This document shows positions 1 through 64,000 of a DNA stretch of 64,000 nucleotides, in pieces. How positions within the stretch are numbered: the first letter of the stretch is position 1; each line of letters begins with the position of its first letter. Source of the stretch: Shewanella aestuarii (lineage in GTDB: Bacteria; Pseudomonadota; Gammaproteobacteria; Enterobacterales; Shewanellaceae). The translations under genes were made by a program, and so were the position numbers. The notes under the pieces are model-generated. The model did not search any database. It saw only the letters and a list, made by a program, of their open reading frames with translations, and was not told the DNA's origin. The stretch lies in contig NZ_CP050313.1 of the NCBI RefSeq assembly GCF_011765625.1, forward strand, positions 1,112,501 to 1,176,500, written 5' to 3'.

Positions 1-530
1 GCTTGATAAAACTCAGGCCGTAGCAAGGCAAATTCAGGCCCTAATAACTGCAGGCATGATGGCTTGACAAGATGTTGGTATCGTTGCGTAAACTTTGGTA
101 ATAAATTGCAGTCAATTAGTATGTCGCAGTCATGTACACGGTTGGCTAAATCGTCAATAACAATAATATGACGACAACGGGAACGCAGTGCTGAGCTGTA
201 GGTTTTGCTTAATTGATAGTGGTCGATAATCAGTAAATCAATGGGCTGATTAATTACCGCTAATGAAGCTTGAGCGTCAAGTGACTCAGTGTGCTCAGCA
301 AAGTGAGGTAATAAGTTTGTTGTGAAGCCTTCATTGGCAATGACTGTCGCCATATTGCCGGGTAAGTCTTGGCAAATAAATTGACACTGCACGACAGGGT
401 TATCTTCTGATAATTGTGTGTTTTGAATTGGTGTGTAGGCTGCTGTAAGCGCATGAGCTAAACACAAGCAGCGAGATACATGCCCTGATCCGATTGTGCT
501 ACTGGCATCTACCCTGAAGACGATATTCAT
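1..530 (-). CDS. pseG: PseG, UDP-sugar hydrolase of pseudaminic acid synthesis (partial)
   Basis: Removes UDP from UDP-2,4-diacetamido-2,4,6-trideoxy-altrose, the third cytoplasmic step to pseudaminic acid. Reading the minus strand from the ATG at 530 gives a start MNIVFRVDASSTIGSGHVSR, the typical PseG opening with the Gly-Ser-Gly-His sugar-binding turn, followed by a stretch ending LLGPEFALLRPEF near the window edge, also typical. About 176 codons are visible; the C-terminal half lies outside the window. The ATG overlaps the pseF stop by four bases (ATGA), so translation is probably coupled. Family identification is from remembered motifs. Confidence 0.85.
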   Translation of the reverse strand, partial: MNIVFRVDASSTIGSGHVSRCLCLAHALTAAYTPIQNTQLSEDNPVVQCQFICQDLPGNMATVIANEGFTTNLLPHFAEHTESLDAQASLAVINQPIDLLIIDHYQLSKTYSSALRSRCRHIIVIDDLANRVHDCDILIDCNLLPKFTQRYQHLVKPSCLQLLGPEFALLRPEFYQ

Positions 531-1227
531 ATTTTTCCTTGGCTTGTGAGCACTTGGTACAGAACTTCTGCACGCTGCCAATCATCAATGGTATCGATAT
601 CTGCAACAAGATAGGAGGGTAATACTTCCATTTGAGACTTTGGGCCAAATACGGTTGTTGAATCATCTGAAAAAGCACTGACTTTACCCCAGTAAAATTG
701 CCCTGCATCGTGATATGTCTTGGGTAAATCTTGAGAGCGTTTACTAATACTTACAGGGTCAAACACCGTCACTGTGCCATCATGATTTTGTAACAAGGCC
801 CGTTGGATCGGAAATGTAAACTCACAAGCGGAAAAGACATAATCTAACTCAGGATTATTCAATAATGTGTGTTTGGCATTGATTAATGATGAAGCTTGCA
901 TCAAAGGGGTAGTGGCATAAATGCAGCAACAATAATCGAGTATCCATCCCTGTTTTTGTATTTCAGCAAGCGCATGTTTGATAACTGCTGTTGTGCCAGT
1001 AAAGTCATCTGCTAGCGTTGCAGGACGCATAAAAGGAACCTCTGCACCATATTGTCTAGCGATATTGGCAATGGCCTCACAATCGGTTGACACAATGACT
1101 TTATCAAAGCATTGGCTGTTTATTGCTGTTTCAATGGCATAAGCAATCATAGGCTTAGCATTAAACGGTTTAATGTTTTTATGGGGGATGCGCTTACTGC
1201 CACCGCGCGCGGGAATGATTGCGACAT

Positions 1228-1231
<4 letters not shown>
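527..1231 (-). CDS. pseF: PseF, pseudaminic acid cytidylyltransferase
   Basis: Activates pseudaminic acid to CMP-pseudaminic acid, the donor used for flagellin glycosylation. The 234-aa protein opens MNVAIIPARGGSKRIPHKNI, the nucleotide-binding signature of CMP-sugar synthetases, and carries IVSTDCEAIANIARQYGA and the DIDTIDDWQRAE segment near the end, as in the NeuA/PseF family. Usual family length is about 230 aa. It overlaps pseC upstream and pseG downstream by 4 nt each. A CMP-legionaminic acid synthetase would look similar; the PseB/PseC/PseG neighbours favour pseudaminate. Confidence 0.9.
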
Positions 1232-3437
<2,206 letters not shown>

Positions 3438-3486
3438 TTATTGTCACAACCTTTGCCATAGTTCCATATATTACCTAAAGTATCAA

Positions 3487-3502
3487 AGCAAAAAACAGAC
3501 CA
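3487..3502 (-). promoter_or_regulatory. Candidate sigma54 promoter of pseB
   Basis: Read on the minus strand the site is TGGTCTGTTTTTTGCT: GG, ten bases, GC, with a good -12 half (TTTGCT) but a poor -24 half (TGGT rather than TGGCA). It is about 120 nt before pseB. The near-identical site facing maf makes it more credible than its score alone. Confidence 0.35.
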
Positions 3503-3689
3503 GAAGCTAGTATTGTGCGACTTTGACATTTGTTATGAAAAACAAAAAAATATTATTGAAGAGAGTATAAATCATCCATGTTAAAATGATTTATTTTTAA
3601 TAGTTATAAATCATATGGTTACTCTTCTTCTTTATAAGAGTAGAGTATTCTTTTTGTTTTACAAAAGTATATTTTATTTTATGAGAAAC

Positions 3690-3705
3690 TGGTTCATTTT
3701 TTGCT
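3690..3705 (+). promoter_or_regulatory. Candidate sigma54 promoter of maf
   Basis: TGGTTCATTTTTTGCT keeps the GG-N10-GC spacing and a strong -12 half; the -24 half is TGGT rather than TGGCA. It lies 116 nt before the chosen ATG at 3821. It matches the oppositely oriented site before pseB at 13 of 16 positions. Confidence 0.4.
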
Positions 3706-3820
3706 TAATAAGATGTAAGAAGAGCTAAAAATGCTCGATTTTATATGAAATAACTTTTTTTTGACGCAGCCAGCGAGTGTCGTTTTTTTATCATGGTTGT
3801 GGCTAAATACAGGGAAAACA

Positions 3821-6298
3821 ATGAATACCTTAATTAATCCTGCTTTAAAAACCGTTAAATTGAGTCGTTTTAATGAGCATTATTTTCCTGCTATCAATCA
3901 GTATCAATTTGAAAAGTTAGATTCTACCTCCCTTTTTAAACAGCGATTTCAAGAGTTCGAATTAACTAATACTTTACATATTGTCATTGGCTTAGACTCT
4001 GGCTTATTGGCAAATTATGTAATGGAAATGGAGTTACCCAAAGGAAGTAAGTTCATCTTTGTTGAACTTGAAGAGGTGACACAAGTATTGAATATCGATA
4101 TTCCTGAGCGTCAACAGCATGATATTTTTATCTGTAACTTTGATGAGTTAGCCACCCTACTAGAAAGCCCTATATTACAAATCTATTTTCAGCAATTCTA
4201 TTGTCGTGTTAGTCATTCTTTAGGAGCCGCAGCGGGGCATTTAGAGGGCTATCTAGGCTTAAAAAGCATGATCCAGACAACATTGAAAGTAGCATCGATG
4301 AAATTGACTAATATATTGTCAATTCAAAAATTCATGACCAAGCAGTTAGATAATGCCGCCGATAATCAAGTGCCTGCGATATCGATATTGTCAGAATATA
4401 ACTTTTCTGCAATGACTTGTATTGTCGTAGCTGGAGGCCCCTCGGTTGATGGCCAAATTGAGTGGATAAAATTAAATCAAAAGCAATTGTTTATTATTGC
4501 TATTTCTCGTGTGGCAGGAAAATTGGAAGCGGCGGGGATTATTCCGCATATAGTGATGACGATCGATCCATTGCCGCTAAGTCTCAGTGTCAGCCGGGGA
4601 TTATTGCCACTTTCAGATCGAACCCTACTTGTTAATGCTTATCATGCGGCTTCTGAAATTGTCGGCCAATGGGCGGGGGTGAAGTGTTATTTAGGACAAC
4701 AGTTACCATGGAGTAATGAGCAAAACTTTATCAGTGATGGGCCTACTGTAACCAATACCGCCATCAATATCGCTATCGCATTGCAATTCAAGCACATTTT
4801 GTTAAGTGGTGTGGACTTGTGTTTTTCCCCGGATGGTCACACACATGCAAAAGGGAGCTTAGAGTCTGAAATTAACCCGGCGATTCTTGGTCATATTGGA
4901 CAATGGGTTGAAACCAATGATGGCCAATTAGCGGAAACAACGATTCAAATGTATACCGCATTAGAAGTGATGCAATCTAAAATAGCAGAAACCGACGGTG
5001 TGGAGTTTATCAATCTTGCGGCACAAGCCGCAAAAGTTGACAAGGTAAAATGTCAAGACGCAAAAAATGTGATTCTGGGTGAGCAAGTCATCAGTAGTGA
5101 AGCATTTTTTGCACAAGTGAAGCAAAAGTTTTCAGCTTTTAATACCAAACAGCAGTTACAAAATACACGCAATGAAATAAATGCTTTTAAAGATAAGCTA
5201 CTAAAAGTAGAAAAGTTAGTTGAGCAAGCGTTACCTTTGTGTGCACAGTTAGATTTGTTGAAAAGCGACCTAAAACAATCAGCCAAGTTAAATAAGCAAC
5301 TATCCAGAATTGAACTAAAAATTAACAACAGTGACAGTGGGTTAATTAAATTAATCAAAACATTTGGTTATCTTCAATTTATGAGCTTTTTATCAGTACA
5401 GCAAATTGGCTCATTGACTCCAGAACAAAAAATTGCACAGACCTATGCGTATTATAAAAGTTTTAATGCCGCGGTTAGTCAACTATTGAAGGTAGTTACA
5501 GCTTCTTTAAGTAAAGTTAATTGTCGACTAAAAGAACTTGACGTAGATGTTCCTCTTAGCGAATTAGCAAACAGTTGGCGAGAGGATAAGCAAACCGGGC
5601 GTGTTTTGATTTGGCTGCAAAACCATAAAAACGCACAGAATACTCGTATTGCAAATTCAGAGTTAGTCGAAGAATTAGTAAAAGAATATACCTTAAGTAC
5701 CACAACATCAGATAAGCCCTATGAAAGCTATATCAAGGCGAGATCAAACTTAAAGCCAGTTAGAACCAAAATTGAGCTTTTAAAAAATGAAAAGCATTTA
5801 GCCGGTATTTCTCAGATGGTGCGTAGTTTGACTCATTACGAAAATCAAAACGAAGAGGCATCTGCGCTATATTGGTTTGCATTGAGTGTGAAATATGAGC
5901 TTGAAGGTGATTTGGTGAATGCAAAGCAGGCCATTCTTAATATCCCTCAAGAACAGAGAGGTATAAGTGAATTAAAACAACTGATTAGTACCGCTTTACA
6001 CTCTAATGATTTAGATACTGCCATACTTGGTTTTGAAGAGATATCGCATTTTACTGATGCGCATACTGTTAAACATGCACAAGTCTTGAAATTAATGGGT
6101 AAGGTGCAGGAGTCAGTGAATCTATATTTAGATTACCTGGAAAAATACCCTGAAGATGTAGTTACTTGGGTTAGTTTAGGTGTTTATATGTTTGATATTA
6201 AACAATATGACGCAGCTAAAACAGCCTTTGTTAATGCATTAAATGTCGAACCTGAAAATGAGTTAGCTAAGCAATACATGCACAAACTAACTGCATAA
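3821..6298 (+). CDS. maf: Maf-type motility accessory factor, flagellin glycosyltransferase
   Basis: Maf proteins transfer pseudaminic or legionaminic acid to flagellin Ser/Thr before export. The 825-aa protein carries a central DUF115/6-hydroxymethylpterin-pyrophosphokinase-like domain: IVVAGGPSVD (about residue 200), VMTIDP, then DGPTVTNTAINIAI and LLSGVDLCF with DGHTHAKGS, typical of Maf. A long helical region follows, and the last ~60 residues look like TPR units (VTWVSLGVYMFDIKQYDAA, then ALNVEPENELAKQYM). ATG 3821 is chosen because AGGG lies 6 nt upstream; an in-frame TTG at 3761 lacks an RBS. Divergent from pseBCFG, which supplies the donor. Confidence 0.85.
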   Translation: MNTLINPALKTVKLSRFNEHYFPAINQYQFEKLDSTSLFKQRFQEFELTNTLHIVIGLDSGLLANYVMEMELPKGSKFIFVELEEVTQVLNIDIPERQQHDIFICNFDELATLLESPILQIYFQQFYCRVSHSLGAAAGHLEGYLGLKSMIQTTLKVASMKLTNILSIQKFMTKQLDNAADNQVPAISILSEYNFSAMTCIVVAGGPSVDGQIEWIKLNQKQLFIIAISRVAGKLEAAGIIPHIVMTIDPLPLSLSVSRGLLPLSDRTLLVNAYHAASEIVGQWAGVKCYLGQQLPWSNEQNFISDGPTVTNTAINIAIALQFKHILLSGVDLCFSPDGHTHAKGSLESEINPAILGHIGQWVETNDGQLAETTIQMYTALEVMQSKIAETDGVEFINLAAQAAKVDKVKCQDAKNVILGEQVISSEAFFAQVKQKFSAFNTKQQLQNTRNEINAFKDKLLKVEKLVEQALPLCAQLDLLKSDLKQSAKLNKQLSRIELKINNSDSGLIKLIKTFGYLQFMSFLSVQQIGSLTPEQKIAQTYAYYKSFNAAVSQLLKVVTASLSKVNCRLKELDVDVPLSELANSWREDKQTGRVLIWLQNHKNAQNTRIANSELVEELVKEYTLSTTTSDKPYESYIKARSNLKPVRTKIELLKNEKHLAGISQMVRSLTHYENQNEEASALYWFALSVKYELEGDLVNAKQAILNIPQEQRGISELKQLISTALHSNDLDTAILGFEEISHFTDAHTVKHAQVLKLMGKVQESVNLYLDYLEKYPEDVVTWVSLGVYMFDIKQYDAAKTAFVNALNVEPENELAKQYMHKLTA

Positions 6299-6327
6299 AA
6301 CTCATATTTAGCGTTAATTCTGAAGGC

Positions 6328-6352
6328 TCAACCCATGATTTTTGTGGGTTGA
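6328..6352 (+). terminator. Possible weak terminator after maf
   Basis: TCAACCCA pairs perfectly with TGGGTTGA across a nine-base T-rich loop, 30 nt after the maf stop. There is no T-run after the stem, so intrinsic termination is doubtful. Confidence 0.35.
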
Positions 6353-6456
6353 CTTGTGGAATGAGCTTACACGGATTACAAGTCGTTTCAAAGATGAAGT
6401 AAACACTTTATAATCTCTCCTTTATCTTAGTGCTAATCCCTTTGAAGGAGTGATTC

Positions 6457-6936
6457 TTGTCAATTTCTTATATTCCTCTTGAGTCCTACAAGCGTAAATG
6501 GATCTTTAATCATAAAGATCTCCCCGTGAGTGAAGACGATAAATCCTTGATTAAGCCTCTTAGTGAGAAGAGTTCAATGGAGGTGTGGAATAAATGGATT
6601 AGTAACAAAAGTAGTCGTGCAGAACAATTTGCGAAAGGTGATTGGCCTGCTAAGCAAGATGCTTGGTCAGCAACTGAGCATTGGCAATCGGCATGGGACT
6701 CAAATGATAACTCCTTACCTGAAGCGGTAATTGAGTATATCCAATGGCCTGATGATGCAAAAGTGTATTTTTGCTATGAAAAATATCAGGTCATTGAAAC
6801 ACGATGGGATGTATTTGTTTGCAATTGGAAATGCTTTTTGTTTTTTGATGATGGTCCATTATTAATTTCTCCAAATCAAAAACAAGCGCTTATGTTTGAG
6901 CAAAATGGACAGTACAAGTTAGGCGTTAGGGGCTAA
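6457..6936 (+). CDS. DUF2947-like small cytoplasmic protein
   Basis: A 159-aa soluble acidic protein rich in Trp (IQWPDD, KWISNK, DWPAKQDAW, VFVCNWKCFLFFDDGP). The opening, YIPLESYKRKWIFNHKDLPV, is what I recall from the DUF2947 family of Vibrio and Shewanella; no function is known to me. It starts with TTG at 6457, supported by GAAGGAG six bases upstream and the absence of a nearby ATG. It has no signal peptide or membrane segment. It sits between glycosylation and flagellar genes with its own spacing, so a flagellar role is not implied. Confidence 0.65.
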   Translation: MSISYIPLESYKRKWIFNHKDLPVSEDDKSLIKPLSEKSSMEVWNKWISNKSSRAEQFAKGDWPAKQDAWSATEHWQSAWDSNDNSLPEAVIEYIQWPDDAKVYFCYEKYQVIETRWDVFVCNWKCFLFFDDGPLLISPNQKQALMFEQNGQYKLGVRG

Positions 6937-6965
6937 CGCTTTATTTCCACATATAGAAGAGCATT

Positions 6966-7526
6966 ATGAAGATTTTATCCGTTTTAAGTTTAACCGCTGC
7001 ACTTATCTTATCACCCATAGTTAATGCAAAATCAGTTTCAGGAATAGAGTTGAGTGAGTCATTGAATATGGCTGAGCACACTTTAATCTTAAATGGTGCA
7101 GGTGTGCGTAGTAAGTTTTTCATGGACTTGTATGTAGGTAGTTTGTATTTGCCACATCATCAAACTGCGTTATCTGATGTGATTGAACAGCCTGTAGCGG
7201 TTATCCGTTTGAATATCACTTCAGGAATGATCACCTCTGATAAAATGATTGAAGCGATTAATGAAGGCTTTGATGCGGCAACCAATGGCAAGCCTCAAGC
7301 GCTAAAAGCTGAAATTGATCAGTTTATGGCGTTATTTAGTGCAGAAATTAAAAAAGGTGATCAGTTTACTTTTGTGTTAACTAAAGACCAAGGTGTGATT
7401 AGTTTAAAAAATCAACAACAGCAGGGTGAAGTTGCAGGTGAAGCATTTCGACAAGCCTTACTTAACATTTGGTTAGGTGATAAACCTGCTCAAAAGAGTT
7501 TAAAGAAGGCAATGCTGGGTAATTAA
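6966..7526 (+). CDS. Exported chalcone-isomerase-like protein
   Basis: A 186-aa protein with a cleavable signal peptide (MKILSVLSLTAALILSPIVNA, cut likely after residue 21). The mature part contains LNGAGVRSKFFMDLYVGSLYLP, the hallmark of bacterial chalcone-isomerase-fold proteins, followed by a helical region and a C-terminal AFRQALLNIWLGDKPAQKSLKKAMLG. Bacterial members of this fold are mostly fatty-acid-binding or uncharacterised, and catalysis on chalcones should not be assumed. It is probably periplasmic. A strong hairpin terminator lies 47 nt after the stop. Confidence 0.75.
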   Translation: MKILSVLSLTAALILSPIVNAKSVSGIELSESLNMAEHTLILNGAGVRSKFFMDLYVGSLYLPHHQTALSDVIEQPVAVIRLNITSGMITSDKMIEAINEGFDAATNGKPQALKAEIDQFMALFSAEIKKGDQFTFVLTKDQGVISLKNQQQQGEVAGEAFRQALLNIWLGDKPAQKSLKKAMLGN

Positions 7527-7572
7527 CCTGAACTGGCTATAATCGCTACGTTTTTAGAAGCTATTTATACAG

Positions 7573-7600
7573 AAAACGGCACTTTAAAAAGTGCCGTTTT
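7573..7600. terminator. Bidirectional terminator between the chalcone-isomerase-like gene and flgN
   Basis: AAAACGGCACTTT pairs with AAAGTGCCGTTTT, a stem of up to 13 bp with A-run and T-run on either side, placed between two convergent genes. It can serve both strands. Confidence 0.9.
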
Positions 7601-7620
7601 TATTGGTAATACAGTTAAGG

Positions 7621-8046
7621 TTATGCTTTAAAGTCATTGCCTAATGTTGAAATGGTCGAAGTTTTACCTTTATCGTTATAGGTCAAACTGGAAGCGTTTC
7701 GACTCACCTGTAATGCTTGGGATAATCGATTCATACTTGCAATATTTAGTTCAATTAAGTTGGCATTTTGCTGATTTAATGATTTACATTCCGCTAAAAT
7801 TAGTTTGGAATCTGCCACTTTTTCAATCAATGTGGGTTCACTGGTCAGTAATGCTTTGTCTGGGTGTTTTGCCAGAGTATCGTCATTTTGCTTTAAATTG
7901 ATTAGATATTGCTGCTTGTCTTGAGCCAGCTTTAATAAGGCATCGGCATCTTGATCGAGTAAAGCTTGCTTTTCTGCGGATATGATTGTCTTCAGCGAGG
8001 TTAAAATACCTTGCTGATGGGAAAGTAGTGTGGCTATGTCTGTCAT
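7621..8046 (-). CDS. flgN: FlgN, export chaperone for hook-associated proteins
   Basis: A cytoplasmic helical chaperone that keeps FlgK and FlgL export-competent. The 141-aa protein is almost entirely helical, starts MTDIATLLSHQQGILTSLKT, has the DQDADALLKLAQDKQQYL segment seen in FlgN, and ends with a short Ser/Thr-rich tail. Length matches FlgN (about 140 aa). It lies 143 nt downstream of flgM in a flgA-flgM-flgN order, which strongly supports the call given the low sequence conservation of this family. Confidence 0.85.
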   Translation of the reverse strand: MTDIATLLSHQQGILTSLKTIISAEKQALLDQDADALLKLAQDKQQYLINLKQNDDTLAKHPDKALLTSEPTLIEKVADSKLILAECKSLNQQNANLIELNIASMNRLSQALQVSRNASSLTYNDKGKTSTISTLGNDFKA

Positions 8047-8189
8047 ACATTACTCATATTTTTGATACATTTGTCTGTGACGCCATTCGGGCGACAAGCG
8101 ATTATTTATCTAATTAGGCATCAATTTGCACTAAGATAAATTCAACAAGACAGTGTAAAAAGTCGAATAAGTAAGACAGGTTTTACACT

Positions 8190-8516
8190 TTAGTCTTGGT
8201 TAAATTTGAGTCCGCTTAATTGTGCTTCAAAGTTTGCAATATTAGCTGCAAGTTTTTCTGGGTCGACTTTATAACGGCCTTCAGAAATTGCCAATTTAAT
8301 TTCAGCCACTTTCTTTTGGTCGACTTCAGGTAAGTTAGCCATTTTTGCCTGCGTACTTTGTAATTCTTGCGCTTGTGAGGTAATACTCACCGAGTCAGCT
8401 TTTACCGCAGCAGTTTTGGGTGCCGCTTGAGTTGTGCCTGCAGCTGATTTACTGTCGCGAGACGTTTGTATTGGCGTGCTCGTTGCAGATTTTAGCTTGT
8501 TAATGTCAATTGCCAT
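8190..8516 (-). CDS. flgM: FlgM, anti-sigma28 factor
   Basis: Binds FliA (sigma28) until the hook is finished, then is exported. The 108-aa protein starts MAIDINKLKSATSTPIQ, has a disordered Ala/Ser/Thr-rich N-terminal half, and a C-terminal sigma-binding half with VSITSQAQELQ and VDQKKVAEIKLAISEGRYKV, which are FlgM signatures. ATG 8516 is chosen because GGAG lies 7 nt upstream and FlgM proteins begin MAID; a 16-codon longer in-frame start exists at 8564. The partner FliA is encoded at 50355-51074. Confidence 0.92.
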   Translation of the reverse strand: MAIDINKLKSATSTPIQTSRDSKSAAGTTQAAPKTAAVKADSVSITSQAQELQSTQAKMANLPEVDQKKVAEIKLAISEGRYKVDPEKLAANIANFEAQLSGLKFNQD

Positions 8517-8587
8517 GTTAGGCTCCAGCGTTAATTTCGGTTTTCCAAACAGGGTATCGGCCACAAGGGAAAAAACTTTAGTTTATT

Positions 8588-9298
8588 TTACATTCTAACT
8601 TCAACTTCGCCAATGCCAATTACCGTTGCTTCTAATTGTTTGTTTGAATTTATATTTTTGACGCTGATAGATTCGCCAATATTGCCATCGCGTAGGGCCT
8701 CACCTAAGGTTTTTATCTGCAAATGTTCAGTTTTGGCATAAATGGATACCGCATCGCCCTTACATACAAAACATAATTGGTTACCAAGAATTGGGGAGCT
8801 TTTAGCAATACGTCTTTTGGATCTTGTTCCAATGACAGCATTTGTGTCAGAAAAATATTGCCCCCGTAAACTGTATTGATCTATGTAGTCAATTTGTATT
8901 TGTTCCTCTGAAATGAGGGTGCCGGGAGCAATGACTTCGGCAGCTACGGCAACAGGATAAAGAATTTCAACTCGTACAGAGATGTAAATCAGCCAAGGAT
9001 AGTCATAATCGGGGGTGTTACAACTGACTTTAACCGTGTTGTTGCGGGCAATTTCTCGGTCACTGGCTAACGTTACTGATAACGGTTCAAAACAACGCGG
9101 AGGAACTAATCTTCCTTCAAGGTTTTGTGGGGTAATCATTAACTTAGCATTATTGTCTAGCTGAATTTTTTTTCGAATTACATCTTCAGCCATTTGGGTA
9201 ATGGTCGATATAGCTGGAACAGAAGATACTTCATTGGCATAGGACGCTAATGAATTAAACAATAAATAGCCAAAACATAAATAAATTACTTTCATCAT
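8588..9298 (-). CDS. flgA: FlgA, P-ring assembly chaperone
   Basis: Periplasmic chaperone for FlgI polymerisation. The 236-aa protein has a signal peptide (MMKVIYLCFGYLLFNSLASYA), a middle region with VPPRCFEPLSVTLASDREIARNNTVKVSC, and a C-terminal SAF domain (AAEVIAPGTLISEEQIQIDYID, then VIGTRSKRRIAKSSPIL, and a terminal AVIGIGEVEVRM-like strand). The start could be either of two adjacent ATGs (9298 or 9295). It heads flgAMN; a sigma54 site is seen 136 nt upstream. Confidence 0.92.
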   Translation of the reverse strand: MMKVIYLCFGYLLFNSLASYANEVSSVPAISTITQMAEDVIRKKIQLDNNAKLMITPQNLEGRLVPPRCFEPLSVTLASDREIARNNTVKVSCNTPDYDYPWLIYISVRVEILYPVAVAAEVIAPGTLISEEQIQIDYIDQYSLRGQYFSDTNAVIGTRSKRRIAKSSPILGNQLCFVCKGDAVSIYAKTEHLQIKTLGEALRDGNIGESISVKNINSNKQLEATVIGIGEVEVRM

Positions 9299-9619
9299 GG
9301 GGATACTAGCTTGTTTTGTGAGATTGCACCTATACTAAATTTCATCATGAGTGTTAATTAAGCTGAATCAAGTGACAATAAAATGACTAGTTTGATGAAA
9401 CAATCACACTGATCACGGTTGTTGTTATGGTTAAGCAAATAATATGCCTACAAATATGATCAATTGGGGTTGCGGCATTGATAGAGACAACACAAGTAAG
9501 TGTAACACACTAAACCATAGGGCTTACTGAGTGGTTTATTCACTTAAAGATGTATTCAGATAGGTAAAACAAGCTATTATCTATTTAGTTCAAAAATTTA
9601 ATAACAAAAAGGCAGTGTT
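9299..9619. other. Divergent intergenic region flgA / cheV
   Basis: 321 bp with no supported gene. The minus strand carries a good sigma54 site for flgA (9434-9449). I saw no convincing sigma54 or sigma28 site for cheV on the plus strand, so cheV is perhaps read by sigma70. Confidence 0.6.
9434..9449 (-). promoter_or_regulatory. sigma54 promoter of flgAMN
   Basis: On the minus strand AGGCATATTATTTGCT has GG-N10-GC, a -24 half AGGCATA (one mismatch from TGGCA) and a full -12 TTTGCT. It lies about 136 nt before the flgA start. Confidence 0.65.
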
Positions 9620-10540
9620 ATGTCGAGTATAATGGAATCCGTTAACAAACGTACGCAACTCGTTGGCCAAAATCGTTTAGAGCTGTTGTTATTTAAGCTT
9701 AATGGGCGTCAAAGGTACGGGATTAACGTTTTTAAAGTTAAGGAAGTACTTCAATGTCCTCCATTAACTTCGCTTCCTAAGCTTAATCCTTTTGTAAAAG
9801 GCGTTGCGCATATCCGAGGTGCGACCATTTCTGTGATTGATTTGAGTGCAGCTACAGGCGGAAAACCTATCACCTCAACAGAAAACTGTTTTGTTATCAT
9901 CTCGGAATATAACCGCAGTGTGCAGGGGTTCTTAGTCAGTTCAGTCGAACGTATTATTAATATGAATTGGTCTGATATTATGCCTCCGCCTCAAGGTGCA
10001 GGGCGTTATTCATACCTTACTGCGGTGACAGAAATTGAAGGTGAGTTAGTTGAAATTTTAGATGTTGAGAAAATTCTCGATGAAATATCACCAGTAAAGA
10101 CAGCCATTAGCGAAGAAGTCGACAAGCAGCTAACCATTGACAGAGAACAGCATTATCACATCATGGTTATTGATGATTCTGCGGTGGCACGTAAGCAAAT
10201 TATTCGTTCACTTGAGTCTTTAAGCTTACAAATCGATACGGCAAAAGATGGCAAAGAAGCACTGGATAAATTAAAAGCTATTGCCAGTGAAATGAATGAT
10301 GTATCGCATGAAATTCCATTGATTATTTCAGATATTGAAATGCCAGAAATGGATGGTTACACCTTAACAGCGGAAATTCGCGATGATCCAAAGTTAAAAA
10401 ATATTAAAGTGGTATTGCATACCTCATTGAGTGGTGTTTTCAATCAAGCTATGGTGCAAAAAGTGGGTGCTAATGACTTTATCGCTAAGTTTAACCCAGA
10501 TGAATTAGCTGCTGCGGTTAACAAGCATTTAAGTTTGTAA
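9620..10540 (+). CDS. cheV: CheV, CheW-receiver coupling protein
   Basis: Couples receptors to CheA and adapts through phosphorylation. The 306-aa protein has an N-terminal CheW domain (about residues 18-158; RYGINVFKVKEVLQC, HIRGATISVIDL) and a C-terminal receiver domain (about 180-306) with the acidic pair at 185-186, phosphoacceptor Asp238 in ISDIEMPEMDG, and a lysine in IAKFNPD. AAGGCAG precedes the ATG; a second ATG four codons in is possible. It is directly followed by cheR and flgB, the usual Vibrio/Shewanella order. Confidence 0.93.
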   Translation: MSSIMESVNKRTQLVGQNRLELLLFKLNGRQRYGINVFKVKEVLQCPPLTSLPKLNPFVKGVAHIRGATISVIDLSAATGGKPITSTENCFVIISEYNRSVQGFLVSSVERIINMNWSDIMPPPQGAGRYSYLTAVTEIEGELVEILDVEKILDEISPVKTAISEEVDKQLTIDREQHYHIMVIDDSAVARKQIIRSLESLSLQIDTAKDGKEALDKLKAIASEMNDVSHEIPLIISDIEMPEMDGYTLTAEIRDDPKLKNIKVVLHTSLSGVFNQAMVQKVGANDFIAKFNPDELAAAVNKHLSL

Positions 10541-10730
10541 TTGATTGATAGTCAGTCCTGCTCAAGTTGTTGAGTAATGTGTAATAATGGCAATTTAGAT
10601 AGTTAGATTTGATAAAAATTAAAGTCAGTTTGTGGAAGTTAAATCATGAGTTCAAAGACTTTAGCGTAAATCATATCGTTGTCATAATTTTAGTGAGCAA
10701 GGATAAGCTCGATTTGTTTAGGATGTGAAT

Positions 10731-11564
10731 GTGACCAATAAATCACTCGCAGAATCAGAATATAATCAGTTTAGGTTGTTTTTAGAACAACATAGCGGCA
10801 TCGTATTGGGTGAAAATAAGCAATACCTAGTAAGAAGTCGTCTAGCACCTCTTATGGGGAAATATAATCTCCCCTCTCTGTCAGACGTTGTTAAACATTC
10901 AATGAGACCTACTGAGCGTCAATTGCGCTCAGAAGTCATCGATGCTATGACCACCAACGAAACCTTATGGTTTCGTGACAAATACCCATTCGATTTACTG
11001 CAAAATGCATTGTTACCCGAGTATTCAAAGTTAGGGCGCCCCTTACGCATTTGGTCTGCGGCTTGTTCCTCTGGGCAGGAGCCTTATTCTCTTGCCATGA
11101 CCGTGATGGAGTATCAGCAGCGTAGACCGGGTGCATTACCCGGAGGTGTAGCAATTCAAGCAACTGATTTATCACCATCGATGCTTGAGCGTTGTAAAAA
11201 TGCTGAGTATGACAATTTAGCCTTAGCCCGAGGTTTATCTGATGAGCGTAAGCGTCAGTTTTTTGATGCTTTGCCCAATGGCAATATGAAAGTGAAAGAT
11301 AATGTTAAGCGATTGGTTAACTTTCGGGCCCATAATTTACTTGAAAGCTATTCGTTGCTGGGGAAATACGACATTATTTTTTGTCGTAATGTGTTGATTT
11401 ATTTTGCACCGGAGGCAAAAGCAAAAATTTTGCGGCAATTTGCTGCCGCTTTAAATCCTCAGGGGATATTATTTCTTGGGGCTTCAGAGTCAATTGCCGG
11501 TTTGACGGACGAGTTTAATATGGTTCGGTGTAATCCTGGCATCTATTATCAAAAGAAAACCTAA
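10731..11564 (+). CDS. cheR: CheR, chemoreceptor glutamate methyltransferase
   Basis: SAM-dependent methylation of receptor glutamates for adaptation. The 277-aa protein has the N-terminal helical domain (ESEYNQFRLFLEQHSGIVLGENKQYL) and the Rossmann methyltransferase domain with MTTNETLWFRD, RIWSAACSSGQEPYSLAM (SAM site) and DIIFCRNVLIYF. GTG 10731 is chosen because TTAGGA sits 7 nt before it; a GTG two codons earlier (10725) is too close to that RBS. It lies 190 nt after cheV and ends at a terminator before flgB. Confidence 0.93.
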   Translation: MTNKSLAESEYNQFRLFLEQHSGIVLGENKQYLVRSRLAPLMGKYNLPSLSDVVKHSMRPTERQLRSEVIDAMTTNETLWFRDKYPFDLLQNALLPEYSKLGRPLRIWSAACSSGQEPYSLAMTVMEYQQRRPGALPGGVAIQATDLSPSMLERCKNAEYDNLALARGLSDERKRQFFDALPNGNMKVKDNVKRLVNFRAHNLLESYSLLGKYDIIFCRNVLIYFAPEAKAKILRQFAAALNPQGILFLGASESIAGLTDEFNMVRCNPGIYYQKKT

Positions 11565-11577
11565 TCTAACTAACCGA

Positions 11578-11613
11578 AAAGCATACGGTAATTGGATTGT
11601 ATGCTTTATTTTT
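11578..11613 (+). terminator. Terminator after cheR
   Basis: AAAGCATAC pairs with GTATGCTTT over a 12-nt loop, followed by ATTTTTT. It isolates cheR from the sigma54 promoter of flgB. Confidence 0.8.
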
Positions 11614-11650
11614 TGCATCTATTCCTTCTAACTCCCTTTTTCGAAAATAT

Positions 11651-11666
11651 TGGCATACCCTTTGCT
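11651..11666 (+). promoter_or_regulatory. sigma54 promoter of flgBCDE
   Basis: TGGCATACCCTTTGCT matches the -24 (TGGCA) and -12 (TTTGCT) elements with exact GG-N10-GC spacing, 35 nt before the flgB ATG. Confidence 0.88.
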
Positions 11667-11700
11667 ACATATCTATCAGATAGCTGATGGAGGCAATTTT

Positions 11701-12099
11701 ATGGCGATTAACTTTGATAATGCACTTGGGGTACATCAATACTCTTTAGGTGTAAGGGCCCAGCGAGCCGAAGTTTTATCAAGCAACATTGCAAATGCTA
11801 ATACCCCAGGGTACAAAGCTCGCGATGTTGATTTTGCTTCTGCTATGTCAGCTGCTCGTTCACATCAAAAAGGCTTATCGATGAGTCAAACCACTGAAAA
11901 GCATTTTGATTTAACCGCTCTTAATCAGCAGCATGTTAAATATCGTGTAGTTAATCAACCTGATACAGGTGATGGCAACACTGTTGATATGCAGCAGGAA
12001 CAAACCGCTTTTATGCAAAACGCACTTGAGTACCAAATGTCTCTAGGTTTTTTGGAAGGCAAATTTAGTGGTATGCGTAAAGCGTTAACAGGTAATTAA
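11701..12099 (+). CDS. flgB: FlgB, proximal rod protein
   Basis: Periplasmic rod subunit nearest the MS ring. The 132-aa protein begins MAINFDNALGVHQYSLGVRA and has the rod-family motif SSNIANANTPGYKARDVDF near residues 28-46, with a C-terminal helix containing FMQNALEYQMSLGFLEGK. The ATG at 11701 has GGAGG 7 nt upstream; a 17-codon longer TTG-start form would overlap the sigma54 promoter and is rejected. First gene of flgBCDE. Confidence 0.95.
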   Translation: MAINFDNALGVHQYSLGVRAQRAEVLSSNIANANTPGYKARDVDFASAMSAARSHQKGLSMSQTTEKHFDLTALNQQHVKYRVVNQPDTGDGNTVDMQQEQTAFMQNALEYQMSLGFLEGKFSGMRKALTGN

Positions 12100-12101
12100 T
12101 T

Positions 12102-12518
12102 ATGAGCTTATTTAATATTTTCAATGTATCAGGATCAGGTATGAGCGCCCAGTCGGTGCGCTTGAATACCACCGCCAGTAATATTGCTAATGCTGATTCC
12201 GTTTCCAGTAGCGTTGATAAAACTTATCGTGCACGTCATCCAATATTTGAAGCTGAACTTGCCAATGCGAGTCATCAGCAAAGTGCGGGTCAGAAAGTGA
12301 ACGTACGTGGGATTGTTGAAAGTGATAAGCCATTAATTAAAGAATACTCTCCTGATCACCCAATGGCTGATACCGATGGCTTTATTTATAAGCCTAATGT
12401 GAATGTGATGGAAGAAATGGCCGATATGATTTCAGCTTCACGTTCTTATCAAATGAATGTTCAAGTGGCGGATGCAACAAAATCAATGTTGCAACAGACA
12501 CTTAGAATGGGTAAATAG
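12102..12518 (+). CDS. flgC: FlgC, proximal rod protein
   Basis: Rod subunit following FlgB. The 138-aa protein has the N-terminal rod motif (SGMSAQSVRLNTTASNIANA) and the C-terminal NVNVMEEMADMISASRSYQM heptad helix shared by axial proteins. Length is normal. Its ATG is two bases after the flgB stop, so it is translated in the same operon. Confidence 0.95.
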   Translation: MSLFNIFNVSGSGMSAQSVRLNTTASNIANADSVSSSVDKTYRARHPIFEAELANASHQQSAGQKVNVRGIVESDKPLIKEYSPDHPMADTDGFIYKPNVNVMEEMADMISASRSYQMNVQVADATKSMLQQTLRMGK

Positions 12519-12542
12519 CATGATTTTTTTTGGAGGTAATAT

Positions 12543-13328
12543 ATGAGCCTCGTAAATCCTTATAGTCAGTCTTTGCCTCAACAGACGTCAAGTGTGTCTA
12601 GCACAGGTACAGTGAGTAAAAATACTGTGCAATCGAATGCGACTGCAACATCAACAGGCAATCCCTTTTTAGACAGCATTAGATTGCCAAGTGTGCCTGA
12701 AACGCCTGAGCCTAAAGATCAAATGTTAAAGCAAGAAGACTTCTTTGCTTTGCTCAGTCAGCAGTTATCGATGCAAGATCCATTTAAACCTGTAGATAAT
12801 GATCAAATGATTGCCCAAATGGCATCGTTTTCAACGGTAGATGGCATTGCCAATCTGAATGCCGAGATTTTAAATCTCAATAGCGTGATGAGTTCAAGTC
12901 AAGCATTGCAGGCATCAGGACTTGTTGGCCGTAAAGTGTTGATTCCATCTGACACTGGTGCCATCACACCTGAAAGCTCTGAAATAAAAGGTGTGGTTAG
13001 TACTCCTGAAAAAATCGATACCATTACGATTCGCATTGAAGATGAATCTGGTCAGTTAATAAAAACCTTTGATATTGATGGCAGTGCTGGCGGTAACGTC
13101 GATGTTGCTTGGGATGGTCTTGATAAGAATGGCGAACCTGTCGCAGAGGGTAGTTATTCAATCAAAGCCAGCGGTAAAGTGGATGGTCAGTCGCAAGATC
13201 TTCCCGTATCGACTTACGCTCATGTTACCAGTGTCTCCTTGGGTACGGCAGCAACGGGTGCAATTTTAAACTTACGCGGTATTGGCGGCATTAAATTGTC
13301 AGATGTACTTGCAGTGTCTGAAACCTAA
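12543..13328 (+). CDS. flgD: FlgD, hook cap / assembly scaffold
   Basis: Caps the growing hook and directs FlgE assembly. The 261-aa protein has a Ser/Thr-rich disordered N-terminus, the conserved LKQEDFFALLSQQLSMQDPFKPVDNDQMIAQMASFSTV core (residues about 61-98), and a C-terminal Ig-like/tudor part with VAWDGLDKNGEPVAEGSYS. A strong GGAGG precedes the ATG. Length is slightly above E. coli FlgD and usual for this group. Confidence 0.95.
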   Translation: MSLVNPYSQSLPQQTSSVSSTGTVSKNTVQSNATATSTGNPFLDSIRLPSVPETPEPKDQMLKQEDFFALLSQQLSMQDPFKPVDNDQMIAQMASFSTVDGIANLNAEILNLNSVMSSSQALQASGLVGRKVLIPSDTGAITPESSEIKGVVSTPEKIDTITIRIEDESGQLIKTFDIDGSAGGNVDVAWDGLDKNGEPVAEGSYSIKASGKVDGQSQDLPVSTYAHVTSVSLGTAATGAILNLRGIGGIKLSDVLAVSET

Positions 13329-13387
13329 TATAGCAGTTTAGTGCCATAAAATTGTCACTAATATTATCGAAAAATTCGAGGTGAAAT

Positions 13388-14752
13388 ATGTCATTTAATA
13401 TCGCATTGAGTGGTATCGCAGCAGCGCAAAAAGATCTCAATACCACAGCAAATAACATTGCTAACGTAAATACCATTGGCTTTAAAGAGTCCCGTGCCGA
13501 ATTTGCTGACGTTTATGCAAATTCGATTTTCTCAAACAGCAAAACAGCTGTTGGGGGCGGGGTGACTACCACACAAGTTGCGCAGCAATTTCACCAAGGT
13601 AGCTTACAATTTACCAGCAACTCTTTAGACATGGCGATCAGTGGCGGTGGTTTTTTTGTTACTTCATCTGAACTAGGCACTCGTGACCAATCTTACACTA
13701 GAGCTGGCGCATTTAAAGTTGATCAAAGCAACTATATGGTTGATTCCGCTGGTAATTACTTGCAGGGCTTTCCGGTTGATAAAGATGGTAACTCGACTTC
13801 AGTTAGTTTAACCACCACACAGCCAATTAAAATTCCTGATACCGCAGGTAACCCTGTTATGTCGTCTAATGTGGGCTTGCAGATGAACTTAAATGTAGGC
13901 GAGAAAGCATTAGATCCCGCTAATTTTGATCACGAAGACCCAGCAACCTTTAATAATTCGACTTCTGTGACGATTTACGATTCATTAGGTAAACCGCATA
14001 TTATGACCACCTATTTTATCAAACCAGAAGAAGGTTCATATACTGGAGAAAGCAACTGGGTTGCATTTTATGCTATCGATGATAAACCAGTCGACTTAGC
14101 AGGCCCTGCTGGAGAATATAATTTTGATAGCGATGGAGATGGTAACCCAGACCCTACTACTAGAAGCGCTGTAAATGCAGATGGATGGAAAGGTGCAGTA
14201 ATTAAGTTCAATGATGTTGGTGCTTATACGGGTACTGATCCCGCGATAATAACAACAGAAGAGCTTGGTGTTAATGGCGCTGGAGTATTAGATCCAGGTA
14301 CTGATGGTACTCAAACTATTACCATTAACTTCAATAATCCAACTCAGTATGCTTCACCATTTGAAGTGACCGAGTTAACTCAAGACGGTACCACAGTTGG
14401 TCGATTGACCAATGTCGGCATTGGCGCTGATGGTCTGGTAACGGCAAGTTACAGTAATGGTTCAACCGTGCCTTTATCACGAGTCGCCCTAGTTCGATTT
14501 GCCAATGAACAAGGTTTAACGCAGGTAGGCAATACTGCATGGAAAGAGAGCCTTGATTCTGGTCCGGCTTTAGCGGGTGAAGCTAATAGCGGTACTTTTG
14601 GTAGCATTCGTTCATCGGCATTAGAACAGTCAAATGTTGATTTAACCACCGAATTAGTGGATTTGATTTCAGCACAGCGTAACTTCCAAGCAAACTCGCG
14701 TACCCTTGAAGTGAACAATACTCTTAACCAAACGGTATTACAGATCCGTTAA
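13388..14752 (+). CDS. flgE: FlgE, hook protein
   Basis: Structural subunit of the flexible hook. The 454-aa protein starts MSFNIALSGIAAAQKDLNTT, has NNIANVNTIGFKESRAEFAD, the GGGFF motif and, at the C-terminus, LEQSNVDLTTELVDLISAQRNFQANSRTLE, all conserved in hook proteins. The central acidic surface domain contains a DSDGDGNPDPTTRS loop that resembles calcium-binding loops. GAGG precedes the ATG. Last gene of flgBCDE, followed by a terminator. Confidence 0.95.
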   Translation: MSFNIALSGIAAAQKDLNTTANNIANVNTIGFKESRAEFADVYANSIFSNSKTAVGGGVTTTQVAQQFHQGSLQFTSNSLDMAISGGGFFVTSSELGTRDQSYTRAGAFKVDQSNYMVDSAGNYLQGFPVDKDGNSTSVSLTTTQPIKIPDTAGNPVMSSNVGLQMNLNVGEKALDPANFDHEDPATFNNSTSVTIYDSLGKPHIMTTYFIKPEEGSYTGESNWVAFYAIDDKPVDLAGPAGEYNFDSDGDGNPDPTTRSAVNADGWKGAVIKFNDVGAYTGTDPAIITTEELGVNGAGVLDPGTDGTQTITINFNNPTQYASPFEVTELTQDGTTVGRLTNVGIGADGLVTASYSNGSTVPLSRVALVRFANEQGLTQVGNTAWKESLDSGPALAGEANSGTFGSIRSSALEQSNVDLTTELVDLISAQRNFQANSRTLEVNNTLNQTVLQIR

Positions 14753-14771
14753 TCGTTGATACATCACTTAT

Positions 14772-14799
14772 AAGCGTTGCCGTTATCGGCAACGCTTTG
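14772..14799 (+). terminator. Terminator after flgE
   Basis: AAGCGTTGCCG pairs with CGGCAACGCTT around a TTAT loop, followed by a short T-rich tail. The GC-rich 11-bp stem is strong although the T-run is interrupted. Confidence 0.82.
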
Positions 14800-14917
14800 C
14801 CTTTGTATAGTTTTGCGGTATTTATTTCGTTATTTTTTGACACTCTCCAGTTATCTCTTATTTCTTTTATTTCCCTTACCATCAATAAAACAATAACTTA
14901 AAAGTAATTCGTTTTAT

Positions 14918-14933
14918 TGGCATGCCAATTGCT
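14918..14933 (+). promoter_or_regulatory. sigma54 promoter of flgFGHI and downstream genes
   Basis: TGGCATGCCAATTGCT is a full match to the -24/-12 consensus with exact spacing, 48 nt before the flgF ATG. Confidence 0.9.
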
Positions 14934-14980
14934 TTGTCTAAGTAATATCGTTGTTTAAAGGTTTTTTGACGGAGCGGCAA

Positions 14981-15724
14981 ATGGACAAATTTATGTATGT
15001 TGCGATGAGTGGTGCTAAGCAAGGCATGAATGCTTTGGCAGTACGCGCAAACAACTTAGCCAATGCCAATACCGATGGGTTTAAGTCTGATATGACCCAA
15101 GCTCGCTCAATGCAAGCATTTGGTGAAGGCTTACCTACTCGTGTGTTTTCTATGATAGAAAGCCCGGGCACTAATTTTAGCAACGGGCCATTAAAAGCTA
15201 CTGGTCGAGATTTGGATATTGCCATTAAAGGCGATGGCTGGATAGCGGTACAAGCCCAAGATGGTTCAGAAGCTTATACCCGAGCTGGTAGTTTGAAATT
15301 TGACAGCACAGGTTTATTAGTTAATAGCCGCAATACGCCTGTTATGGGCGATGCTGGGCCTATCGTGTTGCCACTACCTATCGCTGGGGTGCATATTTCA
15401 GAAGACGGCATTATTTCAGTACGCCCACAAGGTGCAACCGCTGAAGTGATCGAAGAAGTGGCACGAATAAAGTTTGTTAATCCGGGTAACGATCAAATGA
15501 TGCGTGGAGAAGATGGCTTATTCAGACAAATGTCAGGCCAGCCTGCGGCAAAAGATCCTGATGTGCGTGTCGAAAGCGGTGCGATTGAAGGGAGTAACGT
15601 CAATCCTGTGCATGAAATGGTCGCCATGATCGATATTCAACGTCAGTACGAAATGCAAGTCAAGATGATGAAAAATGCCGAAGAGGCTGATCGCTCGTCA
15701 TCATCATTATTAAGAATTAGTTAG
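14981..15724 (+). CDS. flgF: FlgF, proximal rod protein
   Basis: Rod subunit between FlgC and FlgG. The 247-aa protein starts MDKFMYVAMSGAKQGMNALA with NNLANANTDGFKSD, and ends with EGSNVNPVHEMVAMIDIQRQYEMQ, typical of FlgF. ATG 14981 has ACGGAG 7 nt upstream; an upstream in-frame start would add ten unconserved residues. Eleven bases separate it from flgG. Confidence 0.95.
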   Translation: MDKFMYVAMSGAKQGMNALAVRANNLANANTDGFKSDMTQARSMQAFGEGLPTRVFSMIESPGTNFSNGPLKATGRDLDIAIKGDGWIAVQAQDGSEAYTRAGSLKFDSTGLLVNSRNTPVMGDAGPIVLPLPIAGVHISEDGIISVRPQGATAEVIEEVARIKFVNPGNDQMMRGEDGLFRQMSGQPAAKDPDVRVESGAIEGSNVNPVHEMVAMIDIQRQYEMQVKMMKNAEEADRSSSSLLRIS

Positions 15725-15735
15725 GAGTAATTATT

Positions 15736-16524
15736 ATGCATCCAGCTCTGTGGATTAGTAAAACGGGTTTAGACGCCCAACAAACAGATATTGCGGTTAT
15801 TTCTAACAACGTTGCTAACGCCAGTACCGTCGGATACAAAAAAAGCCGCGCTGTGTTTGAAGACTTGCTATATCAAACAATTAACCAAGCTGGTGGTATT
15901 AGTGCCGATAACTCTAAATTGCCAAACGGTTTAAACCTTGGCGCAGGTACTAAAGTGGTTGCCACCCAAAAGATGTTTACCCAAGGCAACATGCTCACTA
16001 CTGACAATGCATTGGATTTAATGATCGAAGGCCCAGGCTTTTTTGAAGTGCAAATGCCAGATGGGACACCTGCTTATACTCGTAATGGCCAGTTTAGCTT
16101 AGATGACACGGGGCAAATCGTCACACCGGGCTCAGGTTATGTTCTGCAACCGCCAATTACGATCCCTGATAATGCCACTAGTATTACTGTATCAGCCGAA
16201 GGCGAAGTGTCAGTCAAAACGGCTGATGCGGCTGAAAACCAAGTGATAGGCCAGTTAACCATGACAGATTTTATTAATCCATCAGGGTTAGATCCACTCG
16301 GTCAAAATTTATATACCGAAACCGGTGCTAGCGGCACGCCAATTCAAGGCACAGCATCGTTAGATGGAATGGGGGCTATTCGTCAAGGCGCGTTAGAAAC
16401 CTCTAATGTGAACGTGACAGAAGAGTTAGTTAATCTAATTCAAAGTCAACGGATCTATGAGATGAACTCCAAAGTGATTTCAGCGGTTGATCAAATGCTG
16501 TCTTATGTGAATCAAAATCTTTAG
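15736..16524 (+). CDS. flgG: FlgG, distal rod protein
   Basis: Forms the distal drive shaft. The 262-aa protein starts MHPALWISKTGLDAQQTDIA, has NNVANASTVGYKKSRAVFEDL, the GPGFFEVQMPDG motif, and TSNVNVTEELVNLIQSQRIYEM at the C-terminus. Length equals the usual 262 aa of FlgG. GGAG precedes the ATG. Confidence 0.96.
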   Translation: MHPALWISKTGLDAQQTDIAVISNNVANASTVGYKKSRAVFEDLLYQTINQAGGISADNSKLPNGLNLGAGTKVVATQKMFTQGNMLTTDNALDLMIEGPGFFEVQMPDGTPAYTRNGQFSLDDTGQIVTPGSGYVLQPPITIPDNATSITVSAEGEVSVKTADAAENQVIGQLTMTDFINPSGLDPLGQNLYTETGASGTPIQGTASLDGMGAIRQGALETSNVNVTEELVNLIQSQRIYEMNSKVISAVDQMLSYVNQNL

Positions 16525-16533
16525 GGGGCAATC

Positions 16534-17208
16534 ATGATTAAGTATCTTGCTTTAGTCAGCCTAATCGCGCTAGCTGGGTGTAGTTCAACACAGAAAAAAC
16601 CGATACCAGATGATCCGTTTTATGCGCCAGTGTATCCAGAAGAGCCGATAACGCAAAAAGCAGCCACGGGATCGATCTTTCTAGACTCACAATCAGCCAG
16701 TTTGTACTCCGATATTCGAGCTCACAAAGTGGGTGACATTATTACTGTGGTGTTAAAAGAATCCACTCAGGCAACTAAAAGTGCCAATAATGAATTAAAG
16801 AAAAATACCGGGCTAAGTGTTGAACCTGTGTATGCCGGTGGCGGTAATGTCACCATTAAAGGCGTACCGTTGGATTTTCGCTACTCTGACAGTATGAATA
16901 CCAAGCGTGAAGCCGATGCCGATCAGTCTAACAGTTTAGATGGCAGTATTTCGGCCAATGTGATGCAAGTACTGAGTAATGGCAATTTGATTATTCGTGG
17001 TGAAAAGTGGATATCAATTAATAATGGTGATGAGTTTATTCGCGTCACAGGGGTTGTACGCAGCCAAGATATCAGCCCAGACAATACCATTGAATCGACT
17101 CGCGTTGCCAATGCTCGCATTCAATATAGCGGAACGGGCACTTTTGCCGACACCCAAAAAGTGGGCTGGTTAAGCTCATTCTTTATGGGTGAGTGGTGGC
17201 CTTTCTAA
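16534..17208 (+). CDS. flgH: FlgH, L-ring lipoprotein
   Basis: Outer-membrane ring around the rod. The 224-aa protein has a lipobox LAGC with the acylated Cys at residue 16, followed by a Pro-rich region, then [39 protein letters not shown] and [23 protein letters not shown], all conserved in FlgH. GGGG precedes the ATG. flgI begins 10 nt after it. Confidence 0.96.
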
Positions 17209-17218
17209 GGAGATGAAC

Positions 17219-18319
17219 ATGAAAATCAATGTCATTTTAACCATGTTCGTTGCAATGTGTATTTTTGTCTCTTCTGAGGTTGAAGCACAACGCATTAAAG
17301 ATATTGCCAATGTGCAAGGCGTGCGAACCAACCAATTAGTGGGTTATGGATTAGTGGTCGGTTTACCAGGCACCGGCGAGAAAACTCGCTATACCGAACA
17401 AACTTTTAAAACTATGCTGAAAAACTTTGGCATTAATTTACCTGAGTCTGTTCGCCCAAAAGTGAAAAATGTGGCTGTGGTAGCTGTGCATGCTGATATG
17501 CCCGCTTTTATTAAACCCGGTCAGTTACTTGATGTGACGGTATCAAGTATTGGGGAAGCAAAAAGTTTACGTGGCGGCACCTTAATTCAAACCTTTTTAA
17601 AAGGGGTTGATGGCAATGTGTATGCAATCGCACAGGGCAGCTTAGTTGTCAGTGGTTTTAGTGCCGAAGGGCTTGATGGTTCGCAGGTTATTCAAAATAC
17701 ACCCACAGTAGGTCGTATACCCAGTGGCGCAATTGTTGAACGCAGTGTGGCATCGCCTTTTGCTAATGGGGATCATCTTACTTTTAACTTACGTCGTGCA
17801 GATTTTTCAACTGCCAAAAGAACCGCTGATGCCATTAATGACTTACTTGGCCCTGGTATGGCCCGCGCATTAGATGCAAGCTCAATTCAAGTGAGTGCCC
17901 CACGTGATGCTTCACAACGTGTATCGTTTTTAGCCACCCTTGAAAATATTGAGGTAGAACCAGCCGATGAGTCAGCCAAAGTGATTGTTAATTCACGGAC
18001 TGGCACTATTGTGGTTGGACAAAACGTCAAATTATTGCCAGCTGCTGTTACCCATGGTGGCTTAACCGTGACGATTGCTGAAGCCACTCAAGTATCACAG
18101 CCTAATCCGCTTGCGGGTGGGCAAACCGTGGTCACAACTGACAGCACTATCGATGTCAATCAAAGCGATAACCGCATGTTTATGTTTAATCCAGGTACCA
18201 CATTGGATGAGCTAGTTAGGGCAGTAAACTTAGTCGGCGCTGCACCTTCTGATGTACTGGCAATTCTGGAAGCATTAAAGATGGCAGGCGCTTTGCATGG
18301 TGAACTTATCATCATCTAA
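17219..18319 (+). CDS. flgI: FlgI, P-ring protein
   Basis: Periplasmic peptidoglycan-associated ring. The 366-aa protein has a signal peptide (cleavage near VEA-QRIKD), then [37 protein letters not shown] and a C-terminal [20 protein letters not shown], highly conserved. ATG 17219 has AAGGAG six bases upstream; another ATG at 17213 abuts the RBS and is unlikely. FlgA (8588-9298) is its chaperone. Confidence 0.95.
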
Positions 18320-18349
18320 TAATTGTCGCTTTGGCAATATGGAACGACT

Positions 18350-19483
18350 ATGGAAAAGCTGTCAAATTCATCGCACTTTCTGGATCTAGGTGGACTGGAT
18401 TCACTCCGAGTTCAAGCTCAGAAAGACGAGAAGGGCGCGCTTAAAGAAGTCGCTAAGCAATTTGAAGGTATCTTTATTCAAATGCTGATGAAAAGTATGC
18501 GCGATGCGAATGAAGCATTTAAATCTGACAGTCCTTTCAATAGTGAAACGACTGCCTTTTATGAGCAAATGCGCGATCAGCAAATGTCGATGGATTTGTC
18601 TAATAAAGGCATGCTCGGCCTAGCAGACTTAATGGTGCAGCAGTTATCCCCTAACGATAGCCCGATAACCCCAGCTTCTGTTTTACGGGGCAATAGTGAT
18701 GCCAAAGTTAATCCAAGTATGTTTGTCAATAAACAGGATAGTGCACAAACTGCAAGTCCCACTGACAGTATCTTGCTGCGCGATAACTCAGAACTTTTAA
18801 CGCAACATGCTCAAAGCAACAGTGTATCGTCATTAGGGCTAAACTCAGCCGCTTCAATCAAAGCAATGAATCAAATCTTATCCGGTCAAAAAACGGCTTC
18901 AGCCAGTTTCGATGCTAGCGGCAAAAGCTTGCCAAATACCAGCGTGGCTGATGGAAGTAAAGTGCAAGCAGCACAAGAGAAAGTTAGCCAGTTTGATAGT
19001 CCACAGCATTTTATATCTGTGCTTTACCCACATGCCAAAAAAGCGGCCAAAGAATTAGGCACCACAGCGGAAGTACTTATTGCGCAATCAGCATTGGAGA
19101 CAGGCTGGGGACAAAAAGTTATCCGCAGCAAAGATGGTTCAATAAGCAATAACCTTTTTAACATTAAAGCGGATAAGCGCTGGCAAGGCGATAAAGCTAC
19201 CGTCAACACACTGGAGTTTGAAAAAGGGGTCGCTGTACAACAACGCGCTGATTTCCGTGTGTATGACAATTTAGAGCAAAGCTTTAATGATTTTGTTTCG
19301 TTTATTTCTCAGGGCGATCGTTACCAAGATGCCCGTAAAGTGGCGAGCGAGCCGCGTGAATTTATTCAAGCGCTACAAAAAGCTGGCTATGCCACTGATC
19401 CGCAATATGCCAAAAAGGTGATTAGTGTTATGCAATCCGTTACACAAGGGCTTAAATCCATATTACCTGGGGAGGCTAAATAA
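18350..19483 (+). CDS. flgJ: FlgJ, rod-cap peptidoglycan hydrolase
   Basis: Caps the rod and opens the peptidoglycan. The 377-aa protein has an N-terminal rod-binding domain (EVAKQFEGIFIQMLMKSMRD, YEQMRDQQMS), a long Ser/Asn-rich linker, and a C-terminal glucosaminidase/lysozyme-like domain with the catalytic Glu in AQSALETGWGQ followed by NLFNIKADKRW and FRVYDNLEQSFNDFV. It is a full-length two-domain form. ATG 18350 is favoured; a TTG at 18323 is next to the flgI stop. Overlaps flgK by one base. Confidence 0.94.
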   Translation: MEKLSNSSHFLDLGGLDSLRVQAQKDEKGALKEVAKQFEGIFIQMLMKSMRDANEAFKSDSPFNSETTAFYEQMRDQQMSMDLSNKGMLGLADLMVQQLSPNDSPITPASVLRGNSDAKVNPSMFVNKQDSAQTASPTDSILLRDNSELLTQHAQSNSVSSLGLNSAASIKAMNQILSGQKTASASFDASGKSLPNTSVADGSKVQAAQEKVSQFDSPQHFISVLYPHAKKAAKELGTTAEVLIAQSALETGWGQKVIRSKDGSISNNLFNIKADKRWQGDKATVNTLEFEKGVAVQQRADFRVYDNLEQSFNDFVSFISQGDRYQDARKVASEPREFIQALQKAGYATDPQYAKKVISVMQSVTQGLKSILPGEAK

Positions 19484-21408
19484 TGGCTATCGATCTATTA
19501 AATATTGCCAGAACCGGTGTGTTAGCGTCGCAATCTCAATTGGCGGTGACCAGTAATAACATTGCCAATGCCAATACCTTAGGTTATCACCGTCAAGTCG
19601 CTACTCAAGCCAGTACTGAATCACAGCGTTTAGGCAACAGTTTTATGGGCACAGGTACTTATGTATCTGATGTGAAACGAGTGTATAACGAATTTGCTGC
19701 TCGTGAATTACGTATTGGCCAAACTAGCTTAAGTGCAGCAGAAGCCACTTACTCAAAAATGAGTGAGCTAGACCAGTTATATTCCCAAATAGGCAAAATG
19801 GTGCCACAAGGGTTGAATGATTTTTTTGCTAGCATCAACAGTATTGCAGATCTACCCACTGATTTAGGGATCCGCAGTGGTGCATTAAGCTCGGCTGAAA
19901 ACTTAGCTAAAACCTTAAATCAGATGCAGTCTCATTTAGACAATCAAACAAAGCAAACCAATAGCCAAATAGAGTCGATGGCGGCTCGGATTAATGAAAT
20001 AAGCAAAGAAATTGGCAACATCAATTTAGAATTGATGAAAAATGGTGGCCAAGACTCGCAGCTTCTTGATAAGCAAGATGCATTAATTCAAGAGCTTAGC
20101 CAATACGCTGAGGTGAATGTCATTCCACTTGATACCGGCGCTAAATCCATCATGTTAGGTGGTTCGGTGATGTTAGTTTCTGGTGAAGTGTCAATGTCAG
20201 TCGGGGTTACTACTGGTGATCCATTCCCGAATGAGCCACGCCTGACTGCGAGTAGTGGTAATAACTCGTTGGTGATTGACCCCACTAAATTAGGCGGACA
20301 ACTTGGGGCATTATTCAATTTTCGTAATGAAACCTTAGTGCCTGCAACTCAAGAGTTAGGCCAATTAGCATTAGGTATCGCCGATACTTTTAACGAGATG
20401 CAATCAAAAGGGTTTGATTTAAATGGCAACATTGGCCAAAACCTATTTCGTGATATTAACGATCCCTTGATGTCATTAGGCCGAGCAGGCAGTTATTCAA
20501 CTAATACGAGCAATGCAGCCTTAAGTGTCAATGTGGATGATGTAGGCTTACTCAGTGGTGGTGGCTATGAATTATCATTTACTACCGCCAATGGTTATCA
20601 GTTAAAAGACACTCAAACCGGTGAGCTAACCACGCTAACATTGAATGCATCAGGGGCGTTAGTTGGAGGAGATGGCTTTACTATCAATATCGCCGATGGC
20701 CCCATACAGGATGGTGATCGATTTGAAATCCGACCGACTGCAGGCGCAGCTGCGGGTTTAACCATGATCATGACCGACCCGAAAGGAATTGCAGCAGCAG
20801 GCCCTAAAATTACCGCTGATGCCAGTAATTCAGGCAACATGGACATTAAACTTAATGGCATTGATCGTAATAATGCCAATTTTCCCGTCACTGAAAGTGA
20901 GCTAACGGTTGTTGTTGATAGCACCACGAATACCTTTGAAGTATTTGATGCTACCGGAACATCTGTTGGTGGGCCTACCACTTTTACACCCCCTCAAGTG
21001 GACACTGGTTTTGGTTTTAGCTTTGAAATCGATGACAGATCGCCTGCTGGCGTATCAGACAGCTTTACCTTTGACTTATCCTTTGCCGAAGGCGACAACC
21101 GCAATGCTGTTGAAATGGCTAAATTATCCGACGCCAAATTAATGAATGGTGGAACAACCACATTAGTTGGTGTGTTTGAAAATACCAAGCTTGATATTGG
21201 CAGCAAAACCAAAGCAGCAGAAGTTCGGGTTGGCTCTGCCGATGCAATTTACCAGCAAGCTTATAATCGAGTGCAAAGTGAGTCGGGAGTTAATTTAGAT
21301 GAAGAAGCCGCCAATTTAATGCGTTTTCAACAAGCGTATCAAGCATCGGCGCGGATCATGACAACCGCACAACAATTATTTGACTCTATTTTAAATTCGG
21401 TTCGATAG
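19483..21408 (+). CDS. flgK: FlgK, hook-filament junction protein 1
   Basis: First hook-associated protein. The 641-aa protein starts MAIDLLNIARTGVLASQSQL with NNIANANTLGYHRQ, and ends with SGVNLDEEAANLMRFQQAYQASARIMTTAQQLFDSIL, the axial C-terminal helix. The central region is long and variable, as is common. GGGGAGG precedes the ATG, which shares one base with the flgJ stop. Its export chaperone is FlgN. Confidence 0.95.
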   Translation: MAIDLLNIARTGVLASQSQLAVTSNNIANANTLGYHRQVATQASTESQRLGNSFMGTGTYVSDVKRVYNEFAARELRIGQTSLSAAEATYSKMSELDQLYSQIGKMVPQGLNDFFASINSIADLPTDLGIRSGALSSAENLAKTLNQMQSHLDNQTKQTNSQIESMAARINEISKEIGNINLELMKNGGQDSQLLDKQDALIQELSQYAEVNVIPLDTGAKSIMLGGSVMLVSGEVSMSVGVTTGDPFPNEPRLTASSGNNSLVIDPTKLGGQLGALFNFRNETLVPATQELGQLALGIADTFNEMQSKGFDLNGNIGQNLFRDINDPLMSLGRAGSYSTNTSNAALSVNVDDVGLLSGGGYELSFTTANGYQLKDTQTGELTTLTLNASGALVGGDGFTINIADGPIQDGDRFEIRPTAGAAAGLTMIMTDPKGIAAAGPKITADASNSGNMDIKLNGIDRNNANFPVTESELTVVVDSTTNTFEVFDATGTSVGGPTTFTPPQVDTGFGFSFEIDDRSPAGVSDSFTFDLSFAEGDNRNAVEMAKLSDAKLMNGGTTTLVGVFENTKLDIGSKTKAAEVRVGSADAIYQQAYNRVQSESGVNLDEEAANLMRFQQAYQASARIMTTAQQLFDSILNSVR

Positions 21409-21419
21409 GAGAATAAATT

Positions 21420-22622
21420 ATGCGTATTTCTACCGGACAAATGTTTCATCAAAACACCAGCAGTATTTTGCAAAAGCAAACCGCGACTAACAAAATTTTA
21501 GAACAACTCGCGAGCGGTAAAAAAATAAATACCGCAGGTGATGACCCTGTGGCCGCCATTGGTATTGATAATTTAAAGCAAAAAAATAGCTTGGTTGATC
21601 AGTTTGTTAAAAACATTGATTACGCCACAAATCATTTATCTGTGACCGAAAGTAAAATTGGCAGTGTTGAAACATTAATAACCACGATGCGTGAGCAACT
21701 GCAACGCGGTGCAAACGGCAGCTTAAGTCAAAATGAGCGGCAAATGATTGCCGAAGAAATGAAACAAAGCCTTGAAGAGTTGCTCTCGATTGCCAACAGC
21801 CGAGATGAGTCAGGCAATTATTTATTTGCTGGCACCCAAAGTAATACATTGCCATTTGAATTCGATAGCAATGGCGAAATGATATACAGCGGTAATAGTG
21901 ACGTTAGAAAAAGTATTGTAGCCAGTGGAGTAACCATGGGAACCCATGTTCCTGGTGATACGGTATTTATGAATGCCCCTAATCCATTAGGTGATTATGG
22001 TGTCAATTATTTAGCATCTCAACAAGGTGATTTTGATATCCATAGCGCCAAAATAACCAATGCGGGTGCTCATGTCGAAGACACCTATACCTTTAATTTT
22101 GTTGATAATGCTGGCGTGCTAGAGCTTCAGGTAGCAGATTCAACTGGCACCATAGTCACCACGGTCCCTAATTTTGACCCAACCGCACCTGTCACAGTGA
22201 ATGGTATTGAAGTCAAAATGAGCGGCAATCCCGTCGCTGGCGATAGTTTTACCATGGAGCCTAAAAGCAGCGTCAGTATATTTGACAGTTTCAAAGACGC
22301 TATTGCCTTACTCGAAGACCCCAATGCGGCAGCTACACAACAAAATAGCTCAAAGTTGGCACAACTATTGAATGATATAGACAGTGGTCAAAATCAAGTC
22401 AGTCTGGCCCGAGGAATTGCCGGTAATAGCTTAAAAGCTTTAGAAAGCTTTTCAACAAATCATGCAGAAGAACAGATAGTCAATAATAGCGCATTGTCAT
22501 TATTAGAAGATTTGGATTATGCAGAAGCGATTACCGAGTTCGAGAAACAACAACTGGCGCTCAATGCTGTATCGAGTGTCTTTGGAAAGGTCGGGTCACT
22601 GTCTTTGTTTGATTATATCTAA
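21420..22622 (+). CDS. flgL: FlgL, hook-filament junction protein 3
   Basis: Links FlgK to the filament. The 400-aa protein starts MRISTGQMFHQNTSSILQKQ, carries the flagellin-like QLASGKKINTAGDDPVAAIG segment, and ends with LLEDLDYAEAITEFEKQQLALNAVSSVFGKVGSLSLFDY. Starts 11 nt after flgK with AGGAG upstream. Length is typical. Confidence 0.95.
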   Translation: MRISTGQMFHQNTSSILQKQTATNKILEQLASGKKINTAGDDPVAAIGIDNLKQKNSLVDQFVKNIDYATNHLSVTESKIGSVETLITTMREQLQRGANGSLSQNERQMIAEEMKQSLEELLSIANSRDESGNYLFAGTQSNTLPFEFDSNGEMIYSGNSDVRKSIVASGVTMGTHVPGDTVFMNAPNPLGDYGVNYLASQQGDFDIHSAKITNAGAHVEDTYTFNFVDNAGVLELQVADSTGTIVTTVPNFDPTAPVTVNGIEVKMSGNPVAGDSFTMEPKSSVSIFDSFKDAIALLEDPNAAATQQNSSKLAQLLNDIDSGQNQVSLARGIAGNSLKALESFSTNHAEEQIVNNSALSLLEDLDYAEAITEFEKQQLALNAVSSVFGKVGSLSLFDYI

Positions 22623-22656
22623 CTCAGCAATACCGAACGTTAAATTGTAAAATTTA

Positions 22657-22677
22657 GCCAAGCTCCACAGTCTTGGC
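22657..22677 (+). promoter_or_regulatory. Leader hairpin before the first flagellin
   Basis: GCCAAG pairs with CTTGGC over a nine-base loop, 27 nt before the flagellin ATG. No T-run follows, so it is more likely an mRNA leader structure than a terminator. No good sigma28 or sigma54 site was found in this 82-bp gap. Confidence 0.4.
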
Positions 22678-22704
22678 AACAAAACTAGGAATGAGGAATT
22701 ATTT

Positions 22705-23508
22705 ATGGCTATTACAGTAAATACCAACGTGACATCAATGAAAGCGCAAAAGAATTTAAATACTTCAAGTGGCGCGCTTGCTACATCAATGGAACGTTTA
22801 TCAAGTGGTCTTCGCATTAACAGTGCTAAAGATGATGCTGCCGGCTTAGCGATTTCTAACCGTTTGAACTCTCAGGTTCGTGGTTTAGAAGTGGGTATGC
22901 GTAACGCAAATGACGCAATCTCTGTTGCGCAGATTGCTGAAGGTGCCATGCAAGAACAAACTAACATGTTGCAACGTATGCGTGATTTGTCTATTCAGTC
23001 TGTAAACGGCGCAAACTCAACTGCAGATATTGCAGCTTTGCAGGCTGAATATGACCAACTGGCGACAGAGATTACTGCAATTTCGAATACTACAGCTTTT
23101 GGTGATACCAAGTTGTTGAGTGGTTCTTATGGCACCAAAGACTTCCAAGTCGGACATAAAGGTGGTGAAAATGTGTCAATTACCCTTAATGCAACATCAT
23201 CAAACATTTTAGGTGTTAGCGGTTTATCGGTGGGTAGCTCAACGACGGATGCAATTGATACCGCTATTGGATTAATTGATGAGCAACGTGCCTCTTTAGG
23301 TGCGATACAGAATCGCCTGTCTCATAACATTAGTAATAGCGCTAATACTCAAGCTAACGTGGCTGACGCCAAATCACGAATTGTAGATGTCGATTTTGCC
23401 AAAGAAACTGCTGTTATGACTAAAAATCAGGTGCTGCAACAAACAGGATCTTCAATGCTAGCCCAGGCTAACCAATTACCTCAGGTGGCCTTATCACTAC
23501 TGGGTTAA
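22705..23508 (+). CDS. flaA: Flagellin, first copy
   Basis: Filament subunit. The 267-aa protein contains only the conserved D0/D1 ends ([40 protein letters not shown], and C-terminal [20 protein letters not shown]) joined by a very short centre, typical of Shewanella flagellins. Such proteins are glycosylated on Ser/Thr in the central part, which here is rich in both. AGGAATTA precedes the ATG. It is nearly identical to the second copy in the N-terminal 115 residues. A strong terminator follows. The A/B naming follows gene order only. Confidence 0.92.
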
Positions 23509-23544
23509 TTTAAACACTAAATTTGTGAATTATAATGATGTCTA

Positions 23545-23583
23545 AAACCCTTTTATGGCTTACAGCTATAAAAGGGTTTGTTA
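23545..23583 (+). terminator. Terminator after the first flagellin
   Basis: AAACCCTTTTAT pairs with ATAAAAGGGTTT; the inner GGCT/GCT bases extend the stem to about 15 bp with a five-base loop. The stem is followed by GTTATTTT. Confidence 0.85.
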
Positions 23584-23708
23584 TTTTAATCTCCTGCCAA
23601 TTTAAGTTTACCACGACATATTATGTTCTTCTGTTTTTATTAGTTAATTGATTAATATGGGAATTATTGATTACCCTGTTGGTTTATGTATTTATTTTAA
23701 AAAAAAGC

Positions 23709-23735
23709 TAAAGCAATTAAATATCTGGCCGTTAA
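23709..23735 (+). promoter_or_regulatory. sigma28 (FliA) promoter of the second flagellin
   Basis: TAAAGCAA, eleven bases, then GCCGTTAA. The -35 core TAAAG and seven of eight -10 bases match the FliA consensus TAAAGTTT-N11-GCCGATAA, with exact spacing. It is 95 nt before the ATG, implying an approximately 90-nt leader. Confidence 0.88.
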
Positions 23736-23759
23736 ATATACTGTAACCAGTAAGAAATG

Positions 23760-23808
23760 CCTGACTTGACTTACCCGCTAAGCAAACAGGCTTAACTATT
23801 AAGTCAGG
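23760..23808 (+). promoter_or_regulatory. Structured 5' leader of the second flagellin
   Basis: CCTGACTT (23760-23767) pairs with AAGTCAGG (23801-23808), enclosing an inner hairpin TAAGC (23779-23783) with GCTTA (23790-23794) and loop AAACAG. The structure lies within the transcript predicted from the FliA promoter and ends about 10 nt before the AGAGGA ribosome binding site. Confidence 0.5.
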
Positions 23809-23830
23809 TAATTTATAGAGGAATTAAATC

Positions 23831-24631
23831 ATGGCTATTACAGTAAATACTAACGTAACATCAATGAAAGCTCAGAAAAATTTGAACGCATCAGGCGGTG
23901 CATTAGCCACCTCTATGGAACGTTTATCTTCTGGTCTTCGTATTAACAGCGCAAAAGATGATGCTGCAGGTCTTGCTATTTCAAACCGCCTAAATTCGCA
24001 AGTGCGTGGTTTAGATGTGGGTATGCGCAATGCAAATGATGCTATCTCAGTGGCACAAATTGCAGAAGGTGCAATGCAAGAGCAAACCAACATGCTGCAA
24101 CGTATGCGTGATCTTTCAGTCCAGTCGGTCAATGGTGCAAACTCAACAGCCGATATTGCAGCTTTGCAAGCTGAATATGATCAATTAGCTACAGAAATTA
24201 CTGCTATTGCTAATACAACTGCTTTTGGTGATACCAAGTTATTGAGTGGCGGATATACTTCTAAAAGCTTCCAAGTTGGACATAAAGGTGGTGAAGATGT
24301 AACGTTATCAATCACTTCAACCACTGCAAATCAATTAGGTGTTAGTGGGCTATCTGTAGGTGCTGCAACAACAGATTTAATTGATACCGCTATTGGATTA
24401 ATTGACGAGCAACGTGCTACTTTAGGTGCGACACAAAACCGTCTAGCGCACAACATCAGTAACAGTGCTAATACTCAAGCCAACGTTGCTGATGCTAAGT
24501 CTCGAATTGTAGATGTGGATTTCGCCAAAGAAACGTCAACAATGACCAAGAACCAAGTGTTGCAGCAAACGGGTTCTGCAATGTTAGCCCAAGCGAATCA
24601 GCTTCCACAGGTTGCACTATCATTACTATAA
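23831..24631 (+). CDS. flaB: Flagellin, second copy
   Basis: Filament subunit, 266 aa, D0/D1-only flagellin almost identical to the first copy at both ends and differing mainly in residues 150-200 ([20 protein letters not shown]). The DNA differs at many synonymous positions, so the duplication is not recent or not recently homogenised. AGAGGA precedes the ATG. Unlike the first copy it has a clear FliA promoter. Terminated by a 10-bp hairpin at 24661. Confidence 0.92.
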
Positions 24632-24660
24632 TATTAGTAAGTTAGTTCGAAGGTTAGGTG

Positions 24661-24690
24661 AAAAGGAGATTCAGCAATGGATCTCCTTTT
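24661..24690 (+). terminator. Terminator after the second flagellin
   Basis: AAAAGGAGAT pairs perfectly with ATCTCCTTTT over a ten-base loop, with the stem itself ending in TTTT. Confidence 0.82.
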
Positions 24691-24759
24691 GTCGTTAATC
24701 CTAAGATACGGTGTCGTCATGATTTTATTATTGAATCATGCAGAACAGTGAGGTGAGAT

Positions 24760-25167
24760 ATGGAAATTCATCATAATTCAACAGCCAGTTTTTTATCCCA
24801 AGCTGAGGCAACTAAGCATGGTTTGCATAAAGAACCCTTAGCATTGAGTAAAGAAAGCAATGAAGTAACGACACTTGAACGGACGTCAACAATTCAGGCT
24901 GTCAAAGAAACCAGTGAGTCAAAAGAAAATAAAGACAAGCAGAATGATCAAGAGTTACAGCAGGTCGCCAAAGATTTAACCGAGATGGTGTCCTTGATGC
25001 AAAAAGGGCTCAAATTTTCTGTTGATGAAGAGTCTGGGCAGCAGGTGATAAAAGTTCAAGATATTGCCTCAGGTGATATAATTAGGCAAATTCCCAGCGA
25101 AGAAGCGTTACTACTTGCTGAAAAATTAAGTGAAGTATCTGGCATTTTAATGAAAATTGAAGTTTAA
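24760..25167 (+). CDS. flaG: FlaG family protein
   Basis: Polar-flagellum protein of unclear role; in related bacteria its loss lengthens filaments. The 135-aa protein has a disordered Glu/Lys/Ser-rich N-terminal half and a conserved C-terminal half with GLKFSVDEESGQQVIKVQDI and IIRQIPSEEALLLAEKLSEV, the FlaG signature. GTGAGG precedes the ATG. It sits directly before fliD as in Vibrio and Pseudomonas. Confidence 0.92.
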   Translation: MEIHHNSTASFLSQAEATKHGLHKEPLALSKESNEVTTLERTSTIQAVKETSESKENKDKQNDQELQQVAKDLTEMVSLMQKGLKFSVDEESGQQVIKVQDIASGDIIRQIPSEEALLLAEKLSEVSGILMKIEV

Positions 25168-25224
25168 CTTTAATAGTGTGGTCTATTTATTGCTTCGCTT
25201 TTCGGATTAATTTAGGAGTGAGTT

Positions 25225-26589
25225 ATGGCATTAACAGCAACGGGGATCGGTTCAGGCCTCGATATATCGACTATTGTTAAAGTACTGGTCGATGCCGAAA
25301 AAATCCCAAAAGAAGCAATGTTTAATAAAACCGAAGACGCGATTAAAGCTAAAGTGTCTGCTGTGGGTACGCTTAAAAGTGAATTGACTAAGTTTCAAGA
25401 TGCACTTGCTAAATTACAAGATGGCAATACCCTAAATCAACGTAAAGTCTCTACTGGAGACAGTGATTTTTTTACCGCTACCACAACCAAATCAGCTAAA
25501 TCTGGCAGTTATAGTATTCAGGTTGAACAATTAGCCAAGGCCCATAAAGTGGGAGGGGCCTTTGCAACCGATGCTCAGCAGACTGTGGGAGCAGGGCGGC
25601 TGGATTTTACCGTTGGCGCTGAAGCCTTTGGGGTAGATATTGAAGCGGGTGATGATCTGAATGCAATTGCCAATAAGATCAATAATGCAACCGATAACCC
25701 TGGAATGACAGCGACGGTAATTACCAGTGATGGTGGTAGCCGATTAGTATTTAGTTCTGATGTAGAAGGTACAGAGAGTCAAATTTCTGTCAATGTCACA
25801 GATACAACAGGCACAGGTTTGTCCGATATGTTCAATGGCACTAATTTATCTGAGCTACAGCCTGCTGAAAATTCAATAGTATATATAGATGGTCAAAAAG
25901 TGACTTCGCAAACCAATACCGTTGCGGGTGCCATTTCTGGTGTATCATTGGATTTAACAAAAGCTGATATTAATCAAACCTCTACACTGTCTATCACTTT
26001 AGATAACGAGGCGGTTAAGGAAAATATTAAAGGCTTTGTTGATTCTTATAATGCATTAATGACATCTATCGATAAATTATCTTCCTATGATGCTGACACC
26101 AAAAAAGCCTCTGCATTGCAGGGCGATTCTATTATTCGTTCACTAGAATCACAGTTAAGGGGAATTGTGAGTGATCGCGTTGATGTTAATGGTGAAACTA
26201 CTGCATTGTATGAAATAGGTATTAGCACAGACCGATATGGCAAGTTGACTATTGATAACAGTAAGCTTGATGACATTATTGCCAATGATATGGATAAAAT
26301 TGAAGGCTTGTTTGCCACAGAAACCTCAGGTCTTGCGAATCAGCTAGATGATCTTGCCGAAAACTATGTTAAAACTGGCGGCTTAATCGATGACAGAAAC
26401 AAGACTTACACTAAGCAAACCTCTCGCTTAGATGATCAACGTGAAGCTTTCTCGTTAAAGATGGAACAATTAGAAGCAAGGCTGTACAAGCAATTTAATA
26501 CCATGGATCTCATTGTGGCTCAGTTAAATCAACAGAGTGCAGGTTTATACGATAGACTTAATTCATTACCGGGTGTCGTACCTCAATAG
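25225..26589 (+). CDS. fliD: FliD, filament cap protein
   Basis: Caps the filament and folds flagellin at the tip. The 454-aa protein starts MALTATGIGSGLDISTIVKV, has the KLSSYDADTKKASALQGDSIIRSLESQLR region and the C-terminal ETSGLANQLDDLAENYVKTGGLIDDR with a coiled-coil tail (QFNTMDLIVAQLNQQS), all conserved in FliD. Length is typical. AGGAG precedes the ATG. Confidence 0.95.
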   Translation: MALTATGIGSGLDISTIVKVLVDAEKIPKEAMFNKTEDAIKAKVSAVGTLKSELTKFQDALAKLQDGNTLNQRKVSTGDSDFFTATTTKSAKSGSYSIQVEQLAKAHKVGGAFATDAQQTVGAGRLDFTVGAEAFGVDIEAGDDLNAIANKINNATDNPGMTATVITSDGGSRLVFSSDVEGTESQISVNVTDTTGTGLSDMFNGTNLSELQPAENSIVYIDGQKVTSQTNTVAGAISGVSLDLTKADINQTSTLSITLDNEAVKENIKGFVDSYNALMTSIDKLSSYDADTKKASALQGDSIIRSLESQLRGIVSDRVDVNGETTALYEIGISTDRYGKLTIDNSKLDDIIANDMDKIEGLFATETSGLANQLDDLAENYVKTGGLIDDRNKTYTKQTSRLDDQREAFSLKMEQLEARLYKQFNTMDLIVAQLNQQSAGLYDRLNSLPGVVPQ

Positions 26590-26619
26590 TCGTGAGTATA
26601 AAGTGTAATAAGGTGTTAA

Positions 26620-26940
26620 ATGTCTGAGCTTGATAGTATTAATCAGCTGATAATTAATTTGTTTAGTGAGATAGAATCAATACCAGCTGAAAACGAAAAG
26701 TCTGATAACTTGGTCTCAAATTTGCATGAGTTATTTCAGAAGCGTCAACTTTTTATTGAGAAAATTATTAATAATGAGTTGAGTGTCGATGAAAAAGCTC
26801 TACGTGAACAGATCGATTTAACAAATCAATTTTCTAATAGAGCCCAAGCAATATCGCAAAATAGAAAAGACTTATTAAGCATTGGTAAGTCAAATAAGCG
26901 AAAAATTCAGGTTTATAAGACCATTGATTCAGATAGGTAG
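26620..26940 (+). CDS. FliT/FlaI-like small flagellar protein
   Basis: A 106-aa helical, charged cytoplasmic protein located between fliD and fliS, where Vibrio carries flaI and enterics carry fliT (the FliD chaperone). Sequence conservation in this family is weak; I rely mainly on position, length and the all-helical pattern (LVSNLHELFQKRQLFIEKII, then NRAQAISQNRKDLLSIGKSN). The ATG is 30 nt after fliD. A FliD chaperone role is inference. Confidence 0.65.
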   Translation: MSELDSINQLIINLFSEIESIPAENEKSDNLVSNLHELFQKRQLFIEKIINNELSVDEKALREQIDLTNQFSNRAQAISQNRKDLLSIGKSNKRKIQVYKTIDSDR

Positions 26941-26946
26941 GTAAAA

Positions 26947-27351
26947 ATGAGAAGTTCACTACAGTCATACCGAAAAGTATCTTTAGATAGTGAGATAGCT
27001 GTAGCGTCTCCACATCGCATTATCCAAATGATGTTTGCCGGAGCACTAGAGCGCTTAGCGCAAAGTCGATTCGCGATTGAGCGTAATGATCTTCAAAATA
27101 AAGCGCTTTATATTGGTAAAGCGATTGGCCTTATAAATGGTTTGAATAGTAGTTTGAACATGGATGCTGGTGGCGAGATCGCCAGCAACTTAAATGATTT
27201 ATATGAGTTTATGCTGGTTAAGATCACTGAGGCTAACATTAATAATGATGTGCAGGCCATTGATGATGTCACTGCTGTATTAAGAATTATTAAGGAAGGT
27301 TGGGACGCTATCCCGCAAGACAAACACCATCTGACTTCAGAAGCGAGTTAA
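26947..27351 (+). CDS. fliS: FliS, flagellin export chaperone
   Basis: Binds the flagellin C-terminus to prevent premature polymerisation. The 134-aa protein has SYRKVSLDSEIAVASPHRII, MMFAGALERLAQSRFAIER, the SLNMDAGGEIASNLNDLYEFM core and a C-terminal LRIIKEGWDAIP, all typical. Six bases separate it from the FliT-like gene. A terminator follows. Confidence 0.94.
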   Translation: MRSSLQSYRKVSLDSEIAVASPHRIIQMMFAGALERLAQSRFAIERNDLQNKALYIGKAIGLINGLNSSLNMDAGGEIASNLNDLYEFMLVKITEANINNDVQAIDDVTAVLRIIKEGWDAIPQDKHHLTSEAS

Positions 27352-27401
27352 ATAAAATTAGCTATTACTCCTATATTGATGGGAGTGCTTTTAATATTAA
27401 G

Positions 27402-27433
27402 CGTTAGTTGGCATGGCTGGCTAACGTTTTTTT
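27402..27433 (+). terminator. Terminator after fliS
   Basis: CGTTAG pairs with CTAACG, extended by G-T pairs toward the loop, followed by seven T. Confidence 0.8.
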
Positions 27434-27789
27434 ATAACATTAAAAATGTTCCCTTAGGCTGAGTAACAAGCCGTAATCATTATTAAATAGCTAGATATAA
27501 CATGAATTAGGTGTAACTGAAATCGGGTTGTTAATGTTGCTATAGTTGAAGTTACCCCTCAGGTCTAGAGTTGTCATTTAACCTTATTCAGACTCATATT
27601 TATTCTCCAAAAACCTTATACTTGCATGAAAAACAATCGATTATGCACTAATATTAATTCTGTTAGCCAATTAGGTGTCGTTTGACTTGCTTATGACGCT
27701 CGGTTAATACAATATTTACCCCAGCTCAACATTAATTTATGCCTACCCAGGCCGTAAGTGTGAGTAGACAAATTGTTTGACTGACATTT

Positions 27790-27814
27790 ACAACAAGTTG
27801 TCACGTTTTGTGAC
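27790..27814. promoter_or_regulatory. Candidate operator upstream of flrA: two inverted repeats
   Basis: ACAAC-AA-GTTGT (27790-27801) is immediately overlapped by GTCAC-GTTTT-GTGAC (27800-27814). Both are perfect 5-bp dyads. They lie 86-110 nt before the flrA start, a position where a repressor or activator of the master regulator could bind. The binding protein is unknown. Confidence 0.4.
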
Positions 27815-27899
27815 CATAAAGTCCTTTGGCTTTTACGAGAAAAACGTAATAATACCGAAGGATACTAAAAAACCTATAAACAAGCTTTTGGCCCCTTGA

Positions 27900-29330
27900 A
27901 TGATGCAAATTGAACAACGAATTTTGATTGTCGGTACCCTCTCTGAACGAGTATCACGTTTGTGCTGCATTTTTGAATTCTTAGGTGAACAATGTGACAT
28001 TGTTACCCCAGAGGCATTGTTGTCGCTTGTAGAAGAGTCTCGTTACCGTGCGATTGTCATTGTGGCTGATAATCTTGCTGTAGAAAGTATCAAAAATATT
28101 GCCACCATCGCCCCATGGCAACCCATATTACTATTGGGTGCTGCAGGTGTTGAAACGTCAAATATTTTAGGCTTAATTGAAGAACCAATAAATTATCCTC
28201 AATTAACCGAGTTACTGCATTTTTGCCAAGTTTTTGGTAGAGCCAAAAAAGAACAAGTTCCTACTAGTGGTAATCAAACTAAACTGTTTCGTAGCCTGGT
28301 TGGTCGTAGTGAAGGTATTGCCAATGTGAGGCATTTGATTAACCAAGTTGCTAGTTCAGATGCTACCGTGTTGGTGTTAGGGCAGTCGGGTACTGGTAAA
28401 GAAGTGGTTGCGCGTAATATTCATTACATGTCAGAACGTCGAGATGGTCCTTTTATTCCGGTTAATTGTGGTGCTATTCCACCAGAGTTGTTAGAAAGTG
28501 AACTATTCGGTCACGAAAAAGGATCTTTTACTGGTGCTATTTCTTCGCGCAAAGGCCGCTTTGAATTAGCTGAAGGCGGAACCTTATTTCTGGATGAAAT
28601 TGGCGACATGCCATTGCAGATGCAGGTGAAACTGCTGCGTGTTCTTCAAGAACGGGTATTTGAACGTGTTGGTGGCAGTAAAACCATTCAAACGGATGTG
28701 CGTATTGTTGCTGCAACACATCGTGACTTGGAGTCGATGATTACTAAAAATGACTTCCGCGAAGATTTGTATTATCGCTTGAATGTGTTTCCAATTGAAA
28801 TGCCAGCCTTGGCTGAACGAAGCGAAGATGTTCCTCTATTACTACAAGAGCTGGTTAGCCGAGTATTTAATGAAGGCCGAGGTAAAGTGCGCTTTACCCA
28901 AAGAGCTATAGAGTCTTTAAAAGAACATGCATGGTCTGGTAATGTGCGTGAATTATCTAATTTAGTTGAACGCTTAACCATTTTGTATCCAGGCGGGTTA
29001 GTTGACGTAAATGACTTACCGCAAAAATATCGCCATATTGATGTGCCAGAATACTGTGTTGAAATCAGTGAAGAACAACAAGAACGTGATGCGTTAGCGT
29101 CTATCTTTAATGATGATGAACCTATCGATTTACCTGAAACGCGTTTTCCGACTGAGCTGCCTCCTGAGGGAGTTAACTTGAAGGACTTGTTAGCTGAGCT
29201 TGAGATTGACATGATCCGTCAGGCGCTAGAGTTACAAGATAATGTGGTTGCTCGTGCAGCTGAAATGTTAGGTATTCGCCGTACCACGTTAGTAGAAAAA
29301 ATGCGTAAGTACGGCATGAGTAAAGAATAA
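27900..29330 (+). CDS. flrA: FlrA (FleQ-like), sigma54 master flagellar activator
   Basis: Activates sigma54 promoters of the flagellar hierarchy. The 476-aa protein has an N-terminal receiver-like domain without the phospho-Asp pattern, the c-di-GMP-associated LFRSLVG motif (residues 129-135), an AAA+ domain with Walker A GQSGTGKE and Walker [12 protein letters not shown], and a C-terminal Fis-type HTH ([20 protein letters not shown]). The sigma54 loop reads GSFTGA rather than GAFTGA. Two adjacent ATGs begin the gene and the RBS is weak. A terminator follows, so flrA is monocistronic. Confidence 0.94.
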
Positions 29331-29352
29331 GCATACATTTGCAATGATAATT

Positions 29353-29383
29353 AAAAAGCATACCAAATAAGGTATGCTTTTTT
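29353..29383 (+). terminator. Terminator after flrA
   Basis: AAAAAGCATACC pairs with GGTATGCTTTTT around AAATAA, followed by further T. Strong intrinsic terminator. Confidence 0.92.
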
Positions 29384-29413
29384 CGTTTAAGGCCAAAAGT
29401 GGTTTTGTTATTG

Positions 29414-29480
29414 TCTGTGTACTAGGTCATAGCCCGTGTACTTTGCCATAGTCTATGTATTTTGGCATAGCTCGTGCATT
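29414..29480. repeat. 19-bp tandem repeats in the flrB promoter region
   Basis: The block CATAG recurs at 29428, 29447 and 29466, exactly 19 bp apart, and the block (G/A)TGTA or GTGCA recurs at 29417, 29436, 29455 and 29474 with the same period. About 3.4 imperfect copies are present. The last copy is the only one that keeps both halves of a sigma54 promoter. Confidence 0.75.
29463..29478 (+). promoter_or_regulatory. sigma54 promoter of flrBC
   Basis: TGGCATAGCTCGTGCA has a perfect -24 half and a -12 half with one mismatch (GTGCA for TTGCA) at exact GG-N10-GC spacing. It is 38 nt before the flrB ATG. Confidence 0.75.
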
Positions 29481-29516
29481 AAGAGAGTTATATGTAATTC
29501 TTTTGACGGAGTCACT

Positions 29517-30725
29517 ATGTTAAATTCATGGTCAAATTCAAGGTCAAGCGCAAATAAGCAAGTTGTAACAAGTTATAATAAAACAAATTTTCAGCAATCA
29601 TCGGTATTGGCTGTAAAGCCTTCGACATTAGCTGGAACATTTGTTGCTGACAAAAATTTGACTGCGAAAAAGACACTTGAGTCGGTTTCTAAAGTGACTG
29701 AGGCTGCAAATATGTCTAATCAAATGGCCCATATTCTTCAGGCAATGCCATCCGGGGTTGTCATTCTTAATGGCGACGGTGTCGTCACACTTGCAAATCC
29801 TGTTGCAGCTGAATTATTAGGTCGTCCATTACAAGGTTTACGTTGGTTAGACATTATTCATCGTGCTTTTTCCCCGCAAGATGATGATGGCCACGAGGTT
29901 TCGTTAAAAAATGGTCGTCGCGTGAAGCTTGCCATTACGCCGCTATCCCCAGAGCCGGGCCAATTAATTGTATTGACTGATTTAACTGAAACCCGTTTAC
30001 TACAAAAGAACTTATCACATTTACAACGTTTATCTGCGCTAGGCAAAATGGTCGCCACATTGGCACATCAAATCCGCACTCCTTTATCGGCCGCGTTACT
30101 TTATGCTTCAAACTTGGGGAGCACAAAGTTAGCTGAGCCCGCCAAAGCACGTTTTCAGTCTAAATTAGTTGATCGTTTAAATGAGCTAGAAAGACAAGTT
30201 AATGACATGCTGTTAATGGCCAAAGGCCGTCAAGATAGTATGGCTGAAACGGTATCCTTTAATGAGATTATTGATACTGTGATGGCCAATTGTGAAGTGA
30301 TCGCTCAGAAGAAAAATTGTGAAATCTACAGTGAATCAAGCACCGAGGCGAGCATCATGGCTAACAGCAATGCGCTTAGTTCAGCCATTAATAATTTGGT
30401 AATGAACAGCATAGAAGCTGGAGCGAGCAAAATTAGAATTAGTGCTGTTCAACAAGATAACCAAGTGTTTTTGGATGTTATTGATAATGGCAAAGGCTTA
30501 GAACCGCAAATGCAGCAACAAGTGTTAGAGCCATTTTTTACCACAAAATCCCAAGGTACAGGCTTAGGGTTGGCGGTAGTGCAGTCAGTGGTTCGTAATC
30601 ATGGCGGGCAAATTCAGTTATCTTGCAAACCCAATATGGGTTGCCAAGTCAGACTAACATTTCCTTTGAGTCATCAAGTTTCACCACAAGATGAGCAGGT
30701 AAAGCAGGAGGTCAATCATGGCTGA
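29517..30725 (+). CDS. flrB: FlrB, sensor histidine kinase of the flagellar cascade
   Basis: Phosphorylates FlrC. The 402-aa protein is predicted cytoplasmic: no transmembrane segment, a PAS domain (about residues 70-155; AMPSGVVILNGDGVVTLANP), the dimerisation H-box with His184 in ATLAHQIRTPLSA, and an HATPase domain with NNLVMNSIEAGA, DNGKGLE and GTGLGLAVV. ATG 29517 has GACGGAG upstream; a longer in-frame start at 29436 would lie within the promoter repeats and is rejected. Overlaps flrC by 8 nt. Confidence 0.94.
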   Translation: MLNSWSNSRSSANKQVVTSYNKTNFQQSSVLAVKPSTLAGTFVADKNLTAKKTLESVSKVTEAANMSNQMAHILQAMPSGVVILNGDGVVTLANPVAAELLGRPLQGLRWLDIIHRAFSPQDDDGHEVSLKNGRRVKLAITPLSPEPGQLIVLTDLTETRLLQKNLSHLQRLSALGKMVATLAHQIRTPLSAALLYASNLGSTKLAEPAKARFQSKLVDRLNELERQVNDMLLMAKGRQDSMAETVSFNEIIDTVMANCEVIAQKKNCEIYSESSTEASIMANSNALSSAINNLVMNSIEAGASKIRISAVQQDNQVFLDVIDNGKGLEPQMQQQVLEPFFTTKSQGTGLGLAVVQSVVRNHGGQIQLSCKPNMGCQVRLTFPLSHQVSPQDEQVKQEVNHG

Positions 30726-32064
30726 AGCAAAAATATTGTTGGTCGAGGATGATGCCGACTTGCGTGAGGCTTTATTAGATACCTTGCTGTTAGCACAATA
30801 TGATTGTGTTGATGTTAGTAGTGCTGAGGAGGCCATTATTGCCCTTAAAGCCAATGACTTTGATATGGTTATCAGTGACGTGCAGATGGAAGGGATTGGG
30901 GGGTTAGGTTTACTTCATTACCTTCAACAAGCCTTACCTAAAATGCCGCTATTATTAATGACGGCTTACGCTACGATTGATAGTGCGGTCAGCGCGATTA
31001 AATTAGGTGCGGTTGATTATTTGGCGAAACCGTTTGCGCCAGAAGTGTTGCTTAATCAAGTGTCGCGCTATTTGCCGCAGAAAAATAATACCGACCAACC
31101 TATTGTCGAAGATGAAAAAAGTATTGCTTTATTAGGACTTGCTCAGCGCGTAGCAATGTCGGATGCATCAGTGATGATCATGGGGCCCAGTGGTTCGGGT
31201 AAGGAAGTATTAGCAAGGTATATTCATCAACATAGCTCTCGCGCTGATGCACCATTTATTGCGATAAACTGCGCCGCCATTCCTGAGAACATGTTAGAAG
31301 CAACCTTATTTGGTTACGAGAAGGGCGCATTTACTGGCGCTTACCAAGCTTGCCCTGGCAAATTTGAACAGGCACAAGGCGGTACGCTGCTGCTAGATGA
31401 AATTTCTGAAATGGAACTTGGTTTACAAGCTAAGTTATTGCGTGTGTTGCAAGAGCGTGAAGTTGAGCGCTTAGGAGGCCGCAAAACAATTAAATTGGAT
31501 GTGCGCGTATTGGCAACCTCCAATCGTGACCTTAAAGCAATGGCTACATCTGGTGGCTTTAGGGAAGATTTATACTACCGAATTAATGTGTTTCCATTAA
31601 CTTGGCCAGCCTTAAACCAACGCCCTGCTGATATTTTACCGCTAGCAAAGCATTTACTTGTAAAACATGCCAAAGCTTTCAATATTCAACCTGTGCCCGC
31701 TTTAGATGAAGCCGCAGCCCGCAAGCTATTAAGTTATCGTTGGCCGGGGAATGTGCGTGAACTAGATAATGTTATCCAACGAGCGCTAATTTTAAATACA
31801 GCAGAAAAAATTGGTGTGAAAGATATTATCATTGATGCCAGCGATGTTTCATTGCAGGCAGATGCTGAAATCAGTGAGAAGCCAACAGAACTTGAAGGGT
31901 TAGGTGGAGAGTTACAAGCTCAAGAGCATGTGATTATTTTGGAAACCCTAAATCAATGTAAAGGTAGCCGAAAGTTAGTGGCAGAAAAACTTGGTATTAG
32001 TGCCAGAACCCTGCGATATAAAATGGCTAAAATGCGCGATATGGGAATTCAATTACCTGCATAA
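30718..32064 (+). CDS. flrC: FlrC, sigma54-dependent response regulator
   Basis: Activates class III hook, basal-body and flagellin genes after phosphorylation by FlrB. The 448-aa protein has a receiver domain with acidic residues at 10-12 and phospho-Asp54 (VISDVQME), an AAA+ domain with Walker A GPSGSGKE, an intact GAFTGA loop and Walker B GGTLLLDEISE, and a C-terminal Fis-type HTH (GSRKLVAEKLGISARTLRYK). AGGAGG precedes the ATG. The transcript ends at a hairpin. Confidence 0.95.
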   Translation: MAEAKILLVEDDADLREALLDTLLLAQYDCVDVSSAEEAIIALKANDFDMVISDVQMEGIGGLGLLHYLQQALPKMPLLLMTAYATIDSAVSAIKLGAVDYLAKPFAPEVLLNQVSRYLPQKNNTDQPIVEDEKSIALLGLAQRVAMSDASVMIMGPSGSGKEVLARYIHQHSSRADAPFIAINCAAIPENMLEATLFGYEKGAFTGAYQACPGKFEQAQGGTLLLDEISEMELGLQAKLLRVLQEREVERLGGRKTIKLDVRVLATSNRDLKAMATSGGFREDLYYRINVFPLTWPALNQRPADILPLAKHLLVKHAKAFNIQPVPALDEAAARKLLSYRWPGNVRELDNVIQRALILNTAEKIGVKDIIIDASDVSLQADAEISEKPTELEGLGGELQAQEHVIILETLNQCKGSRKLVAEKLGISARTLRYKMAKMRDMGIQLPA

Positions 32065-32106
32065 CCTTTCTATTAAAAAATTGTATTTAATTTAATCGCT
32101 TAATCC

Positions 32107-32134
32107 AAAAGCTATCTTATTTAAGGTAGCTTTT
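32107..32134 (+). terminator. Terminator after flrC
   Basis: AAAAGCTATCTT pairs with AAGGTAGCTTTT (one G-T pair) over a four-base loop; the T-run is the stem end only. Confidence 0.72.
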
Positions 32135-32151
32135 GGCTTTTCTATTGATAT

Positions 32152-32167
32152 TGGCATTCAACTTGCT
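32152..32167 (+). promoter_or_regulatory. sigma54 promoter of fliEFGHIJ
   Basis: TGGCATTCAACTTGCT is a full -24/-12 match with exact spacing, 57 nt before the fliE ATG. Confidence 0.9.
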
Positions 32168-32223
32168 TTAACCCTGTATCAGTGTCAAGTTTCGTCAAAT
32201 ATTCGACGGCAGGGAGTTTCACC

Positions 32224-32562
32224 ATGCAGATTAACGCCAATCCATTACTACAAGAAATGCAGTCTCTTCGTGGAGAAATCGCACCTTCTGTGGGTAGCAT
32301 TCGCCCCAACTTAACTCAACAGGTCAATAATACCGCTGGGTCTGACTTTGGTCAGTTACTTTCACAGGCTGTAGGGCATGTCAGTGGTTTGCAGCAAACC
32401 TCCTCAAACTTGGCAACTCGACTCGACATGGGTGATACCACTGTGACCTTATCTGACACAGTGATTGCCCGTGAAAAATCAGGCGTAGCATTTGAAGCCA
32501 CGGTGCAAGTACGTAATAAGCTTGTTGAAGCATATAAAGAAATTATGAGCATGCCAGTTTAG
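32224..32562 (+). CDS. fliE: FliE, MS-ring/rod adaptor
   Basis: Joins the MS ring to the rod. The 112-aa protein starts MQINANPLLQEMQSLRGEIA, and ends with ALSDTVI-like LSDTVIAREKSGVAFEATVQ and VRNKLVEAYKEIMSMPV, the conserved FliE end. ATG 32224 has GGGAG upstream; a longer in-frame form from 32182 would begin within the leader. Length matches FliE. Confidence 0.94.
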   Translation: MQINANPLLQEMQSLRGEIAPSVGSIRPNLTQQVNNTAGSDFGQLLSQAVGHVSGLQQTSSNLATRLDMGDTTVTLSDTVIAREKSGVAFEATVQVRNKLVEAYKEIMSMPV

Positions 32563-32605
32563 TGCAGTCATAAGTGATTAAGAATAAAGAAAGTAGGGGC
32601 ATATT

Positions 32606-34297
32606 GTGAGCACAGACATAATGGTAGGTTCAGATACTACAGCAGACGCTGGTTTGAGCCAGGAGAATAAATCTGGCTTGCTCGGCAGTGTTGGCGGCGC
32701 AGATATGATGCGACAAGTCACCATGATTTTGGCGTTAGCAGTGTGTTTGGCGCTAGCGGTCTTTATTATGATGTGGGCGCAAGAGCCTGAATATCGTCCA
32801 TTAGGTAAAATGGAAACCGCTGAGATGATCCAAGTACTCGATGTACTTGATAAAAATCAGATTAAATATCAAATTCAAGTTGATGTGGTTAAAGTACCTG
32901 AAGATAAGTACCAAGACGTAAAATTACTATTAAGCCGAGCAGGGGTTGAAAGCTCATCGCAAACCAATGATTACTTGAGCAAAGACAGTGGTTTTGGCGT
33001 TAGTCAACGTATGGAGCAAGCACGTTTAAAGCACAGTCAAGAGCTGAATATTGCCCGAGTGATTGAAGAATTAAAAAGCATTAGTCGTGCAAAGGTTATT
33101 TTGGCTTTGCCAAAAGAGAATGTATTTGCGCGTAATAAATCACAACCTAGCGCTACCGTGGTAGTGAGTCTTCGTCGAGGCGGTTTAGGTCAAGAAGAAA
33201 TTGATTCTATTGTTGATATTGTTGCTTCAGCCGTACAAGGTTTGGAGCCTTCTCGAGTAACGGTAACGGATTCTAATGGTCGATTGCTTAATTCTGGTAG
33301 TCAAGATGGCGCATCTGCTAGAGCACGTCGTGAGCTGGAAATCGTTCAGCAGAAAGAAGCCGAATACCGCAGAAAAATTGATGCAATTTTAATGCCCATT
33401 CTAGGACCTGAAAATTACACATCGCAAGTTGATGTTAATATGGACTTTACCGCCATAGAGCAAACGGCAAAACGCTTTTCGCCTGATCTGCCAGCGGTGC
33501 GTAGTGAAATGACCGTTGAACGCAATACAAGTGGCGGAACAGTAGGTGGCATCCCAGGTGCGCTGTCAAACCAACCGCCGATGGAATCTGATATTCCGCA
33601 AGAGGCTGGCAATGGTGCTTCAGAATCAACTAAATCTGCAGATACCTTCCGAGAAGCCACTCGTAACTTTGAATTAGATACCACCATTAGTCATACTCGT
33701 CAGCAAGTAGGGGTCGTGCGCAGAGTGAGTGTATCGGTTGCCGTCGATTTTAAACCAGGACAAGTGAGTGAAGACGGTCAAGTTAGTCGCGTCCCTCGAA
33801 CAGAGCAAGAGTTAACTAATATTCGTCGTTTGCTTGAAGGCGCGGTTGGCTTTAGTAGTCAACGTGGTGATGCGCTAGAGGTAGTAACAGTTCCGTTTAT
33901 GGATCAGTTAATGGAAGTCTTGCCAGAGCCAGATATGTGGGAACAGCCTTGGTTTTGGCGAGCGGTTAAACTTGTATTAGGTGCAGCAGTGATTTTGGTA
34001 CTGATCCTTGCGGTTGTTCGTCCGATGTTAAAGCGCCTGATTAACCCCGATGGTGTTAATATGCCTGAAGAGGCAAGATTAGGGCATGAACTTGCTGAAA
34101 TTGAAGATCAATATGCTGCAGATACCTTAGGTATGTTGAACTCCAGAGAGGAATACAGTTATGCTGACGATGGTTCAATACTGATCCCTAATTTGCATAA
34201 AGATGATGATATGATTAAGGCGATCCGCGCACTTGTGGCAAATGAACCTGAATTATCCACTCAAGTAGTTAAAAACTGGTTACAAGACAATGGCTGA
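32606..34297 (+). CDS. fliF: FliF, MS-ring protein
   Basis: Inner-membrane ring on which the motor is built. The 563-aa protein has a first TM segment at about residues 38-57 (VTMILALAVCLALAVFIMMW), the YscJ/FliF ring domains (SSQTNDYLSKDSGFGVSQ, RAKVILALPKENVFARNK), a large periplasmic region, a second TM (about 450-470), and a cytoplasmic C-terminal tail that binds FliG (IRALVANEPELSTQVVKNWL). It starts with GTG after AGGGG. Overlaps fliG by 8 nt. Confidence 0.95.
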   Translation: MSTDIMVGSDTTADAGLSQENKSGLLGSVGGADMMRQVTMILALAVCLALAVFIMMWAQEPEYRPLGKMETAEMIQVLDVLDKNQIKYQIQVDVVKVPEDKYQDVKLLLSRAGVESSSQTNDYLSKDSGFGVSQRMEQARLKHSQELNIARVIEELKSISRAKVILALPKENVFARNKSQPSATVVVSLRRGGLGQEEIDSIVDIVASAVQGLEPSRVTVTDSNGRLLNSGSQDGASARARRELEIVQQKEAEYRRKIDAILMPILGPENYTSQVDVNMDFTAIEQTAKRFSPDLPAVRSEMTVERNTSGGTVGGIPGALSNQPPMESDIPQEAGNGASESTKSADTFREATRNFELDTTISHTRQQVGVVRRVSVSVAVDFKPGQVSEDGQVSRVPRTEQELTNIRRLLEGAVGFSSQRGDALEVVTVPFMDQLMEVLPEPDMWEQPWFWRAVKLVLGAAVILVLILAVVRPMLKRLINPDGVNMPEEARLGHELAEIEDQYAADTLGMLNSREEYSYADDGSILIPNLHKDDDMIKAIRALVANEPELSTQVVKNWLQDNG

Positions 34298-35336
34298 TGA
34301 TAAAAACCTAGAAAAAGTTGAAAAAGGCGCTTTTGACCCTAACTCGTTAACTGGGGTTGAAAAAACAGCCATCTTGTTGCTGAGTTTAAGTGAAGCGGAT
34401 GCTGCGTCAATTTTAAAGCACCTCGAACCTAAACAAGTACAAAAAGTGGGCATGGCTATGGCGGCAATGGAAGACTTTGGTCAAGAAAAAGTCATTGGCG
34501 TTCATAAGCTGTTTTTAGATGAGATTCAAAAGTTTTCATCGATTGGTTTTAACAGTGAAGAGTTCGTTCGCAAAGCCTTAACTGCGGCCTTGGGTGAAGA
34601 TAAAGCCGGTAATTTGATCGAACAAATTATCATGGGCAGTGGTGCTAAAGGCCTAGATTCATTGAAATGGATGGATGCGCGTCAAGTAGCCACCATTATC
34701 CAAAACGAGCATCCACAAATTCAAACGATTGTCTTGTCGTATTTAGAGCCAGATCAAGCGGCAGAGATATTTAGTCAATTTCCTGAAAACACCCGCTTAG
34801 ATTTAATGATGCGGATTGCCAACTTAGAAGAAGTTCAACCTGCGGCATTGCAAGAGTTGAACGATATTATGGAGAAACAGTTTGCGGGTCAAGGTGGAGC
34901 TCAAGCTGCGAAAATGGGCGGTCTAAAAGCGGCTGCTAACATCATGAACTACTTAGATACAGGCGTTGAAAGTCAGATCATGGAAACCATGCGTGAATCA
35001 GATGAAGAAATGGCTCAGCAAATTCAAGATTTAATGTTTGTGTTTGAAAACCTTATCGATGTGGATGATCGAGGTATTCAAGCGTTACTGCGTGAAATCC
35101 AACAAGATGTGCTCATGAAAGCCCTAAAAGGGGCCGATGAAGCCCTTAAAGAAAAAATATTGGGTAACATGTCTAAGCGTGCCGCTGAATTGCTTCGAGA
35201 TGATTTGGAAGCAATGGGACCTATTCGTATTAGTGAAGTAGAAGTGGCACAAAAAGAGATTTTATCTATCGCAAGACGCTTGTCTGACAGTGGTGAAATT
35301 ATGCTGGGCGGTGGTGGTGGTGAAGAGTTCTTGTAG
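34290..35336 (+). CDS. fliG: FliG, rotor switch protein
   Basis: Torque-generating C-ring protein. The 348-aa protein has the N-terminal FliF-binding domain (LTGVEKTAILLLSLSEADAA), the middle EHPQIQTIVLSYL (EHPQ motif) and the C-terminal domain with LMFVFENLIDVDDRGIQALL and the charged torque helix (ALKGADEALKEKILGNMSKR). It ends with a Gly-rich tail. Length is slightly above E. coli FliG. Confidence 0.96.
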   Translation: MADDKNLEKVEKGAFDPNSLTGVEKTAILLLSLSEADAASILKHLEPKQVQKVGMAMAAMEDFGQEKVIGVHKLFLDEIQKFSSIGFNSEEFVRKALTAALGEDKAGNLIEQIIMGSGAKGLDSLKWMDARQVATIIQNEHPQIQTIVLSYLEPDQAAEIFSQFPENTRLDLMMRIANLEEVQPAALQELNDIMEKQFAGQGGAQAAKMGGLKAAANIMNYLDTGVESQIMETMRESDEEMAQQIQDLMFVFENLIDVDDRGIQALLREIQQDVLMKALKGADEALKEKILGNMSKRAAELLRDDLEAMGPIRISEVEVAQKEILSIARRLSDSGEIMLGGGGGEEFL

Positions 35337-35402
35337 TACTGATTTGCTTTTGGCTTATTAGATAAACCTGCGAGTTACATAAAATGAGACTGATGACTAA
35401 CT

Positions 35403-36473
35403 ATGACTACCTTAAAACATACCAATAAAGTATTAAGTGCTGAGGATGAGCATGAGTTCAGTCATTGGCAATTACCAGACGTGACCGAGGATAAAAGCCA
35501 AAGCCCATCTAATTTTTTTGGCCACAAGGCTCAAGCTTATCATGCTAGCGAACCCGCTGAAGAAGCTGTTCCAAGTATGCCAACCATGTCGCAACTTGAA
35601 GATATCCGCGCCGCTGCTGAGCAAGAAGGTTTTGAGCAAGGGAAGCAAGAAGGTTTGCAGCAGGGGCTTGAACAAGGCCGGTTAGATGGTTTAGCTCAAG
35701 GGCACAGCGAAGGATTTGCTCAGGGAGAGCAGCAAGGCTACGAAGCCGGATTAGCAAAAGCCAATGCTATGATTGCGCAATTTACTCAGCTTATTAAGCA
35801 TTTTGAGCAACCTTTGTCAGTCTTAGATGCTGAAGTTGAAGCGGAAATACTCGCAATGACACTCACACTAGCCAAAGGTGTTATTCAGCAAGAGTTAACT
35901 CAAAACCCACAACATATTGCCACTATTATTCGTAAAGGGATCGATGCCCTGCCTTTAAAAGAGCAAGTGGTGAAACTACGCTTACATCCAGATGATGTTA
36001 AAGTAGTGGAAGAGCTTTACGGTGAAGCACAATTAGCCAAAAATGATTGGCATCTGGAAAGCGATCCCAGTTTAGTTGTGGGTGATGTGTATATTGAAAG
36101 TTTACGTTCTACTGTCGACTTACGAGTTTCTAATCGGGTAGAACAAGTATTTTCAGCCCTTGATGCTCAGTCTGAACAATTGAGTCGGCAAGTTCATCAT
36201 ACAAAAACGGCTAATAGCCAGTATCAAACCCTCGCGGTGGATGATTTGACTGAGGCAAGGCAGCAACTCAATCAGCAAACCCAAAACTCTCTACCTAATC
36301 AACAAACATTAGTTGAAAATGACCTTCCGGAATCTGTTGCCGAATCGAATTTAGCTGAAAGTGACCCAAATGAAGCGACACAATCCCAGCTTAGCTCACA
36401 ACAATCGCAAGCACATAAAGGGCTAGAGCAAGGTGAGGCCGATGACAAACCGTCAACATCTACTGCTGAATAA
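35403..36473 (+). CDS. fliH: FliH, export ATPase regulator with long tail
   Basis: Stator-like regulator of FliI at the export gate. The 356-aa protein has a variable N-terminus, a run of GxxxG-type repeats at residues 76-116 ([18 protein letters not shown]), the conserved C-domain at about 120-255 ([36 protein letters not shown]) and then about 100 extra residues rich in Gln, Ser, Asn and Glu. The tail is not part of the family core. The 3' end overlaps the fliI start by 32 nt. Confidence 0.92.
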
Positions 36474-37781
36474 ACTAAAAGCGCATCACCAACATGTGTC
36501 GCCACTTAGACCAATAGCCAGTGGCCAATTGGTGCGTGTGGTTGGGTTAACTCTTGAAGCAACAGGTTGCCGAGCTCCCGTGGGCAGCTTATGCTCGATT
36601 GAAACCATGGCTGGTGAGTTGGTTGCTGAAGTGGTGGGTTTTGATGACAAATTATTATATTTGATGCCGGTAGAAGAGTTGCGCGGCGTGTTGCCCGGTG
36701 CAAGGGTGCAACCGTTAGGTGAGCAGAATGGCTTAAATGTAGGGTTAAGTTTGCTTGGCAGAGTGCTGGACGGTAGTGGTCAACCGCTTGATGGCCTTGG
36801 ACCATTAAATACCAATGAGCAAGCATCGAGGCATCCACCCTATATCAATCCTCTCTCACGTAGAGCTATTACTGAGCCTTTAGATGTCGGTGTGAGGGCT
36901 ATCAACGCTATGTTAACCGTGGGCAAAGGTCAACGTATGGGATTGTTTGCTGGTTCCGGTGTGGGTAAAAGTGTGTTGTTAGGTATGATGACCCGAGGAT
37001 CGAATGCCGATGTGATTGTGGTTGGCTTAGTGGGGGAGCGTGGTCGTGAAGTTAAAGAGTTTATTGAGGAAATCTTAGGCGATGATGGCCGCGCGCGTTC
37101 GGTTGTGGTGGCAGCCCCAGCAGATACCTCGCCCCTTATGCGTTTGCGAGCCTGTGAAACCTCAACCCGTATCGCAGAATATTTTCGTGATTTGGGTTAT
37201 AACGTCTTGTTATTAATGGACAGTTTAACTCGTTATGCTCAAGCTCAGCGTGAAGTTGCTTTAGCCGTTGGTGAGCCGCCAGCAACCAAAGGCTATCCCC
37301 CTCAGTATTTGCTAAATTACCTCGGTTGGTTGAGCGTGCCGGTAATGGCGGCCCAGGGCAAGGTTCAATTACCGCGTTTTATACTGTGTTAACTGAAGGT
37401 GACGATCAGCAAGACCCCATCGCGGATGCTTCACGGGCTATTCTAGATGGTCACGTTGTATTATCTCGTCGCTTAGCCGATTCAGGTCATTATCCTGCAA
37501 TTGATATCGAGCAATCGATTAGTCGTGTCGCCCCTATGGTCATTAGCGATGAGCATTTAGAGGCGATGCGCCGAGTTAAGCAAATGTATTCGCTTTATCA
37601 GCAAAATCGCGATTTGATTTCGATTGGTGCGTACTCTCAAGGAAGCGATCCGCGAATTGACAATGCCATACGTCTGCAACCTGCCATGAATGCGTTTTTG
37701 CGTCAAAATTTTAAAGAAGCCATTAGCTTTGAAAATAGCGCTATGATGATGAGTCAGATTGCCGCTCAGTGTCAGAACTAA
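36442..37781 (+). pseudogene. fliI: FliI, flagellar export ATPase, split by a one-base frameshift
   Basis: FliI powers type III flagellar export. The first frame (36442-37392) gives the N-terminal domain, Walker [15 protein letters not shown] and Walker [15 protein letters not shown], then changes at ATKGYPP into 25 unrelated residues and stops. The next frame carries [20 protein letters not shown] through the normal C-terminus at 37781. The break is in CCCCC at 37297-37301: one added C (or a -1 slip) gives [18 protein letters not shown], the exact family sequence. With it the protein is 446 aa, the usual length. No other lesion is present. ATG 36442 follows AGGTGAGG; GTG 36433 is an alternative. 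Confidence 0.93.
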
Positions 37782-37816
37782 TCAGTTGGTAGCAGCATCA
37801 TTATTGGAGTTGATAC

Positions 37817-38263
37817 ATGGCCACCGATCCTCTTTTCACCGTACTCAAGCTGGCAATTGACGCTGAAGAACAAGCGGCAATGCAGTTAAAGTCTGCGCAA
37901 TTTGAAAAACAAAAACTTCAGGGGCAATTAGAGGCATTAAATAATTATCGTCTTGATTACATGAAGCAAATGGAAGGCCATCAAGGCACAACGTTAAGCG
38001 CTAACCAATATCACCAATTTCATCAATTTATTAAGCAAGTTGACACTGTGATCAGCCAGCAAGTTGCAGCCGTTCAAGAGGCTGATAAACAAGTAGGCTA
38101 TCGGCAAAAGCATTGGTTGGAAAAACAGCAAAAACGTAAAGCGGTTGAAATGCTGCTTAAACATAAAGCTGACAAAGCAATGATTGCTGAAGCTAAGCGT
38201 GATCAAAAAATGTCAGATGAATTTGCCATGCAACAATACCTTCGTAACCGAGCTCGTCGTTAG
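37817..38263 (+). CDS. fliJ: FliJ, flagellar export chaperone-escort protein
   Basis: Coiled-coil stalk-like protein that works inside the FliI hexamer. The 148-aa protein is almost wholly helical and charged (AEEQAAMQLKSAQFEKQKLQ, EKQQKRKAVEMLLKHKADKA) and ends with the basic NRARR. It is 35 nt after fliI with GGAG before the ATG. Identification rests on coiled-coil character, size and position. Confidence 0.9.
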   Translation: MATDPLFTVLKLAIDAEEQAAMQLKSAQFEKQKLQGQLEALNNYRLDYMKQMEGHQGTTLSANQYHQFHQFIKQVDTVISQQVAAVQEADKQVGYRQKHWLEKQQKRKAVEMLLKHKADKAMIAEAKRDQKMSDEFAMQQYLRNRARR

Positions 38264-38337
38264 ATCTTTAATCAATGCCCTTGTTACATATCCCGCTTTG
38301 TCTAATTGAGCACTTTTAAATCTGTCAGTCTTTAGGT

Positions 38338-38353
38338 TGGCACTTAAATTGCT
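38338..38353 (+). promoter_or_regulatory. sigma54 promoter of the fliK-flhB operon
   Basis: TGGCACTTAAATTGCT is a full match to the consensus including the C at -22, with exact spacing. It is 148 nt before fliK. Confidence 0.88.
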
Positions 38354-38500
38354 TTAAATCAGATATTAATTGTTTTTATGAATTAATCGTCAGTGTTGTG
38401 ACGTTTTTGCGTCAGTAAAGTTGGTGGCCTCTAAGCATTATCAATAACCAATTTTAGCACCATTAATTCTTTTCAAGATTTGATTATCGGAGCATAAATT

Positions 38501-40270
38501 ATGCAACAAATGAGCAATATATTACTGTCTGCTAATAGTAAAAATGCTGGCGGGGTGACTAAAGATGCTGCGCAAGTATCTGATAATCAATCATTCTCAT
38601 CTGTTTTTAGTCAAGCTAATCAAGCTTCGATTACCAGTGAATCGTCAAAGCCCACGTCTCAATACAACACATCCTCTGAGCAAGCATTAATCAGTAAAGG
38701 TGTTGAACTTTCAGAACCTTTAGTTGATGCCGATATTGAGTTTATTTTTGCTCAACTAGATATGGCGCAATCTTTTGACAAATCCAAAGGCGACGGAAAA
38801 TCTTTGCCGCACAGTGATAACACCGTCGTAGCTCAACAAGCTATTGACGAATCATTTGACTTAGATTCTTTGTTGCCATTTTATGATAAAAAACATCAAA
38901 ACAAACCGATGATAGAAAGTATTATCGAGTCTTCAGTTATTTCAGACGAGCAGAAGTTATTTCAAGCTACTATTAATCCACCATTAACAGGCCAAAGTAG
39001 CAGCGATTTTTTATCATCTTTAACTTTCGATGAGTCCCAAAAATTGATGGATTTTACCAATAAGGATTTAGTTGAACTGCAAGGCCTATCGCCACAGCAA
39101 TTGGCCGACATCGTCGAAGAGTTTAACTTGCAAGCGCCTGTTATCGATGAATCAATTCTAGCGCTAGTGGATTTAGATCTAGAAGCGGATGTGAGTAAAC
39201 CGGATCTCCATTCAATAAAGGCTGATGTGCTAAATCTAGTGTCAAAAGAGACGGATAAATTAAGTGATGTGTCGATAACTCAAAACATGACTAACACGAG
39301 TAATATCGATTTGAACAAGCAAAAAGTAGATGCTGACAATCCGAAAAATATCGATTTGAATAAGCCAAATGTAGATGTGGCCAATGCGAAAAATATTGAT
39401 TTAGATAAGTTAAATATTGCACAGTCAAACAAACCAAATGTAGTACCTGCGAATATTGAAACGAAAGTCACTGATACCCAAAACAAGAGTAGCAATAATT
39501 CAGCGACATTATTTGCTTCTACCTATCAACAATCTACCGAGCAGGTGCTCGGCGATAAGGATCGAGTGGATGGTCAAATTAAAAATCAGTGGGTGCAGGA
39601 AGTTGATTTGAGTAAAGCAAAGCTATCTGTTGATATGGTCAAGGCAGAAGTGACTAAGCCCGTCGCCAATATGGCTATGAATTCCGTTGATCATGTTAAG
39701 CCGCTAAGCGATATCGATATTTTTGGCAGCACAGAGGATAAGCCAACCGAGCTTAAAGCACTACAAAACCAAAGCAGCTTTACGCCAATGCATAAAAGCG
39801 ATGTACCTCAGTTTCAATTATCCTTGAAGCAGCATGGCGAATCCCAAGTACAAATGCTGGAAATGATCCAACGATTTTCTCCTGTGATGAGACAACAATT
39901 AATCACCATGGTCAGTAATGGAGTGCAGCAGGCTGAAATTCGTTTAGATCCAGCTGAGCTAGGTCATTTAACGGTAAAAATTCAAATTACTGGTGATCAA
40001 ACTCAAGTTCAGTTTCAGGTTGCGCAATCTCAAACCCGTGATTTAGTTGAACAGTCAATACCAAGATTACGTGAAATGCTGGCACAAGAAGGACTACAAC
40101 TTGCGGATAGTCATGTTTCTCAAGGTGGTGGCGGTAAAGATGATCAGCAACCTGAGGCCGACAAGACTTGGTCAACAGGACAAGAAATGGATGAAAATTC
40201 AGCGATAGAACATTCACTGAATCAAAATCAGCCACAGAGTTTGCATTCAGGTATAGATTATTACGCTTAA
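38501..40270 (+). CDS. fliK: FliK, hook-length control protein
   Basis: Molecular ruler that switches export from hook to filament proteins through FlhB. The 589-aa protein has a long disordered N-terminal part with three 15-residue tandem repeats (NIDLNK-type, nucleotides 39302-39436) and the conserved C-terminal domain: VSNGVQQAEIRLDPAELGHL, VKIQITGDQTQVQFQVAQSQ, then LREMLAQEGLQLADSHVSQG. Length in this range is normal for polar FliK. AUG preceded by CGGAG. First gene of the fliKLMNOPQR-flhB run. Confidence 0.93.
   Translation: MQQMSNILLSANSKNAGGVTKDAAQVSDNQSFSSVFSQANQASITSESSKPTSQYNTSSEQALISKGVELSEPLVDADIEFIFAQLDMAQSFDKSKGDGKSLPHSDNTVVAQQAIDESFDLDSLLPFYDKKHQNKPMIESIIESSVISDEQKLFQATINPPLTGQSSSDFLSSLTFDESQKLMDFTNKDLVELQGLSPQQLADIVEEFNLQAPVIDESILALVDLDLEADVSKPDLHSIKADVLNLVSKETDKLSDVSITQNMTNTSNIDLNKQKVDADNPKNIDLNKPNVDVANAKNIDLDKLNIAQSNKPNVVPANIETKVTDTQNKSSNNSATLFASTYQQSTEQVLGDKDRVDGQIKNQWVQEVDLSKAKLSVDMVKAEVTKPVANMAMNSVDHVKPLSDIDIFGSTEDKPTELKALQNQSSFTPMHKSDVPQFQLSLKQHGESQVQMLEMIQRFSPVMRQQLITMVSNGVQQAEIRLDPAELGHLTVKIQITGDQTQVQFQVAQSQTRDLVEQSIPRLREMLAQEGLQLADSHVSQGGGGKDDQQPEADKTWSTGQEMDENSAIEHSLNQNQPQSLHSGIDYYA
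39302..39436 (+). repeat. Three 45-bp tandem repeats within fliK
   Basis: Units begin at 39302, 39347 and 39392 and encode NIDLNKQKVDADNPK, NIDLNKPNVDVANAK and NIDLDKLNIAQSNKP. The first two are close copies; the third is diverged. They fall in the ruler part of FliK, where repeat number could change protein length. Confidence 0.85.
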
Positions 40271-40365
40271 GTCGGTAACCTATAGGCATATTGTTATTGT
40301 CTGATCCCGCTAACTTTTATGCTAGGCTTAGCTGCGAAGTTAAATACCGTTTTTTAGGAACAAGT

Positions 40366-40884
40366 ATGGCCGAAGAATTAGAAATTGAAGAAAAAAATGC
40401 TGAACCCCAAAAGTCGAAAAAATTAATTATTTTTGGCGGTATTGGCTTTTTGGTGGCCTTGTTAATTGGCGTTGGAGCATGGTTTTTTATGGGCTCTGAT
40501 GACGAGGTCTCAACGGCTGGCAATGCAGCTAGTGAAGCGGTTGAGCAAGTTGACGCACCTAAGGGGCAAGCTAATTATGTCGGGATGCCAAGGCCATTTT
40601 TGTTCAATCTGCCGGGTGTCGACCGCGCACGTTTAGTTGAGATTAAAGTTCAATTAATGGTACGGGGCGTTGATGATGAAACGACGACCAAAAAGCATAT
40701 CCCCTTGATTGAAGATGCATTATTAACCACATTTAGTGGTGCTGATGTACAAAAGCTAAGTACACAAGCTGGCAAAGATGAGCTGCGTCAGTTGGCGTTA
40801 TTAAGTGTACAAAATGTTTTGCAGCCAGTGACGGGGAAACCTATCGTAGAGAAGGTGTTATTTACTGGTTTTGTGATGCAATAA
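40366..40884 (+). CDS. fliL: FliL, basal-body stator-associated protein
   Basis: Inner-membrane protein around the stators. The 172-aa protein has a short acidic N-terminus, one TM segment (about residues 23-42; LIIFGGIGFLVALLIGVGAW), and a periplasmic domain with YVGMPRPFLFNLPG and VKIQLMVRG-like EIKVQLMVRGVDDET, ending LQPVTGKPIVEKVLFTGFVM. ATG 40366 has TAGGAA upstream; a longer in-frame form starting at 40291 has no RBS. Confidence 0.93.
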   Translation: MAEELEIEEKNAEPQKSKKLIIFGGIGFLVALLIGVGAWFFMGSDDEVSTAGNAASEAVEQVDAPKGQANYVGMPRPFLFNLPGVDRARLVEIKVQLMVRGVDDETTTKKHIPLIEDALLTTFSGADVQKLSTQAGKDELRQLALLSVQNVLQPVTGKPIVEKVLFTGFVMQ

Positions 40885-40911
40885 TCCTGACAGGATAGCT
40901 AAGGTGAACAT

Positions 40912-41940
40912 GTGAGTGATTTATTAAGTCAAGACGAAATTGATGCGCTATTGCATGGTGTTGATGATGTTGAAGAGGATGAGGTTGATAGTGTTAGCAG
41001 TGATGCTCGCTCTTATGACTTCTCTTCTCAAGATCGAATTGTTCGTGGGCGAATGCCAACCTTAGAAATCGTTAATGAACGATTTGCGCGTCATCTTCGA
41101 ATTAGTATGTTTAATATGATGCGCCGAGCTGCGGAAGTGTCAATTAATGGTGTGCAAATGCTCAAGTTTGGTGAGTATGTTCACACTTTATTTGTGCCAA
41201 CGAGCTTAAATATGGTGCGCTTTAGCCCTTTAAAAGGAACGGCGCTAATCACTATGGAAGCGCGACTAGTGTTTATCTTGGTAGATAACTTTTTTGGTGG
41301 CGATGGGCGCTTTCATGCCAAAATTGAAGGGCGTGAATTTACTCCGACTGAACGAAGAATCGTGCAGTTATTGTTGAAGATTATTTTTGAAGATTATAAA
41401 GATGCATGGGCCCCTGTGATGGATGTGGAGTTTGAGTATCTTGACTCTGAAGTTAACCCAGCCATGGCAAACATAGTTAGCCCAACTGAAGTGGTAGTGA
41501 TTAACTCTTTTCACATTGAGGTTGATGGTGGTGGCGGTGATTTTCATATTACCATGCCATATTCTATGATCGAGCCAATCAGAGAGTTACTCGATGCCGG
41601 CGTGCAAAGTGATAAGCAAGATACCGATATGCGCTGGTCGCAAGCTCTGCGTGATGAAATCATGGACGTCAATGTTGGCTTTGACGTTAATATTGTTGAG
41701 CATGAACTAACATTACGTGAGGTGATGGAGTTTAAAGCGGGTGATATTATTCCAATCGAGTTACCTGAACATATTATGATGCGTATTGAGGACCTGCCAA
41801 CCTATCGCTGTAAGTTAGGGAAATCTCGAGATAATTTAGCTTTAAAAATCAGTGAGAAAATTCCACGACCTGAAACGGTTAAATCAGAGCTGCAACTCGT
41901 GACTCGCAAAGGCAAGTCGCGTGATATTTCAGATTTATAA
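40912..41940 (+). CDS. fliM: FliM, switch protein
   Basis: C-ring protein that receives CheY-P. The 342-aa protein begins with the CheY-binding LLSQDEIDALLHGV, followed by the GGXG-type middle domain (LEIVNERFARHLRISMFNMM, FFGGDGRFHAKIEGREFTP) and the C-terminal FliN-like domain ending KLGKSRDNLALKISEKI. It starts with GTG, supported by AAGGTGA upstream and by the conserved start. Followed 10 nt later by fliN. Confidence 0.96.
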   Translation: MSDLLSQDEIDALLHGVDDVEEDEVDSVSSDARSYDFSSQDRIVRGRMPTLEIVNERFARHLRISMFNMMRRAAEVSINGVQMLKFGEYVHTLFVPTSLNMVRFSPLKGTALITMEARLVFILVDNFFGGDGRFHAKIEGREFTPTERRIVQLLLKIIFEDYKDAWAPVMDVEFEYLDSEVNPAMANIVSPTEVVVINSFHIEVDGGGGDFHITMPYSMIEPIRELLDAGVQSDKQDTDMRWSQALRDEIMDVNVGFDVNIVEHELTLREVMEFKAGDIIPIELPEHIMMRIEDLPTYRCKLGKSRDNLALKISEKIPRPETVKSELQLVTRKGKSRDISDL

Positions 41941-41950
41941 GGTGATGTAA

Positions 41951-42334
41951 ATGAGTACAGAAGATACTGGTGACGATTGGGCTGCAGCAATGGCTGAGCA
42001 AGCGATTGAAGAGGCAAAGCAAGTCGAATTAGATGAATTAGTTGACGAGTCAGCACCGATTTCTAAAGAAGAGGCGGCTAAGCTAGATTCTATATTAGAT
42101 ATTCCTGTCACCATTTCGATGGAAGTTGGGCGTAGCTTTATTAGTATTCGCAATTTATTACAACTTAACCAAGGCTCAGTGGTTGAGCTTGATCGCGTTG
42201 CAGGTGAACCATTAGATGTCATGGTTAATGGCACTTTAATTGCGCATGGCGAAGTTGTTGTGGTTAACGATAAGTTTGGTATTCGATTAACCGATGTTAT
42301 CAGTCAAACTGAACGCATCAAAAAGCTTAAATAA
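41951..42334 (+). CDS. fliN: FliN, switch protein
   Basis: Lower C-ring protein. The 127-aa protein has an acidic N-terminal part and the conserved SpoA domain: LDSILDIPVTISMEVGRSFI, NLLQLNQGSVVELDRVAGEP, DVMVNGTLIAHGEVVVVNDK and FGIRLTDVIS. Length is typical. AAGGTGA precedes the ATG. Confidence 0.96.
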   Translation: MSTEDTGDDWAAAMAEQAIEEAKQVELDELVDESAPISKEEAAKLDSILDIPVTISMEVGRSFISIRNLLQLNQGSVVELDRVAGEPLDVMVNGTLIAHGEVVVVNDKFGIRLTDVISQTERIKKLK

Positions 42335-42438
42335 GCTTTCGATGTCCATTTAATTTTGTTAAGTCGGTTTTGTGGTAGTAAACACATAACAATCAACTAT
42401 TGCTAACTGACTTACCATAAGTGGCTTAAGGATTTATC

Positions 42439-42843
42439 GTGTCATATCTTACCGCCATCTTGTCTGAAACTGTCACACTTGTTAGTGAACAACCAATATC
42501 AGAAGTAACCACGTCAACCGTTAATAATGGGTCTTATGTTTCCACATTAGCTAACATGATCGGCGGTTTAATTGTTGTTATTGCGTTGATATTTGTATTG
42601 GCCTATATCGTTAAACGGCTCAATTTAGTGCCGAGCCAGCATGGGCAAATTAAAACGATAGCCGTTAGTGCTGTTGGGCAAAAAGAAAAGTTGTTGATAG
42701 TCGAAATCAATCAGCAGCAGTACTTATTAGGCGTAACCTCACAGCAAATTAATTTAATTGATAAGTTGCACGACCCTGTTACGCCAAACGACACCGCATT
42801 TGCGAAACGTTTACAACAAGCCAAGGAAAGTCATGATGAGTAG
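42439..42843 (+). CDS. fliO: FliO, export-gate assembly protein
   Basis: Small membrane protein that helps FliP assemble. The 134-aa protein has a periplasmic N-terminus, one TM segment (about residues 34-55; [20 protein letters not shown]), and a cytoplasmic part with [20 protein letters not shown] and [16 protein letters not shown], as in FliO. It starts with GTG at 42439 after AAGGA. Its 3' end overlaps the fliP start by 11 nt. Confidence 0.92.
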
Positions 42844-43594
42844 AGGGATAGCCATCGTCATCAATATCTTGATGATAGTATTAGTGAGTTGGTCTGCTGA
42901 TGTATCTGCTCAAGATGGCATCTTACCCGCGTTAACTGTAACGACAGGTGCAGATGGTGCCACTGAATATTCTGTGACCATGCAAATCTTATTGCTGATG
43001 ACAGCAATGAGCTTTATTCCTGCCATGGTGATAATGCTAACCTCTTTTACCCGAATTATCGTGGTGTTATCTATCTTGCGCCAAGCGCTTGGTTTGCAGC
43101 AAACTCCATCGAATCAGGTATTGATTGGCATTAGTATGTTTATGACTTTTTTTATTATGGCGCCTGTGTTTGATAAAATTTATGCTGAAGCAGTAGAACC
43201 TTACATGAATGAGTCGCTGACATTAACTCAGGCATATGATGTTGGCAAAGAGCCCATCAAAAACTTTATGTTGTCACAGGTTAGAACCACAGATTTACAA
43301 ACTTTTATTGAAATCTCTGGCTATAAAGATATTGCCTCTCCAGAACAAGCGCCGATGAGCGTTGTTATTCCCGCATTTATTACCAGTGAATTAAAAACCG
43401 CTTTTCAGATTGGCTTTATGCTATTTGTGCCCTTTTTGGTTCTCGATCTAGTGGTTGCCAGTATCTTGATGGCCATGGGTATGATGATGTTATCGCCAAT
43501 GATTGTGTCACTACCGTTTAAGATTATGCTGTTTGTATTAGTTGACGGTTGGAGCCTTGTGATGGGCACTTTAGCCAATAGCTTTGGGATTTAG
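42833..43594 (+). CDS. fliP: FliP, export-gate core protein
   Basis: Forms the FliPQR pore. The 253-aa protein has a signal-like N-terminal segment (residues 6-24), then the conserved FliP core with [40 protein letters not shown] and C-terminal [20 protein letters not shown]. Two adjacent ATGs (42833, 42836) follow AAGGAAA; a much longer in-frame form reaching back to 42758 lies inside fliO and is rejected. Confidence 0.95.
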
Positions 43595-43602
43595 GAGGGA
43601 AT

Positions 43603-43872
43603 ATGTCTCCTGAGTCTTTAATTGATATCTTTCGTGAAGCTTTATCCGTCATCGTATTGATGGTTTCAGCAATTATTTTACCGGGTTTAGGGATTGGCCT
43701 GGTGGTGGCTGTGTTTCAAGCGGCAACCTCAATTAACGAGCAAACCCTGAGTTTTCTTCCACGTTTGCTTGTTACCTTATTTGGGTTGATGTTTATGGGG
43801 CATTGGTTGGTACAAACCATGATGGATTTTTTTGTTGAAATGGTTAATTTAATCCCCTTGGTTATAGGTTAA
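43603..43872 (+). CDS. fliQ: FliQ, export-gate protein
   Basis: Small pore protein, 89 aa with two hydrophobic helices (residues about 14-36 and 47-70), MSPESLIDIFREALSVIVLM at the start and VAVFQAATSINEQTLSFLPR in the middle, the strongly conserved FliQ loop. AGGAGG precedes the ATG; only a few bases separate it from fliP and fliR. Confidence 0.96.
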   Translation: MSPESLIDIFREALSVIVLMVSAIILPGLGIGLVVAVFQAATSINEQTLSFLPRLLVTLFGLMFMGHWLVQTMMDFFVEMVNLIPLVIG

Positions 43873-43875
43873 GTT

Positions 43876-44679
43876 ATGGAAATATTGTTTGATGAAATCA
43901 GTCAGACAATAGCCATGTACTTATGGCCGTTATTTCGCATCGCAAGTATGTTGATGGTAATGACTGTTTTTGGTGCGAATACCACACCTTCCCGCGTAAG
44001 ATTATTATTAGCGATTGCCATTACCGTCGCCGTTGCTCCTGTATTACCTCCGGTTGAAAATGTTGAATTATTTGCGTTAAGTTCAGCCTTTATTAGTCTG
44101 CAACAAATTCTGATTGGCACAGCCATGGGCTTTGTGAGTTTAATGACAATGCAAATATTTGTATTAACAGGTCAAGTTATTGGTATGCAAACCAGTTTAG
44201 GTTTTGCCACTATGGTTGACCCAGGTTCAGGGTCAACGACACCTGTAGTCGGTAATTTCTTTTTATTATTAGCCACAATGATATTTTTAGCGGTTGATGG
44301 CCATTTGTTAATGATAAAGATGTTAATTGCTAGCTTTGAGACCATTCCAGTATCGACTGAAGGGATTAGCATAACCACTTACCGAAGCTTGGCTATGTGG
44401 GGCAGTTATATGTTTGGCGCTGCGCTAACCATGTCAATATCAGCGATTGTGGCGTTATTATTGATCAACTTATCTTTTGGTGTGATGACTCGAGCATCAC
44501 CACAGTTAAATATTTTTGCGATTGGTTTTCCTGTTACCATGGTGAGTGGTTTGTTTATTCTATGGCTTACCTTAGGACCCATCATGGCCCACTTTGACGA
44601 AGTGTGGTTGTCTGCCCAGCGATTGATGTGTGACATTTTACAATTACAGTGCCAAATTGATGGCAACGTAATGTTTTAG
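43876..44679 (+). CDS. fliR: FliR, export-gate protein
   Basis: Third pore component. The 267-aa protein has about six hydrophobic segments, with LWPLFRIASMLMVMTVFGAN near the start, MGFVSLMTMQIFVLTGQVIGMQTSLGFA-type region, and GVMTRASPQLNIFAIGFPVT near the end, conserved in FliR. Length is normal. flhB begins 10 nt downstream. Confidence 0.95.
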   Translation: MEILFDEISQTIAMYLWPLFRIASMLMVMTVFGANTTPSRVRLLLAIAITVAVAPVLPPVENVELFALSSAFISLQQILIGTAMGFVSLMTMQIFVLTGQVIGMQTSLGFATMVDPGSGSTTPVVGNFFLLLATMIFLAVDGHLLMIKMLIASFETIPVSTEGISITTYRSLAMWGSYMFGAALTMSISAIVALLLINLSFGVMTRASPQLNIFAIGFPVTMVSGLFILWLTLGPIMAHFDEVWLSAQRLMCDILQLQCQIDGNVMF

Positions 44680-44688
44680 GAGCGATGA

Positions 44689-45822
44689 ATGGCAGATAAT
44701 GATAGCAGCCAAGAACGCACAGAAGCCCCCACCGCGAGGCGTCTAGAACAGGCGCGAGAAAAAGGTCAGGTCGCACGATCTAAAGAGTTGGGCACTGCAG
44801 CTGTATTAATTTCCGCAGCAGTGGGGTTTGCCATGACTGGGCCCTCAATCGCCAGAAGCTTGCATGCCATCATGTCGCAACTATTTACCATGGAGCGAGA
44901 CCAAATTTTTGATACTAACTCCATGTTTCGTGTATGGGGCGTGGTGGGTACCGAGTTAGTTGGACCCTTAATCAGTTTTATTGCCTTATTAGCTTTAGTG
45001 TCATTTATTGGCAATGTCGCCTTAGGCGGCTTGTCATTTTCAGTAAAAGCCTTCATGCCTAAAGGCAGTAAAATGAACCCGATTAATGGCTTTAAACGCA
45101 TGTTTGGTACTCAAGCTTTAGTTGAATTAACCAAGGGTATTGCGAAGTTTTCTGTGGTTGCATTTTCTGCGTATTTACTTTTAAGTTTTTATTTTTATGA
45201 CATTTTAATGTTATCCACTGATCACCTTCCGGGTAATGTTTATCACGCTTTAGAGCTGTTAGTGTGGATGTTTATTTTACTGTGCTGCTCAATGCTGGTG
45301 ATTGTTATTATTGATGTGCCATTTCAAATTTGGAATCACAATAAACAATTAAAAATGACCAAACAAGAAATCAAAGACGAGTACAAAGACAGTGAAGGGC
45401 AACCCGAAGTCAAAGGTCGCGTCAGGCAAATGCAGCGTGAAATGGCACAAAGACGTATGATGGCTGAAGTGCCGAATGCTGATGTGATTGTGGTTAACCC
45501 TGAGCATTATGCGGTTGCAGTCAAATATGATGTGACTCGTTCATCCGCGCCTTTTTTATTAGCCAAAGGCGTAGATGATGTTGCTTTTAAAATTCGTGAA
45601 ATTGCCCGAGAACATAACGTTGCTATTGTTTCTGCTCCCCCTTTAGCTCGCGCCATTTACCATACTACTAAAATTGATCAGCAAATACCTGAGGGTTTAT
45701 TTACCGCAGTGGCTCAGGTATTAGCCTATGTATTTCAGTTAAAACAATATCAAAAAGGTAGAGGACGCAGACCCACACCTATCCCGCTAAATCAACCCAT
45801 TCCGGATGACTTAAAGCATTAA
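44689..45822 (+). CDS. flhB: FlhB, export-gate switch protein
   Basis: Substrate-specificity switch of the flagellar secretion system. The 377-aa protein starts with the SSQERTEAPTARRLEQAREK motif, has four TM segments, and a cytoplasmic domain with the autocleavage site NPEH (usual enteric form NPTH) in VVNPEHYAVAVKYD, followed by GVDDVAFKIREIAREHNVAI. GGAG precedes the ATG. It closes the fliK operon; a gap of 135 bp with a sigma54 site follows. Confidence 0.96.
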   Translation: MADNDSSQERTEAPTARRLEQAREKGQVARSKELGTAAVLISAAVGFAMTGPSIARSLHAIMSQLFTMERDQIFDTNSMFRVWGVVGTELVGPLISFIALLALVSFIGNVALGGLSFSVKAFMPKGSKMNPINGFKRMFGTQALVELTKGIAKFSVVAFSAYLLLSFYFYDILMLSTDHLPGNVYHALELLVWMFILLCCSMLVIVIIDVPFQIWNHNKQLKMTKQEIKDEYKDSEGQPEVKGRVRQMQREMAQRRMMAEVPNADVIVVNPEHYAVAVKYDVTRSSAPFLLAKGVDDVAFKIREIAREHNVAIVSAPPLARAIYHTTKIDQQIPEGLFTAVAQVLAYVFQLKQYQKGRGRRPTPIPLNQPIPDDLKH

Positions 45823-45892
45823 TGATTTAATGGATTAAAATTCGTTCAATCAATCTAACTATTAGTCGTTTAATTCCCTAGCTATCGGTTAT

Positions 45893-45908
45893 TGGCTTAG
45901 TTTTTGCT
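45893..45908 (+). promoter_or_regulatory. sigma54 promoter of flhA and downstream genes
   Basis: TGGCTTAGTTTTTGCT has GG-N10-GC spacing and a full -12 half; the -24 half is TGGCT (one mismatch). It is 50 nt before flhA. Confidence 0.78.
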
Positions 45909-45957
45909 TTGTGCTTGTTAACGCGTCAAATAATTTACAAGTAAAAGGCTTTCGCTA

Positions 45958-48057
45958 ATGGATGTTAAAGCAGCATTTGGGCAATTTAAACAAATAAGAC
46001 CCTCATCTTTCAAAGGTATTGGAACTCCACTTTTAGTGTTAGCTGCGCTAGGCATGGTAGTGTTGCCTATTCCTGCATTTCTGCTCGATATCTTGTTCTC
46101 ATTCAATATAGCTTTAGCGTTAGTCGTATTGTTGGTCGCGATTTATACCGATAGACCACTTGATTTTGCGGCATTTCCAACCGTACTTCTGGTTGCAACT
46201 TTACTTAGATTAGCATTAAACGTAGCCTCAACTCGGGTGGTTTTACTTGAAGGTCACAATGGTGGTGATGCCGCAGGTAAGGTGATTGAAGCCTTTGGCT
46301 CTGTGGTGATAGGCGGTAATTACGCGGTTGGTTTAGTGGTATTTTTAATTCTTATTATCATTAACTTTGCTGTAGTAACCAAAGGTGCAGGACGTATTTC
46401 AGAAGTGAGTGCCCGTTTCACCTTGGATGCCATGCCTGGTAAACAAATGGCTATTGATGCTGACTTAAATGCCGGTATCTTAAATCAGGAGCAAGCCAAA
46501 ATTCGTCGTGAAGAAGTTACCCGTGAAGCAGACTTTTACGGCGCGATGGATGGTGCCTCTAAATTTGTAAAAGGGGATGCGATTGCTGGGATCATGATTC
46601 TTGTTATCAACATCCTGGGCGGCTTTGTGATTGGTATGGTGCAGCATGGATTAGACTTTTCTAGTGCGGTTGAAATCTATACTTTACTGACAATTGGTGA
46701 TGGTTTAGTTGCTCAAATACCTGGCTTACTCTTATCTATTGCAGCGGCGTTAATGGTGACTCGTCAGAATGAGTCTGGTGATATGGGCCAGATGATGATT
46801 AGCCAAATGTTTGACAACCCCAAATCCTTAACTATTGCGGCTGGCTTATTATTTGTAATGGGTATTGTGCCTGGTATGCCTCACTTTGCATTTCTTTCTT
46901 TTGCCATCATTACTGCAGGTGCGGCTTATTTTGTTCACAAGCGGATTAACGATAAAAAGGCTCAAGCCTTAGAGCTAGCAACCAAAGGGCCAAGTGAAGT
47001 TAAAGATAAAGAACCTAAAGAGTTAAGCTGGGACGATGTGCGTCATGTTGACACTATCGGTTTAGAGGTTGGTTATCGCCTGATTCCTTTGGTTGATAAA
47101 GGTCAAGGTGGTGAATTACTGAGCAGAATTAAAGGCGTTCGTAAGAAATTGTCACAGGAGCTCGGTTTTTTAGTGCCAGCAGTGCATATTCGTGACAATC
47201 TAGACCTATCGCCAAATGCCTATCGGATCCATTTAATGGGGGTTGTGGTTGGCGAGGCTGAAGTAAGGCATGACTGCGAGTTGGCTATCAATCCAGGGCA
47301 AGTGTATGGCAAACTTGATGGTATACAAACTCGTGATCCTGCCTTTGGTTTAGAAGCGGTTTGGATAGTGCCTGAGCAACGCGAACATGCTCAAACACTT
47401 GGTTATACCGTCGTTGATACTGCAACCGTTGTTGCGACGCATATTAGTCAGTTGTTAACTAATAATGCTGCCAAGCTATTAGGTTATGAGGAAGTTCAGC
47501 AGTTAATGGATATGTTATCCAAACAATCGCCTAAGTTAGTTGATGGCTTTATTCCTGATGTTATGTCACTCGGTAATGTAGTGAAAGTGATGCAGAATTT
47601 ACTTAATGAAGGGGTATCTGTACGCGATTTACGTACGATTGTGCAAACCTTGTTGGAGTATGGTACTAAGAGTAATGACACCGAGGTATTGACCGCCGCA
47701 GTTCGTATCGCCTTAAAGCGTATGATCGTACAAGAAATATCAGGTCCTGAGTTAGAAATCCCTGTCATTACTTTGGCTCCAGAGTTGGAACAGATGTTGC
47801 ATAAATCAATGCAGGCGACAGGGGGAGAAGGACCGAATATTGAACCAGGCCTTGCAGAACGTATGCAGCAGTCGTTATTAGATGCTGCACAGAAGCAAGA
47901 AATGGTCGGTCAGCCAGCCATTTTATTGACATCAGGCATGCTCCGTTCAACCTTGTCACGATTTGTTAAGTACACTATTCCAAATTTACGGGTGATTTCT
48001 TATCAAGAAATCCCTGATGAAAAACAAATTCGAATTGTTTCAGCGGTAGGTCAATAG
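45958..48057 (+). CDS. flhA: FlhA, export-gate platform protein
   Basis: Large export-gate protein forming the cytoplasmic docking ring. The 699-aa protein has eight or so TM segments in the first 330 residues, the FHIPEP-type signature (FPTVLLVATLLRLALNVAST, GRISEVSARFTLDAMPGKQM, DADLNAGIL), and a cytoplasmic domain ending VISYQEIPDEKQIRIVSAVG. Length is typical. AAAGGC precedes the ATG. Confidence 0.96.
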   Translation: MDVKAAFGQFKQIRPSSFKGIGTPLLVLAALGMVVLPIPAFLLDILFSFNIALALVVLLVAIYTDRPLDFAAFPTVLLVATLLRLALNVASTRVVLLEGHNGGDAAGKVIEAFGSVVIGGNYAVGLVVFLILIIINFAVVTKGAGRISEVSARFTLDAMPGKQMAIDADLNAGILNQEQAKIRREEVTREADFYGAMDGASKFVKGDAIAGIMILVINILGGFVIGMVQHGLDFSSAVEIYTLLTIGDGLVAQIPGLLLSIAAALMVTRQNESGDMGQMMISQMFDNPKSLTIAAGLLFVMGIVPGMPHFAFLSFAIITAGAAYFVHKRINDKKAQALELATKGPSEVKDKEPKELSWDDVRHVDTIGLEVGYRLIPLVDKGQGGELLSRIKGVRKKLSQELGFLVPAVHIRDNLDLSPNAYRIHLMGVVVGEAEVRHDCELAINPGQVYGKLDGIQTRDPAFGLEAVWIVPEQREHAQTLGYTVVDTATVVATHISQLLTNNAAKLLGYEEVQQLMDMLSKQSPKLVDGFIPDVMSLGNVVKVMQNLLNEGVSVRDLRTIVQTLLEYGTKSNDTEVLTAAVRIALKRMIVQEISGPELEIPVITLAPELEQMLHKSMQATGGEGPNIEPGLAERMQQSLLDAAQKQEMVGQPAILLTSGMLRSTLSRFVKYTIPNLRVISYQEIPDEKQIRIVSAVGQ

Positions 48058-48087
48058 TGATAACGTCTGAATTAAGAGGTGGGTTAA

Positions 48088-49476
48088 GTGAAAATTAAAC
48101 GATTTTTTGCCAAAGACATGCGCGCAGCGTTAGCGCAAGTTAAAGAGACCCTAGGTTCTGACGCTGTCATTATGTCGAATAAAAAAGTGGCAGGGGGCAT
48201 TGAAATTGTCGCGGCAGTGGATTACGACGAACCTAAAGTTAATGTCGCCATGAAAACGCCAGCACCGGGCTTTATGGACATCAGTGAAGACAGGGTATCG
48301 CTTGCATCAAGTTCAACCATTAAAGCGCAAACCAAAGTTAGCCCACCACCGGTTGCTGATTCTTTACAAGCACTATTAGAAAAACAACAAAGCCGCTTGA
48401 GCCAACAGTTACAGCCTCAATCTGATGAGCCCGATTTACCAGAGTGGGCTCGCCAACTCCAAGGGGCTAAAGAAGGTAAAACACCAAAACCTCAATTCCA
48501 GCAAGCTGTATTTGATAAGCCTGTAAAAAGTAATAAAGCACAATCAGCTGAAATTAATGAGTTACGTGAGGAAATGGCATCGTTACGCAGCTTACTCACT
48601 CACCAAGTATCATCTTTGATGAATGACCAAAAAAAACGCAAAGACCCTGTGGGTGCTATGCTTGAAAGTAAATTACTTGCAGCAGAGTTTTCTGCGCCAG
48701 TAGCAGCTAAGTTAGCAGGGTTAAGTCAACATTATACACCAGCAGATTTAGTGCGTTCGTTGCCGCAAAGTTTAGCCAATTTACTTGATAATCAAGGTGA
48801 CGATATCGTAAAACGCGGCGGCGTGGTGGCGTTTGTGGGGCCAACAGGTGTTGGTAAAACAACATCGTTAGCTAAAATTGCCGCCCGCTTTGCCGCTCAT
48901 CATGGCGCAGAGCAGGTTGCGTTAATTACTACCGATCATTATCGCATTGGAGCCTATGAGCAATTAGCAACTTATGGCAAAATAATGGGGTGCCCCGTTA
49001 AGCAAGCACATGATCTTGCAGAACTTGAACAAATTTTATACCAGTTTAGAAATCGTAAACTCGTGTTAATTGATACCGCCGGTATGGGGCAGCGTGATAT
49101 GCGCTTATATCAACAACTTGATAATTTAACGGCAAATAGTCGAATTCCTATTCGTAGTTATTTAGTGATGTCGGCAACTGGCCAGCGTCGCGTTTTACAA
49201 GATGCTGTTGAACATTTTAAACGCATCCCATTATCCGGTGCGATTTTAACAAAATTAGATGAATCAGTATCGATTGCAGGAGCGCTGAGCGTTCTGATTC
49301 AAAATGAGTTACCATTAAGCTATGTTACTGATGGCCAACGTGTTCCAGAAGACATGAAAGTCGCAGATACCTTAGCTTTGGCTAAGCAAGCGTTAGCCGC
49401 TTTAAATGAAACCGAACAACCAATGTCTCAAGACGCAGCGGCATGGTCCAATGATATGGCTTATGCATTCGAGTAA
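48088..49476 (+). CDS. flhF: FlhF, SRP-like GTPase for polar flagellum placement
   Basis: Marks the pole for flagellum assembly. The 462-aa protein has the N-terminal MKIKRFFAKDMRAALAQVKE with LGSDAVIMSNKKV, a variable Gln/Pro-rich middle, and an SRP-type NG domain: G1 FVGPTGVGKTTSLAKIAARF, TTDHYRIGAYEQL, LIDTAGMGQRD and LTKLDES. It starts with GTG after AGAGGTGGG. It is followed by flhG, its antagonist, in the conserved order. Confidence 0.95.
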   Translation: MKIKRFFAKDMRAALAQVKETLGSDAVIMSNKKVAGGIEIVAAVDYDEPKVNVAMKTPAPGFMDISEDRVSLASSSTIKAQTKVSPPPVADSLQALLEKQQSRLSQQLQPQSDEPDLPEWARQLQGAKEGKTPKPQFQQAVFDKPVKSNKAQSAEINELREEMASLRSLLTHQVSSLMNDQKKRKDPVGAMLESKLLAAEFSAPVAAKLAGLSQHYTPADLVRSLPQSLANLLDNQGDDIVKRGGVVAFVGPTGVGKTTSLAKIAARFAAHHGAEQVALITTDHYRIGAYEQLATYGKIMGCPVKQAHDLAELEQILYQFRNRKLVLIDTAGMGQRDMRLYQQLDNLTANSRIPIRSYLVMSATGQRRVLQDAVEHFKRIPLSGAILTKLDESVSIAGALSVLIQNELPLSYVTDGQRVPEDMKVADTLALAKQALAALNETEQPMSQDAAAWSNDMAYAFE

Positions 49477-49480
49477 TAAT

Positions 49481-50362
49481 ATGACCCGTGATCAAGCAAG
49501 TGGTTTACGTATGATGAATCAACCTAATAACGAAAAAGTTAAAGTAATTGCCGTATCCGGTGGTAAAGGCGGGGTCGGTAAAACCAGTGTGTCGATAAAC
49601 ACTGCCGTAGCGTTAGCAGAAAAAGGTAAGCGAGTGTTGGTGTTAGATGCCGACTTAGGCCTAGCTAACGTTGATGTCATGCTAGGTATTCGCGCTGAGA
49701 AAAATTTATCTCACGTGTTATCTGGTGATGCAGAATTAGACGACATTATTGTTCGCGGCCCTAAAGGTATTGGTATTGTGCCTGCCACATCTGGCACACA
49801 AGCAATGGTTGAGTTAACGCAAGCTCAACATGCTGGCTTAATTCGAGCCTTCAGTGAAATGCGCACTCAATTTGACATTTTAATTGTTGATACCGCTGCA
49901 GGTATCTCTGATATGGTGTTAAGTTTTTCACGCGCATCGCAAGATGTCTTGATTGTGGTGTGTGATGAACCCACCTCAATAACTGACGCATATGCACTGA
50001 TAAAAATCTTAAGTCGTGAGCATGGGGTGTTCCACTTCAAAATAGTTGCAAATATGGTGCGAAGTTTGCGCGAAGGTATGGAATTGTTTGCTAAACTCAG
50101 TAAAGTGACTGACAGATTTCTTGATGTTGCACTTGAACTTGTTGCAACAGTGCCATTTGATGAAAATTTAAGAAAATCAGTACGTAAGCAAAAATTGGTA
50201 GTGGAAGCTTTTCCTAAATCGCCTTCCGCCATCGCTTACCATGGATTAGCAAATAAAATTATGAGTTGGCCGGTTCCACAGCAGCCTGGTGGACACCTTG
50301 AGTTTTTTGTTGAGCGCCTAGTGCAACGTAAAGAAACACAAGAGGGTAGAGCGAGTGAATAA
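49481..50362 (+). CDS. flhG: FlhG (FleN), MinD-like flagellar number regulator
   Basis: ATPase that limits flagellar number and acts on FlhF and FlrA. The 293-aa protein has the deviant Walker A VSGGKGGVGKTSVSINTAVA (about residues 22-41), the DADLGLANVDVMLG switch, LIVDTAAGISD and a C-terminal amphipathic region. ATG 49481 is chosen; an upstream extension to 49406 overlaps flhF and is not conserved-looking. The upstream RBS is poor (GAGTAATA). Overlaps fliA by 8 nt. Confidence 0.94.
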   Translation: MTRDQASGLRMMNQPNNEKVKVIAVSGGKGGVGKTSVSINTAVALAEKGKRVLVLDADLGLANVDVMLGIRAEKNLSHVLSGDAELDDIIVRGPKGIGIVPATSGTQAMVELTQAQHAGLIRAFSEMRTQFDILIVDTAAGISDMVLSFSRASQDVLIVVCDEPTSITDAYALIKILSREHGVFHFKIVANMVRSLREGMELFAKLSKVTDRFLDVALELVATVPFDENLRKSVRKQKLVVEAFPKSPSAIAYHGLANKIMSWPVPQQPGGHLEFFVERLVQRKETQEGRASE

Positions 50363-51074
50363 AGCCGCAGCGTATACTCAGTTCGATAATAAAACATCCG
50401 TTGTTGAACAGTATGCTCCGCTGGTAAAGAGAATTGCCCATCATATGCTGGCTCGATTGCCTGCATCGGTGCAACTCGATGACTTGTTGCAGTCAGGCAT
50501 GATTGGTTTATTGGAGGCATCGTCAAAATTTGACGGCAGCAAAGGAGCAAAATTTGAAACCTTTGCAGGCATCCGCATCCGAGGTGCTATGATTGATGAA
50601 ATACGCCGTGGTGATTGGGTGCCTCGATCAGTACATCGTAATCATCGTCGAGTTGCACAAGTGATTGATGAGTTAGAGCAAGAGCTTGGCCGAGATGCCC
50701 GTGATACAGAAATTGCAGAAAAACTTGATATGTCGCTCAATGAGTACCATCATATTTTAAATGATGTTTCTGTTGGGAAAATCATAGGCATAGAAGATTT
50801 AGGCGTTTCTCAAGATGTGCTAGTCACGGAAGGTGATACACCAGACGAAACATTTGAATCTTTAGCTGAGACTCAATTCCAATCCGCAATGGTTGAAGCA
50901 ATTAAAACATTGCCAGAAAGAGATGCATTAGTGCTTTCGTTGTATTATGACGAAGCATTAAACTTAAAAGAAATTGGTGCAGTTCTTGATGTCAGCGAAT
51001 CGAGGGTTAGCCAGATATTAAGTCAGGCTATGCTCAGATTGAAAGGCAAGCTCAAGCATTGGACACAACAATAA
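50355..51074 (+). CDS. fliA: FliA, sigma28 flagellar sigma factor
   Basis: Directs late flagellar transcription; bound by FlgM. The 239-aa protein has region 2 (PLVKRIAHHMLARLPASVQL, DDLLQSGMIGLLEASSKFD, FETFAGIRIRGAMIDEIRRG), region 3 (VAQVIDELEQELGRDARD) and region 4 (LPERDALVLSLYYDEALNLK, EIGAVLDVSESRVSQI). GTG start at 50355, inside the flhG end, preceded by AGAGGGTAGAG. One near-consensus target site is in this window, before the second flagellin. Confidence 0.96.
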   Translation: MNKAAAYTQFDNKTSVVEQYAPLVKRIAHHMLARLPASVQLDDLLQSGMIGLLEASSKFDGSKGAKFETFAGIRIRGAMIDEIRRGDWVPRSVHRNHRRVAQVIDELEQELGRDARDTEIAEKLDMSLNEYHHILNDVSVGKIIGIEDLGVSQDVLVTEGDTPDETFESLAETQFQSAMVEAIKTLPERDALVLSLYYDEALNLKEIGAVLDVSESRVSQILSQAMLRLKGKLKHWTQQ

Positions 51075-51117
51075 TTATTAATTAGAGCACTAGAGTATCA
51101 GCTCACCGGAGGAAACC

Positions 51118-51501
51118 TTGGACAAGAATATGAAGATTCTCATTGTTGACGATTTTTCAACAATGAGACGTATCATCAAGAACTTGTTGCGAGACTTGGG
51201 CTTTAACAATACCCAAGAAGCAGACGATGGCTCAACAGCCCTACCTATGTTGCAAAAAGGCGATTTTGACTTTGTTGTAACAGATTGGAACATGCCAGGT
51301 ATGCAAGGCATCGACTTATTAAAAGCCATAAGAGCTGACGATTCATTAAAGCATTTACCCGTGTTAATGGTAACTGCTGAAGCTAAACGTGAGCAGATTA
51401 TTGCTGCGGCGCAAGCTGGTGTAAACGGTTATGTTGTCAAACCTTTTACTGCAGCTACCCTAAAAGAGAAGTTAGACAAGATTTTTGAACGTCTCGCTTA
51501 A
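51118..51501 (+). CDS. cheY: CheY, chemotaxis response regulator
   Basis: Carries phosphate from CheA to FliM. The 127-aa single receiver domain has the acidic pair at 11-12, phospho-Asp56 in VVTDWNMPG, and VTAEAKRE / VVKPFTA with the conserved Thr and Lys. TTG 51118 is chosen because GGAGGA lies 7 nt upstream and the [14 protein letters not shown] start is the familiar Shewanella form; ATG 51130 is the alternative. Followed 13 nt later by cheZ. Confidence 0.95.
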
Positions 51502-51514
51502 GCAAGGATAAGTT

Positions 51515-52249
51515 ATGCCGGCATCAACATCGGGATTAATCTCTCTCGAACAGGCCCAGCAACTTGTTGAACTGCTTAGTGCGGGAGAGCAAGAAAAAGC
51601 TGATGAAGTCGTTAGAGAGCTCGCTACACCATTACAGCGAGAATTATTTGAAGAAGTGGGTAAATTAACTCGCCAACTTCACAATGCTCTGCAAGACTTC
51701 CAATTGGATAACCGTTTAACTGAATTGGCGACGACTGAAATACCGGACGCTAAAGAAAGATTAAACTACGTTATTGATATGACTGAACAAGCTGCAAATA
51801 AAACAATGGATGCAGTTGAAGAATGTCTACCTTTGGCCGATACAATAATCAGTAATATACAGTCAGTTACACCTATGTGGGATAAATTGATGAAAAGAGA
51901 CATTGAGCTCAGCGAATTTAAGACGCTTTGCTACGATGTTCAGCAATTTATGTCGCACAGTGAGCATGACTCGAATCGATTGCGACAATTACTCAATGAA
52001 ATTCTTATGGCACAAGATTTCCAAGATTTAACGGGGCAAATGATCCGTCGAGTGATTGATTTGGTTCGTGAAGTTGAAAGTAATCTTGTTTCTATGTTGA
52101 CGGTATTTGGCGACCAACCGTTATCGGAAACTGTTGCAAAAGATAATAAGATAGAAGCAGAAGGCCCCATTATGAATGCCGAACTGCGTGATGATGTAGT
52201 GGCTGGCCAAGATGAAGTCGACGATCTGCTATCTAGTCTGGGTTTCTAA
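51515..52249 (+). CDS. cheZ: CheZ, CheY-P phosphatase
   Basis: Terminates the CheY signal. The 244-aa helical protein has the four-helix bundle with the catalytic region ILMAQDFQDLTGQMIRRVID (Asp and Gln active residues within MAQDFQDLTGQ) and the C-terminal CheY-binding tail DEVDDLLSSLGF. Length is a little over E. coli CheZ. Followed 15 nt later by cheA. Confidence 0.95.
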   Translation: MPASTSGLISLEQAQQLVELLSAGEQEKADEVVRELATPLQRELFEEVGKLTRQLHNALQDFQLDNRLTELATTEIPDAKERLNYVIDMTEQAANKTMDAVEECLPLADTIISNIQSVTPMWDKLMKRDIELSEFKTLCYDVQQFMSHSEHDSNRLRQLLNEILMAQDFQDLTGQMIRRVIDLVREVESNLVSMLTVFGDQPLSETVAKDNKIEAEGPIMNAELRDDVVAGQDEVDDLLSSLGF

Positions 52250-52264
52250 TTAGGAGTCAATTTA

Positions 52265-54475
52265 ATGTCATTTGATGTTGATGAAGAGATACTCCAGGAC
52301 TTTTTAATTGAAGCTGGTGAGATTTTAGAGCTTCTACAAGAGCAACTTGTCGCTCTTGAAAATAATCCTGATGACAGCGATTTATTAAATGCGATTTTTC
52401 GTGGCTTTCATACCGTTAAAGGCGGTGCTGGCTTTTTAAGTCTGACACCAATGGTAGATGTATGTCATGAAGCCGAAAACACCTTTGATTTGTTAAGAAC
52501 AGCTAAACGAAGTGTCAATGCGGAGCTGATGGATATTATCCTGCAAGCCGTTGATGCCATTAACACGATGTTTGCACAAACTCAGCAAGGTGAACAACAA
52601 GATCCTGCCGATCCTGAATTGCTTGATAAATTGAAGTTGCTGAGTTCAGGTGCTCCGCTGCCATCAGAGTTGGGTGAAACCTATGAAGAAGTGACCGAAG
52701 AGTCAGTTGTTGAGCTCGTAGAAGAAATCTCTACAACATCAGAGCCTGAGGTGATTGAAGATAGTCCAGCATCTGCATCGATTGATGAAATTGATGAATC
52801 CGAATTTGAAGCCTTATTAGACGCACTACATGGGCAAGGCAAAAGCCCGACTAGCTCAAGTGTCGTTCAGTCAACAAACGAGCAAGTCGCTCCCCCGCCA
52901 ACAACCAGTGCAGCCACAAACAGTGACGAGATAACCGACGATGAATTTGAAGCGCTGTTAGATGAGCTTCATGGCTCAGGTTCATTTAAAGCACCAGGTG
53001 TTAATCCAGCTCCTGCTGTAATCGAAGAGCCTAAGCAATTAGTTGATTCAGATGATATTACAGATGATGAATTTGAAAGATTGCTTGATGAGTTGCACGG
53101 TAAAGGTGCTGCGCCAACAAAATCTGTAGAATCATCCACTATCGAGGCAGCCGTAACAGATAAAGTAAGTCAACCTGTTGCTGCCAAAACGGTTAATGTT
53201 GCCCCGGCTGTTAAAGCTAAACCTGCTCCTGCGGCTAAAGAGCCTGAGGTGATGAAAGATAAAGCGCCAGCAAAAGCTGCGCCATCAGTGCCGCAAGGTG
53301 AGACAACGGTGCGGGTTGATACCTCACGTTTAGATCAAATCATGAATATGGTTGGTGAACTTGTGTTAGTTCGCAACCGATTAGTCAGTTTAGGCGTAAC
53401 TCGTGAAGACGAAGAAATGTCTAAAGCTTTAGCTAACCTTGATTTAGTAACTGCAGATCTTCAGGGTGCAGTAATGAAAACTCGAATGCAGCCAATTAAA
53501 AAGGTATTTGGTCGCTTTCCTAGAGTTGTTCGAGATCTCGCACGGACCTTAAACAAAGAAATTGATCTCATTCTAATTGGTGAAGAGACCGATTTGGATA
53601 AGAACTTAGTCGAGGCATTAGCAGACCCTTTAGTTCACTTAGTCAGAAACTCCGTTGATCATGGCATCGAAATGCCCATCACGCGTGAAGCAAACGGTAA
53701 GCCACGCACTGGTACCATCACATTATCGGCCAGCCAAGAAGGCGATCACATCTTATTGAAAATTGAAGATGATGGCGCAGGCATGGACCCTAACAAGTTA
53801 AAACAGATTGCGATCAGCCGCGGGGTGCTTGATGAAGACGCCGCTGCAAGAATGACAGATAATGAAGCATATAATTTAATTTTTGCACCGGGCTTTTCTA
53901 CTAAAGTTGAAATTTCAGATATTTCTGGACGTGGTGTTGGTATGGATGTGGTTAAAACCCGCATCACTCAACTTAACGGCACGGTTCATATTGATTCAAT
54001 GCTTGGAAAGGGCACTGTCTTAGAAATTAAAGTGCCACTTACGTTAGCGATTATGCCAACCTTAATGGTTGATGTGTCTAAACAAGTGTTTGCTTTGCCG
54101 CTTTCAAGCGTAAATGAAATCTTCCATCTTGATTTAACCAAAACCAATATTGTTGATGGTCAATTAACGGTTATTGTTCGTGATAAAGCCGTACCATTAT
54201 TTTACTTAGAGCATTGGTTACATCGTAACAAAACTAAGTTTAAACATGGTGATAAAAAACATGGTCATGTTGTGATTGTACAACTGGGCACCATGCAAAT
54301 AGGCTTTGTTGTTGACGCCCTAATTGGTCAAGAAGAGGTGGTTATTAAGCCATTGGGTAGTATGCTTCAAGGCACGCCGGGCATGGCTGGTGCAACTATT
54401 ACCTCTGATGGTGGCATCGCGTTAATTTTAGATGTTCCTGGTTTATTAAAACATTACGCCAAAAATAAAAAATAA
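52265..54475 (+). CDS. cheA: CheA, chemotaxis histidine kinase
   Basis: Core kinase of the chemosensory array. The 736-aa protein has P1 with His49 in [13 protein letters not shown], a long acidic linker in place of a clear P2 domain, P3 dimerisation ([20 protein letters not shown]), P4 kinase ([33 protein letters not shown]) and P5 CheW-like domain. The linker holds three copies of a 16-residue motif, residues 175-190, 222-237 and 264-279, consensus [16 protein letters not shown]. These may be docking sites for ParP (encoded downstream). GGAG precedes the ATG. Confidence 0.95.
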
Positions 54476-54498
54476 AGTTCCATTATTTAAGGAATGAA

Positions 54499-55701
54499 AT
54501 GGCTATAAAAGTACTCGTAGTTGATGATTCAAGCTTTTTTCGACGTCGGGTCAGTGAAATTGTTAATCAAGATCCTGATCTCGAAGTTGTTGCGGTTGCT
54601 GTTAATGGGCAAGAAGCGGTGAAAATGGCCGCTGAGTTGAATCCTCAAGTCATTACGATGGATATTGAAATGCCTGTCATGGATGGCATTACCGCCGTCC
54701 GTGAAATTATGGCCTCGAATCCAATTCCCATTTTAATGTTTTCATCATTAACCCATGATGGTGCTAAAGCTACTTTGGACGCATTAGAGGCCGGCGCGTT
54801 AGATTTTTTACCCAAGCGCTTTGAAGATATCGCAACTAACAAAGAAGACGCGATATCTTTATTGCAACAGCGTATCAAGACCTTGGGACGACGTCGCCTT
54901 TACCGCCCTATAAGCCGGATACCTTCGGTGAGTTCCAGTCACAGTAGTATCTCAAGTCGTGCAAGTTTGTCCACGACGGGAACGGCAAGTTTAGCTTCAG
55001 CTCGACAACTTGAACCTAGATCAACTTCACCATTGTCAAGCAGAGCTCTATCGTCAGGTATGACCGACCCACGTACTAAGCCTGTTGTGAGTTCTTCAGT
55101 TTCTTCAATTCGTCCTAGTGGCAAAAGTTATAAGTTGTTACTGATAGGCACCTCTACAGGTGGCCCTGTGGCATTGCAGAAAGTGTTGACGCAATTTCCA
55201 AGTAATTACCCTCATCCCATTTTACTGATACAGCATATGCCTGCTGCATTCACACCAGCGTTTGCTGCGCGTTTAAATAGTTTGTGCAAGATCAGTGTTA
55301 AAGAGGCCGAGAATGGTGATCAATTAAAACCAGGTTGTGCATACTTAGCGCCAGGAGGAATGCAACTCTTAGTGGAAAAGACGGCAGGAACAGGGCGACT
55401 GAAAGTGATTGCCGGTAACGTTGATATGAATTATAAGCCTTGTGTTGATATCACTTTTGCATCGGCCTCAAAAGCTTTTGGAGGGGATATTCTTGCTGTG
55501 GTACTGACGGGAATGGGCGCAGACGGTAGAGAAGGCGCTCGTATGTTAAAAAATGCTGGGGCCAACATTTGGGCTCAAGATGAAGCAAGTTGTGTGGTTT
55601 ATGGCATGCCGCAAGCCATTGCAGCCGCTGGGTTAGCAAGCCATTCGATTAGTTTAGATAATATGGCAGAAGCGATATTGAAAGAGACGCATCATGGCTA
55701 A
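54499..55701 (+). CDS. cheB: CheB, receptor methylesterase
   Basis: Removes receptor methyl groups when phosphorylated. The 400-aa protein has a receiver domain with acidic residues 9-10 and phospho-Asp55 ([12 protein letters not shown]), a 75-residue Ser/Arg/Pro-rich linker (about 133-209) longer than the enteric one, and the esterase domain with Ser219 in IGTSTGGP, His246 in LIQHMP, and the Asp in GMGADG. The RBS is AAGGAA. Its stop overlaps an upstream reading of the next gene. Confidence 0.95.
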
Positions 55702-55735
55702 TGGGTATCTACATCATCAAAATAAAGGTAGTGTA

Positions 55736-56194
55736 ATGCCTAATTTGATGTTGTTTTTATTAACCATTGCCGTTATTTTTTTGGCTGGACTGTACTTTGA
55801 AACCTTACGTAAAAATACCAAACTAGAAGCCGAAGTTGCCCGTTTAGAAAGCACTCAAGTGTTACTGATGGTACCAGATGAACAAGCTGAAGACATTGCC
55901 AACTGGTTAAAACAACACCCTGATCAAACTGATGCCATTATTGAATTTGCCTCAGATAAAAATAGTTCGACAAACACAAAAAGTGTGCTGTTGGGACCTA
56001 ATGCTCAACCCGATAAATCAAGTCCAACACAGGCTGTTAATCAGCAAACCAATAACATGGTTTCACCACAATCTGATGTCATTATTTCAGAAAATGAAGA
56101 TGGTGTGAAAGTGATTAGTTTACCCAACGGTGGTATTAGGGTGACTACTCGAGAGTTAGATGAGACTGAGTCAAAGAAACCGTTAATGGATTAA
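55736..56194 (+). CDS. Small bitopic membrane protein between cheB and parC
   Basis: Function unknown. The 152-aa protein has one N-terminal TM segment (residues 4-20; LMLFLLTIAVIFLAGLY), a short coiled coil (LRKNTKLEAEVARLESTQVL), a conserved-looking VPDEQAEDIANWLKQHPDQT segment, and a Gln/Asn/Ser-rich linker ending in IISENEDGVKVISLPNGGIR. ATG 55736 is preferred because the TM segment starts at once and AAGGTAG precedes it; an ATG at 55694 overlapping cheB adds 14 polar residues. Position suggests a polar or chemosensory role (inference). Confidence 0.7.
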   Translation: MPNLMLFLLTIAVIFLAGLYFETLRKNTKLEAEVARLESTQVLLMVPDEQAEDIANWLKQHPDQTDAIIEFASDKNSSTNTKSVLLGPNAQPDKSSPTQAVNQQTNNMVSPQSDVIISENEDGVKVISLPNGGIRVTTRELDETESKKPLMD

Positions 56195-56215
56195 ACTTAG
56201 GCGAGGGATATATAT

Positions 56216-57007
56216 TTGAAAGTCTGGACTGTCGCAAATCAAAAAGGTGGCGTGGGTAAAACAACCAGTGTTGCCAGTCTTGCGGGTGCTTTGGTTAAAC
56301 GAGGCAAACGAGTCTTGATGATCGATACCGATCCGCACGCTTCACTCGGTTATTATTTAGGCATTGATTCTGAAGAGGTTCCGGGGTCATTGTATGATGT
56401 TTTTGTTAATCATAAAGCACTAAACGCTGAATTTATCCAGCAATATATTTTACCTACTCAAATTGAAGGTTTAGATTTACTGCCAGCAACCATGGCACTT
56501 GCTACTCTAGATCGTGCATTGGGACATCAAGAGGGGATGGGGTTAGTATTACGAAATCTTATTGCTTTTTTAGAGGGCAAATATGATGTTGCTATTATAG
56601 ATTGCCCGCCCGTTTTAGGTGTGTTAATGGTCAATGCTTTGGCAGCCAGTCAGCATATTATTATTCCTGTCCAAACCGAATTTTTAGCCATTAAAGGCTT
56701 AGATAGAATGATTAAGACCATGGAGTTGATGGGGAGGTCTAAAAAAACGCAATATAGTTATAGCATTATTCCCACCATGTATGACAAGCGCACCAAAGCT
56801 TCGCCGATTGCGCTGGCCTATTTACAAGAGAAATATAGTAAACATTTATGGCCCAACGTTATTCCTGTGGATACTAAGTTTCGAGATGCCAGTTTAGCAC
56901 ATTTGCCCGCGTCACATTATTCTGCAGCCAGTCGAGGTGTTAAAGCCTATAATGTGTTACTTGATTATTTATTAGCGCGGGAGTTTGCTCATGTCAAAAT
57001 CGGTTGA
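56216..57007 (+). CDS. parC: ParC, ParA-like ATPase positioning chemosensory arrays
   Basis: In vibrios ParC recruits chemotaxis arrays to the cell pole. The 263-aa ParA/MinD-family protein has the deviant Walker A NQKGGVGKTTSVASLAGA (residues 8-25), the IDTDPHASLGYYLG switch, and IIDCPPVLGVLMVNAL. It starts with TTG after CGAGGGA; there is no ATG nearby. It overlaps parP by 17 nt. A plasmid-partition role is unlikely because no ParB or parS was seen and the locus is chemotactic. Confidence 0.9.
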   Translation: MKVWTVANQKGGVGKTTSVASLAGALVKRGKRVLMIDTDPHASLGYYLGIDSEEVPGSLYDVFVNHKALNAEFIQQYILPTQIEGLDLLPATMALATLDRALGHQEGMGLVLRNLIAFLEGKYDVAIIDCPPVLGVLMVNALAASQHIIIPVQTEFLAIKGLDRMIKTMELMGRSKKTQYSYSIIPTMYDKRTKASPIALAYLQEKYSKHLWPNVIPVDTKFRDASLAHLPASHYSAASRGVKAYNVLLDYLLAREFAHVKIG

Positions 57008-58109
57008 TGAAACTGTTTTTGATTATTTTACATTATTACTGAGTGAGCCTACTGAAAAGCTCATTGAGCAAAAAGATGTACCTCAAACCAACGCCAGGCC
57101 TTCGCTTGCTGAACATGAGCTAATCAAGCCAGTCACTAGCACTAAATCAGCAGTCATATCGAAAAAATCAACAGAACACCTTGTCGCACCTCAAGTGGAT
57201 GCTCGACCTAATGAAACAAGAAGGTTCGCTGAGCCGACTACAAGCATTGATAAAGCGGCATTAACAAAACTGCTATCTGCGGTGTCCGATCCAGAACCTC
57301 AAACGCAAGTTGAAGCAAAGGTTGAAGCAAAGATTGATGCTGTCAAAAACTCAATTTCGGTTGATGAAATCAAAGCTAGTGCAAATAAAGTTCGTCAAGC
57401 AATCATAGGCAAAGCAAATGAAGCGCCTAAACAAACAGCAGTTGATATTGTTAACACTCATAAAACAACTCAAGCTAATAAAGAAATCAATTCGTTAGCC
57501 GATAAAAAATTATCCGAAACAGCGCCAAATTCAATAAAAAAAGCTATTATTGATCATAAGCCAGATGTCGATGATTCAGATACGTTAGCACTACAGACCC
57601 AATTAGGGGCAACACCGCCAAGTATCACCCATGACTTACAGCAAGTGCTGGATAATGAGTTTCAAGTGCTGTTTTTTAAGGTGGCGGGGTTAACACTAGC
57701 CGTTCCTCTTGTCAGTTTAGGGGGAATAGTCAAGGTAGAACGAATTAGCCATTTAATTGGTCGTCCAAAATGGTTTTTAGGGGTACAAACTCACAGAGAA
57801 GAAAAGATTAATGTGGTAGATACTGGTGCTTGGGTTATGCCAGAAAAATATACACCACAACTCGCGGAGTCGATTGATTATCAGTACTTAGTGATGCTAG
57901 AAGATAGTCGATGGGGATTGGCTTGTGAGTCATTAGTCAACGCTGTAAAAATTGATAAATCACACGTCAATTGGCGTGAAAAATCCGGTAAGCGCCCATG
58001 GCTTGCTGGTGTCGTAAAACAACAAATGTGTGGCATATTACATGTACAAGCGTTAATCAAAATGCTTGATGCAGGTTTAGGTTGTCAGGATTCGATTGAC
58101 CGAGGTTAA
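56991..58109 (+). CDS. parP: ParP, CheW-like array anchor
   Basis: Known to hold CheA in arrays and link them to ParC in Vibrio. The 372-aa protein has a conserved N-terminal helix (SVDETVFDYFTLLLSEP), about 190 residues of disordered Lys/Ala/Thr-rich linker, and a C-terminal CheW-like/AIF domain from about residue 215 (QVLFFKVAGLTLAVPLVSLG, LIGRPKWFLGVQTHREEKIN, WGLACESLVNAV). ATG 56991 has GGGAG upstream. Followed 2 nt later by cheW. Confidence 0.9.
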   Translation: MSKSVDETVFDYFTLLLSEPTEKLIEQKDVPQTNARPSLAEHELIKPVTSTKSAVISKKSTEHLVAPQVDARPNETRRFAEPTTSIDKAALTKLLSAVSDPEPQTQVEAKVEAKIDAVKNSISVDEIKASANKVRQAIIGKANEAPKQTAVDIVNTHKTTQANKEINSLADKKLSETAPNSIKKAIIDHKPDVDDSDTLALQTQLGATPPSITHDLQQVLDNEFQVLFFKVAGLTLAVPLVSLGGIVKVERISHLIGRPKWFLGVQTHREEKINVVDTGAWVMPEKYTPQLAESIDYQYLVMLEDSRWGLACESLVNAVKIDKSHVNWREKSGKRPWLAGVVKQQMCGILHVQALIKMLDAGLGCQDSIDRG

Positions 58110-58111
58110 CT

Positions 58112-58606
58112 ATGAGCGATTCTAGAAGTGTAGCAGCTGTTGCTGCAGGTAAAGACGATGCAGTACTACAGTGGGTTACATTTAAATTAGATAATGAAAC
58201 CTATGGCATTAATGTGATGCAAGTGCAAGAAGTCTTGCGCTACACAGAAATAGCCCCTGTACCTGGTGCACCAAGCTATGTACTCGGGATTATTAACCTA
58301 CGTGGTAACGTGGTAACAGTTATTGATACCCGTTCACGATTTGGTCTTATGTCAGCAGATGTTGATGATTCTACTCGAATAGTCATTATTGAAGCAGAAA
58401 AGCAAGTGATAGGTATTTTGGTCGATAGCGTTGCGGAGGTGGTTTACCTTCGTCGTTCAGAAATTGATAATGCTCCCAATGTCGGCACAGAAGAAAGTGC
58501 TAAGTTTATTCAAGGTGTAAGTAATCGAGATAATGAATTACTCATTTTAGTTGATCTTGATAAACTACTTTCAGATGATGAGTGGGTTGAATTAACTCAA
58601 CTTTAA
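58112..58606 (+). CDS. cheW: CheW, receptor-kinase coupling protein
   Basis: Couples chemoreceptors to CheA. The 164-aa single-domain protein has WVTFKLDNETYGINVMQVQE, VPGAPSYVLGIINLRGNVVT, VIDTRSRFGL and LVDSVAEVVYLRRSEIDNAP, all conserved. GAGG precedes the ATG, which follows the parP stop by 2 nt. A hairpin follows the gene. Confidence 0.96.
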   Translation: MSDSRSVAAVAAGKDDAVLQWVTFKLDNETYGINVMQVQEVLRYTEIAPVPGAPSYVLGIINLRGNVVTVIDTRSRFGLMSADVDDSTRIVIIEAEKQVIGILVDSVAEVVYLRRSEIDNAPNVGTEESAKFIQGVSNRDNELLILVDLDKLLSDDEWVELTQL

Positions 58607-58625
58607 AATATTTTTCAGTGACAAA

Positions 58626-58656
58626 GCGCCAGCTCATTCAGTATGCTGGCTTTTTG
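58626..58656 (+). terminator. Terminator after cheW
   Basis: GCCAGC pairs with GCTGGC over an 11-base loop, followed by TTTTTG. The short stem may allow read-through to the DUF2802 gene 22 nt later. Confidence 0.65.
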
Positions 58657-58677
58657 TTATGTGTTTGAGAGTTTAAA

Positions 58678-59076
58678 ATGGGTGATGAATTTTTAATAGC
58701 GGCCTTGGTGTACGTCATTGCTTGTTTAGGTTTAGTGCTTTATTTACAAAAACAATCGAGTAAATTAAAAAATAAAGTAGATGCCTTAACTGTTTTGGTA
58801 AAAGAAAGTGATCGTCAGCGTGAAGCGGTAAAACGCGAACTCAACGAGCTGCGAAGTGGCACCATAGGAATGGGACGTAAAGTTGTTGAGTTAGAAAAGA
58901 AAATGGCTAAGCAATCTGAAATACTGAATGAGGCTAGTCAGCAAGATCCGCAAGCTAAACTCTACTCTCGTGCGGTAAAAATGGTTGCGCTAGGAGCAGG
59001 CATTGACGAGCTAATGCAAGAGTGTGAATTACCTAAAGCGGAAGCTGAATTATTATTAAGGCTACATAAAAAATAG
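58678..59076 (+). CDS. DUF2802 membrane-anchored coiled-coil protein
   Basis: Function unknown. The 132-aa protein has an N-terminal TM segment (residues 5-22; LIAALVYVIACLGLVLYL), a long coiled coil (about 25-90; QREAVKRELNELRSGTIGMG), and a C-terminal helical motif LGAGIDELMQECELPKAEAELLLRLHKK-type region that resembles an HTH. This is what I recall as DUF2802, found right after cheW in Vibrio and Shewanella polar loci. A role at the pole is inference. Confidence 0.8.
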   Translation: MGDEFLIAALVYVIACLGLVLYLQKQSSKLKNKVDALTVLVKESDRQREAVKRELNELRSGTIGMGRKVVELEKKMAKQSEILNEASQQDPQAKLYSRAVKMVALGAGIDELMQECELPKAEAELLLRLHKK

Positions 59077-59093
59077 TCATTCAGTTAATCAAC

Positions 59094-59132
59094 AAAACGC
59101 CATCAACAATATCTTGTTGATGGCGTTTTGTT
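59094..59132. terminator. Bidirectional terminator
   Basis: A perfect 16-bp stem, AAAACGCCATCAACAA with TTGTTGATGGCGTTTT, around a four-base loop, flanked by A and T runs, sits between the convergent DUF2802 and methyltransferase genes. Confidence 0.95.
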
Positions 59133-59155
59133 TTGTCGAGTTTGAACTGGGACGG

Positions 59156-60514
59156 TTATTTTACCCGACGCATTTTGGCAACGAACATACCATCACTGTT
59201 AGCTTGCTGCGGCCAAACCGTTAGCATTGAATGTTGGGTTTGCGTAAAAGGATGGGTGATAGTCTCCAGCTCAAAATGTGGGTTGGCTTGCAAAAATGCA
59301 TTCACAACTCCTTCATTTTCAACGCTTGCTAAAGAACAGGTAGCATACACTAACTCGCCTAAAGGTTTTACAGCCGCTGCGCTGCGGGACAAAATAGCAA
59401 GTTGCAGTGCTGGTTTGTCGCTTATGGCATTAACCTCATCAATCCAGCGCATATCAGGATTTCGTCGCCATGTGCCTGTGCAGCTACAGGGAGCATCAAC
59501 TAATACGCCATCAAAATAGTTAGATGCCACGGGCAGCACGTCACCTTGCCAAGGCGCTACCTCAATTCTTTTAAATCCGGCACGTTTTGCACGCTTTTGC
59601 AATTCAGTTAAAGCATGTCGGCGAATATCCGATGCGACAATTCGGCCTTCAGCACCGGCTTGCTGCATTAATGAATATAACTGTAAGCTTTTCCCTCCTG
59701 CACCAGAACAAGCATCCCACCAAAGGCTATTCGCTTGTGGATGACAAGTTTGACCAATAACTTGTGAGGCAAGGTCTTGAATTTCTATCTCTCCGGATGT
59801 GTAAGCGGCAACTTGGTTCAAATTGATACTGTTGTAACCCAAGTTAAGAGTGTCAGAGAAGTATTTACTTGGTGTTGCTTCAATATCAGCTTGCTTGAGG
59901 CGAGCAATAACCTCTTGAGTAGATCGATTTTGCGCTCTTGCCCATATTGGTGGTCTGCTGGTCATGGCTTGGATAAATGATTGCTTATCTGTAGGGGCAA
60001 CTTGACAGTGCAGCCAGAACCAGTCTGGCAGAAGCTGGTCAATTGTGACATTTGTTAATGACGAAATGGAATGAAATTGAGCCAGTTTGGATGTCACATC
60101 ATCATTATCTTGAGTTTGGCTTTGCGCCAATAGCATATTTATATTGATTTCAGCATTGTTGCTAATGTCACTGAATTCAAGCCATGCAGCACGAATGTCA
60201 TGCCATGTATGACTTTCTAATTGTGCAGCTATAGTCAACATCTGTAAAAACGTTGCCGGAGATTGGTAGTTACCTATGTGTTGTATCCAGCCCCACCAAC
60301 GAAATAAGCCGAACAAGCTTTCTCGGATCACCCGTCTATCTTTCGAACCATGCTTTTTATGTTCTTTAAAATATTGTCCGATGACACGATCTGCAGGCTG
60401 CTTGTTTGATAAAACCGTATCAAATAAGTTGTATATGGTGCTGGCGTAACTGATGGCACGTTTTTCTGCGCCGGAATTAGCGACAAAGTGAAAACTAAAT
60501 TGATTATCGGTCAT
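59156..60514 (-). CDS. RsmB/NOP-family RNA cytosine-C5 methyltransferase
   Basis: Predicted SAM-dependent m5C methyltransferase acting on rRNA or tRNA. The 452-aa protein has an N-terminal helical NusB-like region (GSKDRRVIRESLFGLFRWWG), then SAM motif I DACSGAGGKSLQL, motif IV DAPCSCTGTWRRNPDMRW and motif VI YATCSLASVENEGVV; both the catalytic TCS cysteine and the release PC cysteine are present. It is distinct in sequence from textbook RsmB and RsmF, so I give no symbol. ATG 60514 is used; an ATG at 60562 would add 16 residues. Neither has a good RBS. Confidence 0.85.
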   Translation of the reverse strand: MTDNQFSFHFVANSGAEKRAISYASTIYNLFDTVLSNKQPADRVIGQYFKEHKKHGSKDRRVIRESLFGLFRWWGWIQHIGNYQSPATFLQMLTIAAQLESHTWHDIRAAWLEFSDISNNAEININMLLAQSQTQDNDDVTSKLAQFHSISSLTNVTIDQLLPDWFWLHCQVAPTDKQSFIQAMTSRPPIWARAQNRSTQEVIARLKQADIEATPSKYFSDTLNLGYNSINLNQVAAYTSGEIEIQDLASQVIGQTCHPQANSLWWDACSGAGGKSLQLYSLMQQAGAEGRIVASDIRRHALTELQKRAKRAGFKRIEVAPWQGDVLPVASNYFDGVLVDAPCSCTGTWRRNPDMRWIDEVNAISDKPALQLAILSRSAAAVKPLGELVYATCSLASVENEGVVNAFLQANPHFELETITHPFTQTQHSMLTVWPQQANSDGMFVAKMRRVK

Positions 60515-60608
60515 GGAAATTAATGGTATGGCTCGAAGAAATGTAAACGAGCATTCTACCATGCAACACTGTTGTGGGGTAGCTTGGACATTTTAAATGC
60601 GGTTGAGA

Positions 60609-60926
60609 TTAAGCTTTAGCGACAATTTTTTGATGTAAATTATTCCACTGCTCAGGGAATTTACCATCCAACATGTAAACAAAAGCAATAAGCTCAGCAA
60701 TGAGTAAATAAAGCTCTTTGGGTACAGCCTCACCAATCTCTAGCAGTTGTAAAAACTCACTCAGGTTCGGGTCTTCATGGATATGGACCCCAGCTTCTTT
60801 TGCCAGTGCAATAATTTCATCTGCCACTAAATCTTTACCTGACGCGGTCACTTTCGGGGCCGTTTTACCGTCAAAACTCAGGGCAACTGCCTCTCTTATT
60901 TTGGGTTTGTTTGCATCTTGGCTCAT
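60609..60926 (-). CDS. Stand-alone FlhB C-domain-like protein (FhlB type)
   Basis: A 105-aa cytoplasmic protein equivalent to the part of FlhB after the autocleavage site: AVALSFDGKTAPKVTASGKD and ADEIIALAKEAGVHIHEDPN, then LLEIGEAVPKELYLLIAELI. It has no membrane domain and no NPxH. Such proteins can replace the cleaved FlhB fragment in enteric studies, but the natural role is not settled. It is co-directional with the FliK-like gene, with 27 nt between them. The full FlhB is at 44689-45822. Confidence 0.85.
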   Translation of the reverse strand: MSQDANKPKIREAVALSFDGKTAPKVTASGKDLVADEIIALAKEAGVHIHEDPNLSEFLQLLEIGEAVPKELYLLIAELIAFVYMLDGKFPEQWNNLHQKIVAKA

Positions 60927-60953
60927 TATAATCTCATTATGTTTAATGGCTAA

Positions 60954-63200
60954 CTAGGCCCGAGTTTTTACTAAAAAATGATCGCCAGGTAATAACGTGG
61001 CGGGAATAGAGGCTATTTGGGTACTAAACTGACCGGGAGTGAAGCCTATTTGAGTCACTTTATGGCTGAGTGCAGCATGAAAGCCGTCTATTTTATCTAG
61101 CAGTTGTTGATTGTTGCTTTTGAACTCTAAATCGAGAATATCGCCTTTTTTATGAGCACAAATTAAAATAGAGCCTAATGACAGATTAAACTTCAATTGA
61201 AGGCGCCAACCTGATTGGTTTGTGTCATCCTCATTTTTATCGGATTGATATTGGCCTTCAAATTGTTCATTACGCTGATTGACTGAATAGGGCAGGGTAA
61301 AAAACCAGTTTATTGCTTGGTCGCTTCCACCACTGGCTTGTTGATACAGATTAATACTGTTGGCTAATTGACCTAAGCTTTCTAACGAACCTGCTTTATC
61401 TAACAGTGATAACACTCCGCGTTGCAATGAAAATTTATCCAAGGTGAGTTTTTGTAATAACTGTAAATGGTTTTGCAGTTTAGCGCTGATTTTCTGCCCT
61501 GCATTTTGCACTTTTACCCCAAGTAATAACTGAAATAACGTCGTAATCGCGCTGCCTGAAAATAAGTTGGCTTGCATGCTAGGCGCTGAAGATTGCGCTA
61601 AGTTAAGACTACTAAGGCTGTATAGTTCATTGAGTAGTTGAGTTGGATCGGCCAGCGAGGTTAGAGGCTGAGGGCTTATTTGTGGCATTATTTTTAACAG
61701 TTCTACTGCTAAGTTTTGTGTCGCTGCCGGGTTGTGTGTTGCTTGTACCGAGACCGCGCCCGCTTTAGATAAGGCTTTTTGTAATACTTCGAACGGCGCT
61801 AATGTGTCTTTATTCACAGTTTGTTGACTAGCTGCCTTTAGTGCACTTTCACCTAATGTTGGTTTTAATGAAACAGGCTCAGGCTTTATATCTGCAAATG
61901 GCTGAGGTTTAGCTGCTTCACTTGATTGAGCTGCTGATCTACCAGATGGCGGTGCGATATTTGAGGCAAAGTGTTGCATTTGTTGGGCTAATTCAGTTTT
62001 GTTCACAGGCATGCTGCCTAAAACCGTTGCCACACTTTGAGCCAAATTTTGCGCTTTAGAAGTACTAAGCTGAGAGCTACTACTTGGTACCTCGTTAGCG
62101 ATTGAAGAGGGATGTTTAGCTGCAGCCAATTTGGCTAATCCATTGACACTAGCAACAGTTACTTTTTGAGCTAATTGATTATTGCTTGAACCGTCAGCAC
62201 CATTAGCTTTTATATTATTGCCATCAAGTGGCCATGTTTTGGGCACTGGAATAGCTTCAAGCTTTTTAAAAAGTTGAGTGATTATTTGTGCCGGCTCTAG
62301 CTTACTGATGACCACTTGAGCATGGTCTTTGTTTATACCTTCAAGATTAGGGTTACTTTTGGCAATCAAGTCGACGCTGATTTCTGCTTTTATTGGAATA
62401 AGTTTCAAAGCCAATTGTTGATTAATTTTATTGATACTGACTAGGTATTGACCGTTACTTAATTGCACTTTGTCTAATTGTGCTTTGTCTAGCTGAATAG
62501 TTGGACCATCAACAAATAATAACTGTTTATTAGCCACTATCGCATTGGGTAATGGATACCCTTGAGGCCTTGATGCTAATTGAGTTAACTGCTCGGTTGA
62601 TACCCCATTTTGATTGGCAAGACTCATTAATGAGTTGGGTAATTTGATTTGAATTGTTTGAGCAAGCAGTAACAGTTTAGTTTGTATCGAGGTATTTGTG
62701 GACGTTTGTTGGTTCGGATTTTCCGACGTGTGTGTTTGTGCAGGTGCTTTATGATTTGCAGCTTGATTAAGCAGCTCTAACTTCGCCATTGTTTGCAGAG
62801 TTAGTTGCTTAAATGAATCGCTAGAAATAATAACTTGTTGAGTGTTAGCCAATAATTTTTGCAACTCGGCAGTCAAGTTAAGTTGGTACTCTTGTTTTGC
62901 TATGGTCACATTAACCATGGTATTTGTCGGTGTGGCGGGGTAACTGATAACAACCGGTTGTGCTTGTTGGATTGCAACTATAGGTTTATGGGGTGCCGAG
63001 GATAAATTTGAGGCGAATGGTTTATTGATATCAGGCTGTTGGCTATTTTTGCTGTTAGATGTTGAATCGGTCTCTGACGTTAGGTGTTTTTGACTCGCCA
63101 CAGCCTGATTCGTCCCTATGATTTTGTTAGGCACAGACTTTGATTCTGCTTTAATAGATGCAGGCATAGAAGACTTAATATTATAAGGTGGCGTGGTCAT
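60954..63200 (-). CDS. FliK-like protein beside the FlhB-like gene
   Basis: A 748-aa protein, disordered and rich in Gln, Ala, Ser, Asn and Lys over most of its length, with a C-terminal folded part (about residues 560-748) containing WRLQLKFNLSLGSILICAHK and LDLEFKSNNQQLLDKIDGFH, resembling the beta-rich C-terminal domain of hook-length control proteins. Pairing with an FlhB C-domain protein supports this. The true hook-length FliK is at 38501-40270. ATG 63200 (MTTPPYNIKS) is preferred over 63236; RBS is weak. Function unknown. Confidence 0.7.
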   Translation of the reverse strand: MTTPPYNIKSSMPASIKAESKSVPNKIIGTNQAVASQKHLTSETDSTSNSKNSQQPDINKPFASNLSSAPHKPIVAIQQAQPVVISYPATPTNTMVNVTIAKQEYQLNLTAELQKLLANTQQVIISSDSFKQLTLQTMAKLELLNQAANHKAPAQTHTSENPNQQTSTNTSIQTKLLLLAQTIQIKLPNSLMSLANQNGVSTEQLTQLASRPQGYPLPNAIVANKQLLFVDGPTIQLDKAQLDKVQLSNGQYLVSINKINQQLALKLIPIKAEISVDLIAKSNPNLEGINKDHAQVVISKLEPAQIITQLFKKLEAIPVPKTWPLDGNNIKANGADGSSNNQLAQKVTVASVNGLAKLAAAKHPSSIANEVPSSSSQLSTSKAQNLAQSVATVLGSMPVNKTELAQQMQHFASNIAPPSGRSAAQSSEAAKPQPFADIKPEPVSLKPTLGESALKAASQQTVNKDTLAPFEVLQKALSKAGAVSVQATHNPAATQNLAVELLKIMPQISPQPLTSLADPTQLLNELYSLSSLNLAQSSAPSMQANLFSGSAITTLFQLLLGVKVQNAGQKISAKLQNHLQLLQKLTLDKFSLQRGVLSLLDKAGSLESLGQLANSINLYQQASGGSDQAINWFFTLPYSVNQRNEQFEGQYQSDKNEDDTNQSGWRLQLKFNLSLGSILICAHKKGDILDLEFKSNNQQLLDKIDGFHAALSHKVTQIGFTPGQFSTQIASIPATLLPGDHFLVKTRA

Positions 63201-63471
63201 ATATCGGCCTGTATATCGCGAGAGTGTTAAAATCAAATTGCATAAAGTTAATATATTTTACAATTTGATAATTGCTATTATCTATTGCTGCAGTATCCTT
63301 AGCAAATTGATGTTGTCGTCCATTAAAGTCCTTAGCGGCAGATCCATCAGACATCATTTAACGTAGATTCTAATTAATAACTTATCGACTTAACCAATCA
63401 TTGCTTTAATAAAGAATAACATTTAAACGTTTGTTTAGGCTTATGAGTTTGTGTTGTTTAAAGAGAATTTT

Positions 63472-64000
63472 ATGAAGAAGTATCAGGGAATATTACTTTC
63501 TTTTTCGTTAGTTGCAGCTAACGGCGCTACTGCTGAGCCGCAAACAAGTGAGCCTGAGCTAATCGACCCACCTACTGTGACCATGACATACCAAGATCCT
63601 CGTGACCCTTTTGAGAGCTTTAACCGGGTTATGTGGGATTTCAATTACTTATACTTTGATAAATATCTATTTCGTCCTATCGCACACGGCTATAACGATT
63701 ATGTACCCCTACCAATGAAAAGCGGTGTAAATAATTTTGTGCGTAATTTTGAAGAACCCAGTGCCATGGTAAACAATGCGTTACAAGGTAAGTGGGGCTG
63801 GTCAGCTAACGCGGGTGGGCGTTTTGTTATTAATAGTACCTTAGGGATTGTTGGGTTGATTGATGTGGCTGAAATGATGGGTATGTCACGTAAGCATGAC
63901 GATTTTAGTGAGGTTTTAGGCTATTACGGCGTGCCGAATGGCCCTTATTTTATGGCCCCATTTTTAGGTCCCTATGTGACTCGAGAACTCGCAACAAACT
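63472..64000 (+). CDS. mlaA: MlaA (VacJ), outer-membrane lipid asymmetry protein (partial)
   Basis: Removes phospholipids from the outer leaflet of the outer membrane. The visible 176 codons give a signal peptide (MKKYQGILLSFSLVAANGATA), then DPFESFNRVMWDFNYLYFDK, RPIAHGYNDYVPLPMKSGVN, NFVRNFEEPSAMVNNALQGK and GYYGVPNGPYFMAPFLGPY, all MlaA motifs. No cysteine occurs in or near the signal peptide, unlike the usual lipoprotein. The gene runs off the right edge. AAGAGA precedes the ATG. It is divergent from the FliK-like gene. Confidence 0.92.
   Translation, partial: MKKYQGILLSFSLVAANGATAEPQTSEPELIDPPTVTMTYQDPRDPFESFNRVMWDFNYLYFDKYLFRPIAHGYNDYVPLPMKSGVNNFVRNFEEPSAMVNNALQGKWGWSANAGGRFVINSTLGIVGLIDVAEMMGMSRKHDDFSEVLGYYGVPNGPYFMAPFLGPYVTRELATN

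Follow-up and report, generated by a model that had tools for sequence, protein, structure and literature searches.

The window, that is, the whole 64,000-nucleotide stretch of DNA analysed here (C1:1,112,501-1,176,500), belongs to a 4.47 Mb genome recorded in three contigs, the smaller two of 231 kb and 212 kb, and carries the flagellar export gene fliI in two pieces that lie in different frames (Table 1). The fliI ORF (319 aa) starts with GTG at 36433, with an in-frame ATG at 36442 as a possible true start. Its frame is that of FliI up to about 37301 and is then lost, with a stop at 37392, and the remainder of FliI is read in another frame from 37302 to a stop at 37781. Scored against the NCBIfam FliI model (TIGR03496, FliI_clade1; 414 positions), the first piece reaches 398 bits and the second 241, and neither alone passes the cut-off of 619.1. 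Like members of that family, the two pieces jointly span the whole model; they differ in being recorded in two frames, each below the cut-off. Pfam PF00006 is likewise divided between the pieces (1-140 and 140-213), and the C-terminal domain PF18269 is found in the second. The first-pass annotation's claim that fliI is broken by a frame change is thereby confirmed. A profile search of the genome's contigs found no second fliI, and the other PF00006 matches (268.5, 242 and 93.5 bits) were rejected as a second copy; we take them to be AtpD, AtpA and Rho.

Table 1. Pieces of fliI (window coordinates) and other genes recorded as broken. The first stretch is the 400 kb around the window; the second is C1:100,001-500,000.
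Feature	Position	Strand	Evidence or remark
fliI first piece, N-terminal part and the larger share of the ATPase domain, in frame up to ~37301; tail out of frame	36433..37392	+	TIGR03496 1-263; Pfam
Frame-change site, five-C run and next base	37297..37302	+	Relatives: CCN CCN TCN, one frame
fliI second piece, end of ATPase domain and C-terminal domain	37302..37781	+	TIGR03496 262-414; Pfam
IMP dehydrogenase (guaB)	L129:2839-4307 = C1 ~1,055,339-1,056,807		NCBIfam; one-base loss at G run
PfaA-type synthase	First stretch		NCBIfam; looser scans, outside the count of 13
Sigma-54 response regulator, best model ntrC	First stretch		NCBIfam
Low-specificity L-threonine aldolase (ltaE)	First stretch		NCBIfam
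Oligopeptide symporter	First stretch		NCBIfam
Nucleotidase, best model nadN	First stretch		NCBIfam
Pullulanase-type enzyme	First stretch		NCBIfam
Oxaloacetate decarboxylase alpha (oadA)	First stretch		NCBIfam; looser scans, outside the count of 13
leuB	L191:3350-4410 = C1 ~243,350-244,410		One-base loss at G run
Secretin-like gene (our label)	Second stretch		

The genes around fliI are nearly all whole. At 50% identity or more, 56 window genes could be matched to the relative G020, and for 53 of these a single frame accounts for more than 90% of the gene; the exceptions are fliI, fliH (66% identity; its end is divergent) and the gene at 8591-9343, in which residues 1-30 have no alignment to G020. 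It had been argued earlier that an intact cluster favours an error in the record: the cluster is indeed intact to this extent, but the argument is a weak one, and the deciding evidence is the recurrence of the lesion outside the window, described below.

The same gene was sought in 60 relatives, 35 of them of the same genus, and in each of the 35 congeneric genomes the best match lies in a single uninterrupted frame of 446-490 aa. At the protein level, the best 120 of 8000 scored proteins are all full length (445-456 aa), and no truncated FliI twin from another strain was present among these 120, in a database clustered at 90% identity that could hide a twin inside a cluster. From at least 582 loci found, 80 named loci of wider kinship than the genus were kept; in 79 of the 80, and in 29/29 congeneric loci, the site is spanned by an open frame of at least 400 codons, and the remaining named locus (L098) ends at a contig edge. 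A literature search for a fliI frameshift in Shewanella returned nothing relevant. Within the reach of these searches, no other record shares the split. The two pieces share 94-96% amino acid identity with four near loci and 89-91% with a fifth, with dN of 0.03-0.05 and 0.08-0.09 and dS high or saturated in these near loci; both pieces are under strong constraint.

Comparison of the C run with close relatives, a check that the first-pass annotation had suggested, gave CCN CCN TCN at the site in 29/29 congeneric loci (from the 35 congeneric genomes searched), with the gene split in none. A C run of five or more occurs at this site in 0/29 of them, and six C occur in 3 of the 80 named loci (of at least 582), all in frame. 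The lost base would thus lie either in the C run or beside it, a choice that alignment alone cannot make. The earlier placing of the loss within the run is plausible, but the alignment does not force it, because the congeneric loci read CCN CCN TCN without such a run. Judged purely by analogy with other sites in the genome, a loss within the run appears likelier than one beside it.

These other sites come from a gene-by-gene DNA alignment to G020 over two 400-kb stretches, one around the window and one at C1:100,001-500,000 (351 genes; about 368 kb of aligned coding sequence). To be retained, a gene had to show at least 70% identity, measure no more than 9 kb, align over at least 80% and have clean flanks; these filters set aside 43 of the 221 matched ORFs in the second stretch and were applied equally to the first. 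The comparison yielded 13 isolated frame-breaking (non-triplet) indels, of which 11 are one-base deletions, and 10 of these 11 lie at G/C runs of 4-6 bases, against a background of 2.2-2.4% of the sequence lying no more than 3 bases from a G/C run of at least four. The first stretch (173 genes, 200,093 bases) holds nine of the indels: eight one-base deletions, each at a G or C run of four or five, and a 19-base gap in a divergent gene. The second (178 genes, 168,104 bases) holds four. Three are one-base deletions, of which one lies at a G run of five, one at a G run of six and one at no run; a T run adjoins one of the two G runs. The fourth is a five-base insertion. Three of the 13 (the 19-base gap, the runless deletion and the insertion) are therefore off the G/C-run pattern. 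By the same measure, A/T runs of at least five bases account for 5.4-5.8% of the sequence, and an A/T run is the nearest run at none of the deletions, save for the G-run site with the adjoining T run. The five-base insertion, at which there is no run, lies in a gene at L190:12316-13026 (C1 ~232,316-233,026) that, from the start of its protein, is presumably radC-like, and it may be a real change.

No isolated one-base insertions occur in this genome across the 351 genes compared with G020, and control pairs gave isolated non-triplet indels of any kind in 0/70 genes (G020 to G034) and 0/69 genes (G034 to G020). When this genome's own genes were compared with G020 in the reverse direction, 4 (first stretch) and 2 (second stretch) such indels were found, five of which coincide with known sites, the sixth being a one-base deletion in G020 without a run. 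In-frame stops are found in 0/173 and 2/178 genes of this genome, both near match ends, and in 2/183 and 3/181 genes of G020 in the other direction. Scaled from rates per 100 kb to 400 kb, the two stretches of this genome have about 11 and 18 runs of six or more G or C, versus about 23 (G020), 21 (G034) and 28 (G035) in the relatives; the depletion of long runs was considered as an error test and set aside as not decisive, the deficit being only partial.

Looser tblastn scans of the 400 kb around the window against the corresponding stretches of three relatives gave 11 splits in this genome with G035 genes, 3 with G034 genes and 12 with G020 genes, some of low identity. Outside the count of 13 are the splits of oadA and of a PfaA-type gene, each showing a loss at a G/C run, and of three low-identity genes. 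In G020, the same scans gave two splits with G034 genes and one with this genome's own genes; in each of these three splits, one piece or more stays under 60% identity. Comparison of E. coli K-12 ribosomal and rpo region genes with the second stretch matched 31 ORFs at 50% or more, 22 of them in one frame over more than 90%; one further ORF is listed as split, but its pieces show 49-51% identity and their junction lacks a G/C run of four. Among these 23 ORFs no ribosomal or rpo gene came out as broken; the other eight had incomplete coverage. G035 was rejected as a counting reference since it carries many lesions of its own: over the stretch L164-L183 of this single-contig genome, 211 genes contain 21 isolated non-triplet indels, and CCGG adjoins the gap in 11 of them. 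Our guess is that these reflect a different systematic error, perhaps involving DNA modification. Separately, the first 2.4 kb of the 231-kb contig of the present genome (L116:1-2402; C2:1-2402) match plasmids from Citrobacter, Providencia, Aeromonas and further genera at 99.6-99.7% identity, and the annotated genes there are an ABC transporter, a cytochrome c and an efflux adaptor.

The genes hit are unrelated. NCBIfam names were sought for nine broken pieces of the first stretch; eight could be named and one had no match. For guaB the genome offers a single close match, which runs out at position 432 of 450; the first piece alone still exceeds the family cut-off, and the last 52 of 490 residues of the relative's guaB fall in another frame here. 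leuB is in two pieces and no match in the genome passes its cut-off, the weaker full-length match to the leuB model elsewhere reaching 237 bits (cut-off 353). The mismatch repair genes mutS (1-839 of 840) and mutL (1-553 of 555) are whole and without internal stops.

Taken together, it is very probable that the fliI break is a sequencing or assembly error and that the cell's fliI is intact, because one-base losses at G/C runs recur in unrelated genes outside the window. This supports the first-pass annotation, which had ranked error first. A base-caller or assembler would have under-counted a short run, dropping one base at or beside the C run of fliI, and the same under-counting would explain why further genes lack single bases at G/C runs. 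Two marks of homopolymer error are found together, namely a one-base indel at a run (five C in fliI) and recurrence in unrelated genes (10 of 11 one-base deletions, 351 genes). The pattern fits uncorrected homopolymer errors, their source probably being long reads, and we infer that most likely the fault lies in the reads or assembly and that the living strain makes whole FliI. Against this, the under-counting would be only partial, G/C runs of six or more still being present, the density of lesions is unequal between the stretches (8 in 173 genes versus 2 in 178), and no ribosomal or rpo gene came out as broken among the 23 matched E. coli ORFs examined.

That the break is instead real, a one-base change in fliI having only just abolished flagellar export in the strain or switched it off reversibly, is highly improbable. 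Most of that small probability belongs to a very recent loss-of-function mutation, which would leave the strain non-motile or nearly so with a regulon that has not yet decayed. The privacy of the break among the genomes examined, the lack of a second fliI and the intact neighbouring genes are all as expected of such a mutation, yet it is very unlikely: an event specific to fliI leaves the same type of lesion in at least nine other unrelated genes unexplained, and this earlier option is unsupported. A mutator or decaying strain, in which all the lesions are real and arose through slippage, would account for many one-base losses in a single genome. This is extremely unlikely, given that mutS and mutL are whole, that the deletions fall at G/C runs and none at A/T runs despite the larger share of sequence that the latter occupy, that in-frame stops are nearly absent where real decay should bring nonsense changes too, and that guaB and leuB are among the broken genes.

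The first-pass annotation had also allowed for a reversible homopolymer switch and for recoding, neither of which gains support here. Recoding would mean that a -1 ribosomal shift or polymerase slippage yields full-length FliI from the sequence as recorded, and a -1 shift at the site would connect both conserved pieces. Slippery heptamers for -1 frameshifting follow the rule X XXY YYZ in the zero frame. The in-frame heptamer T CCC CCT does not fit it and the relatives examined need no shift (29/29 congeneric loci; 79 of the 80 named loci of at least 582, the last ending at a contig edge), so that recoding can be given almost no weight. Phase variation has precedent in other bacteria, in which, according to PMC3930126, homopolymer tracts switch the flagellar genes flgR and flgS (C. 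jejuni), flhA (C. coli) and fliP (H. pylori). The likeness to the flhA and fliP cases described there is a change of run length in an export gene that leads to a truncated product; the difference is that here the run is short, is not kept in relatives (five or more C in 0/29 congeneric loci) and metabolic genes show the same loss, which makes a switch in fliI barely credible.

With an error in the record as the preferred explanation, lone frameshifts at short G/C runs in this record should not be taken as biology. Extrapolated to 4.47 Mb, 10 losses in about 368 kb would correspond very roughly to a hundred genes split in error; guaB and leuB are probably two of these, and predictions of motility and metabolism from the record would therefore be misleading. 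Taken literally, the record would describe a strain that needs guanine and leucine and lacks flagellar export, all broken by one type of change.

Published long-read assemblies offer the comparison. In PMC12007338, A/T errors exceed G/C errors in a Nanopore assembly (Pss508), whereas here every run-linked loss is at a G/C run and, apart from the one T-adjoining site, there are no losses at A/T runs, a difference that counts against long-read error as the source. In other respects the cases are alike: indels in that assembly are mostly false deletions with a peak after runs of 4-5, and many false pseudogenes are reported for long-read assemblies in PMC8011154 (151-5298 annotated pseudogenes after Racon-Medaka correction of R9.4 data). 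As in these assemblies, otherwise conserved genes of the present genome are split by many one-base deletions, situated at runs of about 4-6 bases.
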